From Glaciimonas sp. PAMC28666 (GTDB taxonomy: Bacteria; Pseudomonadota; Gammaproteobacteria; Burkholderiales; Burkholderiaceae_D): a stretch of 64,000 nucleotides of DNA. The translations under genes were made by a program, and so were the position numbers. Below the pieces are notes generated by a model, which was not told where the DNA came from, made no database searches, and was given only the letters and a program-made list of their open reading frames with translations. Below, piece by piece: positions 1 to 64,000 of the stretch (positions within the stretch are counted from its first letter, which is position 1; each line of letters starts with the position of its first letter). Location of the stretch: positions 3,844,001-3,908,000 of the forward strand of contig NZ_CP070304.1 of the NCBI RefSeq assembly GCF_016917355.1, given 5' to 3'.

Positions 1-830
1 GAGCGCGCCGCTGCCGCCGATTGCGGATGGGTGTCGGGCAGCAGACCTTTTGCCATTGACATCGGCAGATACGGGATCCCCGATTGTTCGACGAAGGCCC
101 GGATATCAGCATCGGCCTGCGCGTAAGCAGCGCCTTTGCCCAGCAGGATCAGCGGACGTTTGGCGCTTTTGAGCAGCTCGAGCGCACGCTGGACCGATTC
201 CGGCGCAGGCAGTTGACGCGGGACCGGATCGACCACCCGCACCAGCGATTTTTTACCGCGCTCGGCATCCAGCGACTGGCCCAGTAATTGGGCTGGCAAG
301 TCCAGATAGACACCGCCCGGACGACCGGAGACGGCCGCGCGAATCGCCCGCGCAATACCGATCCCAATATCTTCGGCCTTGTTAATGCGGTAGGCCGCCT
401 TGGCGTACGGCTTGGCCGCATTAAGTTGGTCCATCTCTTCGTAATCGCCCTGTTGCAAATCGACGATTTCGCGTTCGCTGGAGCCACTGATGAGGATCAT
501 CGGAAAGCAGTTGACGGTGGCATTGGCCAGCGCGGTCAGACCGTTCAAAAAACCGGGTGCCGACACGGTCAGGCAAATCCCCGGCTTTTGGGTCATGTAA
601 CCGGCCACAGCGGCGGCATTGCCCGCATTTTGTTCATGCCGAAACCCGATGAAACGCATCCCTTCGGCCTGCGCCAGACGTGCCAGATCGGTGATCGGAA
701 TGCCGACCAGACCGAAGATGGTGTCAATGTCATTGTGCTTGAGCGCATCAATGACCAGATGAAAGCCGTCGGTCAGCGCGCCTGCTGGCGTGAGCAAGGC
801 GGCAGATTCGGATTGAATGTCGTTTTTCAT
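1..830 (-). CDS. oxc: oxalyl-CoA decarboxylase, C-terminus cut by window edge
   Basis: Thiamine-diphosphate enzyme that decarboxylates oxalyl-CoA to formyl-CoA and CO2 in cytosolic oxalate catabolism. Reading leftward from the ATG at 830-828 gives an open frame of about 276 residues to the window edge. It follows the Oxalobacter formigenes enzyme closely, including the segments [54 protein letters not shown] and [15 protein letters not shown]. This covers the N-terminal PYR domain (glutamate in RHEQ) and part of the central domain; the TPP-binding C-terminal domain is outside the window. A purine-rich GAAAG stretch precedes the start. The formate/oxalate carrier to the right supports the call. 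The formyl-CoA transferase partner (frc) is not seen and may lie to the left. Confidence 0.93.
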
Positions 831-943
831 GATGAAAACTTTCTTTTCGTGTGGTGTCGGTACAGAGGATGGGCAACGCGTGCTGTCAGGTGCTATCAGG
901 TGCTGCTATTCGAGTGGGTTCCATCATAGCCAGCCTACCCCGC

Positions 944-973
944 GGCGTTCCTTGACCAAGGTCAAGGAACGCC
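944..973. promoter_or_regulatory. perfect 14-bp inverted repeat upstream of oxc
   Basis: The two arms GGCGTTCCTTGACC and GGTCAAGGAACGCC are separated by AA. The core TTGAC-N4-GTCAA has the shape of a Crp/Fnr-family operator. It sits in the 398-bp gap between oxc (leftward) and the small gene at 1229 (rightward), about 115 bp upstream of the oxc start. Because the genes diverge, a terminator is unlikely. The rest of the gap (1100-1160) is AT-rich and could hold promoters, but I see no clear hexamers. The regulator is unknown. Confidence 0.55.
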
Positions 974-1228
974 GTATTAGATCGCCATTCGTGGGGAAAA
1001 TTATCACGTCATCCGCGCGCAGGAAAATAGTCTGGCACATTTCGCTTGGGCCGGTTTTGCGTCTTTGGTACCGTCTTTATATATGTTGCATGTATTTTTA
1101 ATCGTAAATGGTTAAGATTAAAATAATTAATTATTATTTATGATTACTTCCTCTTACGATAGATTCCACGACTGCAGGTTCACGCAGATAAATTTATTGG
1201 TGATGTTCTATCCGTGGAGGAAGTAACC

Positions 1229-1564
1229 ATGAACAAGGTCGCAATCGATCAACCATCTGGCGCCGATGAGGGAACAATTCATTTGGGTGCTTATAACGCT
1301 GCATTTCACGAACTCGGACTCCGGTGGCACTGGGATACGGAGATTTATCAGGATCTTCAGCGCAATGGCGGCGAGAAGGAGCAACTGCAGGTGTATCTGG
1401 AAACCCGACAACCACATTTGTTGCGTGCCTACGATGTCGAATTCCTGATGAATGCGATTCAGACCACCAAGTTGCGTTGGTATACCGCCATTGTTACGAG
1501 CGCGACGCGCCTGGCGCCGACGGTTGACTGGGCAGAAATGCAAAAGGCCGAAATAGGGGCCTGA
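1229..1564 (+). CDS. small conserved-looking hypothetical protein in oxalate module
   Basis: Protein of 111 residues that I do not recognise. An upstream in-frame GTG exists at 1214, but the ATG at 1229 is preceded at proper distance by GGAGGAAG (1216-1223), so I place the start there. It is soluble and rich in W, H, E and Q, with no signal peptide or membrane segment; the middle (HELGLRWHWDTEIYQDL) looks helical. It lies between divergently oriented oxc and downstream oxlT, so a role in oxalate metabolism or its control is possible by context only. Confidence 0.7.
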   Translation: MNKVAIDQPSGADEGTIHLGAYNAAFHELGLRWHWDTEIYQDLQRNGGEKEQLQVYLETRQPHLLRAYDVEFLMNAIQTTKLRWYTAIVTSATRLAPTVDWAEMQKAEIGA

Positions 1565-1793
1565 GGGGTACCGAGATTCCGAATCTTAACCAGAGTCAAG
1601 GAAAACCCGGAACGCTTCTTCCACAATGCTTTAATCAATTAAGCCTGATAACGGTGCGTAATAGCAGTTTTTCATGTGGGTAACGCATTCTTACAGAGCT
1701 TGATTTAACAGAATTGGCGCAGACCAAAACGGGTCAATAAGTCACAGTTGATAGTGACATAACCCTTACAAAAACCGCCAGGAGACAACATTT

Positions 1794-3182
1794 ATGAACG
1801 ACCATCGTCAAGTCTCACTTGACAGCGTAGCCCATAGCGGAATGTTTAGTAATCGGTGGGCCCAGCTTGTTTTTGGGATTATCTGTATGGGCTTGGTGGC
1901 CAATCTCCAATATGCCTGGACGCTGTTTGTGAGTCCGATAGAGGCCAAGAATCATTGGGGTTTATCGGCGATCCAGTTATCGTTCTCGATTTTTATCCTG
2001 GTCGAAACATGGCTGGTGCCGATTGAGGGCTGGCTGGTCGATAAGTTTGGGCCGCGCCCGGTTATTGCTGCAGGTGCGATCTTCGCTGCCCTTGGGTGGG
2101 TCATCAACGGGCATGCGACGACGCTCACTGAGCTATACATTGGTGCTGTAGTTGCCGGTATCGGCGCCGGTTGCGTGTATGGTACCTGCGTCGGGAACGC
2201 GCTCAAATGGTTTCCGGACAAGCGCGGTCTGGCGGCGGGGCTAACCGCGGCAGGATTTGGGGCTGGGGCGGCGATTACCGTGATCCCCATTGCGAACATG
2301 ATTCAGAGTTCCGGGTATCAGACTGCCTTCCATTTTTTTGGGATTTTACAAGGCGTATTTATTTTTGCTCTGGCAATGTTGATGGTCCGGCCAACGGCGC
2401 CAAAAGGAGTCAAGGTCGCGCCACGACTGGTCACCACCAAGGTGGATTACCCCACTGGAAAAATGCTCAAGACGCCGGTGTTCTGGTTGATTTATGGACT
2501 GTTCGTGGCGGTTGCCGCAGGGGGGCTGATGGCGACTGCGCAACTGGGTCCGATTGCTAAAGACTATGGTCTGGCGAAGTTGCCGATATCGATATTAGGA
2601 TTGACATTGCCGCTGTTGACGATGACGTTGTCAATCGACAATCTGTGTAATGGTTTTACGCGGCCTCTGTGTGGTTTTATCTCGGACCGGATCGGTCGTG
2701 AAAATACGATGTTCATCGTCTTTCTCGGCGAAGGCCTGTCGATGCTGGGACTCATGAAGTTTGGCCATGACCCGATTGCTTTCATGACATTCGCCGCATT
2801 AGTCTTTCTGTTCTGGGGTGAAATATTTTCTATATTTCCTGCGATTTGTGCGGATACGTTTGGCGTCAAATTTGCGGCAGGTAACGCTGGCACTCTCTAT
2901 ACAGCGAAAGGAACGGCTTCTTTGCTGGTTCCGTTGGCATCGGTGCTATCGGCAGGCGGCAACTGGGACCGGGTGTTTATCGTTGCAGCCTGTATTACGA
3001 TCGCTGCCGCGATTGCCGCGAAATTTTTATTGGCACCGATCCGCAGACAATTTATTGAAAGTGCGAATGCGGATTTCGCGGAAAGAACCGATGCGGTAAA
3101 GACGCAGAGGGACCCTCGACGCGCCGCCGAACCGGAAGGTTGGTGTGATGCCGGAGCACGGGATATTCAAAAAACCGGCTGA
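1794..3182 (+). CDS. oxlT: oxalate:formate antiporter, MFS family
   Basis: Inner-membrane carrier of 462 residues with about 12 transmembrane segments, resembling OxlT, which exchanges oxalate for formate. Family signatures visible: FVDKFGPR-type loop (LVDKFGPRPV), KWFPDKRGLAAGLTAAGFG after TM4, and SDRIGRENTMF. The charged residues that bind oxalate in OxlT have counterparts here: Arg290 in FTRPLCG (TM8) and Lys372 in TAKGTASLLVPLA (TM11). The start has AGGAG upstream (about 1780). The C-terminal tail after about residue 430 is hydrophilic and longer than in OxlT. With oxc nearby it completes an oxalate uptake and decarboxylation module. The close OFA relatives carry other anions, so substrate is strongly suggested rather than proven. 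Confidence 0.85.
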   Translation: MNDHRQVSLDSVAHSGMFSNRWAQLVFGIICMGLVANLQYAWTLFVSPIEAKNHWGLSAIQLSFSIFILVETWLVPIEGWLVDKFGPRPVIAAGAIFAALGWVINGHATTLTELYIGAVVAGIGAGCVYGTCVGNALKWFPDKRGLAAGLTAAGFGAGAAITVIPIANMIQSSGYQTAFHFFGILQGVFIFALAMLMVRPTAPKGVKVAPRLVTTKVDYPTGKMLKTPVFWLIYGLFVAVAAGGLMATAQLGPIAKDYGLAKLPISILGLTLPLLTMTLSIDNLCNGFTRPLCGFISDRIGRENTMFIVFLGEGLSMLGLMKFGHDPIAFMTFAALVFLFWGEIFSIFPAICADTFGVKFAAGNAGTLYTAKGTASLLVPLASVLSAGGNWDRVFIVAACITIAAAIAAKFLLAPIRRQFIESANADFAERTDAVKTQRDPRRAAEPEGWCDAGARDIQKTG

Positions 3183-3398
3183 GTCGTCAGGGCAAACTTT
3201 CGCCGCAGCATGTCTATAAAAACATCCATCCAGTGTAGCGACGTTCGGGAAGAGACAAGCTACCTGGAAATATAAAATATTCCCGAAAAAAGGTTCGTTC
3301 GCACACGCAGTGAGTATTCAATATTGCGTACCGGCGCACATTTTTTGTCTTTGTTTAGTTTATGCTTTTGAAGCGCAGACTGTAGCAGTGTGTTAAAG

Positions 3399-3422
3399 CG
3401 GCATAACGGCATAACGGCATAG
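3399..3422. repeat. three copies of an 8-bp repeat
   Basis: CGGCATAA is repeated twice and followed by CGGCATAG in the 256-bp convergent gap between oxlT and the persulfide dioxygenase gene. No gene or clear terminator was recognised in this gap. Confidence 0.6.
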
Positions 3423-3438
3423 CGGTAAAGCTGTAGAT

Positions 3439-4134
3439 TCACGCATTATGTGGCAAGCCAAGATTTTGATTGGCGGTGACGGCAATCTCAAGAAGCTTGG
3501 GCCTAGGCAAATGCAGGCTGTCCATCAAAGCAATGAAATCATTCCGGCTGGACTGTGCAAGACGGGCATTGTGTATTTTTTCCCAGCCAATGGTAGAGGC
3601 TGAGCGGCCTTTATAATCGTGCGCGGGCCACACTCTCGTGTCGTCAGGTAAGCTAAATAACCTGGTGGTCACGGAGGTATACAAAGCGTCTGCACTCCCG
3701 CTCTGAAAATCTGTGCGACCGCAGCCATCAATCAACAGCGTATCGCCGGTAAACACATTATCTCGCCATACATAGGACATGCTGCCTGCGGTGTGTCCTG
3801 GCGTGTGAATGACGCATATTTTTTCACCGTCAGCGAATGCAATCTGATCGCCGTCATTCAACTGCATATCCGCGGGGCCAACACCGCATCCGGTTGGGGC
3901 TGCCGATTTCGCTCCCGTGATACCGCATAGTTTGCCCGCCGAGGTCACATGGTCGGCGTGGACGTGGGTTTCCAGGACGAAGGCAAGCTGTAACCCCAGT
4001 CGGTCCAGTTGTTGCAGATCACGCTCCCAATGCCTTGCCACCGGGTCAATTAGAATCGCGTCGGGCTGACCGGGAGTAAATAAGAGATAAGTGAACGTCG
4101 AGGACTCGGTATCGAATAGCTGAAGGGGATTCAT
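3439..4134 (-). CDS. persulfide dioxygenase (ETHE1-like MBL-fold)
   Basis: Metallo-beta-lactamase-fold enzyme of 231 residues that oxidises glutathione persulfide to sulfite and glutathione in the cytosol. The metal motif THVHADHVT (HxHxDH) is present, followed by HTPGHTAGS, FTGDTLLIDGCGRTDFQ and VWPAHDYKG, all typical of ETHE1/PDO proteins rather than glyoxalase II. The ATG at 4134 is preceded by AGAAAGA; an upstream in-frame TTG at 4152 is less likely. It lies 123 bp downstream of the sulfide:quinone oxidoreductase on the same strand, the usual SQR-PDO pairing of heterotrophic sulfide oxidisers. Confidence 0.88.
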   Translation of the reverse strand: MNPLQLFDTESSTFTYLLFTPGQPDAILIDPVARHWERDLQQLDRLGLQLAFVLETHVHADHVTSAGKLCGITGAKSAAPTGCGVGPADMQLNDGDQIAFADGEKICVIHTPGHTAGSMSYVWRDNVFTGDTLLIDGCGRTDFQSGSADALYTSVTTRLFSLPDDTRVWPAHDYKGRSASTIGWEKIHNARLAQSSRNDFIALMDSLHLPRPKLLEIAVTANQNLGLPHNA

Positions 4135-4257
4135 GCTGGTTCTTTCTAACAATGTGCGATTGCGCTAGTTCTGATCATATTTTTTGCCATGACTTCACCT
4201 TAAGAAGGCGGGAAGATCAATCTCCCTTTCGACGCCCCATCCAGCGCAGCCATGACC

Positions 4258-5586
4258 TCACACCTTCCGTGGGCGCGCCAGCCACTCGCGACCTTTCAGC
4301 ATCAAATACCAATAGATCGCAGGCAGAACACTTTTCTTAAGAATCCACGCCGAGCGCCTCGGGACCGTTGGGTCGAGGGGGAACGTTGGCATTAATTTTC
4401 CACCATAGCCAAATTCCGCCAACACTATTTTCCCGATTTCGACCGTCAAAGGACATGCACCATAACCGTCATACTCGGTGACGGGAGCGAGTTTTTTGCG
4501 CGTCGCTAAAAGATTTTCTGCCACGACCACAATCTGTTTGCGTACCGCTGCGACCGTCTTCGCATTCGGCGCCGAGCATCCGTCGCCAAGCCCGAAGATA
4601 GCTGGATAGCGCACATGCTGCAGGGTTTTCTGATCGACCTCGACCCAGCCGTCGGCATTGCCTAGTCGGCTGGCTTTGATCACATCATGCGGAACCTGAG
4701 GAGGAACGACGTGCAAGAAATCGAACGATTTTTCAACCCGGCTGATCTGGCCATCACCGTCCTTTACTGCGAACCACGCCTTGCCAGCAGCACCGTCCAC
4801 GGCAACGAGATTAGAATTCACAGTCAGATTGACCTTATAACGCGCGATATACCGCATCAAGGCTGGCACAAATGCAGCAACACCAAACAGTACACCGCCC
4901 GCATTGTCGAAATCGACGCTGATCTTTGATAGAACACCCTTCGATTCCCAATAGGAGCAGGACAGGTAGAGCGCTTTTTGCGGTGCACCCGCGCACTTGA
5001 TTGGCATGCCCGGTTGCGTAAAGATCGCCCGGCCTGATTCTAATTTCTGCACCAATGACCAGGTATACGGTGCCAGATCAAACCGATAATTCGATGTCAC
5101 TCCGTTGCTGCCGAGTGTCTCCTCAAGACCTTCAATGCCTCCCCAGTCGAGTTTTAGTCCCACTGCAACGATGAGGTTTTTGTAGCGGTGGACAGAGCCG
5201 TCAGAAAGGGTGAGCTGGTTGTTCTCGGGATCGAATGCGATCGCGCTATGTTTCAACCAGTTGACCGTCGCGGGAATCAGGTTAGGGGTCGGTTTCACCG
5301 TGTTATCGGGATTGAACTGGCCGACGCCGACCAGCGTCCAGGCGGGCTGGTAGTAATGTTTTTCGCTTGGCTCAATGATCGTGATCTGTAGTGCAGGTTC
5401 ACGTCGCAGCAGGCTGGCAGCAAGGCCAATCCCGCCAGCGCCGCCGCCGACGATAATCACATCGTGGCCAACTGGCTGGGTGTCCGCTTTCCAGCCGTTT
5501 GCGGCGAGCGGAGTTGTAGTCGGATCAGCGGTGGTTATTTGTTCAGCCGTGGAAAGATCGTTAGTCAGACTCGTCATCGACGCCAT
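4258..5586 (-). CDS. sqr: sulfide:quinone oxidoreductase, FAD-dependent
   Basis: Membrane-associated flavoprotein of 442 residues expected to oxidise sulfide to a persulfide or sulfane sulfur and pass electrons to quinone. The FAD-binding dinucleotide motif VIIVGGGAGGIGLAASLL starts near residue 43. Two cysteines at SQR-like positions are visible (PIKCAGAPQK and YGACPLT), the pattern of type II SQRs including human SQOR. The C-terminus has a hydrophobic amphipathic helix (LPAIYWYLMLKGREWL) suited to membrane docking. The N-terminal 35 residues are a low-complexity Thr/Ala extension. The persulfide dioxygenase follows downstream, so the pair forms a sulfide detoxification/oxidation unit. Confidence 0.87.
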   Translation of the reverse strand: MASMTSLTNDLSTAEQITTADPTTTPLAANGWKADTQPVGHDVIIVGGGAGGIGLAASLLRREPALQITIIEPSEKHYYQPAWTLVGVGQFNPDNTVKPTPNLIPATVNWLKHSAIAFDPENNQLTLSDGSVHRYKNLIVAVGLKLDWGGIEGLEETLGSNGVTSNYRFDLAPYTWSLVQKLESGRAIFTQPGMPIKCAGAPQKALYLSCSYWESKGVLSKISVDFDNAGGVLFGVAAFVPALMRYIARYKVNLTVNSNLVAVDGAAGKAWFAVKDGDGQISRVEKSFDFLHVVPPQVPHDVIKASRLGNADGWVEVDQKTLQHVRYPAIFGLGDGCSAPNAKTVAAVRKQIVVVAENLLATRKKLAPVTEYDGYGACPLTVEIGKIVLAEFGYGGKLMPTFPLDPTVPRRSAWILKKSVLPAIYWYLMLKGREWLARPRKV

Positions 5587-6129
5587 GCGCTCACTCCCTG
5601 ATATGCGCTGTGCGCTGTGATCAATATAGTAGCTGAACGATCCTGAGAACGTCCTAAAAAGAGTCTTTTGTCACCATATTTTTGATTGGTGTAAGCGCTG
5701 TTTCTGGCGTTTTGAGCCGTCTCCATGCGGCGAGAGATTGATCCTGGACAGGCGCCTCACTTCCATCGCAGCAACGCGCTTTTGTGATGTATTCACAGAG
5801 CCGTGGAACTATTTGAACCAACTTGAAATCTGACGTCAAACTGCTAAGTTATTGATAAATAAGTACCAAGCTCTATAGCGCCAAACCTTCCAATAACAGG
5901 TGACACGTGTTGCGCAAAAGAGCTGTATTTTCGGCGCATGGAATGCCAGACAGCATTGTTATACATAAGCAATAGTCGGCTTTTTAATCTACGCGTATTA
6001 TTATTTAAAAGACAATTAATTGTCATGAGGTAACGCAAATCAGCTGGTTGTAACCTTAGGGGACAAACGTCACGAATTAACTCGGAGCGTTGCGTCCAAA
6101 GTCATTCATCTTACTGTGGAGAGATTAAA
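5587..6129. other. intergenic region, divergent promoters expected
   Basis: This 543-bp gap separates the leftward sqr gene from the rightward CzcE-like gene. It must hold both promoters. Short open frames (for example 5654-5839 and 5844-6038 on the minus strand) lack recognisable content and ribosome sites. No further structure was identified. Confidence 0.5.
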
Positions 6130-6459
6130 ATGAACGCTAAACAATTGATCGCGGTAGTTATCTTGTTGAGTGCTGGCGCTTCCAGTTTTGCCTCCCCTTT
6201 GCCCAGGATCGATCTACTGGGCGATCCGGCCCCGATATCAGCATCCACACGTACAATCGTCATTTCTCCAACGACCAGGTACGTCAACGTAACGGGGGGT
6301 GAAACGATAAAATTTATTGTAGGCAATCAGTCTTTTGCATGGAGTTTCGATGGCTCAACCAACGTAGCCTCCTTTGACTTGAACAGAACCGCGCCAGCGG
6401 GACTGCTCGATCATAAGGTAACCGCCTACGTTGCAGTCAATCCTTTGTATGTGCCTTGA
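6130..6459 (+). CDS. CzcE-like periplasmic metal-resistance protein
   Basis: Secreted protein of 109 residues with a Sec signal peptide (KQLIAVVILLSAGASSFA, cleavage about residue 22). The mature part carries YVNVTGGETIKFIVGNQSFAWSFDG and DHKVTAYVAVNPLYVP, resembling CzcE, a periplasmic Cu/Zn-responsive protein of Cupriavidus. A ribosome site (GGAGAG) precedes the start. No metal efflux genes are next to it, so it is a solitary member. A paralogue lies at 34413-34736 on the other strand. The family assignment is from sequence pattern; metal binding is inferred. Confidence 0.7.
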   Translation: MNAKQLIAVVILLSAGASSFASPLPRIDLLGDPAPISASTRTIVISPTTRYVNVTGGETIKFIVGNQSFAWSFDGSTNVASFDLNRTAPAGLLDHKVTAYVAVNPLYVP

Positions 6460-6581
6460 GCGATGAGGGGCAGGTTTCCGCAAGTTTGGGAGCCTGCTCG
6501 CCGTTGCGTCAACCGGGAGCAAGTAGGTCACTACGAAACCGCACATCAAGTGCATCCAGCAGGTCGTGCCTGACATCGTCT

Positions 6582-7493
6582 TTATTTACCGTTCGAAGCC
6601 GCCACGTGCTGACGCAGCCACGAAATAAAATGCGCGACTTCGGTACGATGTGCATGGCGTTCCGGGTAGACCATGAAATGCGCACGGACATCCAGCGCCC
6701 ATGCCGGATGGAACACGGTACGCAAACGACCGGCCGCGATATGCGGTGCGGCAATCTCTGCGCTTTCGAGCGCAATCCCTAAACTGAGTACTGCCGCTTC
6801 CAGCGCGAGATAAGCGCGGTCGAACCGGAACGCAAAACGTTCGGGGCCACCGACGATACCGCGCGTAGCAAACCACACTGGCCATTGCACGACGCTGACG
6901 GTCGATTGAATTAACGGTCTTTGCAGTAAGTCTTCCGGTACATGAATCGGCTGCTTTGCGAGCAGGTCAGGGCTTGCAAGGGGAAGAATCTTCTCGTCGA
7001 ACACTGGCTCTACAACCAGATTGGGCCAATGCGGGACGCCGTAGCGAATATCGATATCGACTTGCCCCAGCGCAAAGTCTGAATGGTTCGGTGAGGCCGA
7101 CAGCGATAGCGAAATATCCGGATGGGCGCGCGCAAAACTTCCCAGGCGTGGCATTAGCCACAGACTACTAAAGCTAGGGCTGGCATGGACATACAGCGTG
7201 TTGCGAACGCCCTTGCGGACATCGGTGGTGGCGTTGCCGATTGCGCCCAGCGCACCAGCCACGCGCCCAAGATAGCGCTCTCCTGCATCACTGAGCGAAA
7301 TGCCACGCGGGGAGCGCTCGAACAGAAGTACCCCAAGGAATTTTTCAAGTTTAGCAATCTGATGACTAATTGCCGAGGGGGTCAGATGCAGCTCGTCGGC
7401 GGCCTGTGAAAAACTCAAGCGCCGCGCAACTGCTTCAAATGTCACGAGCGTCGGGAGAGGAGGGAGGTCGGATTTCATAGTGCGCCGCAACAT
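6582..7493 (-). CDS. LysR-family regulator, GcvA type
   Basis: DNA-binding regulator of about 300 residues. The N-terminal winged helix-turn-helix is clear (LVTFEAVARRLSFSQAADELHLTPSAISHQIAKLEKFLG), with the SAISHQI core typical of the GcvA/AmpR branch, followed by a periplasmic-binding-like effector domain (SFSSLWLMPRLGSFARAHPDISL). ATG codons at 7493 and 7478 are both possible; neither has a strong ribosome site. It is transcribed divergently from the sugar operon starting at 7604, with a 110-bp shared gap, so it is the likely regulator of that operon. Confidence 0.88.
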   Translation of the reverse strand: MLRRTMKSDLPPLPTLVTFEAVARRLSFSQAADELHLTPSAISHQIAKLEKFLGVLLFERSPRGISLSDAGERYLGRVAGALGAIGNATTDVRKGVRNTLYVHASPSFSSLWLMPRLGSFARAHPDISLSLSASPNHSDFALGQVDIDIRYGVPHWPNLVVEPVFDEKILPLASPDLLAKQPIHVPEDLLQRPLIQSTVSVVQWPVWFATRGIVGGPERFAFRFDRAYLALEAAVLSLGIALESAEIAAPHIAAGRLRTVFHPAWALDVRAHFMVYPERHAHRTEVAHFISWLRQHVAASNGK

Positions 7494-7532
7494 GAGTGGA
7501 ATTAAACAGGTGCTTAGATTTTATCATTTGTG

Positions 7533-7553
7533 TTCATCCCATACATCAATGAA
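7533..7553. promoter_or_regulatory. candidate LysR operator TTCAT-N11-ATGAA
   Basis: Interrupted palindrome with perfect 5-bp arms lying midway between the LysR start and the SDR gene. Position and geometry fit an operator of the divergent LysR regulator; not tested. Confidence 0.5.
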
Positions 7554-7603
7554 TATCTCAGTCAGGTAGTCCAAACATTTGCACAAATAAAGGAGCTTGA
7601 CCC

Positions 7604-8353
7604 ATGTTACTCGCAGACCGTGTGGCAATTATTACCGGCGGTGCCGGCCCGAATGGATTGGGTTTTGCCACGGCGCGCATGATGGCGGCGCAAGGTGCCC
7701 GCATCGTGATTCTTGATTTGGAGGGCGCCAATCCGGCTGGGGCCGCGGCAGAACTTGGCCCACAGCATATGGGTGTGGTGGCGGATGTTACCGATAAAGC
7801 ACAGTGCGATGCAGCAGTGCGCGCCGTAGTTGCACAATTCGGTCGGGTCGATATTCTGTTTAACAATGCCGGTATTACCCAGCCTCGTAAGACACTTGAT
7901 ATTTCCGGAGATGACTTTGAGGCCGTGCTGGATGTCAATCTGCGCGGTACGCTGTACATGTCGCAAGCGGTTCTTCCGACCATGCAACAACAAAAGAGCG
8001 GTGCGATTGTATGCACTTCTTCCGTCTCGGCGCAGCGCGGCGGTGGCATCCTCGGCGGTCCGCATTATTCTGCTGCCAAAGCGGGCATTCTCGGTCTGGC
8101 ACGCGCTATGGCACGCGAATTTGGCGGCTACGGCATCCGCATCAATTGCGTCACGCCCGGCCTGATCGCAACCGATATCAACCGTGGCCTGATTCCGGAT
8201 GACCGCATGGGCGCAATACTGGAACAAATTCCTCTGAACCGTATCGGCAATCCAAACGATGTCGCAGGAGCAGTGGTGTTCCTGGCAAGCGATCTGGCTG
8301 GCTATTGCACCGGGGTCACGCTGGACGTCAACGGCGGCATGCTGATTCACTGA
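7604..8353 (+). CDS. SDR-family polyol/sugar dehydrogenase
   Basis: Classical short-chain dehydrogenase of 249 residues. Cofactor site ITGGAGPNGLGFATA has two more residues between the first and second glycine pair than the usual TGxxxGxG. Other landmarks: NNAGIT, the serine in CTSSVSAQ and the YSAAK catalytic tetrad segment. Asp after the second beta strand (IVILDLEGA) suggests NAD(H). The start follows AAGGAGCTTG. It is the first gene of an operon encoding an isomerase, kinase subunits, transketolase and RpiB, so oxidation of a polyol or sugar to a ketose is likely. In known tetritol pathways an SDR (threitol dehydrogenase) does the same job; the actual substrate is unknown. Confidence 0.85.
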   Translation: MLLADRVAIITGGAGPNGLGFATARMMAAQGARIVILDLEGANPAGAAAELGPQHMGVVADVTDKAQCDAAVRAVVAQFGRVDILFNNAGITQPRKTLDISGDDFEAVLDVNLRGTLYMSQAVLPTMQQQKSGAIVCTSSVSAQRGGGILGGPHYSAAKAGILGLARAMAREFGGYGIRINCVTPGLIATDINRGLIPDDRMGAILEQIPLNRIGNPNDVAGAVVFLASDLAGYCTGVTLDVNGGMLIH

Positions 8354-8403
8354 TCGTGCCCTCCAGTTTGCATATAAACCCATCGAAAGGTAACTGCCCG
8401 CTC

Positions 8404-9279
8404 ATGGATACACGCATTATCTCGATCTCCGCTGCGCCGTACGACGGCTACGTCTTCCCAAAAGTGCTGGAAAGCCTGGCATCGTGTGGGGCCAGATACG
8501 TTGAGCCCGCGTTCATCGTCGGTTATACCGAGCCTTTTGATGAAACGGCCTTTACACCAGCCCAGGCGCAACTCTATGCAAACTGGCTCACCCAGAGCGG
8601 CATAGGTTGCTATGCGTTTTCCTCGCATATCGATCTTGGCGGTCCGGACGCAGTCAAGGTTTTCACTGGCCGGATGGATTTCGCCGCCCATCTTGGTGCC
8701 AGAGTAATTAACACAAACGCCGCTGCGCGTAGCAATAGTGCTAGCTTCTTCAAGAACATCGAAGTGCTGGCGCGCCATGCTGAACAGCTAGATATGATTA
8801 TTGGTCTGGAAAATCCGGGCGACGGTAGCGATAATCTTTTCAATACCGCGCAAGACGGTATTACGCTGCTGGCGCAAATCGGTCACCCACGCGTGCGCCT
8901 GAACTATGATGCCGGAAATACCATTTCGCATCGACCACCGCACCAACCGCATGGCGTCAACCCCGCCAATGATGCATTGTTGGCCATGCCGGGTTGTGGC
9001 TACACCCACATCAAGGATGTGCGAGTAACAAATGACGGCTATTTCTTCGTTCCGCTGGGTGAGGGCGACATTGACTGCGCCGCCATCCTATCGGCTGTGG
9101 CGCAAACGTCGCTGAACCTGTCGATCGAAATGCCGTTGCGTTTGCACCGCGCATCCAACGCTCAGCCACGACGTAACAGTCAACCGGTGCCGCTCGTCGA
9201 ACTTGAGACTGCTATTAAATCCGCACTCGATTTCGTCAAGCGCAATCTTGGCTCACAACCAGCCGGGGTTGCCGCATGA
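8404..9279 (+). CDS. sugar phosphate isomerase/epimerase, TIM barrel
   Basis: Protein of 291 residues of the xylose-isomerase-like TIM-barrel family (AP endonuclease 2 fold). Metal-site segments are visible: IIGLENPGDG (Glu), VRLNYDAGN (Asp), YTHIKDVRV (His/Asp) and LSIEMPLRL (Glu). Upstream in-frame starts overlap the SDR stop; I use the ATG at 8404. Its stop overlaps the dhaK start by ATGA. Relatives act in tetritol breakdown (L-erythrulose-1-phosphate isomerase) or as D-apiose isomerases, which frames the two substrate hypotheses for this operon. Confidence 0.82.
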   Translation: MDTRIISISAAPYDGYVFPKVLESLASCGARYVEPAFIVGYTEPFDETAFTPAQAQLYANWLTQSGIGCYAFSSHIDLGGPDAVKVFTGRMDFAAHLGARVINTNAAARSNSASFFKNIEVLARHAEQLDMIIGLENPGDGSDNLFNTAQDGITLLAQIGHPRVRLNYDAGNTISHRPPHQPHGVNPANDALLAMPGCGYTHIKDVRVTNDGYFFVPLGEGDIDCAAILSAVAQTSLNLSIEMPLRLHRASNAQPRRNSQPVPLVELETAIKSALDFVKRNLGSQPAGVAA

Positions 9280-10292
9280 ATCGTGTGATTAATCATCCTG
9301 ATATGGTCGTTGAGGATATGCTCAAGGGCATACTCCTGGCGCATCCTGAATTAGTTGTCAGTGCAAGTAACCCGCGTGTCGTCAGACACCGCAGCGCGCC
9401 GCGCTCCGGCAAGGTCGGTATCGTCACCGGTGGCGGCTCGGGCCATGAACCTGCCTTTATCGGTTATGTCGGCGAGAACCTGATCGATGCGGTTGCGGTC
9501 GGTGAGATTTTTTCTTCGCCCACAGCAAAAAGTTTTTTTGATGCAATGAAGGCAGCCGACGGCGGTGCTGGTGTTGCCTGTCTGTACGGTAATTACGCCG
9601 GTGACAACATGAACGTCAAGATGGCGCTCAAGCTTGCAGAACGCGCCGGGATGGTCGTCAAGACCGTGGTGGCAAACGATGACGTCGCCTCGGCACAAAA
9701 AGGTGAGGAAGCACGACGGCGCGGCGTAGCCGGTGAAATCCTGATGTGGAAAATTGCTGCAGCGCATGCCGCCCAAGGTGCATCGCTGGATGCGGTAATT
9801 GCGGTCGCACAAAAGACTATCAGCCGCACGCGCAGTATCGGCATCGGTTTGTCGGCATGCACCATCCCGGCCGTTGGCAAAGCTAACTTTGCCATTGCTG
9901 AGGGCAAGATGGAACTCGGCATCGGTCACCATGGTGAGCCGGGTGTGAATGTGACAGACGTTGTACCCGCGGCGGAGATGGCAAGCACTATGGTGGATGC
10001 CATCCTGGCTGACTTGCCGACGAAAAATGGTGACCGCGTCGCAGTTTTGTTATCAGGGCTGGGTGCGACCACGCTGATGGAGCAATACATCCTCTACGCC
10101 GGCGTACACGCTGTGCTCGAAGAGCGCGGCCTGACCGTAGTGGTGCCGTTAGTCGGCAACCTGTTCACCTCGCTGGAAATGATGGGGGTGACGCTGACCG
10201 TCTTATTGCTTGACGATGAACTGGAGCAGGGCCTGCGCTATCCCTGCGCATCAATCGGCATCACGGTGCTGAAATCTGCGGAAACGTCATGA
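9276..10292 (+). CDS. dhaK: dihydroxyacetone-kinase-type substrate-binding subunit
   Basis: DhaK-like subunit of 338 residues that binds the ketose covalently and presents it for phosphorylation. The sequence has the family opening (GILLAHPELVVS), the glycine-rich GIVTGGGSGHEPAFIGYVG, the loop NYAGDNMN, and GIGHHGEPGVN containing the histidine that forms the hemiaminal with the substrate. It overlaps the preceding gene and dhaL by 4 bp each. Homologues in other operons phosphorylate erythrulose or apulose instead of dihydroxyacetone, so substrate should not be assumed. Confidence 0.9.
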   Translation: MNRVINHPDMVVEDMLKGILLAHPELVVSASNPRVVRHRSAPRSGKVGIVTGGGSGHEPAFIGYVGENLIDAVAVGEIFSSPTAKSFFDAMKAADGGAGVACLYGNYAGDNMNVKMALKLAERAGMVVKTVVANDDVASAQKGEEARRRGVAGEILMWKIAAAHAAQGASLDAVIAVAQKTISRTRSIGIGLSACTIPAVGKANFAIAEGKMELGIGHHGEPGVNVTDVVPAAEMASTMVDAILADLPTKNGDRVAVLLSGLGATTLMEQYILYAGVHAVLEERGLTVVVPLVGNLFTSLEMMGVTLTVLLLDDELEQGLRYPCASIGITVLKSAETS

Positions 10293-10948
10293 ATAAATCT
10301 ATCTTGACAATCGAATTGCGCACCGCTGGCGAAGTGGTGCTGGACCTGATTGAAATCATTAACGCTAATCGCGTCTACTTGAGCGAAATCGATGGCGCGA
10401 TTGGTGACGGCGATCACGGCATTAATATGAGCAAGGGCTTCTCGATGTGCCGCGATCGATTGGTTGCCACGACCAATCTGCCAGGCCTGGCAGAAGCTTT
10501 CGATGTCCTCGGCTTGACATTGCTGGAGGATATCGGCGGCTCAATGGGCCCGCTCTATGGCTCCTTTTTTCTGGCCTGGGCGGACACGCTCAACGGACAC
10601 GCGGACATGGATGCCACGCTGTTCGGCGATGCACTGAAGAAATCGCTCGAAGCGGTTCAGGACATGGGCGATGCCAAGGTTGGCGACAAGACCTTGATCG
10701 ATACCCTGTCACCGGCGTGCGATGCGTATGCTGCAGCGCTGGCTGCGGGCTCGGATTTTGATGCGGCGCTGGCCGCGATGATGCACGCAGCGGAAGCAGG
10801 GAAGGAATCGACTCGGGCGCTGCAGGCGCGCATTGGTCGCGCCAGTCGACTCGGCGCACGTTCAATTGGCGTGCTCGATGCGGGTGCAACTTCATGTTTC
10901 CTGCTGTTGCAGTCGTTAGGCACGTCTTTGCAGCGCCGCCTGCACTGA
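10289..10948 (+). CDS. dhaL: dihydroxyacetone-kinase-type nucleotide-binding subunit
   Basis: DhaL-like subunit of 219 residues holding the nucleotide. The Mg/ATP site [39 protein letters not shown] and the C-terminal [20 protein letters not shown] are all present. No DhaM/PTS phosphotransfer subunit is encoded nearby, so the complex is probably ATP-dependent, with DhaK and DhaL as separate halves of the usual ATP-type kinase. Translationally coupled to dhaK (ATGA). Confidence 0.9.
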
Positions 10949-10955
10949 GCATCGC

Positions 10956-12986
10956 ATGGGCAAATCCGAAAACATGGTTATGCACTCTGACTCCACCCTC
11001 GCCAATGCCATTCGGGCCTTGTCGATGGACGCGGTTCAGCAGGCAAATTCAGGCCATCCCGGTATGCCAATGGGCATGGCTGACATCGCAGTCGCATTGT
11101 GGCACCGTCACCTCAAACACAATCCGCGCGATCCGCACTGGCCTGACCGTGATCGTTTTGTTCTGTCCAACGGGCACGGCTCGATGTTGTTGTATAGCCT
11201 GTTGCACCTGACCGGTTATGCGTTGCCGATTGAAGAAATCAAGCGCTTTCGCCAACTCCACAGCAAGACCCCGGGCCATCCGGAATATGGCTATACACCA
11301 GGTGTCGAAGTCACCACTGGTCCGCTCGGGCAAGGCTTGGCGAATGCCGTCGGCATGGCACTGGCCGAACGCATTCTGGCGACCGAATTCAATCGCGACG
11401 GCTTTGCGGTCGTGGATCACCATACCTACGTGTTCATGGGCGACGGTTGTCTGATGGAGGGCATCAGCCATGAAGCTTGCTCGCTGGCGGGGACGTGGGG
11501 CCTGTCCCGGCTGATCGGCTTTTATGATGACAACGGTATTTCCATCGATGGCGATGTTACGGGCTGGTTCACCGACGACACGCCGGGACGCTTCGAAGCG
11601 TATGGCTGGAACGTGATCCGCGATGTTGACGGCCATGACGTGGACAAGGTGGATGCGGCGATTCGCGCTGCGAAATTACAGTCCGCCAGACCAACACTCA
11701 TTTGCTGCAAAACTGTCATCGGACAGGGTTCTCCCGCCAAGGCTGGTACACATCACAGTCACGGCGCTCCGCTAGGTATTGCGGAAGTGGCTGCTACTCG
11801 CGCTGCAATTGGCTGGAATTATCCACCCTTTGAGATCCCGCAACGGGTACGCGACGAATGGGATGCTTGCACAGTAGGCGCGCAGCATCAGGAACGATGG
11901 AATGTCTTGATGGCGGCGTATCGGACCGCGCATCCGGCTTTGGCCGCTGAGTTTGAGCGCCGCCAGCGCGGCGAGCTGGCATCTGAATGTGTGTCCCGGA
12001 TAGCACAGGATATTCGTGCGATCCAGTCGCAGGCGGAAAACATCGCCACCCGTCAGGCTAGCCAGAATGCGATCCAGACGTTTGCACCGCTGATGCCGGA
12101 GCTGGTGGGCGGGTCCGCCGATTTGGCTGGATCCAACCTGACACTGTGGAAAGGCGCGCTTGGGTTTACCCCTGCAACGGGCGGCAACTATCTGCACTAC
12201 GGCGTACGTGAATTTGGCATGGCGGCGATTATGAACGGTATCGTCTTGCACGGCGCGCTGCGCCCATTCGGAGGCACCTTTCTGATGTTTTCGGAATATG
12301 CGCGCAACGCTTTGCGTATGGCCGCGCTCATGAAATTGAATACGATCTACGTGTTCACGCATGATTCGATCGGACTGGGGGAAGATGGGCCGACGCACCA
12401 ACCGGTCGAGCAGATCGCCACTTTGCGCATGATTCCGAACATGGATGTATGGCGTCCTTGTGACTCTGTGGAAACAATGGTGGCCTGGCAGGCGGCGCTG
12501 GAACATCGCCACACTCCCACCGCGCTGATTTTGAGTCGTCAAAATTTGCCATGCCAGTCGCGCACAGAACCGCAGATCGCAGAAATACGCAAAGGTGCGT
12601 ATGTGCTGCGGCGTGAGGCTGGGACTCTGCAGGCCGTGCTAATCGCCACCGGCTCGGAAGTGGAGCTGGCGATCCAGGCGCAGACGCTGCTGGCACAGAG
12701 CAAGATATTTGTTCGCGTCGTATCGATGCCGTCACCATTTGCCTTCGACCGTCAGGACCTGATTTACCAGAACATGTTGCTACCGCTAAGCGTACCAACC
12801 ATCGCTATCGAAGCCGGGATTAGCGATTACTGGCGCAAATATGTGGGTCGGCAGGGTGCCGTGATCGGAATCGATACTTTCGGCGAATCTGCGCCCGCGT
12901 CTGATCTGTATCGACACTTCGGGCTGACCACCGCACGCATCGTTGAGACCACCTTAAAACTACTGACGCAGAGCCAGCAATCATGA
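10956..12986 (+). CDS. tkt: transketolase
   Basis: Full-length transketolase of about 676 residues. The TPP/Mg motif GDGCLMEG...DDNGISIDG, the substrate-site SGHPGMPMG and [10 protein letters not shown], and the pyrimidine-domain [11 protein letters not shown] and [19 protein letters not shown] are visible. It starts 7 bp after dhaL; internal ATGs at 10974 and 10980 are also possible and there is no strong ribosome site at 10956. Inside this operon it probably disposes of the phosphorylated ketose, for example erythrose 4-phosphate from a tetritol route or apulose 4-phosphate from an apiose route. It is one polypeptide, unlike the split transketolases of described apiose operons. Confidence 0.93.
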
Positions 12987-13109
12987 GCTGCATTCAGAAC
13001 ATTTGCCATTCCGACTACCCGCCTGAAGAGTGGCTGCAGGCGGCTGGAACCGACCGCCGACCAAACGAGTCTTTAACTCGGGCCGAAATTACCATTTAAA
13101 GGAAATAAC

Positions 13110-13577
13110 ATGCACATAGCAATAGGATGCGACGAAGCCGCTTACGACATGAAGGAAAGTATCAAGCATCATCTGGAAGCGCATGGCGTCACGGTGACCG
13201 ATTTTGGTACACATGACAGCAAGCCTGTGGCCTATCCGGACATCGCGTTCGAAGTGGCGCAACGGGTCGCCGACGGTACTTTCCCGCGTGCAGTGCTGCT
13301 GTGCGGTACCGGCATCGGGATGGCGATTTGCGCTAATAAAGTACCGGGCATTCGCGCCGCGCAATGTCACGACACTTATTCTGCCGAACGTGCTATCAAA
13401 AGTAACAATGCGCAGATCATCACAATTGGTGCCCGCGTGGTGGGTGGCGAATTGGCCAAGCTGATTGTCGACACCTGGTTGGCGGCGGAATTTGATGGCG
13501 GTCGCTCATTGCCGAAAGTGGAAAAAATTGCCGCGTATGAAATGCAAATGCATGACAATCATGGCGCTTCGCGCTGA
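13110..13577 (+). CDS. rpiB: RpiB/LacAB-family sugar-phosphate isomerase
   Basis: Cytosolic isomerase of 155 residues. The active-site cysteine loop LLCGTGIGMAICANKV and CHDTYSAERAIKSNNAQIITIG, which gives the catalytic histidine region, define RpiB-type enzymes. A strong ribosome site (AAAGGAA) precedes the ATG after a 123-bp gap from tkt. RpiB paralogues outside central metabolism act on 4-, 5- or 6-carbon sugar phosphates; in mycobacterial threitol/erythritol degradation one interconverts erythrulose and erythrose phosphates. Here it probably feeds transketolase. Confidence 0.9.
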   Translation: MHIAIGCDEAAYDMKESIKHHLEAHGVTVTDFGTHDSKPVAYPDIAFEVAQRVADGTFPRAVLLCGTGIGMAICANKVPGIRAAQCHDTYSAERAIKSNNAQIITIGARVVGGELAKLIVDTWLAAEFDGGRSLPKVEKIAAYEMQMHDNHGASR

Positions 13578-13783
13578 TAATATGCAGGCCTTGATTAGCG
13601 ACGACGGATTCCATCCACACTGTCGCCAGATTGTCTTGCAGGAAAAGTGATGGCGGGGTTAGTTACCGGCGGAAGATAGTTTTTAGCGGGAAGTTAATCG
13701 CATAGTAATCAATAGCAAGCTGTAGCAAATTCAAGTTGTAATGTTTGATGTACACCATAAAATTATAATTCAAGGAGATGAGC

Positions 13784-14827
13784 ATGGACGATAAGAAATG
13801 TTTAACTACGAGTGGCGCAACGCGGCGTAAACTGCTTACTTACGGTGCAGTCGGGATCGCACTGCCGATGTCGGCATTGGTTTCCAAATACGCACACGCC
13901 GCAGAATTCAACTATAAGTTTGCCACAGGCCAGGACCCGACTCATCCGGTGAATAAACGTGCCCAGGAAGCCATTGATCGCATCCGCGAAGGCAGCAATG
14001 GCCGTATGAGCATCAAACTGTTCCCTGCTAACCAGCTCGGCTCCGATACCGATCTGCTTGCGCAAATCCGTAACGGTGGAGTGGAATTTTTTAACATTGC
14101 CGCATCGATACTGGCAACCCTGGTACCAGCCGCCGGCATCGTCAATACAGGCTTTGCATTTTCCAACTATGACGAGGTCTGGAAGGCCATGGACGGTGAC
14201 CTCGGCAAATACATTTACGCTCAGGTAGAAAAAGTTGGCGTGCTGAACATGTCCCGTTCCTGGAATAACGGCTTCCGCCAGATTACCTCCTCGACCAAGC
14301 CCATACGCACACCGGAAGATTTGCGCGGCATGAAATTGCGGGTACCAGCGGCACCGATTTTGACCTCGTTGTTTCAGTCCCTTGGTGCCGGTCCGACCCC
14401 CATCAATTTCAATGAAGTGTATTCGTCATTGCAAACAAAACTGGTTGAAGGTCAGGAAAATCCTTTGCCAATCATCGCCACCGCGCGCCTGTATGAAGTA
14501 CAAAAATATTGCAGCATGACCAGTCACGTGTGGGATGCCTATCTGGTTCTTGGCAATCGCCGGGCGTTCCAGAAGCTGCCAGCAGACTTGCAGACGTTGG
14601 TCATGAAGGAATTTGATCGGGCGGCTGTCGAGGAGCGTGCCGACATTGCGCGGTTGAGCGATACATTGCGCCAGGATCTCACCAGCAAGGGCTTGCAATT
14701 TATCGATGTAGACAAAAATGCTTTCCGCAGCGCTCTCCGCAAGACCAGTTTTTACAATGACTGGAAAGTGAAGTTCGGTGATCAGGGCTGGAACCTCTTG
14801 CAGAAGTACGCTGGAGAACTTGCATGA
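13784..14827 (+). CDS. dctP: TRAP transporter solute-binding protein
   Basis: Periplasmic DctP-type binding protein of 347 residues. The N-terminus has a twin-arginine-like signal (TRRKLLTYGAVGIALPMSALVSKYAHA). Family segments include GQDPTHPVNKRAQEAIDRI, IKLFPANQLGSD, WNNGFRQITSSTKPIRTPEDLRGMKLRVP (with the ligand-carboxylate arginine region) and VEGQENPLPII. Two ATGs occur; the one at 13784 lies 6 bp after AAGGAG, whereas 13778 abuts it, so I use 13784. Although most TRAP ligands are organic acids, the operon suggests a sugar, polyol or sugar acid. Confidence 0.9.
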   Translation: MDDKKCLTTSGATRRKLLTYGAVGIALPMSALVSKYAHAAEFNYKFATGQDPTHPVNKRAQEAIDRIREGSNGRMSIKLFPANQLGSDTDLLAQIRNGGVEFFNIAASILATLVPAAGIVNTGFAFSNYDEVWKAMDGDLGKYIYAQVEKVGVLNMSRSWNNGFRQITSSTKPIRTPEDLRGMKLRVPAAPILTSLFQSLGAGPTPINFNEVYSSLQTKLVEGQENPLPIIATARLYEVQKYCSMTSHVWDAYLVLGNRRAFQKLPADLQTLVMKEFDRAAVEERADIARLSDTLRQDLTSKGLQFIDVDKNAFRSALRKTSFYNDWKVKFGDQGWNLLQKYAGELA

Positions 14828-16692
14828 TTGCCGCTGATCAGCATTTCGACACCTTGCGGCAAGGTCGTCTCGCCGGTCTTGCCAAGGCAGAAAAGGCGCT
14901 GGGTAATGTAGTTGAAGCACTTGCAGCGCTTGCGGTATGCGCCGAAGTCGTCATCTTGCTGATCAGCGTTTTTTCCCGGTTTGTTCTGCACCAGCCATTG
15001 GTCTGGGCAGACGAACTGGCTTCAACGGTATTCTTGTGGCTAGCGATGTTTGGCGCGGTTGTGGCTTTGCGGCGCGGGGAGCACATGCGAATGACGGCGC
15101 TGGTCAACAAGTTGTCACCAGCGTGGCGCGCACGCGCAGAAGCCATTGCAGTCGGTACACCGTGCTTGTTCATTGCCATCCTGCTGTGGCCGGCGATTGA
15201 TTACGCAATGGGCGAGTGGGTGGTCGAAAGCCCGGCGTTGGGCTTGCATGGAACGGTACGTGAAGCGGCGCTCGCTGTTGGTTGCTTTCTGATGCTGGCC
15301 GTGTCCGGTGTGCGTCTGGCCCGTCATCGCATGCGTGACATGGTGTTCGTGGTAATCACTCTGGTGGTGATCGCTGCATTGTTGTATGCGTTCAGCGGAC
15401 CGCTGCAAGGGATGGGAAACTGGAGCCTGGTAGTGTTCTTTGTGCTGATATTGGGCGCAGGTGTCCTGTCTGGCGTGCCGATCGCATTCTGTTTTGGTCT
15501 GGTAACCGTCGCTTATCTGCTCTGCACGACTTCAACACCACTTGAGGTGGTGCCCGGTCGTATCAATGAAGGTATGAGCTCGCTCATCCTGCTGGCCGTG
15601 CCGCTATTCATTCTGTTGGGACAGCTAATCGAAATGACGCAAATGGCCAAAGCGATGGTCGCGTTTTTGGCGTCGCTGCTGGGTCACGTGCGCGGCGGTC
15701 TGTCCTACGTGCTTTTAGGTGCAATGATGTTGGTGTCGGGTATCTCGGGTGCCAAAACTGCCGATATGGCAGCGGTCGCACCGGTACTGTTCCCCGAGAT
15801 GAAAAAGCGTGGCATGGACGAGGGTGAACTGGTGTCGCTCCTGGCCGCCTCGGGCGCGATGGCAGAAACCATTCCACCTTCGCTAGTGTTGATTACCATC
15901 GGCTCGGTCACCGGTGTTTCGATTGCCGCGTTATTCACTGGTGGACTTTTACCGGGTGTGATACTGGCGCTCATGCTGGCAATTCTGGCGCGCCAACGTA
16001 TCTCTGAAAAGAACTTGAAAGACGTCAAGCGCGCATCGCTGGACGTCGTGTTGCGCAGTTTTGTGGTGGCATTGCCAGCGCTCGCGATCCCGGTGCTAAT
16101 CCGCACAGCGGTAGTGGAGGGCGTTGCCACGGCGACAGAAGTTTCCACGATCGGAATAGCCTATACCGTCATCGTCGGGATACTGGTGTATCGGAAATTC
16201 GACTGGAAGCGGGTCTATCCGATGTTGGTGGAAACGGCTTCTCTATCGGGTGCAATCCTCTTCATTATTGGTACAGCAACTTGCATGGCCTGGGCGCTGA
16301 CGCAATCAGGTTTCTCGCAAGACCTGGCACATATCATGTCCTTGGTGCCGGGTGGTCGCTGGGGCTTTTTGCTGATTTCCATCGCCACCTTCATCGTACT
16401 GGGGAGTGTGCTGGAAGGTATTCCTGCGATGGTGCTGTTTGGACCGTTGTTGTTTCCGATTGCGCGACAAATTGGCGTACACGAGGTGCACTATGCCATG
16501 GTCGTGATCCTTGCAATGGGCATCGGCTTGTTCGCCCCGCCGTTCGGTCTCGGCTACTATAGCGCATGCACAATTGGTAGGGTTAGTCCGGATGCCGGCA
16601 TGCGCAGAATCTGGCCTTATCTTGGCGCACTGCTGGTAGGGTTGCTGATTGTGGCGGCGATCCCGTGGCTCTCGATCGGCTTTCTTTCGTAA
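14824..16692 (+). CDS. TRAP transporter fused small/large permease (DctQM)
   Basis: Inner-membrane protein of 622 residues. The N-terminal ~190 residues form a DctQ-like 4-helix domain (RFVLHQPLVWADELASTVFLWLAMFG), joined to a DctM-like domain with about 12 segments from residue 200. DctM signatures include GVPIAFCFGLV, VSGISGAKTADMAAVAPVLFPEMKKRG, AASGAMAETIPPSLVLITIGSVTGVS and MGIGLFAPPFGLGYYSACTIG. The start overlaps dctP by 4 bp. It drives sodium-coupled uptake of the ligand held by DctP and ends the sugar operon. The following 186 bp show no gene. Confidence 0.92.
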   Translation: MIAADQHFDTLRQGRLAGLAKAEKALGNVVEALAALAVCAEVVILLISVFSRFVLHQPLVWADELASTVFLWLAMFGAVVALRRGEHMRMTALVNKLSPAWRARAEAIAVGTPCLFIAILLWPAIDYAMGEWVVESPALGLHGTVREAALAVGCFLMLAVSGVRLARHRMRDMVFVVITLVVIAALLYAFSGPLQGMGNWSLVVFFVLILGAGVLSGVPIAFCFGLVTVAYLLCTTSTPLEVVPGRINEGMSSLILLAVPLFILLGQLIEMTQMAKAMVAFLASLLGHVRGGLSYVLLGAMMLVSGISGAKTADMAAVAPVLFPEMKKRGMDEGELVSLLAASGAMAETIPPSLVLITIGSVTGVSIAALFTGGLLPGVILALMLAILARQRISEKNLKDVKRASLDVVLRSFVVALPALAIPVLIRTAVVEGVATATEVSTIGIAYTVIVGILVYRKFDWKRVYPMLVETASLSGAILFIIGTATCMAWALTQSGFSQDLAHIMSLVPGGRWGFLLISIATFIVLGSVLEGIPAMVLFGPLLFPIARQIGVHEVHYAMVVILAMGIGLFAPPFGLGYYSACTIGRVSPDAGMRRIWPYLGALLVGLLIVAAIPWLSIGFLS

Positions 16693-16878
16693 TCGGAGCG
16701 ATTCAAAATAAGTCTGCTGCGGGGAAAATTACGACGGACTGCTGCTGAACGCTGCAGCCGATTCCGTCGCATGTTCTTAATGCAAGATTCTCAATGCTGA
16801 AAGCGCATGCGCTTGAAATCAGAATCAACATACTTGGTGCTGATTCTGATCACGTCGCTAGGTAACATCGGCATACGT

Positions 16879-17136
16879 TTATGCTTCGAGGGGTGTTCCG
16901 TTACTTAAATTGATGCGTTTAAGTCGTTGCCCGTGTATACCCCACACGCAATCGATCCCATCCACCGTGCCACACAGTGCCCAGCCGTTTCCGATTTTTT
17001 TCGCCACCACCTGGGTGTCGATTTCAGCTGCCAAACGTCCAGCCCAACCGGTTGCGGCGCCTTGTCCTTTGAAAAGTTCATTGCCTTCAATAACGACAGT
17101 GGCATCGAAAACGGGTACCGCAAATATTGTCATCAT
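16879..17136 (-). CDS. small hypothetical protein downstream of rnhA
   Basis: Protein of 85 residues, not recognised. Alternating hydrophobic and polar residues and many glycines suggest a small beta-rich domain; there is no signal peptide. A ribosome site AAGGAAGAA overlaps the rnhA stop, with only 8 bp between the genes, so translation is likely coupled to rnhA. Confidence 0.5.
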   Translation of the reverse strand: MMTIFAVPVFDATVVIEGNELFKGQGAATGWAGRLAAEIDTQVVAKKIGNGWALCGTVDGIDCVWGIHGQRLKRINLSNGTPLEA

Positions 17137-17144
17137 ATTCTTCC

Positions 17145-17594
17145 TTAAGCCGCTTTGCTGCGCGCTATTGCAAGCGCCTCGCCAACCAGCACATCGGCTT
17201 GCTCATTATATTTGTCACCGCTATGACCTTTGATCCAGCGCGTAGTAACCTTGCGCGCATCCGCTACCTGATATAGCCGTTTCCATAACTCCAGATTCGC
17301 CACGACCTCTTTTTTTGAGTTACGCATACCGTTTCTTTCCCATCCGCTGCGCCACTCGGTTAAGCCTTTGAGGACGTACTGGCTATCCGACACCAGTTCA
17401 ACTTTGGAATCCGCAGGAATGAGCGAAAGACCCTCTATCGCGGCAGTTAGCTCCGCAATCTGGTTGGTGCCTTGCCCAATGAATCCTTTGTGGTGCGATA
17501 TAACTTTGTCAGGGGTAATAACGACCGCTCCCCAGGCCGCAGGGCCGGGATTAGAAGGGGCCGCGCCACCATCCGTGTAGACAATCCAACTCAT
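17145..17594 (-). CDS. rnhA: ribonuclease HI
   Basis: Removes RNA from RNA-DNA hybrids in the cytosol. The protein has 149 residues, usual length. The four acidic catalytic residues are visible: Asp8 (YTDGG), Glu48 (IAELTAAIEGL), Asp70 (VSDSQYVLKG) and the Asp near residue 134 (YNEQADVLVGEA). WIKGHSGDKYNE carries the conserved His. Genomes usually have another rnhA in the replication region beside dnaQ, so this accessory-region copy may be a second one. Confidence 0.92.
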   Translation of the reverse strand: MSWIVYTDGGAAPSNPGPAAWGAVVITPDKVISHHKGFIGQGTNQIAELTAAIEGLSLIPADSKVELVSDSQYVLKGLTEWRSGWERNGMRNSKKEVVANLELWKRLYQVADARKVTTRWIKGHSGDKYNEQADVLVGEALAIARSKAA

Positions 17595-17804
17595 CCAAAT
17601 TTCCTTTATGTTCTTTAATTAATGACAATGCGAGAATGAATCCGGCTGGCGAATGATCTCTGCAAACCATGATACTCCGCGAGCGTATGCAAATGGATAA
17701 TCACACATAGCGTCACGGAGGTGTCCCAAATTGGTTAAGATCCATCCCGCCGGTATAAAAACCAGGTGACGATGCATTATCTCACCTCCTATCTCACGAT
17801 GACG

Positions 17805-18899
17805 TTACTTGCCAGTATCCTTGCCAATGTCCTTGCCGGTATCCTTGTCGGTATCCTTGTTGTAACGTTTAAAACCGTACCTTTCGAAGATGCCAATGGC
17901 AGATGGCGACCGGATAAAAACCAACCATTCATTGGCCGCTGTCGCGTGGGCGGCTCCCGCTACCACGGCACCGGCATAGATTGCTGTCGTGTTGAAACCA
18001 TCAGAAATATCGACATGCGAAATCGCATTGCCGACCTGCTCTTGAAATATCGCTTCCGACTTCCATGTTACGCCCGCGTCCGCAATGCCTTGCATTAGAA
18101 AGAGCGGTGTCTGACGATGGTGGATATGGGTTAAGACTGTCGTTCCTGCCTTCACCTTACTGTCGTAGACAGCGGCTTCCAAAGCAATGCCACCTGCTTT
18201 TCTGAGCGACGCTTTGATTTGTCGCACAACGCCTTCGAACTCGGGATTTGGCATCGCTAGCCGCACGTCCGGCTTGCCAAGATCATTCAGGCTTTGGACT
18301 TTCCCTGGATTGCCTTTGGCAATCATAATCGTCAGTTGATTGGTAACGTAGGGAATAGCGGGTCCACCAAGCAGGCCCTCCTTTATCAGGTCGTTGACTT
18401 CCTGGAGTCCTGCAAAGTAGGCGTCAGGCTTCACCGTCCAGGTCATGTTTCCTGATGTAATGGTGCCACCGGCTTTCATCTGCTTTACCAGCAGGCCGGG
18501 CGGAATCGTTTCCCAGTAAATCCGGCCGACATACGCTGGATTTTCCAACTCGAACTGCTTGACCAAAGGAGCCATGGCGAAAAAGTAGTTACCACCGACG
18601 AATAGAACCAGCTTCGGATTCGACAAATTGCCGTGAAAATCGGCAAGCACATCGACCTGAGGAACGGTAAATTCCAGACCGCGTTCAGTCGCGTCGTTAT
18701 TCTCTCCATGCTGCCATGGCGGAAACACGACCCGCTCGGATGCCGTCGGCGCCGTAGGTGCGTCAGCATAGGCAGATGTGGTCATGGTCGTCAATAGTGA
18801 GCATCCGAAGAGAACGATCCAGGCGAGGCATTTTGTCCGGCCTGCTGCTCGTGCTGCTCGTGCTGTGTGTGCTGCGGTGGCGCAGTGGTCACTTCGCAT
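17805..18899 (-). CDS. ModA-like periplasmic solute-binding protein with C-terminal repeats
   Basis: Secreted protein of 364 residues. The signal peptide is preceded by a basic/Ala-rich stretch and ends near TTSAYADA (about residue 46). The body resembles molybdate/tungstate-type binding proteins (LVLFVGGNYFFAMAPLVKQFELENP, VTNQLTIMIAKGNPGKVQSLNDLGKPDVRLAMPNPEFEGV). The last ~16 residues are a short repeat of DKDTGK-like units encoded by 12-bp DNA repeats at about 17810-17862. No ABC permease or ATPase lies next to it. The gene overlaps the upstream DsrE-like gene by 11 bp, so the two are co-translated; joint function in sulfur or oxyanion handling is a guess. Confidence 0.7.
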   Translation of the reverse strand: MRSDHCATAAHTARAARAAGRTKCLAWIVLFGCSLLTTMTTSAYADAPTAPTASERVVFPPWQHGENNDATERGLEFTVPQVDVLADFHGNLSNPKLVLFVGGNYFFAMAPLVKQFELENPAYVGRIYWETIPPGLLVKQMKAGGTITSGNMTWTVKPDAYFAGLQEVNDLIKEGLLGGPAIPYVTNQLTIMIAKGNPGKVQSLNDLGKPDVRLAMPNPEFEGVVRQIKASLRKAGGIALEAAVYDSKVKAGTTVLTHIHHRQTPLFLMQGIADAGVTWKSEAIFQEQVGNAISHVDISDGFNTTAIYAGAVVAGAAHATAANEWLVFIRSPSAIGIFERYGFKRYNKDTDKDTGKDIGKDTGK

Positions 18900-19674
18900 A
18901 ATGGAAACCAGCCAGTTGCAACTCGGGGAGAGTCCCCACTGCGCCCGGGGTCAGGATCACGCCGGGTATCAGGTGATTGGTGAGGTCTGCCGCCAACGCC
19001 TCGTGCGAGAGTTTGTCGGGATTTTGTCCGGACGCGAGCAACTTCTCCGCGATTTCCCAGATTGCGTTATGGCAGGACAAAAAGATCACACCACGCCGTT
19101 GCAGCGCGACGATACTGTTATCCTTGGGAGAAAATACCCCATCGGCGCGCTCATAATCGCTTGCATCCAAAGCCGCTGCAGGCTGATCGACGATGAGGGA
19201 GTTGGTCGAAAATTTGTCTCCGGCATTCTTCGCGAGTTCATATTTGTTCCATGTCGCCTGGTCGAACAGCGCCAGATGTGCTGACCCGTGCGTGGCAGAT
19301 ACGACCAGAAAATCAGGATGTCGAAACGCCCAGATCTGGGCGTTGAGTGAATTGCGCATCAGATTGAGCCAGGGACCACCAAGTTCCGTGTTATCCCACA
19401 CCTGCTTGTACTTGCTGCGATAGCCGATGACTTCTGTCAACGCTTCATGATCCCACTGGTCCCGCGCATTGAGGATCATCGGCACAGTCTTGAAGTCTCT
19501 GCGGCGTGGTGCCTGATCCAGACGCTGCTTGAGCGCCCGCAATCCGGAAGCACCGGCAGGCAGCAAATTGGCGGCCGCGCCATCTGCAGCAGCGGTGTGG
19601 CTGGCAACCATGACGGCGCCAGCTGCGATGCCGAGCTTTCTTAATGCGCTCCGACGATTATTCTTTTCATTCAT
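18889..19674 (-). CDS. secreted DsrE-like protein
   Basis: Protein of 261 residues with a twin-arginine-like N-terminus (NNRRSALRKLGIAAGAVMVASHTAAA). The C-terminal third (GVIFLSCHNAIWEIAEKLL ... LIPGVILTPGAVGTLPELQLAGFHY) has the pattern of DsrE/DsrF-like proteins, including a cysteine in the usual place before the helix. DsrE proteins bind or transfer sulfur; exported versions are poorly understood. It is first in a two-gene unit with the ModA-like protein. On its other side lies a decayed cytochrome gene, which hints at a former sulfur-oxidation locus. Fold assignment is from pattern only. Confidence 0.6.
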   Translation of the reverse strand: MNEKNNRRSALRKLGIAAGAVMVASHTAAADGAAANLLPAGASGLRALKQRLDQAPRRRDFKTVPMILNARDQWDHEALTEVIGYRSKYKQVWDNTELGGPWLNLMRNSLNAQIWAFRHPDFLVVSATHGSAHLALFDQATWNKYELAKNAGDKFSTNSLIVDQPAAALDASDYERADGVFSPKDNSIVALQRRGVIFLSCHNAIWEIAEKLLASGQNPDKLSHEALAADLTNHLIPGVILTPGAVGTLPELQLAGFHYAK

Positions 19675-19828
19675 TAAATTGTCCTATCTCGTTGCGGTGT
19701 TCATCGAAGCCAACATTGGCCTGATAACGAAAGCGTTGCGTCAGTTTCAAGCGCACTCGTCGGGTCGGGCGTGGTCATTTCAGTTGACCTGATGCAGATT
19801 ATGTCAGACGTTTGCGTAAGTAGGTTGC

Positions 19829-20152
19829 CTGCGGCTTGATGCGGGCCGAAAATCCGACTCGGCGCCATTATGGGCAGCGTTCATCCACTATCCTGCCTTT
19901 CGCGCTAAAACCGGAAAAGTAGATACGTTGGCTTCGCGTATACAGGGTTGCTTTGAATTCAGTATGAACGGAAAACCTCCTCCCGCTGACAGCGATGTCA
20001 TTACGGCACTCCAGACGTATGCATTTTAGCTTGCGCAAGGCGCACCTGTCGGTACTCCTGTGGCGGGTGGCGGCTATCTTAAATTCAAGAAACCTGCTCA
20101 ATCGGCCGACTATGCAAGAGGCGAAAAAATTTATACTCAAAATGTGCTTTAA
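19829..20152 (+). pseudogene. decayed thiosulfate-dehydrogenase/SoxA-like cytochrome c gene
   Basis: A single frame from about 19829 encodes a segment typical of TsdA/SoxA-like cytochromes c: APLWAAFIHYPAFRAKTGKV, then RIQGCFEFSMNGKPPPADS, then an in-frame TAG at 20027 (where the family has Trp), then LAQGAPVGTPVAGGGY, KKPAQSADYARGEKIYTQN. At that point, where a CxxCH haem motif is expected, the frame reads VL-stop (20150). Further downstream the same frame is full of stops but has CMVCH at 20297-20311, perhaps a remnant or chance. No start or signal peptide was found. The rest of the 740-bp gap 19675-20413 shows no gene. Confidence 0.62.
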
Positions 20153-20334
20153 CCGCAAGAAATATCATGACTCTAATGATTCCATGTACGGACGTAAGGT
20201 CAACGAACGGGTATTAGGAGCGCCTTACCAAAATTGAGCGCCTTTATTGTGCTGCGGTCAGGACTCGCATGCGTTGTAGTCAATACAAACGGAACGTGTA
20301 TGGTCTGCCATCCGTTTCCCGGGCAAATCCGGTA

Positions 20335-20360
20335 TGCTTGAGGTTGCTTGAGGTTGCTTG
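20335..20360. repeat. 10-bp tandem repeat upstream of SDR gene
   Basis: GCTTGAGGTT occurs twice in tandem followed by a partial third copy, ending 53 bp before the SDR start codon. It could affect promoter spacing by slippage; no other evidence. Confidence 0.6.
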
Positions 20361-20413
20361 AAGAGCGCGTGCGCCACGCAGCCTCCCTATTATCATATTC
20401 ACAAAGGAAAAAT

Positions 20414-21226
20414 ATGAATTCGCATTCTACCTCCCGGGTTGCCGTCGTCACCGGAGGTGCCCGGGGAATTGGACTGGCCATCGCCGAATGGTTTCTTAGT
20501 CATGACTACAAGGTCGCCATGTTGGACCGCGAAAGTGCAATCCTGGACCTGGCAGTGACAAAGATTGGCCGTCCCGACGATGTGCTGGCGGTGCATTGTG
20601 ATGTGTCCGATCCGGCGCAGGTCGACCGGGCCGTCAAAGAGGTGATCGCCAGGTTTGGCCATGTTGATGCGCTGATTAACAACGCCGGCGTAGCCATTTT
20701 CAAGCCAACGCTGGAGATGTCGTTCGATGAGTGGCGTGCCATCATGGCGACGAATCTGGATGGCGTATTCCTTTGCTCTCAAGCCTTCGGCTCGCTGATG
20801 GTGAACGATGGCGGTGGCGCTATCGTCAACATCGCATCGATCTCCGGTCTGAGAGCCAGCACGCTACGCATGGCGTACGGTACCAGCAAGGCTGCACTTA
20901 TTCACATGACCAAGCAGTACGCGGTCGAATTCGGCAGTGTCGGGGTTCGTGTCAATGCTGTGGCACCGGGACCGGTCGAAACCGAAATGGCAAAGCTGGT
21001 ACACAGCGCAGCGATCCGTTCAGATTATTATGACGCGATCCCATTGGGCCGTTATGCCACCACCGAAGAGATGGCCAACGTGGTTGGATTTCTTTGCAGC
21101 GACGAGGCCAGCTATGTCAACGGACAAGTCATAGCAGTTGATGGAGGCTTCGACGCGACTGGTGTCGGCCTTCCGACACTGCGGCGGCAGAGGGTCGCGT
21201 CTGCGTCTGCGCGGACCGAGGACTGA
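20414..21226 (+). CDS. SDR-family oxidoreductase
   Basis: Short-chain dehydrogenase of 270 residues. The cofactor motif VTGGARGIGLAIAEW, Asp in VAMLDRE (NAD preference), NNAGVAIF and the catalytic Ser-Tyr-Lys segment (IASISGL ... AYGTSK) are intact. The ATG at 20414 has AAAGGAAA upstream; a longer upstream frame lacks a ribosome site. The C-terminus has a ~20-residue Arg/Ala/Ser extension. It is a single-gene unit between the cytochrome relic and a hairpin terminator, bordering the aromatic region; it could be a dihydrodiol or alcohol dehydrogenase for that pathway, but the substrate is unknown. Confidence 0.88.
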   Translation: MNSHSTSRVAVVTGGARGIGLAIAEWFLSHDYKVAMLDRESAILDLAVTKIGRPDDVLAVHCDVSDPAQVDRAVKEVIARFGHVDALINNAGVAIFKPTLEMSFDEWRAIMATNLDGVFLCSQAFGSLMVNDGGGAIVNIASISGLRASTLRMAYGTSKAALIHMTKQYAVEFGSVGVRVNAVAPGPVETEMAKLVHSAAIRSDYYDAIPLGRYATTEEMANVVGFLCSDEASYVNGQVIAVDGGFDATGVGLPTLRRQRVASASARTED

Positions 21227-21268
21227 AGGGCACCAAAATGTTTTAAGTGTTGTCCGCAGCACGGTTAC

Positions 21269-21297
21269 GGCCCACGACCGACCATCGGTCGTGGGCC
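21269..21297 (+). terminator. 13-bp perfect hairpin after SDR gene
   Basis: GGCCCACGACCGA pairs with TCGGTCGTGGGCC around a 3-nt loop, 42 bp after the SDR stop. There is no T-run, so it may stop transcription weakly or stabilise the mRNA end. The remaining sequence to 21550 shows no gene. Confidence 0.6.
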
Positions 21298-21550
21298 GAT
21301 AGCTCATTCCCGAGGGATTTAAAGAGATCGGCTGTTGGATATCGGGCGACGATTCCTAAATAACCTTTTTACGCAATTTGCTTGCGTTATTGGCTGGCTT
21401 AGGTGAATCAGGGCTGGTCGGGGTTGCCTGTAGCGTTTACGTTCGGCCACCTGCAAAATGCGGGGGGTAACAAAAAATGGACGGAAATTGAAATTTCAAT
21501 TGCGCCCATTGCAGCGGCGCACCAGGGCATCAATCAGGTCCTCAATCATG

Positions 21551-22459
21551 TCAGCCGCTGTTATAAAGTCCATTCGCCTTGCGTATAAACAGGTCCGAAA
21601 GTTTCTCCGCGGAGGGTGTCAGCGGAATGCCTGATCGCGTAATCAGGACCACATCCGGTGCGGGAAAATCATTGGTCAACTCTATCGGAAAAATGAGCTC
21701 ATTAATGACTGCCGCCTCCGCCCACTGCTGGGGTACCATGGCTATCGCGTCGGTATTGAGCATCAAGACCAGCATGCACATTTGCGAATCGACGCGGGTG
21801 ATGCGGGTCGGAGCTTCCAGACCGTGTGACTGAAACAGTTCTTCCAGATCTTGCTCGGGGCGCTGCCTGAGTCCTCCGCAAAGCCACATGGAATTCTGCA
21901 GATCCTTTAAGGTTTTTGCCTGCATTAACGGATGTCCTCTGCGTGCAAAAACAAAGCGCCTGTTATGAAATAACAGATTCCTTTGAAAGCTACGGTGCAC
22001 CGTTTCACCGACCAGTCCACCAATGTAAAAATCCAGTCGGCCATCCCGTAATAATGGTTCCGCATCGGGGAAAGTCGCCTCCATCAAATGCAGCCTTACC
22101 TTCGGGTAAAGTTTTGTGAAAGTCTGATAGACGGGCGGTAACAAGGCAAGGATGGGAGGACTGGAAAGGGCGATGAAGACGCGCCCTCCGATGTCCTTTC
22201 CCCAATTTTGCATTTCATCAATGCCTCTTTGAAACTCACCGAGCGCGCTGCGCGAACGGATCAGAAATCGTTCTCCTGCCGGCGTTAACAACACGCCGGT
22301 CGTGTGCCTTTCCAACAAGGGCACGCCTAAAAAATTTTCCAGTTCCCTCAGACTGCGCGATAAAGCTGGTTGCGCCAGTCCGAGTTCCCGTGCGGCCCCC
22401 CGAATGCTGCGGGCCTCCGCGATGGCGACGAAATCGCGGAAATGGTGAAATTTAAGCAT
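21551..22459 (-). CDS. LysR-family regulator of aromatic operon
   Basis: Regulator of 302 residues. N-terminal helix-turn-helix FVAIAEARSIRGAARELGLAQPALSRSLRELENFLG; effector domain from about residue 95 (GGRVFIALSSPPILALLPPVY). It resembles the LysR gene at 49976 along its length, including the ending SGIPLTPSAE compared with ADLPLTPAAQ. It is transcribed away from the FAD-monooxygenase operon at 22636, and its start codon directly abuts an operator-like box at 22460, as expected for autoregulated LysR activators. Confidence 0.9.
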   Translation of the reverse strand: MLKFHHFRDFVAIAEARSIRGAARELGLAQPALSRSLRELENFLGVPLLERHTTGVLLTPAGERFLIRSRSALGEFQRGIDEMQNWGKDIGGRVFIALSSPPILALLPPVYQTFTKLYPKVRLHLMEATFPDAEPLLRDGRLDFYIGGLVGETVHRSFQRNLLFHNRRFVFARRGHPLMQAKTLKDLQNSMWLCGGLRQRPEQDLEELFQSHGLEAPTRITRVDSQMCMLVLMLNTDAIAMVPQQWAEAAVINELIFPIELTNDFPAPDVVLITRSGIPLTPSAEKLSDLFIRKANGLYNSG

Positions 22460-22525
22460 ATAACAAGTCCGTTATCAGTTGGACGATATTACCATCTTTT
22501 ACACATCAAGCTTCCTGCTTAGAAT
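22460..22525 (+). promoter_or_regulatory. diverged copy of the shared LysR-type promoter
   Basis: ATAACAAGTCCGTTATC (arms ATAAC/GTTAT) is followed at position 35 by ATCTT and at position 61-66 by TAGAAT as -10. These offsets equal those of the six promoters described at 31375, 39982, 41753, 46002, 61028 and 62884, though the box sequence differs. It would drive the FAD-monooxygenase operon, with a ~105-nt leader. Confidence 0.55.
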
Positions 22526-22635
22526 CTGCCCTATACAAAAACAAGCGGAGGACATGATGAAGCAGATTTTGTTGCATGAAGATTCACGCAAACGTGATGT
22601 TGTCCAAGCGATACCGGCGCTCATCGGAGGCAATA

Positions 22636-24303
22636 ATGGGTGAACTTCATACCGATGTGGCAATTGTAGGCGCGGGTCCGGCCGGATTAATGCTGGCCAT
22701 CGAACTGGGATGTCGCGGCATAGAATGCGCGATATTTGATACGGCTGAACTGCCGCCCGTCAATCCCAAAGCCAATGCTTCGTCGGCGCGGACCATGGAA
22801 CACTATCGGCGGCGCGGTCTGGCAGAACGTGTTCGTGCGGTTGGTTTGCCAGTTGACCACCCTCAGGACATCGTCTACTTCACGCGTCTCACCGGGTTTG
22901 AGCTGACGCGCTTTCGTGGTCCGTCCTCGGAACAGGCGCGTACGCGTAGCTATGTTGGCGATTTTGGAGCGCAGGCGTGGCCGTCTCCGGAATTGCCGCA
23001 TCGCGGACAGCAGATGTTTATTGAAGCCATATTGCGGGACGAACTACGCGCTTATCCATCGATCAAAACGTTCTTCGGTTCTACCGTCAACAGCTTGAAA
23101 GAGGATGCCGATGGCGTTCATCTTGAAGTGAGCAGTAGCAACGCGCAGCATCCCGTTGTGATCAAGGCGGCTTATGTGGTCGGCTGCGACGGTGCACGCA
23201 GCGAAGTGCGCTGCGCAATGGGAACCAACTTTGCCGGTCACGGTGCGGAGCAACGCGCATTTTTTGGTGGGCAGATGGCCAGCATCTATATCCAGTCGGC
23301 AGAACTGGCAGCCCTGCTGCCGAAGGAAAAAGCCTGGCAATATTGGTTCGCCAATGGTCAGCGGCGCGGGGTGATGGTTGCCATTGATGGCGTCGACCGG
23401 TTTGGATTCGGAGTTCAGCTTGCGCCAGGACAGACACTTGAAGAACTGAATATTCCCGAGATCCTGAGCATGCTGGTCGGGCGCGACTTCGCGTTTACCT
23501 TGTTGAACCTGAATGCATGGACCGCAGGACATACCCTGGTGGCAGAGCGGTTTCGGGTTGGTCGCTGCTTTATTGCAGGCGACGCGGCACATCTATTCAC
23601 GCCCACTTCAGGGATGGGATACAACACCAGCGTTGACGATGCCGTGAATTTAGGCTGGAAGCTTGCGGCCGTCATTCAAGGTTGGGGCGGGCCTTCCTTG
23701 TTGGATAGTTACGAGAGCGAGCGTCAGCCGATTGCCCGGCGCAACACCGCCTATGCGCGCTCGATGGCAGATAGCATGGCTGCGTTGGGCGCGCCAGCAA
23801 GTGTTGAAGACCCGGGCCCTGAGTCCGACGCAGTGCGCGAACAATATGGCGCGCTTTGCCTGGCGCATATCGCACGCGAATTCAACGTTCCGGGGCTGCA
23901 ACTGGGTGTGCGCTATGAAAGCGCAGTGATAGCGAGTGAAACCACGCAGCCACCGGCCGACGACGCCACGCACTACGAACCATCTGGCTATCCAGGCGCA
24001 CGCGCACCGCATGTTGTCGTTGCTGAGCAAGCCTTGTCCGATCAATTCGGTCGCGATTTCACCTTACTGTGCTTAAACGCGCATCAGCAGACCGATAATT
24101 GGAAAGAGGCTGCTGCGGCTTTGCAAATCTCTTTGAAGATAATCGTTTGCGACGCGCAGACAGCGCGCGACCTGTACGGTGCGGATCTGGTGTTGATCCG
24201 ACCGGATTCTCACATCGCCTGGCGCGGTGTCAGCGCAAGCGAGGCCGAGGCGACATTGCGTTCTGCTACCTCCCTGGCTACTTCCCCGGCTGTTTCCCTA
24301 TAA
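22636..24303 (+). CDS. FAD-dependent aromatic monooxygenase (MhpA/PheA-like)
   Basis: Class A flavoprotein hydroxylase of 555 residues, expected to add an ortho hydroxyl to a phenolic substrate using NAD(P)H. FAD motifs: VAIVGAGPAGLMLAIELG (residues ~7-24), the DG motif VVGCDGARS and the GD motif CFIAGDAAHLFTPTSGMGYNTSVDDAVNLGWKLAAV. A thioredoxin-like C-terminal domain follows from about residue 410, as in phenol hydroxylase and MhpA. The ATG at 22636 follows GGAGG; the frame is open further upstream. It leads an operon with a ring-cleavage dioxygenase 22 bp downstream. A paralogue is at 61147. The substrate cannot be read from sequence. Confidence 0.87.
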   Translation: MGELHTDVAIVGAGPAGLMLAIELGCRGIECAIFDTAELPPVNPKANASSARTMEHYRRRGLAERVRAVGLPVDHPQDIVYFTRLTGFELTRFRGPSSEQARTRSYVGDFGAQAWPSPELPHRGQQMFIEAILRDELRAYPSIKTFFGSTVNSLKEDADGVHLEVSSSNAQHPVVIKAAYVVGCDGARSEVRCAMGTNFAGHGAEQRAFFGGQMASIYIQSAELAALLPKEKAWQYWFANGQRRGVMVAIDGVDRFGFGVQLAPGQTLEELNIPEILSMLVGRDFAFTLLNLNAWTAGHTLVAERFRVGRCFIAGDAAHLFTPTSGMGYNTSVDDAVNLGWKLAAVIQGWGGPSLLDSYESERQPIARRNTAYARSMADSMAALGAPASVEDPGPESDAVREQYGALCLAHIAREFNVPGLQLGVRYESAVIASETTQPPADDATHYEPSGYPGARAPHVVVAEQALSDQFGRDFTLLCLNAHQQTDNWKEAAAALQISLKIIVCDAQTARDLYGADLVLIRPDSHIAWRGVSASEAEATLRSATSLATSPAVSL

Positions 24304-24325
24304 AGACCAACTTTGGAGTGTCCCA

Positions 24326-25267
24326 ATGATCGCAATACAAGACATCGCTTATGTACGCTATGGCGCACCAGACCTCGACCTCATGCAAGCATTTCTTGAG
24401 GATTTTGGACTGCATTTAACGCATCGTTCAGAATCAACTCTTTACATGGGTGGGGCGTCTGACTCACCGTTTGTCCATGTGACCGAGCGCCGTGACCATG
24501 CCGTGCCTATCGGCTTCGGACTGCGCGCTAAATCTTTGGAAGATTTGCAGATTCTCGCTAGCAAGCTTGCGACTACAGTCGAAAAGAATTCGGCCCCGGG
24601 CGGCGGTGATGTCGTGCGCTTCGTCGATCCCGCTGGACTCAGCGTTGAGGTGGTATACGGACAAACGGCCGTGCAGAGCGGGCTGCCAGCATTACCGGTT
24701 CGCAAGCCGATCGCTGTCAATCGCAACGGTCAGCGCGAGCGCAACGGAACTGTGCGCCTTGCACCGGCACCATCCAATATCACACGCCTCGGCCATGTGG
24801 CGGTTCAGGTGAGCGATATCCCGCGTGTCGTAGATTTCTATACGAACACGCTCGGCTTTAAAATTTCCGACAGTTACTGGGCCGGTGCAAAAGACAATAC
24901 CATCGCCGTGTTCTTGCATTGTGGCCTGGGGGAGCACTGGACAGATCACCATACGATCGCTCTCATTGCTGCGCAGGATAACCGCACGCGCTTCGATCAC
25001 AGCGCTTTCGAAGTACTGGATCTCGACGATCTGATGCAGGGCAACGCCTTCCTCGCCCGACAAGGCCATCAGCACAGCTGGGGCGTTGGCCGACATATCC
25101 AGGGTAGTCAGATTTTTGATTATTGGCGTGATCCGTTCGGTAACAAAATCGAACATTGGACCGATGGTGACATGGTCAACGATGCCAGCCCGCTAACCCA
25201 CGTTGAGCTGAATCCTGGCGAACTTGCACAGTGGGGTCCCGCTCTTTCACCATCATTTTTTGACTAA
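24326..25267 (+). CDS. two-domain extradiol ring-cleavage dioxygenase (VOC family)
   Basis: Type I extradiol dioxygenase of 313 residues with two vicinal-oxygen-chelate domains. The catalytic C-terminal domain shows the Fe(II) triad: His in LGHVAVQVSD, His in FDHSAFEV, and Glu in FGNKIEHWTD. The N-terminal domain (IAYVRYGAPDLDLMQAFLEDFGL) lacks a complete metal set, as usual. The start at 24326 is chosen for spacing after the monooxygenase and TTGGAG upstream. It would cleave the catechol formed by the preceding enzyme. Confidence 0.85.
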   Translation: MIAIQDIAYVRYGAPDLDLMQAFLEDFGLHLTHRSESTLYMGGASDSPFVHVTERRDHAVPIGFGLRAKSLEDLQILASKLATTVEKNSAPGGGDVVRFVDPAGLSVEVVYGQTAVQSGLPALPVRKPIAVNRNGQRERNGTVRLAPAPSNITRLGHVAVQVSDIPRVVDFYTNTLGFKISDSYWAGAKDNTIAVFLHCGLGEHWTDHHTIALIAAQDNRTRFDHSAFEVLDLDDLMQGNAFLARQGHQHSWGVGRHIQGSQIFDYWRDPFGNKIEHWTDGDMVNDASPLTHVELNPGELAQWGPALSPSFFD

Positions 25268-25281
25268 CCGGAATATTCGAA

Positions 25282-26145
25282 ATGAAATTAGTTACCTATC
25301 TCTATCGTGGATCCGTCTCCATCGGAAAAGTCATGGATGGCGAGATCATTGATTTTCCCGCCTCTGATCCGACGCTGCCACGCACTATGCTGGCGTTCCT
25401 GGAAATGGGGCCGCAAGCCATGGATCGGGCGCGCCAACTGAACGTTGGCAATGCCGTGACAGTCCCTTTTTCCGCGGCGACGTTGCTGGCACCCATTTCT
25501 AATCCGAGCAAATTCCTTGCAATTGGAATGAACTATCAAAAGCACGTAGAAGAGGCGCGCGAGGGCGGTCTCACGATTCCGAACGTGCAAGTCTGGTTTA
25601 ACAAGCAGGTATCCTGTATCAACGGCCCCTACAACGCGATCCATATGCCCACTGTCTCGGACATGCTGGACTACGAGGTTGAGCTGGGTGTGGTAATCGG
25701 ACGTCGTTGCCGCAATGTCAGCGTCGAGGATGCGCGTTCGGTAATTGCCGGATACATGGTGTGTAATGACGTCACCGTACGCGACTGGCAATTACGTTCG
25801 CCAACGATGACGATCGGAAAATCATTCGATACCACAGGCCCGACCGGACCCTGGATAGTGACCGATGACGAGATCGAAGATCCGCATGCTCTGACCATGC
25901 AGCTGTTCGTCAACGGCGAACAACGTCAACACGAATCGACTGCCGGCATGGTCTACAACATTTACCAGCAGATCGCCCATTTATCGACCGCCATGACATT
26001 GGAGCCGGGCGATATCCTGGCAACCGGCACTCCGTCGGGCGTTGGTATGGCCATGAAACCGCCGCAATTTTTAAAAGTTGGCGATGTAGTGCGTGCGCAG
26101 ATCGATGCGATTGGCATGATAGAAAACACAGTCATCGCAGTCTGA
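25282..26145 (+). CDS. fumarylacetoacetate hydrolase-family enzyme
   Basis: Protein of 287 residues with the FAH-like catalytic domain: LAIGMNYQKHVEEA, the metal site MLDYEVELGVVIGR, GYMVCNDVTVRDWQ, GKSFDTTGPTGPWIV and ATGTPSGVGMAMKPP. Such enzymes hydrolyse C-C bonds, hydrate or decarboxylate ring-fission products in meta-cleavage pathways. It begins 14 bp after the dioxygenase, so it likely acts on that enzyme's product. A paralogue is at 41899. Confidence 0.88.
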   Translation: MKLVTYLYRGSVSIGKVMDGEIIDFPASDPTLPRTMLAFLEMGPQAMDRARQLNVGNAVTVPFSAATLLAPISNPSKFLAIGMNYQKHVEEAREGGLTIPNVQVWFNKQVSCINGPYNAIHMPTVSDMLDYEVELGVVIGRRCRNVSVEDARSVIAGYMVCNDVTVRDWQLRSPTMTIGKSFDTTGPTGPWIVTDDEIEDPHALTMQLFVNGEQRQHESTAGMVYNIYQQIAHLSTAMTLEPGDILATGTPSGVGMAMKPPQFLKVGDVVRAQIDAIGMIENTVIAV

Positions 26146-26236
26146 GTGCGGGAAGGCGCCAAAGAGCGCCAGGCGCGGGAGCAGCAGACCCGCACTACAC
26201 CAGCAATGTAAAAATAAAAAGTTCAGGAGACTAAGT

Positions 26237-27496
26237 ATGAACGCCCCTCTGTCTATAAGCACCACCCGCGTGAGCGCCAGCAATCCGCAAAAAATATCGT
26301 TGGTCGCAGGCGCGATGATTGGCATGGCCGGCGGTTTCGCATCGCTGTACTTTTCCACGTTGACCGTGTTCCTCAAACCTATCGCCGCGATGTTCGGGTG
26401 GGGGCGTGGGCAACTTTCTGCAGTGGCGCTGTGTTCCATGATCGGCGCAGCGCTGGCCGCGCCAGTCGTCGGTAAGTTGATCGACCGCTACGGCGCACAA
26501 CGCGTAATCGGTACCTCGGTGGTGCTGTTTGCCGCTGGGCTGGTCTGCCTGTCGGCACTGCCAGCCAGCTTGTTGGCGTTGAGCGTGCTGAGTTTTTTCC
26601 TTGGCGCTTTTGCTACGGCGACTACGCCACCCGGATATCTAAGCGCATTCCCGTTGCATTTTGACCGACGCCTTGGCACCGCATTGGGCTGCGCGATGAT
26701 CGGCATCGGTATCGGCGCCGCAGCTTCCCCGTTGCTGGCACAGGCATTGATCAGCGCCCACGGTTGGCGTGAGGCTTATTTGTGGCTGGCAGGGTTAGCG
26801 CTCGGGCTTGGTTTACTGGCCAACTTGTTGTGTTTCGTGACCGGTCCACGGCAAACCCGCGCCGCGTCAGGCGGACCTGTTGGGCGCGGCTACGAGGGCC
26901 AGGATCTGCGGTCGGCACTCCGTACTCGTCAGTTCTGGTTGATTGCGCTATCGCTGGCGCTGGTATCGGCCGCCGGACTAGGCGCGATGATCCACCTGTT
27001 CTCATTTCTTACCGATCGTGGCATTGCTCCAGCGGTGGCCGCCGTAGCCGTGGCATCCGTCGGAATTGCGGCTGCCATCGGCCGTTTCGTCACCGGTATT
27101 CTGATGGACTTGCTGGCCGCGCGTATCGTTGCCGCTGGCGTATTCGTGCTCGCTGCTATCGGGCTGATAACGCTGGCGTTGAGTACCGGTGCAACCTCGA
27201 TCATGACTTACGCGATTGCCGCCGCATGCTTCGGCCTTGCCATTGGTGCGGAAGGCGACATTATTCCGTTTCTGGCGCGCCGGTATTTTGGACGCAAGGC
27301 GTTTGCTTCGCTGTTCGGCTGTTTTTTTTCAGCCTACATGCTGGGCGCATTTGTCGGCCCTATTGCTTACGGCCTGGCGTTTGATCACTTGGGCGGCTAT
27401 ACCGTTGCGCTGGTCGCCGCCAGCATCGCCTGTCTGGTCGCTACATGCATGATGCTGGGAATCGGCCCTTATCGTTATGTCCCGGTACACCAGTAA
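26237..27496 (+). CDS. MFS transporter, OFA/monocarboxylate-like
   Basis: Inner-membrane carrier of 419 residues with 12 predicted segments. The loop KLIDRYGAQRVI and the architecture (MIGMAGGFASLYFSTLTVFLKPIAAMFGWGRGQLS) match MFS carriers for organic acids near the OFA group. Ribosome site TCAGGAG. It is co-oriented within the aromatic operon, so uptake of the aromatic acid substrate is likely. Confidence 0.85.
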   Translation: MNAPLSISTTRVSASNPQKISLVAGAMIGMAGGFASLYFSTLTVFLKPIAAMFGWGRGQLSAVALCSMIGAALAAPVVGKLIDRYGAQRVIGTSVVLFAAGLVCLSALPASLLALSVLSFFLGAFATATTPPGYLSAFPLHFDRRLGTALGCAMIGIGIGAAASPLLAQALISAHGWREAYLWLAGLALGLGLLANLLCFVTGPRQTRAASGGPVGRGYEGQDLRSALRTRQFWLIALSLALVSAAGLGAMIHLFSFLTDRGIAPAVAAVAVASVGIAAAIGRFVTGILMDLLAARIVAAGVFVLAAIGLITLALSTGATSIMTYAIAAACFGLAIGAEGDIIPFLARRYFGRKAFASLFGCFFSAYMLGAFVGPIAYGLAFDHLGGYTVALVAASIACLVATCMMLGIGPYRYVPVHQ

Positions 27497-27525
27497 ATTC
27501 CCAATCGTTAACCCCTGGAGCAATA

Positions 27526-28458
27526 ATGAAAACCCGAAAAGTCATTTTAACTTGCGCGATCACCGGTTCCATTCATACACCGACGATGTCGCCGTATTTG
27601 CCGCTAACGCCTGAACAGATTGCGCGTGAAGCGATTGCTGCGGCAAAGGCAGGGGCAGCCATCCTGCATCTGCACGCCCGCGATCCGGTCGACGGCCGGC
27701 CGTCGTTTGATCCCGCGGTGTTCAGACAATTTATTCCGCAGATCCATGCGGAATGCGATGCCGTCATCAACATTACTACCGGCGGATCGGTTGCCATGAC
27801 GCTGGAGCAGCGGACCGCGGCGGCACTCGATATCTCACCCGAAATGGCTTCCTGCAACATGGGTTCGATGAACTTTGGATTTTTCCCGATTGCGGACAAA
27901 ATCAAGGAATGGAAATATGAATGGGAACGCAAACATGTTGAGAGTTCGCGTGATGCCATTTTCCGCAATACCTTTGGCGATATCGAGCAACTGTTTCAGC
28001 GCGTGGCAGTTCCTTGTGGTACCCGATTTGAGTTTGAATGCTACGACGTCGGCCATCTGTATACCTTGAAACACTTCGTCGACAGAGGCTTCGTCAAGAA
28101 CCCGTTTATTCAATTCGTTCTGGGCATACTCGGCGGGATCGGGGCTGATGTGGAAAACCTGGTGTTCATGAAGAGCGTTGCCGACAAACTGTTTGGTGAT
28201 AGCTATCAATGGTCGGTACTCGGTGCCGGACGGCATCAAATGCCGCTGGCGACGCAGGCGGCAATGATGGGCGGAAACGTCAGAGTCGGACTGGAAGATT
28301 CGCTCCACCTCGGGAACGGCCGTATCGCCACCTCCAATGCGGAACAGGTCGAACAGATAAAAAATATGCTGGCCGGCTTGGGGATGGAGCTTGCTACCCC
28401 GGCCGAAGCACGCGCAATGCTGGACCTGAAGGGCAAGGATCGGCTGAACCTGATGTGA
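27526..28458 (+). CDS. beta-keto acid cleavage enzyme (BKACE, DUF849)
   Basis: TIM-barrel zinc enzyme of 310 residues. Signature start ILTCAITGSIHTPTMSPYLPLTPEQIA, zinc histidines in AAILHLHARDP, ITTGGS, and EFECYDVGHLY and LGAGRHQMPLA. Members condense a beta-keto acid with acetyl-CoA to release acetoacetate and a new CoA ester; 3-keto-5-aminohexanoate cleavage is only one case. CTGGAG precedes the start, 29 bp after the MFS gene. Its presence in a meta-cleavage operon suggests the pathway yields a beta-keto acid, or that the enzyme recruits a side product. Confidence 0.87.
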   Translation: MKTRKVILTCAITGSIHTPTMSPYLPLTPEQIAREAIAAAKAGAAILHLHARDPVDGRPSFDPAVFRQFIPQIHAECDAVINITTGGSVAMTLEQRTAAALDISPEMASCNMGSMNFGFFPIADKIKEWKYEWERKHVESSRDAIFRNTFGDIEQLFQRVAVPCGTRFEFECYDVGHLYTLKHFVDRGFVKNPFIQFVLGILGGIGADVENLVFMKSVADKLFGDSYQWSVLGAGRHQMPLATQAAMMGGNVRVGLEDSLHLGNGRIATSNAEQVEQIKNMLAGLGMELATPAEARAMLDLKGKDRLNLM

Positions 28459-28590
28459 TGCCGAGCAGCGTTGGGCGGCGTAACGATGATCCACTGACGG
28501 GGAAAAATGACAAAAAAAGTGATAGGAACCAACGCAACGATACCAAAAAAACCGGTAAGCGGCAGCATTGACAGCTAGCGCCGGACACGT

Positions 28591-28638
28591 CATGTGAATA
28601 AACATGTGAATGAGCATGTAAATAAGCATGGCATTAAA
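28591..28638 (+). repeat. four imperfect 12-bp repeats upstream of porin gene
   Basis: CATGTGAATAAA, CATGTGAATGAG, CATGTAAATAAG and CATGGCATTAAA follow each other without gaps, ending 24 bp before the porin start. Each begins with CATG, one helical turn plus apart, which could be an array of regulator sites. Not otherwise identified. Confidence 0.6.
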
Positions 28639-28662
28639 AAATCATAATAACGGAGATGAAAC

Positions 28663-29712
28663 ATGAACACCAAACTGACCGCGCTCGCCTTATCGATCGC
28701 AGCGCTTTCCGCGCAGACCCCCGCCCGGGCCCAAAGTGCAGTCACACTTTATGGGATGGTAGATGGCAGCGTTAATTACACGACCAACATGAATGCTGCA
28801 GGCGGTTCTGTGGCCGCGGTGAATTCCGGAAGTTTCTTGCCATCAAGCTGGGGGATTAAGGGTAGTGAGGATCTGGGTGGCGGGAATGCTGCATTTTTCA
28901 AACTGGAAAACAGCTTTAGCCTGGACACTGGCGCTACAGCGACACCTACATCATTTTTTAATCGGTTTGCGTATGTGGGACTGAGCAACGACTGGGGCAC
29001 TGTGACGATTGGTCGTTTGGGCGGTGTGCAATATGATTACACCGTATTAGGTACCTATGACCTGCTATATGGTGCCACGTATGGTATCTATTCGCTGAAT
29101 GCCGATCCGATCCAGATTTTCAAGATCAATAATTCGATCAAATATGTTTCTCCCAGTTTTGCCGGTGTGTCAGGCACTGTGATGTATTCGTTCGGGCAAG
29201 AGCAGGCTGGCAACAACAGTGCCGGACGTTACGAAGCCGCGGCCCTCGAATACGTCGCAAACACAAGTTTTCGGACCCGCGTAGTTTACGAAAAAACCAA
29301 TGGCTCTGTCGCCGTGACGGATCAGTCGTCGCTGACCGATACCCGACTGAGCGTAGCCGCACGTTACGACCAGGGGCCGTTCCAGCTGTATGCCGATTAT
29401 GTAAAAGTTGGCGGCGACCTGCACATTTCTCCTGCTGGCAATATATATTTAGGAAGCATCGGTTACAAGATTTCTCCGGCGATCCGCATTGTGGCCCAGG
29501 CAGGGCAATACAATTTCGCTCTGGGCGGTAAAACCCGACTTGCCGGACTTTTTGCGTCTTATAACCTCTCCAAACAAACCACGCTGTATTCCTTTGCCAC
29601 GCGCATTCTCAATGGTGCGACCAGCAACTTTGGCGCGGCCTTCACTTCGACTATGGCGGTACCTGGGCAAGGACAAACGGCGCTTGGCGTGGGCATGCTT
29701 AAAATGTTTTAA
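28663..29712 (+). CDS. outer-membrane porin, Gram-negative trimeric type
   Basis: Protein of 349 residues with a Sec signal (LTALALSIAALSAQTPARAQ) and the betaproteobacterial porin pattern: VTLYGMVDGSVNYTTN, SSWGIKGSEDLGGGNAAFFKLENSFSLDTG, FNRFAYVGLSNDWGTVTIGR, and a C-terminal phenylalanine (MLKMF) for beta-barrel assembly. CGGAG precedes the start. It sits inside the first aromatic operon and probably admits its substrate across the outer membrane. Confidence 0.93.
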   Translation: MNTKLTALALSIAALSAQTPARAQSAVTLYGMVDGSVNYTTNMNAAGGSVAAVNSGSFLPSSWGIKGSEDLGGGNAAFFKLENSFSLDTGATATPTSFFNRFAYVGLSNDWGTVTIGRLGGVQYDYTVLGTYDLLYGATYGIYSLNADPIQIFKINNSIKYVSPSFAGVSGTVMYSFGQEQAGNNSAGRYEAAALEYVANTSFRTRVVYEKTNGSVAVTDQSSLTDTRLSVAARYDQGPFQLYADYVKVGGDLHISPAGNIYLGSIGYKISPAIRIVAQAGQYNFALGGKTRLAGLFASYNLSKQTTLYSFATRILNGATSNFGAAFTSTMAVPGQGQTALGVGMLKMF

Positions 29713-29731
29713 GCGCAGTTCCCGGCAGAGT

Positions 29732-29767
29732 ACCAACCCACGAATCGGTAATGTTTCGTGGGTTGGT
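29732..29767 (+). terminator. hairpin after porin gene
   Basis: ACCAACCCACGAA pairs with TTCGTGGGTTGGT around a 10-nt loop, 19 bp after the porin stop. No T-run follows, so it may attenuate readthrough to the Rieske gene or protect the mRNA end. Confidence 0.6.
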
Positions 29768-29827
29768 GCGAGGCGGTTATCGACGGTCAGCACCGTCCCT
29801 GATTCTATTATTGGCATGGAGCAATGT

Positions 29828-30880
29828 ATGACTTACCTACAAAATACCTGGTATGCAGCAGCCTGGGACCACGAGGTGACCGGCAAGTTTCTGGCCCGTA
29901 CCCTGCTCGATCAACCTGTGATGTTTTATCGCGATGTATTTGGCAAAGCAGTCGCGTTGGCGGACCGTTGCGCGCATCGATTCGCGCCGCTATCGGGCGG
30001 CAAACTGGTCGATGGCGTGGTCGAATGCCCCTATCACGGTTTACGTTACGGTTCGGACGGCATCTGTGTGCATAACCCGCATGGCAACATCCCCAAAGCA
30101 GCGAAAGTAACTGCGTACCCGCTGCTGGAACGATACGGCATGATCTGGATCTGGATGGGACCTGCTGAAGACGCCGATCCGGCGCTGTTGGCAGACTTTA
30201 GCGCTCTGGCCGATGAGAGGCGCGATTATGTCAGCGGTTATTTGCGTCTGAATTGCCACTACGAACTGGCCACCGACAACTTGCTCGATCTCAGTCACGT
30301 GCAGTATTTGCATCCGTTAATTGGAAATTCCGACTCCAGCGATCGCAATGTTTTTGCACTCAAGGTCGACGGAAATACCATCTGGGCTTACAACACCATG
30401 CCGGGGGAACCGCTGACCAAAATGTGGAAAATGTTATGGGATGGCCCGGCCGACACGCTGGTTGATCGCCGCGGACATATGCGCTGGGATCCTCCGTCGA
30501 ACATGCTACTGGATATTGGCGTGACAGCCTGTGGGCAACCGAAAGATGAAGGTATCTCGATTGCATTCGGACATATCCTCACGCCTGAAAGTGCTCACTC
30601 GACGCATTATTTCTGGATGGCTGGCCGCGATTGCAAGCGCAACGACGCGGCACTGAGCGAAAAACTGCGAATTGGTTTCGATGCGACATTTCGCAACGAA
30701 GATGACCCGATGATCATGGCCTGTCAGTCACGCATGGGCGGGGTCTCCGATTTGATGTCGCTTAAGCCGATACTGCTCGTCACCGACGCCGCAGCGGTAC
30801 GTGCGCGGCGGGTTCTGGCCGGATTGATAGAGAAGGAAAAGGCTGTCGACCCTGTAGTCGGCTTCCCTGGTGCAGGTTGA
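29828..30880 (+). CDS. Rieske aromatic oxygenase, VanA/O-demethylase-like
   Basis: Oxygenase component of 350 residues. The N-terminal Rieske domain has CAHRFAPLSGG ... CPYHGLRYG (C-x-H-x15-17-C-x2-H, residues ~48-70). The catalytic domain has the mononuclear iron site in ATDNLLDLSHVQYLH. Such single-component-type oxygenases demethylate aryl ethers (vanillate) or hydroxylate rings and need a separate reductase. GGAG at 29818 supports the ATG at 29828; no signal peptide. No VanB-like reductase is visible in the window. The right-edge gene at 63703 is about 90% identical over the visible part. Confidence 0.88.
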   Translation: MTYLQNTWYAAAWDHEVTGKFLARTLLDQPVMFYRDVFGKAVALADRCAHRFAPLSGGKLVDGVVECPYHGLRYGSDGICVHNPHGNIPKAAKVTAYPLLERYGMIWIWMGPAEDADPALLADFSALADERRDYVSGYLRLNCHYELATDNLLDLSHVQYLHPLIGNSDSSDRNVFALKVDGNTIWAYNTMPGEPLTKMWKMLWDGPADTLVDRRGHMRWDPPSNMLLDIGVTACGQPKDEGISIAFGHILTPESAHSTHYFWMAGRDCKRNDAALSEKLRIGFDATFRNEDDPMIMACQSRMGGVSDLMSLKPILLVTDAAAVRARRVLAGLIEKEKAVDPVVGFPGAG

Positions 30881-31374
30881 GCAAAAAAGGATATTTATCT
30901 AAAGGCAGAAGAGCAGAGGAGGAGTATTCAATTTCTAATTTGTTGTTCGCGCCTCCGGTCCAGCACGCAGGTAGTTCACCCTTAATAACTACCTGCCTGC
31001 CTTAAAGGTCAGGGCGGTCACCGCTGTAATCCGTCAGATCGCATCGCCGTTTCCTGGTGGCATCAATGCGTCGCTCGCTGTGTGCTCATCTTTTGTGGCG
31101 CCACGGCGCACATCTTATTGCTCTTGTATTCCTCCTGTATTCCTCATCTTCCATGCACCAGCCGCGCGCTATCCGGCTGGTCGCAGCCGATTTATACCAA
31201 CAGTGTACTTTTCTTCTAGATGACTAATTAAGGCCATGCGATACCTGCAGGTGATCAGACCCTGGCTTCGGCAAGAAGTCGCCCGATACCGATACGTTTT
31301 TGCTTTTGTGCAGTAACAAAAAAAGCTTCGTGCTGTACATAGGTGCCCGGTTTATCAACGTTTCGCGGCCTAAC
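30881..31374. other. intergenic leader region before shared promoter
   Basis: About 500 bp without a convincing gene between the Rieske gene and the promoter box at 31375. It is T/C-rich on the plus strand around 31100-31150. No transposon end or RNA gene was recognised. Confidence 0.4.
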
Positions 31375-31440
31375 GATTACCTATAGGTATCGCCTGGGCT
31401 AATTTGTGTTCTTACGACATCGTTGTGGTCTTGGTATATT
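31375..31440 (+). promoter_or_regulatory. shared LysR-type promoter, site A (AceE-like gene)
   Basis: Box GATTACCTATAGGTATC (positions 1-17, T-N11-A geometry), TAATTTG and TTCTTAC near positions 27-41, CTTGG before -10 TATATT at 61-66. The TTAC-based -35 and -10 are 17 bp apart and TGN gives an extended -10. The box centre lies about 64 bp before the predicted start of transcription, where LysR regulators bind. Confidence 0.75.
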
Positions 31441-31545
31441 TCATTACAATCGAAGGATGCAACGCGCTGAGAGGTAGCAGAGCGCACTATGCGCACGTAC
31501 CAGCCTCGACTCCACGGCCCCAGGTCAATGAACCGGAAAGAACGT

Positions 31546-34254
31546 ATGGAAATGTCAACTGTAGATAATTTGAAAAAACCAATAGATTCGGATGCAGACA
31601 AGGACGCAGATACGGATGCGCTGGAAACCGAAGAGTGGGTCGCGGCCCTGCACAGCATCATCGCCGTCGCTGGCCCTGAACGTGCGCGCTATCTGCTGTC
31701 ACGCCTGAGCATCGCGGCCCAGACGGCTGGCATCAAATGGCGCGATGCACGCAATACACCTTACACCAACACCATTCGAGTGGAAGATGAACCGCCGTTT
31801 CCGGGTGGCTCCGATGCGCTTGCTACCGAGCAGCACCTTGGCAGCCTGATCCGCTGGAATGCGCTGGCAATGGTGGTGCGGGCCAACCGCGCATACGGTG
31901 AACTCGGTGGACATATCGCCAGTTACGCGTCTGCCGCCGATCTGTTCGAAGTGGGCTTCAATCATTTCTTCCGGGCACGTACGGAAGCGTTTGGTGGTGA
32001 TCTGGTGTATTTTCAGGCGCATTCTGCACCGGGGATTTATGCACGTGCTTTTCTCGAAGGCACGCTGACGGAAAATGAATTGTCGTTCTATCGGCAGGAA
32101 ATTGAAGGCAAGAAACAAGGCACGCAAGGTTTGTCGTCTTACCCGCATCCGTGGCTGATGGAGAATTTCTGGCAGTTTCCGACAGGTTCCATGGGACTCG
32201 GTCCGATCAGCGCGATTTATCATGCGCGGTTTATGCGTTACATGGAAAATCGCGGACTGCTGGTACCGCAGGATCGCAAGGTTTGGGGCGTCTTCGGCGA
32301 TGGCGAGATGGATGAACCGGAGTCATTGGCTGCACTCAGTCTGGCCTCGCGTGAGACGCTCGATAATCTGGTGTTTGTGGTCAATTGTAATTTGCAGCGG
32401 CTCGACGGCCCGGTGCGCGGAAACGGTTCGATCGTCGATGAACTGGAGACTCTGTTTGCCGGAGCTGGCTGGAACGTGATCAAATTGCTGTGGGGCTCGG
32501 ACTGGGACCCACTGTTCGCCCGTGATAAATCCGGGGAGCTGGTCAGTGCGCTCAACGATACCGTAGACGGTCAGTTGCAGACCTTTGCCGCTAACGACGG
32601 CGCATTCAATCGCACCCATTTCTTTGGACAGAATCCGGCGCTGCAAGCGATTGGTGCCACTTTGACCGACGATGAGATTGACCGTTTGCGACGCGGTGGC
32701 CATGACATGAAAAAAATCCATGCGGCGTATCAGTCAGCGGCCAACCATCGCGGTCAGCCCACCGTGATTCTGGCGCAAACCAAAAAAGGCTTTGGCATGG
32801 GAACGGCTGGGCAGGGCAAGATGACGACTCACCAGCAGAAGAAACTGGATAGCAGCGATCTGATCGCGTTCCGCGACCGCTTCCGCTTACCTATTTCGGA
32901 TGCTGACTGTGAAGCGCTGGCGTTTTATAAGCCCGCCGATAACAGCCCGGAAATGCGCCATTTTCTGGAACGCCGCGCAGCGTTGGGCGGTTTTATGCCG
33001 CGCAGGAACAAGATACAGACCGCTTTGGTGGTCCCGGAAATAACCAGCTATGCAACTTTCGCACTTGAAGCCGACCACAAGGAAATGTCGACCACGATGG
33101 CGCTGGTGCGGATGCTGGGCGGATTGCTGAAGGATACCGGTATCGGTCGACACATCGTGCCGATAGTCGCCGATGAAGCACGGACGTTCGGCATGGCCAA
33201 TCTGTTTCGCCAGGTCGGTATCTACTCGGCGCAGGGTCAATTATATGAACCGGAAGATATCGGCTCTATCTTGTCTTATCGTGAAGCGAAGGACGGACAG
33301 ATACTGGAAGAAGGGATTAGCGAAGCGGGCGCGATTTCGTCATGGACTGCCGCCGCGACCAGCTATTCGGTGCATGGTTTGCCAATGCTGCCGTTCTATA
33401 TTTATTACTCGATGTTCGGGTTCCAGCGCATTGGTGATCTGATCTGGGCTGCAGCCGACCAGCGTGCGCGTGGATTTTTGATTGGCGCGACCTCAGGACG
33501 CACCACGTTGGCTGGCGAAGGCTTACAACATCAGGATGGATCCAGCCATCTGATAGCCTCAACGGTGCCGAATTGCATCTCTTATGATCCTGCCTATGCC
33601 TACGAACTGGCGGTGATCGTACAGGACGGCATGCACCGCATGCTCACGCTCAACGATGATGTGTTTTATTACATCACCGCGACCAATGAGAATGAAGCGC
33701 AACCCAGCATGCCGCAAGGTGCCGAAGAAGGAATCAGGCGTGGGATTTATTGCCTGCAGCAGCAAGAAGCGCCTGACGTGCGTTTGTTGGCGGCCGGGCC
33801 AATACTGAAAGAAGCCATCGGCGCTGGCGTTTTGCTCAGGGAAAAATTCGGCATCAATGCTGAAGTATGGAGCGTCACCAGCTACACCGAACTGGCACGC
33901 GACGGCATCGCAGCAGAACGCAATCGGCGTCTCTCGAATGGCTCCGCTCAAGCTTACGTTACCCAGCAGCTTGGGCGCAGCGCTGCGCCGGTCATCGCTA
34001 CCAGCGATTACGTACGCAGCATTCCCGAGAGCATACGCGCCTGCGTTCCCGCCGATTACATCACGCTAGGCACCGATGGCTTCGGACGCAGCGACACCCG
34101 CGCGAACTTACGCGATTTCTTTGAAGTTGATGCGAAATGGATAGCCTTTGCAGCATTACGTGCATTGCCTATGGGGGAGGAAGTAGGAAAATTGGCGCAA
34201 TTTGCAGAGTTGCTAGGGCTTGATCTGAGCAAACCGTTGTCAAGTACGGTCTAA
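31546..34254 (+). CDS. pyruvate dehydrogenase E1-type decarboxylase, homodimeric (AceE-like)
   Basis: TPP-dependent 2-oxoacid dehydrogenase E1 of about 902 residues, the usual AceE length. TPP/Mg motif VFGDGEMDEPESLAAL...VNCNLQRLDGPVRGNG; other landmarks PGIYARAFLEG, KKGFGMGTAGQGKMTTHQQKK, VADEARTFGMANLFRQVGIY and GATSGRTTLAGEGLQHQDGSSHL. Starts at 31528 and 31552 are alternatives; GGAAAG at 31534 supports 31546. E2 and E3 genes are absent here, so it is an orphan that must borrow the central complex or act alone. It lies behind the shared promoter at 31375. It may handle pyruvate or 2-oxobutyrate from meta-cleavage, as proposed for MdeB-type paralogues. Confidence 0.9.
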   Translation: MEMSTVDNLKKPIDSDADKDADTDALETEEWVAALHSIIAVAGPERARYLLSRLSIAAQTAGIKWRDARNTPYTNTIRVEDEPPFPGGSDALATEQHLGSLIRWNALAMVVRANRAYGELGGHIASYASAADLFEVGFNHFFRARTEAFGGDLVYFQAHSAPGIYARAFLEGTLTENELSFYRQEIEGKKQGTQGLSSYPHPWLMENFWQFPTGSMGLGPISAIYHARFMRYMENRGLLVPQDRKVWGVFGDGEMDEPESLAALSLASRETLDNLVFVVNCNLQRLDGPVRGNGSIVDELETLFAGAGWNVIKLLWGSDWDPLFARDKSGELVSALNDTVDGQLQTFAANDGAFNRTHFFGQNPALQAIGATLTDDEIDRLRRGGHDMKKIHAAYQSAANHRGQPTVILAQTKKGFGMGTAGQGKMTTHQQKKLDSSDLIAFRDRFRLPISDADCEALAFYKPADNSPEMRHFLERRAALGGFMPRRNKIQTALVVPEITSYATFALEADHKEMSTTMALVRMLGGLLKDTGIGRHIVPIVADEARTFGMANLFRQVGIYSAQGQLYEPEDIGSILSYREAKDGQILEEGISEAGAISSWTAAATSYSVHGLPMLPFYIYYSMFGFQRIGDLIWAAADQRARGFLIGATSGRTTLAGEGLQHQDGSSHLIASTVPNCISYDPAYAYELAVIVQDGMHRMLTLNDDVFYYITATNENEAQPSMPQGAEEGIRRGIYCLQQQEAPDVRLLAAGPILKEAIGAGVLLREKFGINAEVWSVTSYTELARDGIAAERNRRLSNGSAQAYVTQQLGRSAAPVIATSDYVRSIPESIRACVPADYITLGTDGFGRSDTRANLRDFFEVDAKWIAFAALRALPMGEEVGKLAQFAELLGLDLSKPLSSTV

Positions 34255-34412
34255 GGTAACTTCGCCATTCGTCGCTTTGCTTCCATCATAAGAAGCTACA
34301 TTTCAAGGACCGATGCGACAGATCACTGCCGCAAGGAAAACGATGCAATAGGGCAAACGTGGGAAGTGTCGAGGAATAAATTCTTCGGCGCTTCCGGATC
34401 AGCATCAAGCGA

Positions 34413-34736
34413 TCATTCTGCGTAAATAGGATTCAGCGCCACGTAGGCCACTACTTTATGGTCAAGCATGGCTGTGGTGCGACTCAGGTCGAACGAGGAC
34501 ACACTCGAAGAACCATCAAAATTCCAAGCGAACGATTTATCACCCACTACAAACTTCACCGTCTCGCCGCCAGTGACATTGACGTATTTTGTGTCAGGTT
34601 TAATCACGATGATGTGGGTAGCAGCCGAGTCCGCTACCGGATCACCCAGAAGAGCGAGCTTGGTCAGACTGCCGGCAAAGGCAGAAGCACTAACGGCTAA
34701 TAAGGCTACAACAGCGATCAGTTGTTTGGTGTTCAG
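34413..34736 (-). CDS. CzcE-like periplasmic protein with apparent CTG start
   Basis: Paralogue of the protein at 6130. The frame runs 107 residues from a CTG at 34736-34734: LNTKQLIAVVALLAVSASAFA (signal peptide) followed by LALLGDPVADSAATH, KYVNVTGGETVKFVVGDKSFAWNFDG and DHKVVAYVALNPIYAE. The aligned residue is ATG in the first copy, and AGAAAGAA lies 6-13 bp upstream here. There is no in-frame ATG that would keep the signal peptide, so either CTG is used or the start has been lost. If lost, the gene is silent. Confidence 0.65.
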   Translation of the reverse strand: MNTKQLIAVVALLAVSASAFAGSLTKLALLGDPVADSAATHIIVIKPDTKYVNVTGGETVKFVVGDKSFAWNFDGSSSVSSFDLSRTTAMLDHKVVAYVALNPIYAE

Positions 34737-34998
34737 TTTTTTTCTTTCTGGTGGGGTACTGAATTGTTACCGAGGTAGGAGGAGCTACTCAATGAAGCTA
34801 TTTTAATACTTGCCTAGGCAATGATAAATACTTAATAAAACAATGCACTATTGCACTAGGACCACCGTTGCAGCCATAGCAAATGCGTTTGCGAATGCCA
34901 CCGGCAAACGCTTGCGCGACCTACCACTAACGGCAGCGCGGGTAAAAGAAATACTGGTCCAAGCGTGATGCAAGAGGATCGCTAACCTTGATGGATAG

Positions 34999-35904
34999 TT
35001 AAACGACATCCTTGTCACCCAATGTCTCTGCGACCAGCTTGCGAAACCATTGGTGTACAGGATCGTCGTGGAAACGGGCGTGCCAGAACTGTTTGACGGT
35101 CAAATCCGGCAAGTGGACCGGAAGTTCGAATACTTCAATATCCGCCAGACGAGAAAATAATTCGGCAAGCTCGCTCGGGACACAGGCAATAAAATCAGAA
35201 GTGGCGACCACACTAGGCACGCTAAGCAGATACGGCACTTCAATCGCAATCATCAGTCGAGCACCTAGCAGGCGCAATTCTTCGGCTAGCAATTGATTGG
35301 TCAGCGCCAGCGTTCCTGCCAACACATGTTTGCTGTTTATGAACCGCTCTAAGGTGATGGCCGGTTTTTTATTTTTTCGTTGACGGATGATTCCCACCAG
35401 AGAACGCCGCAATAGCGCTTGCTGATAAAGGTTTTCGCCCATTTTGCCCAAGTAGCCAATCGCCAGGTCGATCGCGCCGTCCTGTAATACCGAAGCCAGT
35501 TCCAATGACTGTACCTGGATAGGCTTTAAGGTGGCGTGCGGGGCATATTGCTGCAAGGCGCCGAGCAGGCGTGGCAACAACACCATCATGCCCATGTCGC
35601 TCATGCAAACCGAGAAGGTTCTGGTGGTGGTCAGCGGATCAAAGGTCCTGGCGTCCCAGATATCCTGCTGGATCAGCGCCAACGCACGTATCGCACCCAT
35701 CGCCACGCGTTCGCCGGTTGGCGTTGGTGCCATGACCGCCCCAGCCCTTACAAACAGGTCATCCTGAAAAATCACACGTAGTCGTCCCAGTGCATGGCTG
35801 ACCGCCGGCTGAGTCAAGCCCAGACGCCGGGCTGCGCGCGAGACCGATTTTTCTTCGAACAAGGCTTGTACGACGTACAAAAAATTCAGATCTGGAACGT
35901 TCAT
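34999..35904 (-). CDS. LysR-family regulator, NodD/NahR-like branch
   Basis: Regulator of 301 residues. N-terminal LNFLYVVQALFEEKSVSRAARRLGLTQPAVSHALGRLRVIFQDDLFVRAG is typical of the NahR/NodD/LinR branch, with effector domain after residue ~95 (FSVCMSDMGMMVLLPRLLGALQ). It is divergent from the MFS gene at 36299 and overlaps the first of a cluster of TTCAT/ATGAA repeats, suggesting autoregulation and control of the MFS-porin-hydrolase genes. It is also a candidate for the shared promoter regulon. Confidence 0.9.
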   Translation of the reverse strand: MNVPDLNFLYVVQALFEEKSVSRAARRLGLTQPAVSHALGRLRVIFQDDLFVRAGAVMAPTPTGERVAMGAIRALALIQQDIWDARTFDPLTTTRTFSVCMSDMGMMVLLPRLLGALQQYAPHATLKPIQVQSLELASVLQDGAIDLAIGYLGKMGENLYQQALLRRSLVGIIRQRKNKKPAITLERFINSKHVLAGTLALTNQLLAEELRLLGARLMIAIEVPYLLSVPSVVATSDFIACVPSELAELFSRLADIEVFELPVHLPDLTVKQFWHARFHDDPVHQWFRKLVAETLGDKDVV

Positions 35905-36057
35905 TTATGAACAACATTCATTATCGAAATGAAATTGATTATATATACCTATGGGCGAGGAAGGGTTACCATTTTTTGGAGCCTTGCCTGAAAATACGAT
36001 CAAGCCCATCGCTACCAATTATGCATCTAATTCATAATAAATATGAAATTCATTGAA
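35900..36057. promoter_or_regulatory. cluster of TTCAT/ATGAA inverted repeats between LysR and MFS genes
   Basis: TTCAT-N2-ATGAA at 35900-35911, TTCATT-N5-AATGAA at 35917-35933, TTCAT-N7-ATGAA at 36031-36047, and another TTCAT with TGAA at 36049-36057. The first overlaps the LysR start codon. The same arms occur at 7533-7553 beside another LysR gene. These are candidate operators in a 394-bp AT-rich gap with no gene. Confidence 0.55.
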
Positions 36058-36298
36058 TAGACTTATAGGTAACAGCAGCCTATTCTGCATAAAATCGCAT
36101 TCTATAAAAACAATTTCAGGAGATGGCAGTGTTCAACGGCGCGGGAATTATCCGAGGTGGCGGTGCTTTTCATGTGTGGTTTTGTTTGCTGCAAAATATC
36201 TTTCTGGCGATAGTTGGTCAGCGCGCTCTGGACGCTCTTGTTCTGATTAAAGTCAAACCTGTAATACACGGATATAGCTGCAATCCAAGCGCTCGCTC

Positions 36299-37642
36299 AT
36301 GGCTGACAGCGCCATGAGGATCGACGATCTGATTAACGGAAAAAAAATATCACGCCTGCAAGTCGTCACGTTGTTACTGTGCTTTCTGGTCGTTGCGGTG
36401 GATGGTTTTGATGTCGCTGCGGCGGGGTACGTTGCCCCGTTGCTCAAGCGTGAATGGGCGTTGGGGGTACATCAACTCGGTCTGGTATTCGGTGCTGGTC
36501 TGTTCGGTCTGACCGTCGGCAGCTTCGTGCTGGGGCCACTGGCCGACAAGATCGGTCGCAAACGCACGATTATGGTAGCGATGGTGTTGTTTGGCATTGG
36601 CAGTCTGCTGACCGCGGCTGCGCCTTCGATCGGCTGGCTGATTGCTCTGCGTTTTCTGACCGGCGTGGGACTTGGTGGAGGCATGCCGTGTGCGATTACC
36701 CTGAGTTCCGAATACAGCCCTGAACGTCATCGGCCCATGTTGGTCACCTTGATGTTTTGTGGTTTCACGCTGGGTCTGGCCTTTGGCGGGCAACTTGCCG
36801 CGCTCATCATGCCAACCTTTGGCTGGCGTGGCGTGTTCATGGCCGGCGGTATCGCACCGCTGTTGCTGTTGCCGGTGATCGGATACTGGCTCCCGGAGTC
36901 AGTGCGCTTCATGGCTGGCAAGAAAAAATTTGAAAATGAAACACGAACTTTGCTGGTCCGCCTGACCGGGGATGCCGCACTCGATGTTCATCAGTTTTTA
37001 CGTCGACAGCCGGAAGAGCCGTTGATTTCGGCCCAGCCCTCGGCAACGCTGTTTAACGCGCATTATAGGGCGGGAACGATGTTGCTCTGGCTCGCTTTCT
37101 TTTGCACGCTGTGGGTTTACTATCAAATCAGCAGCTGGCTGCCGTCGGTCCTTGCTGACTCCGGCATGACGGTGGCGCAGAGCGCGCAAGTCGGATCGAT
37201 CTTGCCGATAAGTGGCACGATCGGCGCCATCATCAATGCCGTGTTGATGCGGCGTATGAATCCTTATCTGGTGCTGACCGGTTCCTACATTCTTGCGGCC
37301 ATTTCGATTGTCTGCATTGGTAGCGCGATGACCAGTCCGGGACTTCTGGCTCTTGCAGTGTGCTGTGCAGGGCTGGGTCTATCGGGTGCTCAAACCGGAG
37401 CAAATGTTCTAGTAGCAGGTTTCTATACCACCAATGCACGGGCAACCGGCGTTAGTTGGGCACTTGGCGTCGGTCGGATCGGTTCAATCTTTGGTTCGAT
37501 AACGGGTGGCATGTTATTGGCGATGCTGGAAACACCTGACAAGGCATTTTTTGTTTTTGCGCTTCCGGCGCTAATTGCCGCGGCTGCCATGTTTGTCATG
37601 GGGCGCGTGTATTGCACAAAGGCAGTCGGCGTAACGGCATGA
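36299..37642 (+). CDS. MFS aromatic acid transporter (AAHS family)
   Basis: Inner-membrane proton symporter of about 447 residues and 12 segments. AAHS signatures: LCFLVVAVDGFDVAAAGYVAP in TM1 (DGFD), LADKIGRKRTIM, RFLTGVGLGGGMP and ANVLVAGFYTTNARATGVSWALGVGRIGSI. Family members import 4-hydroxybenzoate, protocatechuate, vanillate and similar acids. ATGs at 36299 and 36314 both lack a clear ribosome site. It is followed by a porin and an alpha/beta hydrolase on the same strand. Confidence 0.9.
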   Translation: MADSAMRIDDLINGKKISRLQVVTLLLCFLVVAVDGFDVAAAGYVAPLLKREWALGVHQLGLVFGAGLFGLTVGSFVLGPLADKIGRKRTIMVAMVLFGIGSLLTAAAPSIGWLIALRFLTGVGLGGGMPCAITLSSEYSPERHRPMLVTLMFCGFTLGLAFGGQLAALIMPTFGWRGVFMAGGIAPLLLLPVIGYWLPESVRFMAGKKKFENETRTLLVRLTGDAALDVHQFLRRQPEEPLISAQPSATLFNAHYRAGTMLLWLAFFCTLWVYYQISSWLPSVLADSGMTVAQSAQVGSILPISGTIGAIINAVLMRRMNPYLVLTGSYILAAISIVCIGSAMTSPGLLALAVCCAGLGLSGAQTGANVLVAGFYTTNARATGVSWALGVGRIGSIFGSITGGMLLAMLETPDKAFFVFALPALIAAAAMFVMGRVYCTKAVGVTA

Positions 37643-37809
37643 GCGCAGCCTGCAAAGGTTCCGGTAACGGATCTCGCCATGTTGTCGTATGGGAAATGGT
37701 CAAACGGCAGCTGGCAAAAATTAAGTAAGTAGTAGTGACGAATCGGTACCGTTTGCGAAGTAAATAATAAAAACGGACCGAAAGATAAATGTAATCAGGA
37801 GACAAAAAA

Positions 37810-38940
37810 ATGACAAATAAGTACAAAGTTCTGAGCTGCCTGGTGTTATTGGGACCGGTGGCAGCGATGGCACAAACCACGTTAGGTTCAAGCGACATCA
37901 CGTTTTATGGAAAAATTGATTTAGCGTTGGATACCACGCGTTTTTCATCGACGCCCACGCTACCTGGACAGACTGCGCATTATGTCTCTGACGATATTTC
38001 GTTTTGGGGAATACGTGGCAGTGAATCATTGGGCGGTAACACGCGCGCTTATTTTAAACTGGAAGCGGGCTTCAGCCCTGACACCGGTGCTCTTGAAAGC
38101 ACCACATCCTTTTTCGATCGTGAATCCTATATCGGTTACGGTGCCGAGTGGGGCTCCGTGCAGTTAGGCAATCAATATTCCCCGGCCGTGTTTTTAGAAC
38201 TCCGCAGTGATCCATTTACCCGGCATGCTGCCGGTAACGGTACAACGCTGATGCAAGCGCCTCCTGTGACCCCTTCGCCGGTGGTAAGCCGCGGTACCTA
38301 CGGAGCGGCGACGGCACCTAACGCGGTGCAATATATCTCGCCCACGCTGTATGGCCTGATAGGTAAAGCACTGTATAGCTTTTCTGAAAAACCCGGCTCC
38401 CAGAATCAGCCCGGACGCTATGCTGCGGGTACGCTGGAATATACGAACGGCCCCCTGTTTATGGGCGTTGGCTATGAAAATTCGACTGTGGCGGCAACTA
38501 AACTGGCACCATCGGCCGACGGTCAGTTGATGCAACGCACCATAACACTAGGAGGAGCTTATACTTTTCCGATCGCGAAACTTTTTGCCTACGGGATGAA
38601 AAATACGCTGACTGGTCAGCCGGATGTGAATGGCTATATGGTTGGCTTCAATGTCCCTCTCAGCCAGTTCACAATCAAAACCATTTATTCCAGTCGGCAG
38701 ACCGATAACACGGTGGGCGGTCGTGCGACCTTCTACGCGTTGGGCCTGGATTACGATCTGTCGAAAAGAACCACGTTGTATTCGGCGGTGGCCCACATGA
38801 ATAATGAAACCTCGGCCAATGCTGCCGCGCCGAACAGTTTTGGCTTGTGGCCGTCCGTGAAAACCTATGCACCTACCGGGAAGCCAGCGAATGGCCAAAG
38901 TCTGTCAACGCTGGAATTCGGTATCCGTCATACTTTCTAA
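37810..38940 (+). CDS. outer-membrane porin, Gram-negative trimeric type
   Basis: Protein of 376 residues with signal peptide (VLSCLVLLGPVAAMAQ), barrel motifs ITFYGKIDLALDTTRF, SFWGIRGSESLGGNTRAYFKLEAGFSPDTG and FFDRESYIGYGAEWGSVQLGNQYSP, and C-terminal EFGIRHTF ending in Phe. AGGAGA precedes the start. One of three porins in the aromatic region, paired here with an AAHS carrier. Confidence 0.93.
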   Translation: MTNKYKVLSCLVLLGPVAAMAQTTLGSSDITFYGKIDLALDTTRFSSTPTLPGQTAHYVSDDISFWGIRGSESLGGNTRAYFKLEAGFSPDTGALESTTSFFDRESYIGYGAEWGSVQLGNQYSPAVFLELRSDPFTRHAAGNGTTLMQAPPVTPSPVVSRGTYGAATAPNAVQYISPTLYGLIGKALYSFSEKPGSQNQPGRYAAGTLEYTNGPLFMGVGYENSTVAATKLAPSADGQLMQRTITLGGAYTFPIAKLFAYGMKNTLTGQPDVNGYMVGFNVPLSQFTIKTIYSSRQTDNTVGGRATFYALGLDYDLSKRTTLYSAVAHMNNETSANAAAPNSFGLWPSVKTYAPTGKPANGQSLSTLEFGIRHTF

Positions 38941-38982
38941 CTGGCACAATCAACCAGTAGAAATGTAATCAATCATTAAATC

Positions 38983-39759
38983 ATGGGAAATAATATTGCG
39001 ATGGAACAAATCAAATATGCGGGTCCGGGCGGCATGGATGTCACCGAAATGGGAACGGGGCCGCGCGTGGTTTTTGTGCATGGCGGCGGCGTAGGTGGGG
39101 CGCTTGCGTGGAAAGAGCAATGGCCTATGGCTGCCGACTGGCGTCTGGTGATGGTTTCGCGTCCGGGCTATGGGGATAGTCCGGCGCGCGGTGGCGAGGA
39201 TTTTGAACGCGATGCCGATCTGGTCGCTGAACTTTTGCAACCGGGTGACCATGTGGTCTGTCATTCCTATGGTGCGGCAGTTGGCATGCTGGCGGTAGCG
39301 CAAGACGTCGATAAAGTGGCATCGATGACGATCATTGAATCGGGCACCACCGCCATCGCCAAGGATGATCCATCGGTTACGATGTTCCACTTCGCTCTGC
39401 TAGGGCTGATGACCAATCCGCCGGAGGATGACGAACTGTTCCTGCGCTGGATGTTCCGCATTATCCAGCCAAGCCAACCCCTGCCGCCAGTCTTGCCACC
39501 TCCGCTGGCGCAGTTTGCGCGTCATCTGCGCCATTTCCGCTCACCCAGCGAATGTATCGTCCCAGAAAAAATACTCCATGACGCAGCCTTTAAAAAACTG
39601 CATGTTTCGGGCGACCATAACCCGGCATATGAAGGGATCACCAATCGTCTGGCGGAACATCTTGGCGGCGAACGGCTGATTATTCGCGGCGCGGGACATA
39701 TGCCGCACATGACAGGTGCACCCTTTAACGCCGCTTTGGACGCATTTCTCCGGAATTAA
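38983..39759 (+). CDS. alpha/beta hydrolase
   Basis: Soluble hydrolase of about 258 residues. Oxyanion loop VFVHGGGVGG, nucleophile elbow CHSYGAAVG (Ser), and catalytic His in GAGHMPHMTGAP; no signal peptide. It could act as a meta-cleavage-product hydrolase or an esterase/lactonase. ATG at 38983 has no ribosome site; the ATG at 39001 is preceded by GGGA and is an alternative. It follows the porin by 42 bp. Confidence 0.82.
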   Translation: MGNNIAMEQIKYAGPGGMDVTEMGTGPRVVFVHGGGVGGALAWKEQWPMAADWRLVMVSRPGYGDSPARGGEDFERDADLVAELLQPGDHVVCHSYGAAVGMLAVAQDVDKVASMTIIESGTTAIAKDDPSVTMFHFALLGLMTNPPEDDELFLRWMFRIIQPSQPLPPVLPPPLAQFARHLRHFRSPSECIVPEKILHDAAFKKLHVSGDHNPAYEGITNRLAEHLGGERLIIRGAGHMPHMTGAPFNAALDAFLRN

Positions 39760-39981
39760 GCGCGTATATCTGATGCCTGACCAATGAAATCGGCCAGGCG
39801 CTGCGAGCGCCACTGCACTCCTTTCATTTAATCCGTCAAATAATGGCGCTATGAAAGGGTTCGGAACGCTCTCAGCCTGCCAGATCTGGCTCCCGTATTG
39901 CTCTTGCCTGGCGCTAACGTGCTATCGGCCATTGGGTGCGCGCGCCGCGCTACGATCCTGAACATCAAAGGCCAGTTACGC

Positions 39982-40047
39982 GATTACTTGTAGGTATCAC
40001 CCCGGCTAATTTGCCATCTTACGACCCTCAACTGCACTTGTTACATT
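39982..40047 (+). promoter_or_regulatory. shared LysR-type promoter, site B (MFS gene)
   Basis: Box GATTACTTGTAGGTATC, then TAATTTGCCATCTTACG at 26-42, CTTGT, and -10 TACATT at 61-66, all in the same register as site A. It would drive the MFS gene at 40320 through an unusually long leader of about 265 nt. The preceding stretch 39760-39981 holds a segment (39866-39945) repeated at 60384-60463. Confidence 0.75.
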
Positions 40048-40319
40048 TAAGTCAAATAACACAAGCTGCCAGACAGCACGGAGACAATCAAATGCTTACC
40101 AAGCCATCCCCCTATCAGCAATCCAACTGTCTGCTTAACTTCGTGACGCGCAAGTAACCAGAGGCATTACGGTCGGCGTTGTACCCGACCGACCTTCCGT
40201 TGGAGCAGTACGCGCATTTTTGTTGCAAAAAATGCGTGCAATCTGTGCCCGCTGCATTCAAATGCCGTCGCTGCGGCAATTCCTTCATCGTCAGTACCAC
40301 CTTTTTAAAGAGAAAACCT

Positions 40320-41663
40320 ATGTTTGCCGAACTGATCGACAACCACTCTGTTAGTGCCAGACAAAAACTGATTTTTGTCATTTGCCTGCTGGTCCTGATT
40401 ATCGATGGAATGGATTTTGCGTTGCTTGCCTTCGCCACCCCGGTACTGCTGGTGGAATGGCACACTACCAAGGCGCAATTGGCACCAGCACTGGCGAGTG
40501 CGCTGATTGGCATGGCGATAGGTGCTGCGTTGGGTGGCTATACCGGCGATCGGATGGGCGCGCGACGCACGCTGATATGGGCCGTTCTGATATTTGGCGT
40601 CACCACCTTTTTATCTGCGGCAGCAGCGAATATTCCACAGCTACTGGTGCTGAGGTTTTTGTCGGGACTTGGGTTCGGTATCGCCGTACCGATAGGCATG
40701 GGGATTGCATCCGAATGGTGTCCGAAGCGCCGCCGCGGTCAGCTGATCAGCGTGATGGCGATCGGTACCACTACCGGTGCGACGCTGGGGGGACTGCTAT
40801 CGGCCTGGGTGATTCCGGCGTTCGGATGGCATAGCATTTTCATCGTCAGCGGTGTCATCACCATGGTGGTTGCCGCGATCATTATCAAGCTTTTGCCGGA
40901 ATCCCTGTCCTTCCTGATCCGCAGTCAGCGTCAAGCTGAAGCCGTCACCTGGATAGAACGGATCATGGGTAAGCAAATCGGTAAGCTGGCGACGTTGGCC
41001 AGCGTGCAAAATGCCAAAGCAAACAAGGAAGAAACCGGAGGGCGTCTGATGACCTCCGAGAATCTGCGCGTCAACGTTTGTTTGTGGATTGCTTTCTTTT
41101 CGATTTCCTACACTGCGTTCGGTTTCCTGACCTGGTCTCCGACCGTGTTCGTTTCTGCTGGCGCACTGCTACCAGATGCTATCCGCAGTACCTCTGCCTA
41201 CACTTTTGCGGCCACCTTCGGTTGTCTGGCTGGTGCTTTTTTTCTTCCAAAAATGGGATCGCGCCTGCTGCTGATGGTCGCCCTTATCGTTACTATCTGC
41301 GCCACGATGATCTTGTCCGGGATGCTGTCTCCCGGGCAAATTCATATATTGCAAATCAGTCTGGCCATGGCGGTTGCCGGCCTGACGGCAGGATGCGCCC
41401 AGTCTGTCATCTATGCCGTGGCCGCCATGGCTTATCCATCCAGCTATCGTTCGACCGGCATGGGAGTGTGTATCGGCTTTAGTCGGGTCGGTGGCATTAC
41501 CAGCATCTTTACCGGCGGTATGTTGCTGCAGTTTGATCAGAATGGTCCGGGTCTTTTTTTCGGCGTTCTTACAGGGATGCTGGTGATCGGCCTGATCGCT
41601 CTGGTCAGCATGCACAGACATATCCCGAAGACAGTCTCTGATGGCGTTGCTGTGCCCGCATAA
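40320..41663 (+). CDS. MFS aromatic acid transporter (AAHS family)
   Basis: Carrier of 447 residues with TM1 IDGMDFALLAFATPVLL, loop GDRMGARRTLIW, RFLSGLGFGIAVPIGMGIASEWCPKRRRGQ, and 12 segments. The ATG at 40320 follows AAAGAGAAAACC. The frame is open back to 40179 and would add a Cys-rich stretch, treated here as not translated. Residues near the C-terminal third (coordinates 41382-41540) reappear, degraded, at 60470-60629. Controlled by shared promoter B. Confidence 0.88.
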   Translation: MFAELIDNHSVSARQKLIFVICLLVLIIDGMDFALLAFATPVLLVEWHTTKAQLAPALASALIGMAIGAALGGYTGDRMGARRTLIWAVLIFGVTTFLSAAAANIPQLLVLRFLSGLGFGIAVPIGMGIASEWCPKRRRGQLISVMAIGTTTGATLGGLLSAWVIPAFGWHSIFIVSGVITMVVAAIIIKLLPESLSFLIRSQRQAEAVTWIERIMGKQIGKLATLASVQNAKANKEETGGRLMTSENLRVNVCLWIAFFSISYTAFGFLTWSPTVFVSAGALLPDAIRSTSAYTFAATFGCLAGAFFLPKMGSRLLLMVALIVTICATMILSGMLSPGQIHILQISLAMAVAGLTAGCAQSVIYAVAAMAYPSSYRSTGMGVCIGFSRVGGITSIFTGGMLLQFDQNGPGLFFGVLTGMLVIGLIALVSMHRHIPKTVSDGVAVPA

Positions 41664-41752
41664 GCGTCGATACCCAAAAGGCGTCGGTACCTAACGCTGG
41701 TGTGTCGCATCACGCACCGCTAAGACGAATAACGGTCAAGAGACCATTGAAT

Positions 41753-41818
41753 GATTACCTGCAGGCATCGCTCGGATGGATTTGCTATCTTACCTGATGC
41801 ATCAGGCCTTGGTACATT
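41753..41818 (+). promoter_or_regulatory. shared LysR-type promoter, site C (FAH and dioxygenase)
   Basis: Box GATTACCTGCAGGCATC, identical over 17 bp to site E, then GATTTGCTATCTTACC, CTTGG and -10 TACATT at 61-66. The start codon of the FAH-family gene lies 81 bp beyond the -10. Confidence 0.78.
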
Positions 41819-41898
41819 CAGGGCAGATCCTGACTGTACCGGACTAAGCATCAAGACTAATTACTCACTTTGTATTGCCTAACACTAAGGAACACACC

Positions 41899-42735
41899 AT
41901 GAAGCTTCTTCGATTTGGAATGCCAGGCGCCGAAAAACCAGGCGCGCTTGATGCGCAAGGGCGACTGCGCGACCTGTCATTGCTAGTACCTGATTTCACG
42001 CCAGATTGGCTAGCCCCGGAACGCCTGCGGGCGCTGGCAGCGATCGACCTGGAAAAGATGCCGCTGGTCGAAGGTTCTCCGCGCTTTGGCGTTCCGGTGG
42101 CAGGCGTGCGTCAGTTCGTCGCGATCGGCTTGAACTATCGCAAGCATGCAGAAGAAGCGGGCATGCCGATTCCGACCGAACCAGTGGTGTTTACCAAAGC
42201 GTTGACCTCGCTGAGCGGTGCCAATGATGACATCGTGCTGCCGGACGGATCGGAAGAGGGCGACTGGGAAGTCGAACTGGGTTTCATGATAGGCACCACC
42301 GCTCGCAAGGTGTCGGTAGAGTCAGCCCTCAGTCATGTGGCCGGTTATTGTCTGGCCAATGATGTTTCCGAGCGCGCCTGGCAAATCAAGCGCAACGGGC
42401 AGTGGGGTAAGGGTAAAAGCTTTGATTCGTTTGGTCCTGTCGGACCGTGGTTAGTCACTGCCGACGAAATTCCTGATCCCCAAACATTGGGTATGGAATT
42501 GAGCGTCAATGGTGTGGTCAAACAGCGCAGCAACACTGCTGATATGATTTTTTCTGTAGCCCAGATCGTTTCTTATCTCAGTCAGTTTATGACCTTATTG
42601 CCCGGCGATGTAGTGATTACAGGCACTCCGTCCGGCGTCGGTCTGGGTATGAAACCGCCGCAGTTCCTGCGGAAGGGCGATGTCGTTTCGTTGCATATCG
42701 ATCAGTTGGGCACTCAGACGCAAAAAGTCGTTTAA
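41899..42735 (+). CDS. fumarylacetoacetate hydrolase-family enzyme
   Basis: FAH-type protein of 278 residues: VAIGLNYRKHAEEAGMP, metal site EEGDWEVELGFMIG, GYCLANDVSERAWQ, GKSFDSFGPVGPWLV and ITGTPSGVGLGMKPP. The start at 41899 follows TAAGGA. It probably opens the ring-fission product made by the dioxygenase encoded 84 bp downstream. Paralogue of the gene at 25282. Confidence 0.88.
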   Translation: MKLLRFGMPGAEKPGALDAQGRLRDLSLLVPDFTPDWLAPERLRALAAIDLEKMPLVEGSPRFGVPVAGVRQFVAIGLNYRKHAEEAGMPIPTEPVVFTKALTSLSGANDDIVLPDGSEEGDWEVELGFMIGTTARKVSVESALSHVAGYCLANDVSERAWQIKRNGQWGKGKSFDSFGPVGPWLVTADEIPDPQTLGMELSVNGVVKQRSNTADMIFSVAQIVSYLSQFMTLLPGDVVITGTPSGVGLGMKPPQFLRKGDVVSLHIDQLGTQTQKVV

Positions 42736-42819
42736 AGCAAAAATAGTTAACACAGTACTGCCGTTCCATAAGGCCAAACCGCTGGAACGGTATTCAGATG
42801 CAGGATACAGGAGAGAGAC

Positions 42820-43773
42820 ATGTCTATCCTCACAGCGCCCGCACGCCGTCCCGACGTGCTGAGCGTACATTCAATAAATGAGTTTGTATACAGCGTGCCT
42901 GACCTGAAGGAGGCTGAGCATTTTTACCGCAGCTTTGGTCTGGATGTCAGAGTTGAGGCAGATTGCCTGGCTTTGTACACGTTCGGCCATCCGCATCGCT
43001 GGGCCCGGATATTTGAGGGCGAGGGCGAGCGTAAGCGGCTGTTGTGGGTAACCTGGGGTATCTATGCTGACGATCAGGAGGCCTTCGATCGGCAACTTGA
43101 TGCGCATCATGTGGTCCGTACCACTGCGCCGCAGCGCGCTGCTGCCGATGGCATCTGGTTTCTAGGTCCGGACGGTTTGCCGCAACAATTGCAGGTATGC
43201 GAGAAAACCTCGCCAGATATCAAATCGCCGCGCATTTTTCCACCTGAAATCAGCATCAGCGGACGTGCGCCGCATCGCAGTGAGGTCACACAAGTACGAC
43301 CCAATCGCCTGTCTCACATCCTGCTGTTCACCGCTGATGTCAACGCCAGTGCGAAGTTTTACATCGAAGTGCTGGGGCTGCGTATGTCGGATCGCTCGGG
43401 TTCCATCATCGCATTTTTGCATAGTCCGCATGGCAGCGACCATCATCTGATTGCCTTTGCAATGTCAGCAGATTATGGTTTACATCACAGTAGTTGGGAT
43501 GTCTCCTCGTTCGACGCTGTCGGGCTGGGAAGCGGGCAAATGACGCAGGCCGGATATCCCGATGGATGGGGCCTCGGGCGGCACGTGCTTGGGTCCAATT
43601 ACTTCCGCTATGTGCGCGATCCATGGGGCAGTTATTGCGAATATTCGTTCGACATCGACCATATCGCCGCCGATCTGGACTGGCCTGCCGACGATTGGTT
43701 GCCGGAGGATGCACTCTATGTGTGGGGCGCTCCACCGCCGGAAGACTTCATCAAAAATTACGAAATTGCATAA
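42820..43773 (+). CDS. two-domain extradiol ring-cleavage dioxygenase (VOC family)
   Basis: Type I extradiol dioxygenase of 317 residues. The Fe(II) ligands are visible in the C-terminal domain: His in LSHILLFTADV, His in GLHHSSWDVSS and Glu in GSYCEYSFDID. The N-terminal VOC domain is SINEFVYSVPDLKEAEHFYRSFG. Ribosome site AGGAGAGAG. Second member of the promoter-C operon, ending before a strong terminator at 43874. Confidence 0.87.
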   Translation: MSILTAPARRPDVLSVHSINEFVYSVPDLKEAEHFYRSFGLDVRVEADCLALYTFGHPHRWARIFEGEGERKRLLWVTWGIYADDQEAFDRQLDAHHVVRTTAPQRAAADGIWFLGPDGLPQQLQVCEKTSPDIKSPRIFPPEISISGRAPHRSEVTQVRPNRLSHILLFTADVNASAKFYIEVLGLRMSDRSGSIIAFLHSPHGSDHHLIAFAMSADYGLHHSSWDVSSFDAVGLGSGQMTQAGYPDGWGLGRHVLGSNYFRYVRDPWGSYCEYSFDIDHIAADLDWPADDWLPEDALYVWGAPPPEDFIKNYEIA

Positions 43774-43873
43774 GTCCAGACGGTTGTATCTGCGATAGGC
43801 TTCTGGTCAACGATCCTTTCGCAGGATAAAAAGCCGGTCGCTGATCATACCGAATATTATCGTTTACGAAATT

Positions 43874-43904
43874 AGCCCAGATTCTTTTGAATCTGGGCTT
43901 TTCT
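43874..43904 (+). terminator. rho-independent terminator
   Basis: AGCCCAGATTC and GAATCTGGGCT form an 11-bp stem with a TTTT loop followed by TTTTCTT. It ends the FAH-dioxygenase operon, and could act on the opposing gene as well. Confidence 0.9.
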
Positions 43905-43945
43905 TCGTGGGGCTAGCGGGAACCAGATGCAAATCAGGAGGTGAA

Positions 43946-44272
43946 TCAGGCGGCGTCGTAATCTCTGAACGCGATGTGATGCACAGTTCCTTCAAACAGC
44001 GGCAAGACGTTTTTAACTACGCCCGCCCGCACCACATCGCGTTGGGCTGACGCTAACGCGACGTCTATATCTTCAGCATTTTCAAAGGTCATCCGGATAC
44101 AGGCAAACACTTCCGGAGCGCTGGGGTCCAGATGGACTGGTACTTCGAGACGGGCAGACAAGACCTTCGGCAAGGTGGCGTAGCCGAGCGTACAGATATG
44201 TAACTGTTCCAGCAGGGCTGCGCTGGCGCCATTGACGGCTTTCCCCACGAAATAAGCGTATCTTGAAAACAT
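43946..44272 (-). CDS. small EthD/ferredoxin-fold-like hypothetical protein
   Basis: Protein of 108 residues. The start at 44272 follows GGAGAAAA; an upstream in-frame extension lacks one. The sequence (MFSRYAYFVGKAVNGAS...PEVFACIRMTFENAEDIDVALAS) has the look of small dimeric alpha-beta barrel proteins of the EthD/Dabb type that accompany aromatic catabolic genes. It lies downstream of, and on the same strand as, the MFS gene at 44390. Function unknown. Confidence 0.65.
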   Translation of the reverse strand: MFSRYAYFVGKAVNGASAALLEQLHICTLGYATLPKVLSARLEVPVHLDPSAPEVFACIRMTFENAEDIDVALASAQRDVVRAGVVKNVLPLFEGTVHHIAFRDYDAA

Positions 44273-44389
44273 TTTTTCTCCTTGGTGAGGCACCGGGGTG
44301 CCATTCTATAGTTTATTTTTTTGTGTAAACGAGCGCCTTTTTTGAAGCGGCAAATGCATTGATGCATTTGCTCGCATGCGCTCAAAGTG

Positions 44390-45736
44390 CTATCTGGCGC
44401 GATTTGGATATAGGCGACCAATCATGAACATGGCGCCACCGGCAATGATCGTGGGTACCGCAAAAATGACAAATGCCACACCAACCGAGTGGATCGAGGC
44501 TAGCAACAGCCCCCCAGTCATGGCACCGAGAATGGAACCGATGCGTCCCACCGCCAGGCACCAGCTTACCCCGGTCGCACGTGCGGCGGTGTTGTAAAAG
44601 TTCGATGAAGTAACGGTAATTCCGGCCTGGGCACCGATCAATCCAAAACCGGCCAGGAAAGTGGTGACGTATACCCACATGACTTCGTGTATCGAAAATC
44701 CGATCAGTGCGATTGAGACGGCTGCGATGATGTAAGACCCGGTGAGTATCAGGAATGGATTGAACCGATCCATCAGAAAAGCATTCAGTACGGCGCCAAA
44801 TACGCCACCCAATGGCACCATCATGGCCATGATCGCAGCACGCGGGACGTCGATGCCGGTCTGCGTAATGACGGTCGGCAACCAGCTGCTTAGCTGGTAG
44901 TACACCCACAGCGTACCAAAAAATGTGAGCCAGAGTAGCAGTGTACCGACCCGGTAGTACGCACTGAACAGAATGCTTGCCGGGGTTTTCCCGGCCTCGC
45001 TTTGATGACTACTGTCGACCGTATTGAACTGGTGTACCAGGCTTTCCAGTCGGACATCATCATTGTTGGACAAACGCAGCATCACTTTTTTTGCTTCGGC
45101 AGCAAAGCGCGGCTTGCCGGTCATGAATTTCAGCGACTCAGGCAACCAGAATAAGGCGACTGGCACCAGGCAAAGCGGAAACAGTCCACCGAAGAGGAAG
45201 ACACCTTTCCAGCCAAAACTCGGAATCAGTTGCGCCGCCACCAGTCCACCAAGTGCCAGCCCAAACGGCATGCCGATCAGCATCAGTGTCACCACCAGCG
45301 ATTTATTCCTTTGCGGGCTGAATTCCGAGGCAAGCGTGACCATCGCAGGCAGAGCACCTCCCAACCCGAGGCCGGTGGCGAAGCGCAGGAAGATCAACCA
45401 AGGGGCCGACGGCGCACTGGCACATGCCAGACTACCGAGCGCAAATAGCACCAGCGATATCAGGATCACGCGTTTGCGGCCGACCCGGTCGGCCAACGGC
45501 CCGAACAGGAAACTGCCGGCGCACAAACCGAACAGGCCAGCGCCAAAAATCGGCCCCAGCTGCGCCGGGCTCAGGTTCCATGCCTTGAGCAGCAATGGGG
45601 CGATATAGCCGACCGAGGCGATATCGAATCCATCTGCAGCGACAATGAAAAAACCCAGGATCAGAGTCAGGATCTGCAGCGGCGACATCGCCTCCCGATC
45701 CGTCAGGCTTAAAGGTAAAAGTGTTCTAGCGTGCAT
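44390..45736 (-). CDS. MFS aromatic acid transporter (AAHS family)
   Basis: Carrier of 448 residues, 12 segments. AAHS features: FFIVAADGFDIASVGYIAP, LADRVGRKRVIL, RFATGLGLGGALPAMVTLASEFSPQRN, and GITVTSSNFYNTAARATGVSWCLAVGRIGSI. The start at 45736 is favoured by GGAG; an extended frame to 45799 has no ribosome site. Close in pattern to the carrier at 36299. Divergent from the aldehyde dehydrogenase operon, with a 419-bp gap holding promoter F. Confidence 0.88.
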   Translation of the reverse strand: MHARTLLPLSLTDREAMSPLQILTLILGFFIVAADGFDIASVGYIAPLLLKAWNLSPAQLGPIFGAGLFGLCAGSFLFGPLADRVGRKRVILISLVLFALGSLACASAPSAPWLIFLRFATGLGLGGALPAMVTLASEFSPQRNKSLVVTLMLIGMPFGLALGGLVAAQLIPSFGWKGVFLFGGLFPLCLVPVALFWLPESLKFMTGKPRFAAEAKKVMLRLSNNDDVRLESLVHQFNTVDSSHQSEAGKTPASILFSAYYRVGTLLLWLTFFGTLWVYYQLSSWLPTVITQTGIDVPRAAIMAMMVPLGGVFGAVLNAFLMDRFNPFLILTGSYIIAAVSIALIGFSIHEVMWVYVTTFLAGFGLIGAQAGITVTSSNFYNTAARATGVSWCLAVGRIGSILGAMTGGLLLASIHSVGVAFVIFAVPTIIAGGAMFMIGRLYPNRAR

Positions 45737-46001
45737 GCAAGGTCTCCGGGGGTATATCGCTTGGTGGCGATTTTTTTTGTGGCGTCGATTTGTCCTCAAT
45801 AATGCGGCAGGGACCGGACCCTTCCAGCACGCCTGAAGGTTGGTTATCGCACCGCATGTTGACGATGCATTAAATGTAGCGAGAGAAGGGGCTTACGGAA
45901 AGATATCAAATTGTCCGTTTCGATGCTGTTTAGGTATCAATGATGCATGCCGAATCCATGTTTTTTCTCTCCTGCTCCGGGGTTGGCGAGGGCCAATACC
46001 G

Positions 46002-46067
46002 TATGCAAAACAAGTATCGGAAACGTCTATTTGTTATCTTCCCGAAACTACGGGGGTATGGTTATAT
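46002..46067 (+). promoter_or_regulatory. shared LysR-type promoter, site F (dehydrogenase/decarboxylase operon)
   Basis: The left arm is degenerate (TATGCAAAACAAGTATC) but keeps T-N11-A. CTATTTGTTATCTTCC at 25-40 and TGG plus TTATAT at 58-66 sit in the same register as the other sites. It lies 88 bp before the aldehyde dehydrogenase start. The remainder of the 45737-46001 gap shows no gene. Confidence 0.62.
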
Positions 46068-46155
46068 TGGATCCGACAAGCAACCCAGCCGCAACCAGCA
46101 ATGCGGCTCATACCGCTAATACCGCTAATAACGCTGGACCAGGAGACCTGAAACA

Positions 46156-47629
46156 ATGAATGCACCCGCATCGCTACCACGCCAATATCGTCAATTGATC
46201 GCAGGAGAATGGGTCGCAGCCGATGATGGCCGCACCTTCGCCGATCTCAATCCTTACAACGGGGAAGTTTTTGCCCATATTCCGGCTTCCAGCGGCACCG
46301 ACGCGCAACGCGCCATTGATGCGGCCGATAAAGCTTTTCCCGCTTGGGCGGCGATGGGCGCACGGCCGCGCCAGGCCCTGTTTTTGAAAGCTGCCGATAT
46401 CCTTGAGCGTCGCGCTGACGAAGTGGTACTCATCATGGCGCAGGAAACTGGTGCCGCCGCGCCGTTTGCGCGGTTTCAGGTCCAATGGGCGACTGGCCTG
46501 CTGCGCCAAGCCGCCGGTTACCCCTATCTATCAGGCGGCGAAATCGTCCCGTCCGATACGCCGGGGGTGTTTGCGATGGCAATTCGCAAACCGCTGGGCA
46601 TCGTGGCCGGCATTTCTCCATGGAATGGCGCGCTGGCGCTAGGGTTCCGGACGATCGTCGCGCCGCTGGCGTGTGGCAACACGGTGGTACTGAAACCGTC
46701 AGAAGATGCGCCGGTGAGCGCCGGACTTCTAATGGGAGAAATCATGACCGAGGCTGGCTTCCCGCCCGGCGTGGTAAATGTGGTGACCCACGCCCATGGG
46801 GAAGTCGGCCCGATTGCTGACCTTTTGTTTGAAAGCCGCAAAGTGCGCGCCTATAACTTCACCGGCTCTTCGACCACCGGCTCGCTACTGGCGGCGCGTG
46901 CTGGCAAGCACCTTAAACGTATTGCGCTGGAACTCGGCGGCTACAATCCGATGATCGTTCTTAAGGATGCCGACCTTGATTACTCGGTTGATACCGCGAT
47001 TTTCGCGGCATTTTTTCATCAGGGTCAGATCTGCATGAATACCCGCAAGATCTTGGTCGAACGCGCGCGTTACGACGATTTCCTTGCACGCTTCGTGGCC
47101 CGGGCAAAAGAATATCCGGGCGGGCGATCCGAGCAATCCGCAAAATAAAATCGGACCACTGATCAATGACGCCGCCGTCGCCAAATTCAAGCTGGCCATC
47201 GAACAGGCAGTAGCCAAGGGGGCCCGCGTGCTGGCTGGTGGCGAAGCGGTGGGCCGCTGCGTTGAACCGACCGTGCTGGTCGATGTGCCTGCGGATGCAC
47301 CAATTTATTGCGAGGAAGTGTTCGGTCCGGTGGTCATCGTCGAACCGTTCGACACCGAGCAGGAAGCGATCGACAAGGCGAACGGCAGCGATTTCGGTCT
47401 GTCGGCATCCATCATGACGGCCGACGTCTGGAAGGGCATTACTCTGGGTGGTCAGGTGCAGGCTGGGATGGTCAACATCAATGGTCCGACGATGGGTGGT
47501 GAGCCGCAGATACCATTCGGTGGTGTCAAGGATAGTGGTTGGGCGCGCTTTGGCAAATGGGCGATCGACATGTTTACCGACCTCAACCTGGTAACCGTGA
47601 GCCAGGAAAAACGCAAGTATCCACTATGA
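46156..47629 (+). pseudogene. NAD(P)-dependent aldehyde dehydrogenase, frameshifted
   Basis: ALDH superfamily gene broken by one extra base. Frame 1 (46156-47148) holds the Rossmann part, SPWNGALALGFRTI, NTVVLKPSEDAPVSAG, the Glu in ELGGYNPMI and the catalytic Cys in FFHQGQICMNTRK, but after ARAK (about 47106, run AAAAG) it diverges and stops at 47148. The next frame continues perfectly as NIRAGDPSNPQNKIGPLIND ... EEVFGPVVIVEPF ... IPFGGVKDSGWARFG to 47629. Joined length would be about 490 residues, normal for ALDH. It may be a true recent mutation or a sequencing error in the A-run. The stop overlaps the next gene start by ATGA. Confidence 0.88.
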
Positions 47630-48816
47630 CGCGCCCCGGTTCTTCTGGGACCTGGCCGGTCCTGTCCGTGCCGCGTACCTTGTGCGCGGCAGGCGCCATC
47701 GCAGCACTGGCCGGCGAATTGGCCGCGCTGGGTGTGCAACGTCCGCTGCTGGTAACTGACAAAGGTGTGCTGGCAGCGGGGCTGGTGGCACAATTGATTG
47801 CAGCCCACGGCGATCCGGCAGCCATAGTGATATTCGACGGCGTGACTGAGAACCCGCTGTTTTCTGACGTCGACAATGGGGTTGCGCTATACATCCGGCA
47901 GGCCTGCGATGGCGTTATCGCGCTGGGTGGAGGGTCGGTGATCGATACCGCTAAATTCATTGCCTTGTTGGCGACGAATTCCGGTAGTGTCGCCGATTAC
48001 GCCGGCAAACCAAATGTCCCGCATGGTGCATCGGCAGCGCTGATCGTTATTCCCACCACTGCCGGTACCGGCAGCGAAGCCTCTCATTCATCAGGCATCC
48101 ATCCCGATGCCAAAACCGCTTCAGTGGGCATGAGTTCACGCCATCTGATTCCTGCGCTGGCGATTCTGGATCCGGTCATGACGGTTGGTTTGCCAGCCCG
48201 GCTGACCGCAGCTACGGGCATCGATGCCTTATCTCATTGTATAGAAGGATATTTGTCGAACAAAGATCAGCCCCTGGGCGCAGCGATTGCTCTGGACGGG
48301 ATCGCCCGCGTCAGTGCAGGGCTACGTCGGGCCTTCGCCAATCCACAGGACTTGGATGCGCGTACGGAAATGATGCTGGCTGCCTTTGCTGGCGGGGTCT
48401 CGATCGGGATGGGCCTGGGGCCAGCCCACGCGATTGCACTGGCCTGCAGCGATCAGGGTTTCCATCACGGTGTGCTAAGCGGCATCGGTCTGGTAGCTTC
48501 TCTGGATGCCACCGCGCTCCATGCACCACAGCGGATGGTTGCCATCAATCAGGCGTTCGGACTGCCTGCATCGGCGTCACTGACCAGCGCGATTGCTGCA
48601 CTGATGCGCGAACTTGGCTTGCCGGCGACGCTGGCCGAACTGGGCTACGCCGCAGCTGACGTGCCGAAGCTGGCCGATTTCGCGCAGCGCAGCCATTTCA
48701 ATTTGTTTGCACCGTTTCATCCGGATGCTGACCAGTATGCTGCGATGTTTCAAAAGTCGCTGGCACCCCCGGTCCTGCACGCAACCATTCAACCCGATAC
48801 CAAGGAATCCACATGA
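47626..48816 (+). CDS. iron-containing alcohol dehydrogenase / maleylacetate reductase-like
   Basis: Group III dehydrogenase of 396 residues. NAD site GVIALGGGSVIDTAKFIALL, metal-site region IDALSHCIEGYLS, and GPAHAIALACSDQGFHHG containing the His ligands. It starts 4 bp inside the ALDH stop and its own stop overlaps the LigW-like gene, so the three are one translational unit. It could reduce an aldehyde or keto intermediate, or oxidise an alcohol made in aromatic breakdown. Confidence 0.87.
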   Translation: MTRPGSSGTWPVLSVPRTLCAAGAIAALAGELAALGVQRPLLVTDKGVLAAGLVAQLIAAHGDPAAIVIFDGVTENPLFSDVDNGVALYIRQACDGVIALGGGSVIDTAKFIALLATNSGSVADYAGKPNVPHGASAALIVIPTTAGTGSEASHSSGIHPDAKTASVGMSSRHLIPALAILDPVMTVGLPARLTAATGIDALSHCIEGYLSNKDQPLGAAIALDGIARVSAGLRRAFANPQDLDARTEMMLAAFAGGVSIGMGLGPAHAIALACSDQGFHHGVLSGIGLVASLDATALHAPQRMVAINQAFGLPASASLTSAIAALMRELGLPATLAELGYAAADVPKLADFAQRSHFNLFAPFHPDADQYAAMFQKSLAPPVLHATIQPDTKEST

Positions 48817-49871
48817 CCAACATCGAAACCGGCACGCGCAGCTCGCTACGACTGATCGCCACCGAGGAAGCTTTTGCCCCGCAAGAATACCTCGATGAAT
48901 ACCTCAAAATGGCCAAAAACATCGACACGCCAGTGGCACGTTATTTGAGGATGTATTATCAAAAGCCGGAATTTGCCCAGCAACTTACCGACATGGATTA
49001 TCGGCTGGCGATGATGGACCGCCATCAAGTCGATATGCATTTGCTGAGCATTACAGGCCCCGGGGTTCAGGCGTTTGACGCCGAACTGGGGGCCGATCTG
49101 GCTATGCTGACCAATGACAAACTCGCCGCCATCATTGCGCAACATCCAACGCGCTTTGCCGGCCTGGCTGCCGTCGCTCCGCAATCGCCACAACGTGCAG
49201 TGCGGGAAATCAAGCGTGCGATGACTGAACTGAAACTCAACGGTCTGATCATCAATTCGCATACCCATGGGGAGTTTCTCGACGATCCGAAATTCTGGCC
49301 GATTCTCGAAGCCGCAGTCACCTACGATGCACCGATCTATCTGCATCCGTCGTTTCCCGCTGATTCGATGATTGAACCGTACAACAAGTACGGCATGATG
49401 GGCGCACTCTGGGGCTTCCAGGCAGAATGTTCATTGCACGTAATACGGATGATCCTGAGCGGGGTGTTCGACCAGTTTCCGACGTTGCGCATCGTGCTCG
49501 GCCATCTGGGCGAAGGCATTCCATATTGGCTGTCGCGCCTTGACAACCGCTATCAGAACATCCTCAGGCGCGGCGGCCTGCCGTCGCTCGGCATGAAGCA
49601 GTTGGAGCGTTTGCCAAGCGAATACTTCATGAGCAATTTCTACGTCACCACGGCCGGCATGAATGCCAGCGCCCCGTTTGATTACTGCGTCAAGCTGCTG
49701 GGCCCGGAGCGGGTGCTGTTTGCAATCGATTATCCGTATGAACAAACCGAAGATGCTACCGGTTTCGTGCGCGGACTCGACCTTGCGCCTGATGATCTGA
49801 ACAAGATCTGCCATAGCAATGCCGAACGTCTGTTCAAAATTCAACCTGGGCTGGCGATGCCAACGAAATAG
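48813..49871 (+). CDS. amidohydrolase-family decarboxylase, LigW-like
   Basis: Metal-dependent ACMSD-family protein of 352 residues, closely patterned on LigW, the 5-carboxyvanillate decarboxylase of lignin-biphenyl catabolism. Candidate ligands: Glu19 (TEEAF, the LigW form of the usual EEH), His178 (IYLHPSFP), His231 (VLGHLGEG) and Asp306 (AIDYPYEQ). INSHTHGEFLDDP and VTTAGMNASAPF also match. It would remove an aromatic carboxyl group without oxygen. Other acids (resorcylate, isophthalate type) remain possible. Last gene of the promoter-F operon. Confidence 0.82.
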   Translation: MTNIETGTRSSLRLIATEEAFAPQEYLDEYLKMAKNIDTPVARYLRMYYQKPEFAQQLTDMDYRLAMMDRHQVDMHLLSITGPGVQAFDAELGADLAMLTNDKLAAIIAQHPTRFAGLAAVAPQSPQRAVREIKRAMTELKLNGLIINSHTHGEFLDDPKFWPILEAAVTYDAPIYLHPSFPADSMIEPYNKYGMMGALWGFQAECSLHVIRMILSGVFDQFPTLRIVLGHLGEGIPYWLSRLDNRYQNILRRGGLPSLGMKQLERLPSEYFMSNFYVTTAGMNASAPFDYCVKLLGPERVLFAIDYPYEQTEDATGFVRGLDLAPDDLNKICHSNAERLFKIQPGLAMPTK

Positions 49872-49975
49872 GTTAAAAGGCGGTCGGTCGCGGCGCTGCG
49901 CGGTCCCTTCAAGACGGCAAGCCGCGATTAAAAAAGATGGTATGATTCCGGCATTGATGCCTGAATGATATCGCC

Positions 49976-50902
49976 ATGAAACTGAGCCAGTTCCGCAATT
50001 TTCTTGCTATTGCCGACAAGGGCAGCGTGCGTTCCGGTGCCCGCTTTCTGGGACTAACGCAGCCTGCACTGACGCGTAGCATGCAGGAACTGGAGCACGA
50101 ACTGAACGTGTCGCTGTTCGTGCGCGGTACCCGTGGCGTGGCCCTCACTGAAATGGGGCAGCGTTTCGAGGTGCGTGCGCGTACCGTGCAAAATGAAGTC
50201 CGGCGTGCCGAAGAAGAAATGGCCCAGCTGCAGGGCAACAATGAAGGCAATCTGCACGTGTGCCTCTCTACCGTGGCGCATATTTCGTTGTTTCCATATG
50301 CGCTTAAGGAATTTCGAGCACGCTATCCGAATGTAGTGATGGATGTGCTGGACGGCGTCTATCCGAGCATAGAAGGTTTTCTCAAATCCGGGGCGCTTGA
50401 CTGCTACGTCGGTCCGGCACCCAGCCAGCCGGGACCCGAGATGATCGTCGAAAAACTGTTCGACAATACGCGGGTAATATTGTGTCGGCGGGGCCATCCA
50501 CTGCTCAAGGCGCGCTCGCTGCAGGAACTGGCCGATGCCGAATGGGCTACTACCTCGATTACTTTTCGTGCTGAAGAAGAACTGGGCCCGCTGTTCGCCC
50601 AATACGGTCTGCCAACCCCGCGCCTGGTGCTGCGGGCTTATTCTGCACTGACCTACATCAGTGCCATCTCCTCTTCAGACTTGCTGACCATGCTGCCGGT
50701 GCAATGGGCGCATTTCGAAGCGACCCGCAATGTACTTGATATCATCAATGTGGTCGAACCGTTACCGGCACCGCCTATCTGTATTGTGCGCCGCGCTGAC
50801 TTGCCGCTGACCCCGGCGGCGCAATATTTCTGCGACATGATACGACGCGCTAGCAGCCACCTTGAGCAGGCTCGCGACGCGGCCGCACTTAAACGCACTT
50901 AA
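49976..50902 (+). CDS. LysR-family regulator
   Basis: Regulator of 308 residues: helix-turn-helix FLAIADKGSVRSGARFLGLTQPALTRSMQELEHELNV, effector domain from about 95 (GNLHVCLSTVAHISLFPYALKEF). Related along its length to the LysR at 21551, whose promoter G shares spacing with sites A-F; this makes it the best guess for the shared regulon, but that is inference. Its last ~40 codons (50779 onward) lie in a repeat copied at 60637. No clear ribosome site precedes the ATG. Confidence 0.9.
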   Translation: MKLSQFRNFLAIADKGSVRSGARFLGLTQPALTRSMQELEHELNVSLFVRGTRGVALTEMGQRFEVRARTVQNEVRRAEEEMAQLQGNNEGNLHVCLSTVAHISLFPYALKEFRARYPNVVMDVLDGVYPSIEGFLKSGALDCYVGPAPSQPGPEMIVEKLFDNTRVILCRRGHPLLKARSLQELADAEWATTSITFRAEEELGPLFAQYGLPTPRLVLRAYSALTYISAISSSDLLTMLPVQWAHFEATRNVLDIINVVEPLPAPPICIVRRADLPLTPAAQYFCDMIRRASSHLEQARDAAALKRT

Positions 50903-51119
50903 GCGCCCTTAATCTAATTTAGCGCATTTAGCCGCATTCACCCGCAACCCGCTTTGTCATTACCGGCGTGGGCCACGGCATGGGAGTTTATCAGGCTGAT
51001 TCCGGAGCGCAACAACACCTCTCAAATTCGCGATCACCATCCATTTGGCCTTGCGCTTGCCAACATAGCGCGCAGTGTTTGCTTCAGCCAACCTGAGATC
51101 GGCTCCGAAAATTTCCTCC
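50779..51119 (+). repeat. left copy of a ~340-bp direct repeat
   Basis: Covers the end of the LysR gene and ~215 bp beyond. A close copy occurs at 60637-60984 in the same orientation, with scattered substitutions, a 9-bp insertion and a 2-bp deletion. The repeats flank the 9.5-kb module from 51120 to 60636. The reverse strand of the distal part has a short Trp/Lys-rich frame that is only intact in the right copy. Confidence 0.88.
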
Positions 51120-51140
51120 CATTACGCCTTCGATGTATGT

Positions 51141-51180
51141 GTTGCCCATGTCCCGGCACGAGTGTTACCCATGTCTCCGG
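51141..51180. repeat. paired 16-17 bp motif resembling a transposon end
   Basis: GTTGCCCATGTCCCGG (51141) and GTTACCCATGTCTCCGG (51164) recur 23 bp apart, just after the repeat copy ends at 51119. Repeated GTTnCCCATGTC motifs are known from ends of IS21/IS481-type elements. No transposase gene is present. The rest of 50903-51605 shows no gene. Confidence 0.5.
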
Positions 51181-51605
51181 TCTATACAAGTCCCGCAGCA
51201 AAACTACAAACAAAACACCGCTAATACAAGCGCAATGGCTGCAAATTCAATCACTTTTGGATTTTGGGTTGTTGGTAGTTTTACTTCGATTGACGGCTGC
51301 TGCAAAGTCGCGTACAGGTCCTGAGTGACGATGTGCGGAAAATATTCTGTCGATGGTTTCTCGGAATGAAAGCGGAGGAGCGAGTGCTGCTAAAGGCGGC
51401 GGCATAGTAGCCCAACCCCGGATTGTTCCACTCTCCCTCAAAGGCGCGCTTTTCTTGCGATCAAAGGGGAGCAATTCAAGATTATATTAAAATGGGGTGT
51501 CAAAAAATTTGGAATCGTTCAAGTTTCTATTCCGACGAAACAGGCATGTCGCAGCTATGCTGGCTGACAGCGCCGACCAAAACTTTAACGTAAGGATACA
51601 AATTA

Positions 51606-52361
51606 ATGAATCAGGCAAGAAATGAACACATGGACAGCGTTTCCGCTCAGAAGCGAACAGGAAATACCGTACAAATGATTTATAGCTCCCTTAGACAGGA
51701 CATTCTTATTGGAACGCTACCGTCCGGAGCGCTCCTGCCCCAACTGACTATTGCGAGGAGATTTGGCACCAGTAGGGCACCTGTCAGAGAAGCGCTACAA
51801 CGTCTGGAGCAGGAGCAGTTGATTGTAGCCCGCGCGAATCAACGTTACACGGTAGCAGAGTTTGACGTAACCGATTACGAAAACCTTTTGTGCTTGACGC
51901 TGATCAATATGACGTTCGCGATTCGACTATGTGTTCCCCTCCTGACTGAACAGCAATTGGATCAGATAAGTAAATGCGTTGCATCCATGAATGGATCGAT
52001 GGAACAGGATCCGGAGGCCCGAGGAGCTTTCTATCGAAAGTTTACGATGCTACTTGTTGCTCCTGCCGGAAGGCGCACATTAGCCCTAATTTCTCATTTT
52101 ATGGACAATTTACAGCGCTATCGATCCCACGCGCTCAATAAGTTACCTGAACCAATGTTCAAGGATGGAGCAGAGCTTGTAAGACTCGTTGACGCGGTGA
52201 GAACGGTCCAACCGGATCTCGCGGCAAATCTTTACACAAACTATTTCGGTCGACTGGCCATTCTCATCCTGGCCGGTGCTGCACCAAGCCATAATGCTAT
52301 GGCGTTGCACGGCACTATCGCCGCGCTAACGCCTAACGACGTCACCAGTAAGGAGCGTTAA
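51606..52361 (+). CDS. GntR-family regulator, FCD type
   Basis: Regulator of 251 residues. N-terminal GntR winged helix: MIYSSLRQDILIGTLPSGALLPQLTIARRFGTSRAPVREALQRLEQEQLIV; an all-helical FCD-like ligand domain follows (residues ~100-235), though its metal-binding histidines are not obvious. TAAGGA precedes the start. It is the only regulator of the 51-60 kb module and is transcribed opposite to the catabolic genes, so it probably represses them until an intermediate appears. Confidence 0.88.
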   Translation: MNQARNEHMDSVSAQKRTGNTVQMIYSSLRQDILIGTLPSGALLPQLTIARRFGTSRAPVREALQRLEQEQLIVARANQRYTVAEFDVTDYENLLCLTLINMTFAIRLCVPLLTEQQLDQISKCVASMNGSMEQDPEARGAFYRKFTMLLVAPAGRRTLALISHFMDNLQRYRSHALNKLPEPMFKDGAELVRLVDAVRTVQPDLAANLYTNYFGRLAILILAGAAPSHNAMALHGTIAALTPNDVTSKER

Positions 52362-52563
52362 ACGGGGCGCGCATTTGCGCGCACAAGTGCGGTGCGCCGT
52401 GATCAACCGAGATATGCCGGAAAAACTTAAGGTGTATAGCGCTTCGCTGATTCAACAGATTCCAGAACATATAATGCAATTTCTGGCGGCCTTGCGCCGA
52501 GCGGCTGCCCAAAACCCCACGCGTTGTTAACGTCCCCGTTCGGGAGTGCCGCCTATGTCAAAA

Positions 52564-53595
52564 TCACATGCGGAACAATGCTTCTGCATTACGATGGGCA
52601 ATCTTCTCTTTATCATCTTGGCTAATAGGGAGGTTTTCCAGAAACGCGCGCGCGCCGGTATGAGTGAGATACGGGTAATCTACCGAATAAATAATGCGGT
52701 CCGCCCCCATCACTTTGTGAATGAACTCGAAATGCGGCAAATTCAACATGCCACTCGGCGTAACGTATACATGCTGCTTGTAGGTCTCCGTGATCGTGCG
52801 AGAAAGCCTTGTCGCCTCTTGAGGAATGGTGTCATCCATGCGCTGTAGGTAGAACGGCACCATTTCGCCCCAATGGCCACTTATAACTTGCAGATGCGGA
52901 TATTTATCAAACTTGCCGGATAAAATCATGCGAATCACCTGAATACCGGCTTCGTTGTGCCAACCCCATCCGAATAGCGAGAGACGTGCGCTCACCTCTT
53001 TATCGAGCCCGCCATAGTAGGGTTCGCGGACTTGTGTTAAAGGAAAGCCTGGATGCACATAGATAGGGACCTTTAGCGCATTTAATTTTGCCAGGACGGG
53101 CTCGTAACGTGGATCATCAAGGAAGGTTAGGCCCGGACGTCCGCTTAGCAGTGTACCTTTGAAGCCCAACTCCCTCACACTACGCTCCAGCTCTGCCGCC
53201 GCAGCCTGCGGATCTTGCCAAGGCAGCGTGGCAAAACCGCCAAACCGGCTTGGATTCGCCAGGACGGCTTCAGCCAGGCGATCGTTAGCGGCACGCGTGA
53301 GCGCTATCGCCTGGCTGGCCGGTGCTAGTTGCGGCAAGGTGCTGTAAGACAGGACCTGCATATCGATGCCATGCTTGTCCATCTCCGCAATTCGGCCGGC
53401 ACCCACATCGGTGGCCAGCTTCAGCGAAATTTCAGGGGCAACGAGGTGCGGGCGGTTATCGTTAAAGTCAGCAGGCTCGTCTTTGACTCTGCTGCCCCAA
53501 TCAGACATATAGCCTGCTTCCATCTCCTGTGCTTGATGGCTCGCTTTTGCGATGGCGAAGTCGACGGTATGTTCTTCTATGCAAATGATCTTCAC
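52564..53595 (-). CDS. amidohydrolase-family decarboxylase (resorcylate decarboxylase-like)
   Basis: ACMSD-family protein of 343 residues. Metal motifs: CIEEHTVD (E-x-H at residues ~7-9), IYVHPGFPLTQVREPYYGG, VISGHWGEMVPFYLQR and YSVDYPYLTHTGAR. This matches nonoxidative aromatic decarboxylases such as gamma-resorcylate decarboxylase, and contrasts with the EEAF form at 48813. The start codon is GTG at 53595 with GGAG upstream. It is separated by ~650 bp from the next gene of the module. Confidence 0.83.
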   Translation of the reverse strand: MKIICIEEHTVDFAIAKASHQAQEMEAGYMSDWGSRVKDEPADFNDNRPHLVAPEISLKLATDVGAGRIAEMDKHGIDMQVLSYSTLPQLAPASQAIALTRAANDRLAEAVLANPSRFGGFATLPWQDPQAAAAELERSVRELGFKGTLLSGRPGLTFLDDPRYEPVLAKLNALKVPIYVHPGFPLTQVREPYYGGLDKEVSARLSLFGWGWHNEAGIQVIRMILSGKFDKYPHLQVISGHWGEMVPFYLQRMDDTIPQEATRLSRTITETYKQHVYVTPSGMLNLPHFEFIHKVMGADRIIYSVDYPYLTHTGARAFLENLPISQDDKEKIAHRNAEALFRM

Positions 53596-54240
53596 TGCGT
53601 TTCTCCAGAGATGCGTCTATGAGTTAATGACTATCGGCAAATTTTCAGCAAGGTGGTGTAGGTCGTGGCTAAAGGCTTTTGCATGGCCCGCGTAACCTAG
53701 TTAGTTGCCCGTTATGTCAACGCATGGGTGAGGTAGCTGGCGCGCCAATTTCGCGCCGTCTCTGCATAAAACGGGTGGGCGAGGAAACGGTTGCGGCTAG
53801 TGCCCATTTGATTTTGAAGCGCGATTGCGTTGCATTAGCGCGAAAAGTACCGTTTTTTTCGAACCATGTTTCTTCGACACGCCACTATCGCCCCGCCTTG
53901 TAAGCGTAACGATTCCAGCGCTTTTCCAACTCGTAGACATACCGTTGTACCCAAGCCATGATCGTTAAATAACTTATCAAAATCCCGCGCGCTGCCATCA
54001 TCCCGATCAAATCAAATCGCAAAAAGAATACTTGTATCGCCAATTTGTATCGCCAATATTAGCGAAAACACAGAATGATGGTGTCATGTCAGAAATGTCC
54101 GCCTTTAAACAAATCAACCATACTTTTATGTTTCCTAGTCTTCATTCTGCGCTTTGAAAAAAGTGTAGCGTAATGGAAAATTTCCTTTAGATGCCGCCAA
54201 AGCAGCACCTATAGGATTAATGAATTAGTGCATGTCCAAA
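53596..54240. other. intergenic region without recognised gene
   Basis: 645 bp between the decarboxylase start and the porin stop. A 74-codon frame at 53679-53903 has no recognisable content or ribosome site. The right half is AT-rich. It must include the decarboxylase promoter; nothing else is supported. Confidence 0.4.
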
Positions 54241-55335
54241 TCAAAAAGTATGAACAATCCCCATGCGGACTGCCGTTTGATTCGCGCTACTGGAATTTTT
54301 TGATGCGCCGCCGGGGGTGTTAACAGTAGATGGAATGATCGTTGGATCGCTGCTGTGATTACGTGCAGCAATTACGTAAAGTGAAGTAAATTTGCTTAAA
54401 ATGAAACGTACGGACATGAAGGGTTGTGTTAACGTCGCGGAATTTCCCGCCCGATTGGTATCGCGCGCTCTACCTACGCCGCCACCGATCCGAATGGTCG
54501 GAGCAATGTAGTAACTTGCCGCAAGTTCAAACGGTCTCGCCACCGCTTTCGATCCCACAACTACCGTCTCTTTGCCTTCAGAATAATTGGCAAGAAGCTC
54601 AACATCACCGATCTGATAAACCATTCTGACTGCGAAAACCTGGTTCGCAATGGTTGTTGAGAAATTGTCTTTAGTCCAACCTGCTCCAAGTTGTAGGGGA
54701 CCGGCAACGTACTTGACGAATGTAGACTTCATATTGTCGTGATTGTTTTCGCTGCCGAGGCCATACATTAAACCACCCGACCAATTACCGATGGTATGCT
54801 GCCATTTTATGGCATTGTCGTATAAGCCGGTGCCAGAGTGGTTGTCGACTGCAGGTGATGTTCCGGTAACACTTTGGAAACCTTGATAACCCGAGGACAA
54901 ACCTCCCTCGATGAATGGGGTAGCATCTGGGGGCAATGCGGTATTGAAGAAGTCAAACTGCCGCCCCACAGTCAGCGCCCCCCAAGTGTTGCTCTTTAAC
55001 CCCACATAAGATCCACGGTTAAATAGTTGTGGAAAGGTTACCCCTGTATCAACATAGAATCGATTTTCCAACACGAAAATTGCCGATAGCCCCCCCCCAA
55101 GGTCTTCTACACCTCGAAATCCGAGTCGGGAGGGTGCCGCAATACCGTTATCCATTTTTACGGATGACTGCCCACCGACATTGTTGTTAAAGCTTAAGCC
55201 GACATCCAGCAAACCGTATATCGTTACACTACTTTGTGCCTGGGCGGCACCAGCAGCACAAGCCAGCAACGTTATGGAAAGCGTCGTGCTGATTAACGAT
55301 AAATTTCTCTTTATTTGTTTATGTTGAAGTCTCAT
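54241..55335 (-). CDS. outer-membrane porin, Gram-negative trimeric type
   Basis: Protein of 364 residues with signal peptide (STTLSITLLACAAGAAQAQ) and barrel motifs SVTIYGLLDVGLSFNNNVGG, SRLGFRGVEDLGGGLSAIFVLENRF and GSYVGLKSNTWGALTVGRQFDFF, ending GIVHTF. It begins with basic residues (MRLQHKQIKRN) and no strong ribosome site. Part of the 51-60 kb module; it likely admits that module's substrate. Confidence 0.92.
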   Translation of the reverse strand: MRLQHKQIKRNLSLISTTLSITLLACAAGAAQAQSSVTIYGLLDVGLSFNNNVGGQSSVKMDNGIAAPSRLGFRGVEDLGGGLSAIFVLENRFYVDTGVTFPQLFNRGSYVGLKSNTWGALTVGRQFDFFNTALPPDATPFIEGGLSSGYQGFQSVTGTSPAVDNHSGTGLYDNAIKWQHTIGNWSGGLMYGLGSENNHDNMKSTFVKYVAGPLQLGAGWTKDNFSTTIANQVFAVRMVYQIGDVELLANYSEGKETVVVGSKAVARPFELAASYYIAPTIRIGGGVGRARDTNRAGNSATLTQPFMSVRFILSKFTSLYVIAARNHSSDPTIIPSTVNTPGGASKNSSSANQTAVRMGIVHTF

Positions 55336-55753
55336 TGTTTTATTTTTTATAGTTTAATTGCTGCAAAAAAATCCCGAGCGTGCGATGCTCCCGGCACATC
55401 GAACGCTCTGGTACTGAAAATCTTGTTGTGCTCTAAAAAATCGCTGCTTCAACGCACTCGGGCTCAATCGAACGTTCTTTATTAAGAGGGACAGTTCGGT
55501 CAGGTTGAGCTTGTCCAAAATCAACCCGAGCGATAACATGACTAATCAAATTAGGACATCGACAGGCCCAATTTAATTGACCAAGGCATAATATTTTAAA
55601 GTCAAGATGGCTCTTGGCAGAACGTATGTCAGCTTATGACGTACGTAAATACTTGCGCTTTCGCCGTTCCGTTCATGATTTTTTCTACTAATACAACCTG
55701 CTTCATCTGACGGACTTTATTCATTTCATGTGCGCGCAGCGCCAAGTCAAAAA
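55336..55753. other. intergenic region upstream of porin
   Basis: 418 bp of mixed composition between the porin and flavin reductase genes. The minus-strand frame 55629-55823 overlaps the reductase end and looks spurious. A promoter for the porin is expected; no operator was recognised. Confidence 0.4.
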
Positions 55754-56272
55754 TTAACTTAGCGGAATCGAGGAAGCATAGTGTCCTTCCTGAAAAAGTA
55801 ATGGCGCCACCACGCCAAAACATCGGGCGTCACGAACTCGGCCGACAAAGATGGTGTGGGTTTCGTAATGCATTGTTTTATCCACATCGCAGAATATGTT
55901 GGCTTGGGCATCCATCAAATATGGCAGGCCATTTTCGTCGGTGGTCCAAGTGCCTACGTCAAAGCGGGACAATCCTTTGCGTTCCCCCGAGAAAATTCCC
56001 GATAAATTCGACTGACCGACCCCTAAGAGATTGACGCAGAACGTCCCTGTGTGCTTGATGATTTTGTGAAACGAGCTCGACTCGTTAACGCACACAAGCA
56101 ACGCGCACGGCGACGTGCTGACCGACGTGACGGCCGTAGCGGTCATGCCGTGCCAGACGCCGTTATCGGTGCTGGTGACTAGGGATACGGTAGTTGATAA
56201 ACGTCGCATCGCATTCCGAAAATCAACCAATACGTTGGGTGTTTTGGTGCTTACATCAGATAATTTTTGCAT
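55754..56272 (-). CDS. flavin reductase of a two-component monooxygenase
   Basis: NAD(P)H:flavin oxidoreductase of 172 residues. Family pattern: FRNAMRRLSTTVSLVTSTDNGVWHGMTATAVTSVSTSPCALLVCVNESSSFH, FCVNLLGVGQSNLSGIFSG, and HTIFVGRVRDARC. It supplies reduced FAD or FMN to a partner oxygenase, here most likely the acyl-CoA-dehydrogenase-like protein at 57468. AGGA precedes the ATG. Confidence 0.9.
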   Translation of the reverse strand: MQKLSDVSTKTPNVLVDFRNAMRRLSTTVSLVTSTDNGVWHGMTATAVTSVSTSPCALLVCVNESSSFHKIIKHTGTFCVNLLGVGQSNLSGIFSGERKGLSRFDVGTWTTDENGLPYLMDAQANIFCDVDKTMHYETHTIFVGRVRDARCFGVVAPLLFQEGHYASSIPLS

Positions 56273-56570
56273 GAAAGATTCCTAAATCAAGAGCGTATTT
56301 TTGGCAAGCTGAGCTGCATGCGGTCGGGCATTTTTGCATCAGTTTGACGGCCAGGTTTTCATATACATTAATCGCAGGCAATCTTGCGCGACCTCACGAC
56401 AACTTCAATCCATTGATACAAAAATCAGATTCTGACTGCGTCGGTGCAGTTTTTCATCCAGGTTGGTTGGTGCATAAAAATATTTCTGGATCAAAAAGGA
56501 CGAATGCTAATTGCACTTGGTTGCGTCGCGGCGCATGGTCATGCAACAGGTGTTGCATTATTTTTATAAT

Positions 56571-57419
56571 TTATTTTTTAGAGTTCTTTGAAGATAATGC
56601 AAGCCACGCTGCCTCCCCTGCTCGTAGCGCAGCCACCATTTCCGGACGATCCACGCCAGGAAGATCATCTTGGACAGGATGGACGGTACGCGCCAACACA
56701 TAGCTTAGATAGCGGTACGAATGACGATAGCGGCTAGCTTCTGCTTCATCGATCACCGGCACCCGCCCAGGGTTTACGGGCGTCAACATATCCCGGATAT
56801 AGATCATGCGCAGTCCAGCAATCAACCAGCGATCACCGAGCATCTGGACCCGCCACATCAACCGTACATAAGCATTGAGACAGACGTCCACACCATCCAC
56901 GGGAACAAATGCGACCAATTGAGTCGGCGTTTCCGCGATCGCGCGGTCGTTATTAAGCTTAACGACAGAGGGGCTAAGTTGATGAAGACTGACCCTGCTT
57001 TGAGAGAGATTTTTTTTACTGAGTTCGACGAATGCAGCACCATCACCCTTGAACCATGAGACTTCGATGCTCGATCCAGGATGATAGCAAGCTGCCATTT
57101 CGGCCCATTGCCCGGCATCGCGCGCGGCACGTTCACGCTGGATAAGTTCCGAAATGGCAGCGCGATCCATTTGGTCTTGAACAGTCTTCGAAAGTCCTGC
57201 GCTATCAGTGTTATTCGGTGAATAACGTTGCGCGCTGCTTGCATGAGCGGACATAGTCGCAAGTGCCACCCCCGCCGTTGCCCTGAGAATAAAATTTCGG
57301 CGGCGCGCGTAATCACTCGTGTGTTCCGTCACTGCAATAACAGGTCGCGACGTCTCGCCTGTCTTGGGGGGGATATTTTCATCCTTAGAAAGTTCAGAAA
57401 ACGAATCATGATTCCACAT
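56571..57419 (-). CDS. SnoaL/NTF2-like protein with buried twin-arginine signal
   Basis: Protein of 282 residues. From about residue 80 it has a SnoaL-like fold pattern (DRAAISELIQRERAARDAGQWAEMAACYHPGSSIEVSWFKGDGAAFV ... WLIAGLRMIYIRDML). Residues ~38-63 (YARRRNFILRATAGVALATMSAHASSAQ) look like a Tat signal but sit behind a 37-residue acidic/polar leader; the true start may be the internal GTG (VTEHTS). SnoaL-like partners occur with acyl-CoA-dehydrogenase-like oxygenases in indole/indole-acetate (iif, iac) operons, where roles are partly unclear. 48 bp downstream of the oxygenase gene. Confidence 0.72.
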   Translation of the reverse strand: MWNHDSFSELSKDENIPPKTGETSRPVIAVTEHTSDYARRRNFILRATAGVALATMSAHASSAQRYSPNNTDSAGLSKTVQDQMDRAAISELIQRERAARDAGQWAEMAACYHPGSSIEVSWFKGDGAAFVELSKKNLSQSRVSLHQLSPSVVKLNNDRAIAETPTQLVAFVPVDGVDVCLNAYVRLMWRVQMLGDRWLIAGLRMIYIRDMLTPVNPGRVPVIDEAEASRYRHSYRYLSYVLARTVHPVQDDLPGVDRPEMVAALRAGEAAWLALSSKNSKK

Positions 57420-57467
57420 AGTTGTATCTCTTAAAGTTGATAGCCGGAGTCCGCATTTGCAACGACG

Positions 57468-58670
57468 TTACACAGGCATGAGAGGCGGATTAACGCCGCA
57501 TACGTGACGACCGTACATCTCAAAGTTGCTCATTAACGAGACGAACGGATGCTGAGTTGCAACCTTCATGTCACCCCAGACACGACTGAGGACATAACCA
57601 CGACGTGCGAACGTTCCACCCGCAGCTTGGGAGATTATTTCGGCAGCCTCCCACATCAGTTGATCAGAAGCCGCTGTATCGCGACAAATGCTTGCGCGGT
57701 CCAAGATTGGCATATATTCGCTCTTTGTAGCCCATGCATCCATGTCGCTGCAGGCCTTAGCCATCACTTGTTTGGCTGCGTGGATTTTTGCGCTGAGTTG
57801 GCCAATCTGGATGTGTGTCACCGCTGCTTCACCTTGTTTTGTGTACGGCGTAAGTTTGATGTCGCGCCTTGGCAGCGTCTCCAGAAATTCTTCCATCATT
57901 TGTGTTCCCATGCCGAGCAAGGGAAATGCGAGTATGGCTACCATCAGTGGTGTGAATGCGGTACGGTAAAGAGGCTGATCTTGGAAGGCACCATCTTGTC
58001 GCCCCTCTGTACTAGCCCTTAAACCCACAATGCGTTCGTCAGGGATGAATACGTTCTCCATACTGACGTTGGAGCTACCGCTACCCCGCAGGCCAATTGT
58101 GTCCCAATCGTTCAGAATCTTCACGTCACTCATAGGAACCAACGCAATCCCGGGTCCGATGTTTTCACCTGCCTCATTGAACATAGGTACGCCCAATAGG
58201 TCCCAATGCGCGTGATACACGCCGGAATTAAAAAACCACATTCCTTTTTCAACGATGATCCCTCCGCTCACCCGGCGAGCCGTGACGCCGCGAGCCGAAA
58301 AGACTCCCGCGACCCGCGTGTTGGGTTTTGCGAAAACCTCGTCAGTTACCGACTTTGGAAAAAAGCCTGCGGCCATCCAGTTACAGGCATTGATAAGGGT
58401 GATGGCCCACGCGACGCCACCATCTCCTCGTCCGATCTCCATCACAGCATCTTTCCAAGTCGAAATACTTGTCTGGAGCCCGCCATATGCACGCGGGATG
58501 CTCATTGAAAATAGCCCCGCAGCCTCGAGCTCTGCAATGGTTTGATTGGAAGCTCTGGCAAGCAGGTCTGTCTCAGCCTGCCTGGCGCGGAGACCGGGAA
58601 CCAGCAACCGAGCTCGTTCCACAACTGTTTCCGAGGTTATAGTGAGATTTTTTTCTGAGAGGATATTCAA
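57468..58670 (-). CDS. acyl-CoA-dehydrogenase-like flavin-dependent monooxygenase
   Basis: Class D (HpaB/HsaA/IacA-like) oxygenase of 400 residues. The fold is acyl-CoA-dehydrogenase-like (AELEAAGLFSMSIPRAYGGL, GDGGVAWAITLINACNW, WDTIGLRGSGSSNVSMENVFIP), but the pattern WFFNSGVYHAHWDLLG and C-terminal QAAGGTFARRGYVLSRVWGDMKVATQHP fits hydroxylases rather than dehydrogenases. Start codon is TTG at 58670, 5 bp after AAGGAAG. With the flavin reductase at 55754 it would hydroxylate an aromatic substrate. Exact substrate unknown. Confidence 0.85.
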   Translation of the reverse strand: MNILSEKNLTITSETVVERARLLVPGLRARQAETDLLARASNQTIAELEAAGLFSMSIPRAYGGLQTSISTWKDAVMEIGRGDGGVAWAITLINACNWMAAGFFPKSVTDEVFAKPNTRVAGVFSARGVTARRVSGGIIVEKGMWFFNSGVYHAHWDLLGVPMFNEAGENIGPGIALVPMSDVKILNDWDTIGLRGSGSSNVSMENVFIPDERIVGLRASTEGRQDGAFQDQPLYRTAFTPLMVAILAFPLLGMGTQMMEEFLETLPRRDIKLTPYTKQGEAAVTHIQIGQLSAKIHAAKQVMAKACSDMDAWATKSEYMPILDRASICRDTAASDQLMWEAAEIISQAAGGTFARRGYVLSRVWGDMKVATQHPFVSLMSNFEMYGRHVCGVNPPLMPV

Positions 58671-58739
58671 GATGTCTTCCTTATAAATTAAAATTAATGT
58701 GGGTCGTAAGTTACTGACTGCCTAACTGCATGCCGCTTA

Positions 58740-60014
58740 TCAAGGTAGCGACTGCACAGGAAGAATGATGGTGCTTGATGCGATGCTGGTTGATGAGGAT
58801 GACAGCATCCGTGGCACGAAGAAAATGGTTACTGCGGTGAGGAGGGCGATGACAGACAACATCGTCACGTTGCCAGCCAGTCCGACCCCAGTGTTAATTA
58901 ACAGGCCGCCCACAGCAGGCCCAATCGCGGCACCAAGCCGCCCGATGCCCGAACTCACCCCGACTGCAGTGGCGCGTGACTCAGGAGTGTAAAAGGCAGC
59001 GACATAACTCCAGAGCACGGCCTGCCCCCCTCCCAGCGTCGCACCGATCACAAACACCAGAAGTACGTTTGATAACGTGGTCGCAGGAATGATGGCGAGC
59101 AGGACTAGGCTGATAGATGTAATTACGAACACCCCCGAAGCAACTAAACGCATGCCAAAACGGTCTGCCAGCCCGGCACCAAACATGCCACCGACCAAAG
59201 TGCCGACATTGAGTAGTACCAAAAATTTCAATGCGTCGCCAAGCGCATAACCGGCACTTTGCATGAGTAGCGGGAGCCAAGTGTTAAGCCCGAATACCAT
59301 CAAGAACGCGAAAAAATTGGCTCCTGCGAACAATCCTGTTGCAATACCGACCTGCCCGCGAAAGATACTGCGTAAAGGATTTGACCTCACATGCCCGAGC
59401 GCATGCTCTGCGGATTTCCGCAGGAATTCGGGAGATTCTGGAAGTAGCCACACTGCCAGGGGGACTAAGGTCACCAGCGGCAATGCGCCGAAAGCAAACA
59501 TTCCTCGGAAACCGAAATGTCCGAGTAACAAGATAGACATACTTCCGGCCAGAATCGCGCCAACCCCGAATCCCGAGAGCATGATCGAATTGAGCAACAC
59601 CTTTCGTCGTGCCGGTGCAAATTCTATTACTAGCGCAATCACTGTAGGGGGAATGCCACCGAATCCTAGACCGGCGAGGAAGCGGAACAATCCCAGTTGA
59701 GTAGGCGTTTGAGCGAGTGAAACAAGAATCATCATTAACGAGAAAAATGTCAATAAGCCAATATAAAGTTTCCGGCGTCCGTAAATATCTGCCAACCAAC
59801 CTGAAGCGGGCGCGCCGAAGACCATGCCAAACAATGCGGCCGCACCGATTGCGCCGGCTTGGGCAGCTGTCAGGGCCCAATTTGGATATGCAAGCAAAGC
59901 GGGAACGGCGGCACCATAAACGATTAGGTCATATCCTTCAAAAAGAACAGCGAAGAAACTAAAGGCGACAACGAGGTAAGTGGATCGCAATGTGGTAGCG
60001 GTCGGCGATTTCAT
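58740..60014 (-). CDS. MFS aromatic acid transporter (AAHS family)
   Basis: Carrier of 424 residues and 12 segments: FFAVLFEGYDLIVYGAAVPALL (acidic TM1 motif), GWLADIYGRRKLYIG, RFLAGLGFGGIPPTVIALVIEFAPARRK and FYTPESRATAVGVSSGIGRLGAAIGP. GGTGAG immediately precedes the ATG. First gene of the leftward catabolic unit of the 51-60 kb module. The 370 bp to its right are AT-rich and hold its promoter. Confidence 0.88.
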   Translation of the reverse strand: MKSPTATTLRSTYLVVAFSFFAVLFEGYDLIVYGAAVPALLAYPNWALTAAQAGAIGAAALFGMVFGAPASGWLADIYGRRKLYIGLLTFFSLMMILVSLAQTPTQLGLFRFLAGLGFGGIPPTVIALVIEFAPARRKVLLNSIMLSGFGVGAILAGSMSILLLGHFGFRGMFAFGALPLVTLVPLAVWLLPESPEFLRKSAEHALGHVRSNPLRSIFRGQVGIATGLFAGANFFAFLMVFGLNTWLPLLMQSAGYALGDALKFLVLLNVGTLVGGMFGAGLADRFGMRLVASGVFVITSISLVLLAIIPATTLSNVLLVFVIGATLGGGQAVLWSYVAAFYTPESRATAVGVSSGIGRLGAAIGPAVGGLLINTGVGLAGNVTMLSVIALLTAVTIFFVPRMLSSSSTSIASSTIILPVQSLP

Positions 60015-60383
60015 CTCACCGACCGTTGAAAATCAGGGGCATTGGTCGTAGCTAAACATGGAATACCTACCAGCCAACTCATCGAGTCGTGGGATGTGTA
60101 CGCTTCAATCATTCTGTCTCCGTCATGTTTGTATGTAGCAGAGTACCTATTACGGTTTTTCTGCTTTTTTGACATCTTAAAAGTGTCGACACTTTCATAT
60201 TATCTTAAAATTTCTAAATGTCAATGGCTATATGAAACATATGATACATAGGGTGAATAGATAAAAAGAGTAAAAAAATAAGTGGCGTTTGACGAAATGA
60301 AAACGAAATGAGTCGTCAACCGAGTGTTAAAAATGTGGCGGGTAATTGCTTATAATCATGTTGAGTAAGCAAAAGGCGTGATC

Positions 60384-60984
60384 GTTCTCAGCATGCAAAT
60401 ATGACTTCCGTATTGTCCTCGCTTGGGACTACCGTGCTATCGGTCATTGGGGGTGTACGCGCCGAACGGACGGCAGGATGCGCGCAGTCCGTCATCTATG
60501 CTGTGGCCGCCATGGCTTATTCATCCAGCTTTCGTTCGACCGCCATGGAGTGTTTAGGGGAATGGGCTTTAGTCGGGGCGATGGCATTAACAGCATCTTA
60601 CCGGCGGTATGCTGTTGCAGTTCGATCAGTGATCGGCTGTATTGTGCGCCGCGCTGACTTGCCACTGACCCCGGCGGCGCAATATTTCTGCGACATGATA
60701 CGGCGCGCCAGCAGCCAACCTAAGCAGGCTCGCGACGCCGCCGCACTTAAACGCACTAAAGCGCACTTAATCTAATTTAGCGCATTTAGCGAATTTAGCC
60801 GCATTTACCCGCGACCCGCTTTGTCATTAACGGCGTGGATCACGACATGCGAGTTTATCAGGCCGATTCCGGAGCGCAACAACACCTCTCAAATTCGCGA
60901 TCACCATCCATTTGGCCTTGCGCTTGCCAAGATAGCGCAGTGTTTGCTTCAGCCAACCTGAGATCGGCTCCGAAAATTTCCTCC
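60384..60984 (+). pseudogene. mosaic relic of MFS promoter, MFS gene and LysR gene
   Basis: Three consecutive segments copy parts of the 39.9-51.1 kb block in order: 60384-60463 matches 39866-39945, 60470-60629 matches 41382-41540 inside the MFS gene at 40320, and 60637-60984 matches 50779-51119 (LysR end and downstream). An open frame at 60401-60775 therefore encodes a chimera (AGCAQSVIYAVAAMAYSSS, then CIVRRADLPLTPAAQYFCDMIRRASS). It lacks a ribosome site and a meaningful domain, so I call it a relic of a duplication with two internal deletions. Confidence 0.85.
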
Positions 60985-61027
60985 GACTTCGAAAATTTCG
61001 CGAAACGTCTATAAACAGTGCGGTAGC

Positions 61028-61093
61028 GATTACCTCCCGGCATCGCTCACGCTTATTTACTATCTTACACGGCGAATGCGCCCTTGCTATATT
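61028..61093 (+). promoter_or_regulatory. shared LysR-type promoter, site D (FAD monooxygenase)
   Basis: Box GATTACCTCCCGGCATC, TTATTTACTATCTTACAC, CTTGC and -10 TATATT at 61-66. The GTG start of the monooxygenase lies 54 bp after the -10. Confidence 0.78.
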
Positions 61094-61146
61094 CGGACCA
61101 AATTTGCACAACAAAACAAACTGCAAAGCAACCCGGAGACCACCAA

Positions 61147-62796
61147 GTGACTATTGCATCGTTATCCCGTATCAAGACTCAGGTTCTTATCATAGGCGCG
61201 GGTCCTGTCGGACAAAGTCTGGCAATCGAAATGGGCCAGCGCGGAATTAACTGCCTGGTAATAGACCGCAATGAACGCGTTGGCATGGCCCCCCGCGCCA
61301 AGACAACCAATGTGCGTACCCGCGAACATATGCGGCGCTGGGGTATTGCGCACAAGCTGGCCGAGGCATCGCCGTTCGGGGTTGACTATCCGTCTAACGT
61401 CGTATTCGCTACCCGCCTCTCGGGTCAGATGTTAGCCAAATTTGATAATGCCATGTATTGCGCGCCCGGCCGTAATCCGCTGTATTCAGAGCATGCCCAA
61501 TGGATACCGCAATATGTCGTTGAACAAGTCATGCGCAACCATCTGGAAACCATCCCCAGTGCAACCTTGCGCTTGCAATGCCAGATGGTCGGCTTTGAAC
61601 AGTTCGACGATCACGTAGTCGTCACGGTAGAAAATCTGGCTACCGGCGAGCAACAGGAAATCGATGCCGAATATCTGGTGGGCTGTGATGGTGGGCGCAG
61701 TCTGGTGCGGGAAGGCATCGGCGCGACCCTGGAAGGGACCTATGGCTTATCGCGCAATTACAATTTCGTGTTCCGTGCGCCGGGGATGGAAAAGGCCCAT
61801 GGTCTCGGAAAAGCCATCATGTACTGGCAAATCAATGCCGATATGCCGAGCCTCATCGGACCGATGGACAAAGACGACCTTTGGTATTTTATGCCGACCG
61901 CATTGCCACCCGACGTTAAGATTACCAAAGAAAATGCAGCGGATTACATACGTCTCTCCACCGGCATCGATTTACCCTACGAAATTCTGAGCGCCGACGA
62001 ATGGGTCGCCAGTAAGTTCATTGCCACCCATTACCGTGACCGTCGTGTTTTCCTGGCCGGCGACGCTGCCCACCTGCACCCACCATTCGGTGGCTTCGGT
62101 ATGAATATGGGTATCAGCGATGCCGTCGATCTGGGTTGGAAACTGGCTGCGGTATTGCAAGGGTGGGGCGGACCGGCCTTGCTGGATAGCTATGAGCGCG
62201 AACGTCGTCCGGTACACCGACATGTGATGAATGAAGCAACTGCCAATCATGCCCTGCTCGGTAATGGCTTGCTGCAGGAGGGAATCGAAGCTGATACGTC
62301 CGAAGGAGCCGCTATTCGTGAACAAGTAGGGCAGCGCATTCGGGCCGGAAAGCTGTCGGAATTTTATACCTTGGGTACGCTTCTTGGCGATCGCTATTCG
62401 GATTCTCCGGTGATTGCCTGCACGCCGCATCCGCAAGCGCCACGCGATTTCCTCAATTATGTACCGAGCGCCGAGCCGGGCTGCCGGGCACCGCATGCCT
62501 GGTTGCATGACGGCAGCTCTCTATTCGATCATTTCGGCGCCGGTTTTACGCTGCTGGTGTCCGGTAACCCCGAAGAGGCCGCCCCTGCCGCAGCCGTGGC
62601 CGATGCTGCACAACGTGGTATTCCGCTCAAGGTAATCCATCCACAGATGGGTGCGATACACGGTCTGTATCCGAAGCGATTCACGTTGATCCGTCCGGAT
62701 CAACACGTCGCCTGGTCAGGCAGCGAGTGGCCCGCAGCGAATGATGTGTTCGACCTGGTCTGCGGCAATCCGCCTGCCCGGGCCGCGCGCGACTGA
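61147..62796 (+). CDS. FAD-dependent aromatic monooxygenase (MhpA-like)
   Basis: Class A flavoprotein hydroxylase of 549 residues. FAD motifs: VLIIGAGPVGQSLAIEMGQRG near the N-terminus, DG motif LVGCDGGRSLVREGIG, and GD motif VFLAGDAAHLHPPFGGFGMNMGISDAVDLGWKLAAVLQGWGGPALLDSYERERRPVH. GTG start at 61147 with GGAG upstream. The C-terminal ~130 residues are thioredoxin-like, as in MhpA. Paralogue of the protein at 22636, but in a different unit under shared promoter D. It probably feeds the VOC dioxygenase at 63006. Confidence 0.88.
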   Translation: MTIASLSRIKTQVLIIGAGPVGQSLAIEMGQRGINCLVIDRNERVGMAPRAKTTNVRTREHMRRWGIAHKLAEASPFGVDYPSNVVFATRLSGQMLAKFDNAMYCAPGRNPLYSEHAQWIPQYVVEQVMRNHLETIPSATLRLQCQMVGFEQFDDHVVVTVENLATGEQQEIDAEYLVGCDGGRSLVREGIGATLEGTYGLSRNYNFVFRAPGMEKAHGLGKAIMYWQINADMPSLIGPMDKDDLWYFMPTALPPDVKITKENAADYIRLSTGIDLPYEILSADEWVASKFIATHYRDRRVFLAGDAAHLHPPFGGFGMNMGISDAVDLGWKLAAVLQGWGGPALLDSYERERRPVHRHVMNEATANHALLGNGLLQEGIEADTSEGAAIREQVGQRIRAGKLSEFYTLGTLLGDRYSDSPVIACTPHPQAPRDFLNYVPSAEPGCRAPHAWLHDGSSLFDHFGAGFTLLVSGNPEEAAPAAAVADAAQRGIPLKVIHPQMGAIHGLYPKRFTLIRPDQHVAWSGSEWPAANDVFDLVCGNPPARAARD

Positions 62797-62883
62797 TACA
62801 TAAGGGATGATGCATAACGAACGAAATGTTGATGGCAGGTTCGATTTGATTTGATGTGTGCCACCGATTTCCTGCAGTCCACC

Positions 62884-62949
62884 GATTACCTGCAGGCATC
62901 GGACGCACTAAATTATCATCTTACGGATGCAGCTAGTGCTTGTTATATT
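62884..62949 (+). promoter_or_regulatory. shared LysR-type promoter, site E (dioxygenase and Rieske genes)
   Basis: Box GATTACCTGCAGGCATC, AAATTATCATCTTACGG, CTTGT and -10 TATATT at 61-66. The next start codon (63006) is 56 bp beyond. The remaining gap 62797-62883 shows no gene. Confidence 0.78.
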
Positions 62950-63005
62950 CAGGTCAAACGATGACAACAAAATGATGACAACAATCAGTAATGAGGAGAC
63001 CATAA

Positions 63006-63593
63006 ATGACAAATCAAAATCAAGTCGCGCTGCAAACCGTGCCGGTACCTGCCAAGCTAGCCCACGTTGTATTGCGTACTTCGCAAATGTTGATCATGCG
63101 CGCCTGGTATACCAGCGTGTTATCCGCAAAGACGATCTACGCCGACGACGGCCTCGCATTTCTGACTTATGACGAAGAGCACCATCGCATCGCCCTGTTG
63201 AACATGCCTAATCTCAAGCCACAGGAAACCGGCGCTGCCGGCGTGCATCATATCGCCTTCACTTACGGCACATTGGGCGATCTGGTGACGACTTACGAAC
63301 GCCTGCGCGATGGTGACATCAAGCCAGTGTATTGCACCAATCATGGACCCACTACATCACTGTATTACCGAGATCCCGACGCCAATCAGATCGAATTGCA
63401 GATCGATAATTACGACACGATAGAAGAAGCGGCGCAATTTTTTTACTCTCCCGACTTCAAAGCTAATCCAATTGGCGTGGATTTCGATCCGGAAGATCTG
63501 GTCAAGCGCTTCCGCTCCGGTGAAGATGAAGCAGTCATCAAACGCCGTCCGATGATCGGCGAACGTGATCTGACCTCATTGCCGCTCCAATAA
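63006..63593 (+). CDS. single-domain VOC ring-cleavage dioxygenase
   Basis: Protein of 195 residues with one VOC unit instead of two. Fe ligands visible: His in KLAHVVLRTS, His in GVHHIAFTYGT and Glu in DANQIELQIDNYD. The C-terminal 50 residues (DFKANPIGVDFDPEDLVKRFRSGEDE) are typical of small type I extradiol dioxygenases found with VanA-like oxygenases. GAGGAG precedes the ATG. Followed 109 bp later by the Rieske gene. Confidence 0.85.
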   Translation: MTNQNQVALQTVPVPAKLAHVVLRTSQMLIMRAWYTSVLSAKTIYADDGLAFLTYDEEHHRIALLNMPNLKPQETGAAGVHHIAFTYGTLGDLVTTYERLRDGDIKPVYCTNHGPTTSLYYRDPDANQIELQIDNYDTIEEAAQFFYSPDFKANPIGVDFDPEDLVKRFRSGEDEAVIKRRPMIGERDLTSLPLQ

Positions 63594-63702
63594 AAAAAAC
63601 CGACAGAGCAAAGCGCGCTTCTTGTCGCAGGGACACGTTGGATTACCAGAGGTTCCTGCCAGCACCATCCATCATCACGTAATGAATTCAGAGGAGTGTC
63701 GC

Positions 63703-64000
63703 ATGAACTACTTGCGGAATACCTGGTATGCCGCTGCATGGGATCATGAGGTCGCCGGCAAAATGCTTGCCCGTACTTTGCTGGACCAGCCTATTGTGTT
63801 TTATCGTGACGTGTTCGGCAAGGCGATTGCGCTGGCCGACCGCTGCCCACATCGTTTTGCGCCATTGTCCGGAGGCAAACTGGTCGATGGCGTGGTGGAG
63901 TGTCCATACCATGGTTTGCGCTATGGATCGGATGGCATCTGCGTACACAATCCGCATGGCGCGATCCCGAAGGCTGCCAAAGTCACCTCCTACCCATTGC
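63703..64000 (+). CDS. Rieske aromatic oxygenase, 3' end outside window
   Basis: N-terminal 99 residues of a VanA-like oxygenase. The Rieske cluster motif CPHRFAPLSGG ... CPYHGLRYG is intact. About 10 of 99 residues differ from the gene at 29828. GAGGAG at 63691 supports the start. It belongs to the promoter-E unit; a reductase partner might follow beyond the window. Confidence 0.88.
   Translation, partial: MNYLRNTWYAAAWDHEVAGKMLARTLLDQPIVFYRDVFGKAIALADRCPHRFAPLSGGKLVDGVVECPYHGLRYGSDGICVHNPHGAIPKAAKVTSYPL

Follow-up and report, generated by a model that had tools for sequence, protein, structure and literature searches.

A 600-bp relic, probably of a second MFS-to-LysR copy, ahead of a FAD monooxygenase gene in Glaciimonas sp. 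PAMC28666

The window, a stretch of 64,000 nucleotides from Glaciimonas sp. PAMC28666 (contig NZ_CP070304.1, positions 3,844,001–3,908,000; window numbering is used throughout), contains ahead of a FAD monooxygenase gene a segment of ~600 bp (60380–60984, plus strand) made up of pieces that each resemble a different part of an upstream block, which raises the question of how this mosaic arose and whether it still does anything. As aligned by self-blastn of the window, piece 1 (60380–60464) matches the DNA upstream of an MFS gene (39864–39947; E 7e-9; 76.7% gapped and 79.5% ungapped identity), while piece 2 (60461–60629) matches the interior of that gene (41376–41540; E 1.7e-48; 85.4% gapped and 86.9% ungapped identity). 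The MFS gene itself is intact (40320–41663) and of the aromatic acid/H+ symport type, with a match to TIGR00895 (E 1.9e-83) that lies below the curated cutoff. Piece 3 starts at ~60635, corresponding to 50777, and is aligned over 60637–60984 against 50779–51119 (E 2e-142; 91.7% gapped identity), being overall ~94% identical to 50777–51119. It comprises the C-terminal coding tail of a LysR-type regulator (piece 3a, 60635–60760; counterpart 50777–50902; 92.7% ungapped) and the DNA downstream of it (piece 3b, 60761–60984; counterpart 50903–51119; 95.0% ungapped), where the regulator gene, hereafter LysR49, is intact at 49976–50902 and the homology stops at 51119. All pieces and counterparts lie on the plus strand. 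As the original prediction had described, they follow one another in the same order, and the first two segments, like the third, align better than expected by chance. No further copies of the pieces were found by a search of the whole 5.23-Mb single-contig genome beyond the relic and its source.

The 7 bp that separate pieces 2 and 3, together with adjacent bases, form the 9-base stretch GTGATCGGC (60629–60637, plus strand), which is an exact match to positions 41583–41591 of the MFS gene and stands in the collinear place and order, so that it is probably a fourth collinear scrap. The original prediction explained the mosaic by a duplication followed by two large deletions; a collinear copy with internal deletions agrees with the alignments, while three deletions fit better than two, since GTGATCGGC stands between pieces 2 and 3. 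Measured against the present source block, these deletions would amount to ~1.43 kb (39948–41375), 42 bp (41541–41582) and ~9.2 kb (41592–50776). Short matches occur at the joints of the relic, with GCCG at the first and CTG at the last (microhomologies of 3–4 bp).

The coding pieces of the relic are disabled by frameshifts and by the loss of start and stop. As aligned with 41376–41540, the MFS piece has frameshifting indels and a premature stop and is without a start, and in the LysR tail the stop codon is destroyed (TAA to AAA), while downstream piece 3b differs from the source by a 9-bp insertion and a 2-bp deletion. An open frame of 124 amino acids runs through 60401–60775, in which the MFS scrap is joined in frame to the LysR tail and the tail is kept in its native frame.

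The direction of change in the LysR tail was assigned at seven substituted sites by comparison with Duganella, Massilia and other homologues as outgroups, the two junction bases and the stop being excluded. At three of the seven the change lies in the source lineage, is synonymous in every case, and the relic has the base of most outgroups; at the other four the relic lineage has changed, three of these changes altering the amino acid. This pattern agrees with selection acting on the source but not on the relic, as far as the small numbers of seven sites can be read. The relic was originally predicted to have been copied from the upstream block, which these sites contradict: as it retains ancestral bases no longer present in the source, relic and source descend from a common ancestor, instead of the relic being derived from the present block.

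The identity to the source climbs from left to right along the relic, from 78% to 99%, reaching 99.1% over the final 117 bases compared. The two noncoding portions differ significantly from each other (79.5% in piece 1 versus 95.0% in piece 3b; Fisher P = 7e-5), and the change-point in the joined relic/source alignment was exceeded in none of 500 permutations. The even divergence across pieces expected of one duplication with uniform decay is thus not seen, and a single duplication followed by uniform neutral decay does not fit; only this simplest form (one event, uniform decay) is rejected, not a decayed duplication as a kind. The same gradient bears on template-switching repair, in which a broken end would have picked up three or four short stretches of the adjacent block during a single event. 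The shortness of the pieces and of the microhomologies at the joints would suit such an event, but order and strand are kept in all pieces, and identities as unequal as these are not expected from one recent round of copying, which makes this origin improbable.

The almost invariant right end, and the native reading frame of the LysR tail, could also be taken as signs of a working element, in that the frame 60401–60775 might be a gene, or the 99%-identical part might act as a regulatory site or a conserved RNA. Against this, the folding of the last 119 bp of the relic is not unusual (z −1.44, −0.51 and −1.02), no Rfam match reaches the gathering threshold in the window, the reverse-frame peptide has no Pfam match, the downstream DNA has no relative in the genomes searched, and the changes of the relic lineage in the LysR tail are mostly amino-acid altering. 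A working element is therefore very improbable, and the still more specific idea that the 124-residue frame is expressed as a chimeric small protein modulating the LysR regulator of this region is barely credible. As the right end folds in no unusual way, we favour exchange of sequence between the direct repeats at a later time as the likely source of its near-identity.

The left edge of the relic is abutted by the end of an insertion sequence of the ISKra4 family (60324–60366, plus strand; the terminus that precedes the transposase gene), a newly found feature absent from the original prediction. This stretch is 89% identical over 44 bp to the ends of elements repeated in genomes of the same genus, and its local alignment scores 65.6 against a maximum of 43.1 in 500 shuffles. 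In one of these genomes the element is intact, with a length of ~1.5 kb and inverted ends, and it encodes a transposase of the ISKra4 family (NCBIfam NF033572, E 2.2e-85, above the cutoff). Neither a transposase gene nor a second inverted end is present at 60324–60366, where only ~43 bp are left, and the feature is thus a remnant rather than an element. No other copies of this end were detected in the organism's own genome, and a pattern search of viral contigs for it returned only chance-level 14-mers. An identification of this scar as IS21 was dropped, as the intact element is an ISKra4. At the source, the region directly right of the homology edge at 51119 (51120–51190) contains weak IS481-like terminal debris, with short plasmid matches (E 0.2 to 8), one of them located 9 bp past a transposase annotated as IS481. 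Insertion-sequence debris accordingly flanks the stretch between the repeats at either edge, with a firm identification on the right (ISKra4) and a tentative one on the left (IS481-like). Further into this stretch, the noncoding DNA at 51296–51437 is 78% identical to Caballeronia plasmid DNA situated ~2 kb from an istB gene and is probably mobile-element debris. The reverse-frame ORF over 51001–51119 was rejected as a transposase remnant, as it has no Pfam match and only archaeal plasmid matches at E 5–6.

An intact second block was found neither in 60 relatives searched at the DNA level, nor among 392 genomes of the family searched by LysR and by MFS, nor in GTDB contigs by MFS or LysR, the genus being represented by only five genomes; the scan of the GTDB contigs with the MFS protein yielded no relative. 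LysR49 is 70% and 69% identical to regulators of Duganella and Massilia, respectively, and the gene order near its orthologues differs among Burkholderiales relatives. The originally predicted block of ~11 kb is in consequence an upper figure only, as the relic's ancestor may have been shorter where gene order is so variable. In one gammaproteobacterial MAG the LysR orthologue is immediately preceded by an MFS gene, but this MFS is only 31% identical, so that the MAG does not decide for a compact MFS-LysR ancestor.

These comparisons bear on the possibility that the relic is left from a related MFS-LysR block obtained separately from a different bacterium, along with the FAD monooxygenase block. 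The variable gene order, the plasmid location of the catabolic genes in Massilia putida, the absence of the MFS and LysR genes from the same-genus genomes searched, the low identity of piece 1 and the ancestral bases that the relic still holds would all agree with such an acquisition. It would require an added recombination, as the block in the window itself matches the noncoding right end at 99% identity, and in the LysR tail no other genome searched comes closer than ~82% over more than 60 bp. We consider a xenologous origin, the main rival reading, possible but rather unlikely.

The collinear same-strand pieces, their uniqueness in the genome, the pseudogene marks, the ISKra4 end, the polarised sites and the identity gradient together argue for a decayed second copy, and we regard it as reasonably probable that the 600-bp stretch is the non-functional relic of a second MFS-to-LysR copy that arose by duplication and was reduced by deletions. 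Weighing against this reading are the lack of an intact second block in any genome searched, the small number of polarised sites and the shortness of the microhomologies at the joints; an acquired homologous block or template-switching repair could have left the same scraps. The second copy would have been produced by a duplication inside this catabolic region and would have spanned the DNA upstream of the MFS gene, the MFS gene itself, and the sequence up to the 3' end of the LysR gene with the DNA behind it. An ISKra4-type element may then have inserted on its left side, after which illegitimate deletions at the short matches GCCG and CTG could have taken out the interior and most of the insertion sequence, and the right end may later have been homogenised with the intact copy by direct-repeat recombination. 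The relic would at present have no role beyond lying upstream of the monooxygenase promoter and offering a direct repeat at which recombination could occur.

The neighbouring FAD monooxygenase gene (61084–62796, plus strand), an aromatic-degradation gene, belongs to the PRK06126 subfamily (NF004780, E 6e-173, above the cutoff) and has a probable start at ~61147. Its promoter contains the operator-like dyad GATTACCTCCCGGCATC (61028–61044, plus strand), situated just right of the relic. The original prediction held that this promoter, termed promoter D, had been left nearby by the duplication and its deletions; the dyad lies outside the homology and was thus not left behind by the relic, belonging instead to the neighbouring monooxygenase block. 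The 17-bp dyad GATTACcTnnnGGyATC occurs in the window at 31375, 39982, 41753, 61028 and 62884 on the plus strand and at 31240 on the minus strand, five of these matches being exact and all six having at most one mismatch, versus 0.26 expected for the six, and only one more exact site exists elsewhere in the genome. At the four aligned promoters (31375, 39982, 41753 and 61028) it is followed by a promoter-like pattern, TCTTAC...CTTGnTAnATT. The dyad is probably a shared putative operator through which one LysR-type regulator would control several catabolic operons. The genes between the repeats encode a GntR regulator, an amidohydrolase, a porin, a flavin reductase, an HsaA-like monooxygenase and an MFS transporter, the HsaA-type monooxygenase being part of a minus-strand operon; the gene at 48813–49868 is also identified as an amidohydrolase by Pfam. 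Two VanA-type Rieske oxygenase genes (29843–30847, and from 63718 past the end of the window to 64725 in window numbering) share 77% DNA identity over 1 kb, indicating paralogous catabolic modules in one region. Near-perfect palindromes of ~31 bp are present at 943–974 and 21268–21298.

The clusters of Massilia putida and Duganella share with this region an orthologous LysR (70–73%), a FAD monooxygenase (58–60%), a VOC dioxygenase and FAH. In Massilia putida and two Duganella the LysR gene adjoins the FAD monooxygenase gene divergently, followed by the FAH and VOC dioxygenase genes, whereas here the intact LysR gene lies ~11 kb from the monooxygenase gene, which is adjoined only by a LysR tail in tandem orientation. 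A comparable history is documented for the tfd clusters for 2,4-D degradation on plasmid pJP4, which are rearranged and contain a duplicated LysR-type regulator gene, with ISJP4 inserted in the 3' end of tfdT and truncating the regulator, and with IS remnants at the module edges (PMC11507517). Both systems have two related catabolic modules, a LysR duplication and IS remnants at the edges (PMC11507517), while the genes and the IS families differ. Furthermore, pJP4 is a plasmid on which larger copies remain intact, whereas here 600 bp of a second copy are left in a 5.23-Mb single-contig genome.

The direct repeats of ~340 bp (50777–51119 and 60635–60984) bracket a segment of 9.5 kb and lie 9.9 kb apart. 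They predict RecA-dependent loss of the 9.9-kb segment, after which LysR49 would sit immediately ahead of the FAD monooxygenase promoter. The relic documents the remodelling of a catabolic region in the form of two copies, edge scars left by insertion sequences, deletions and a likely later exchange; beyond this record of rearrangement it represents genome decay of an ordinary sort, a genome fossil.
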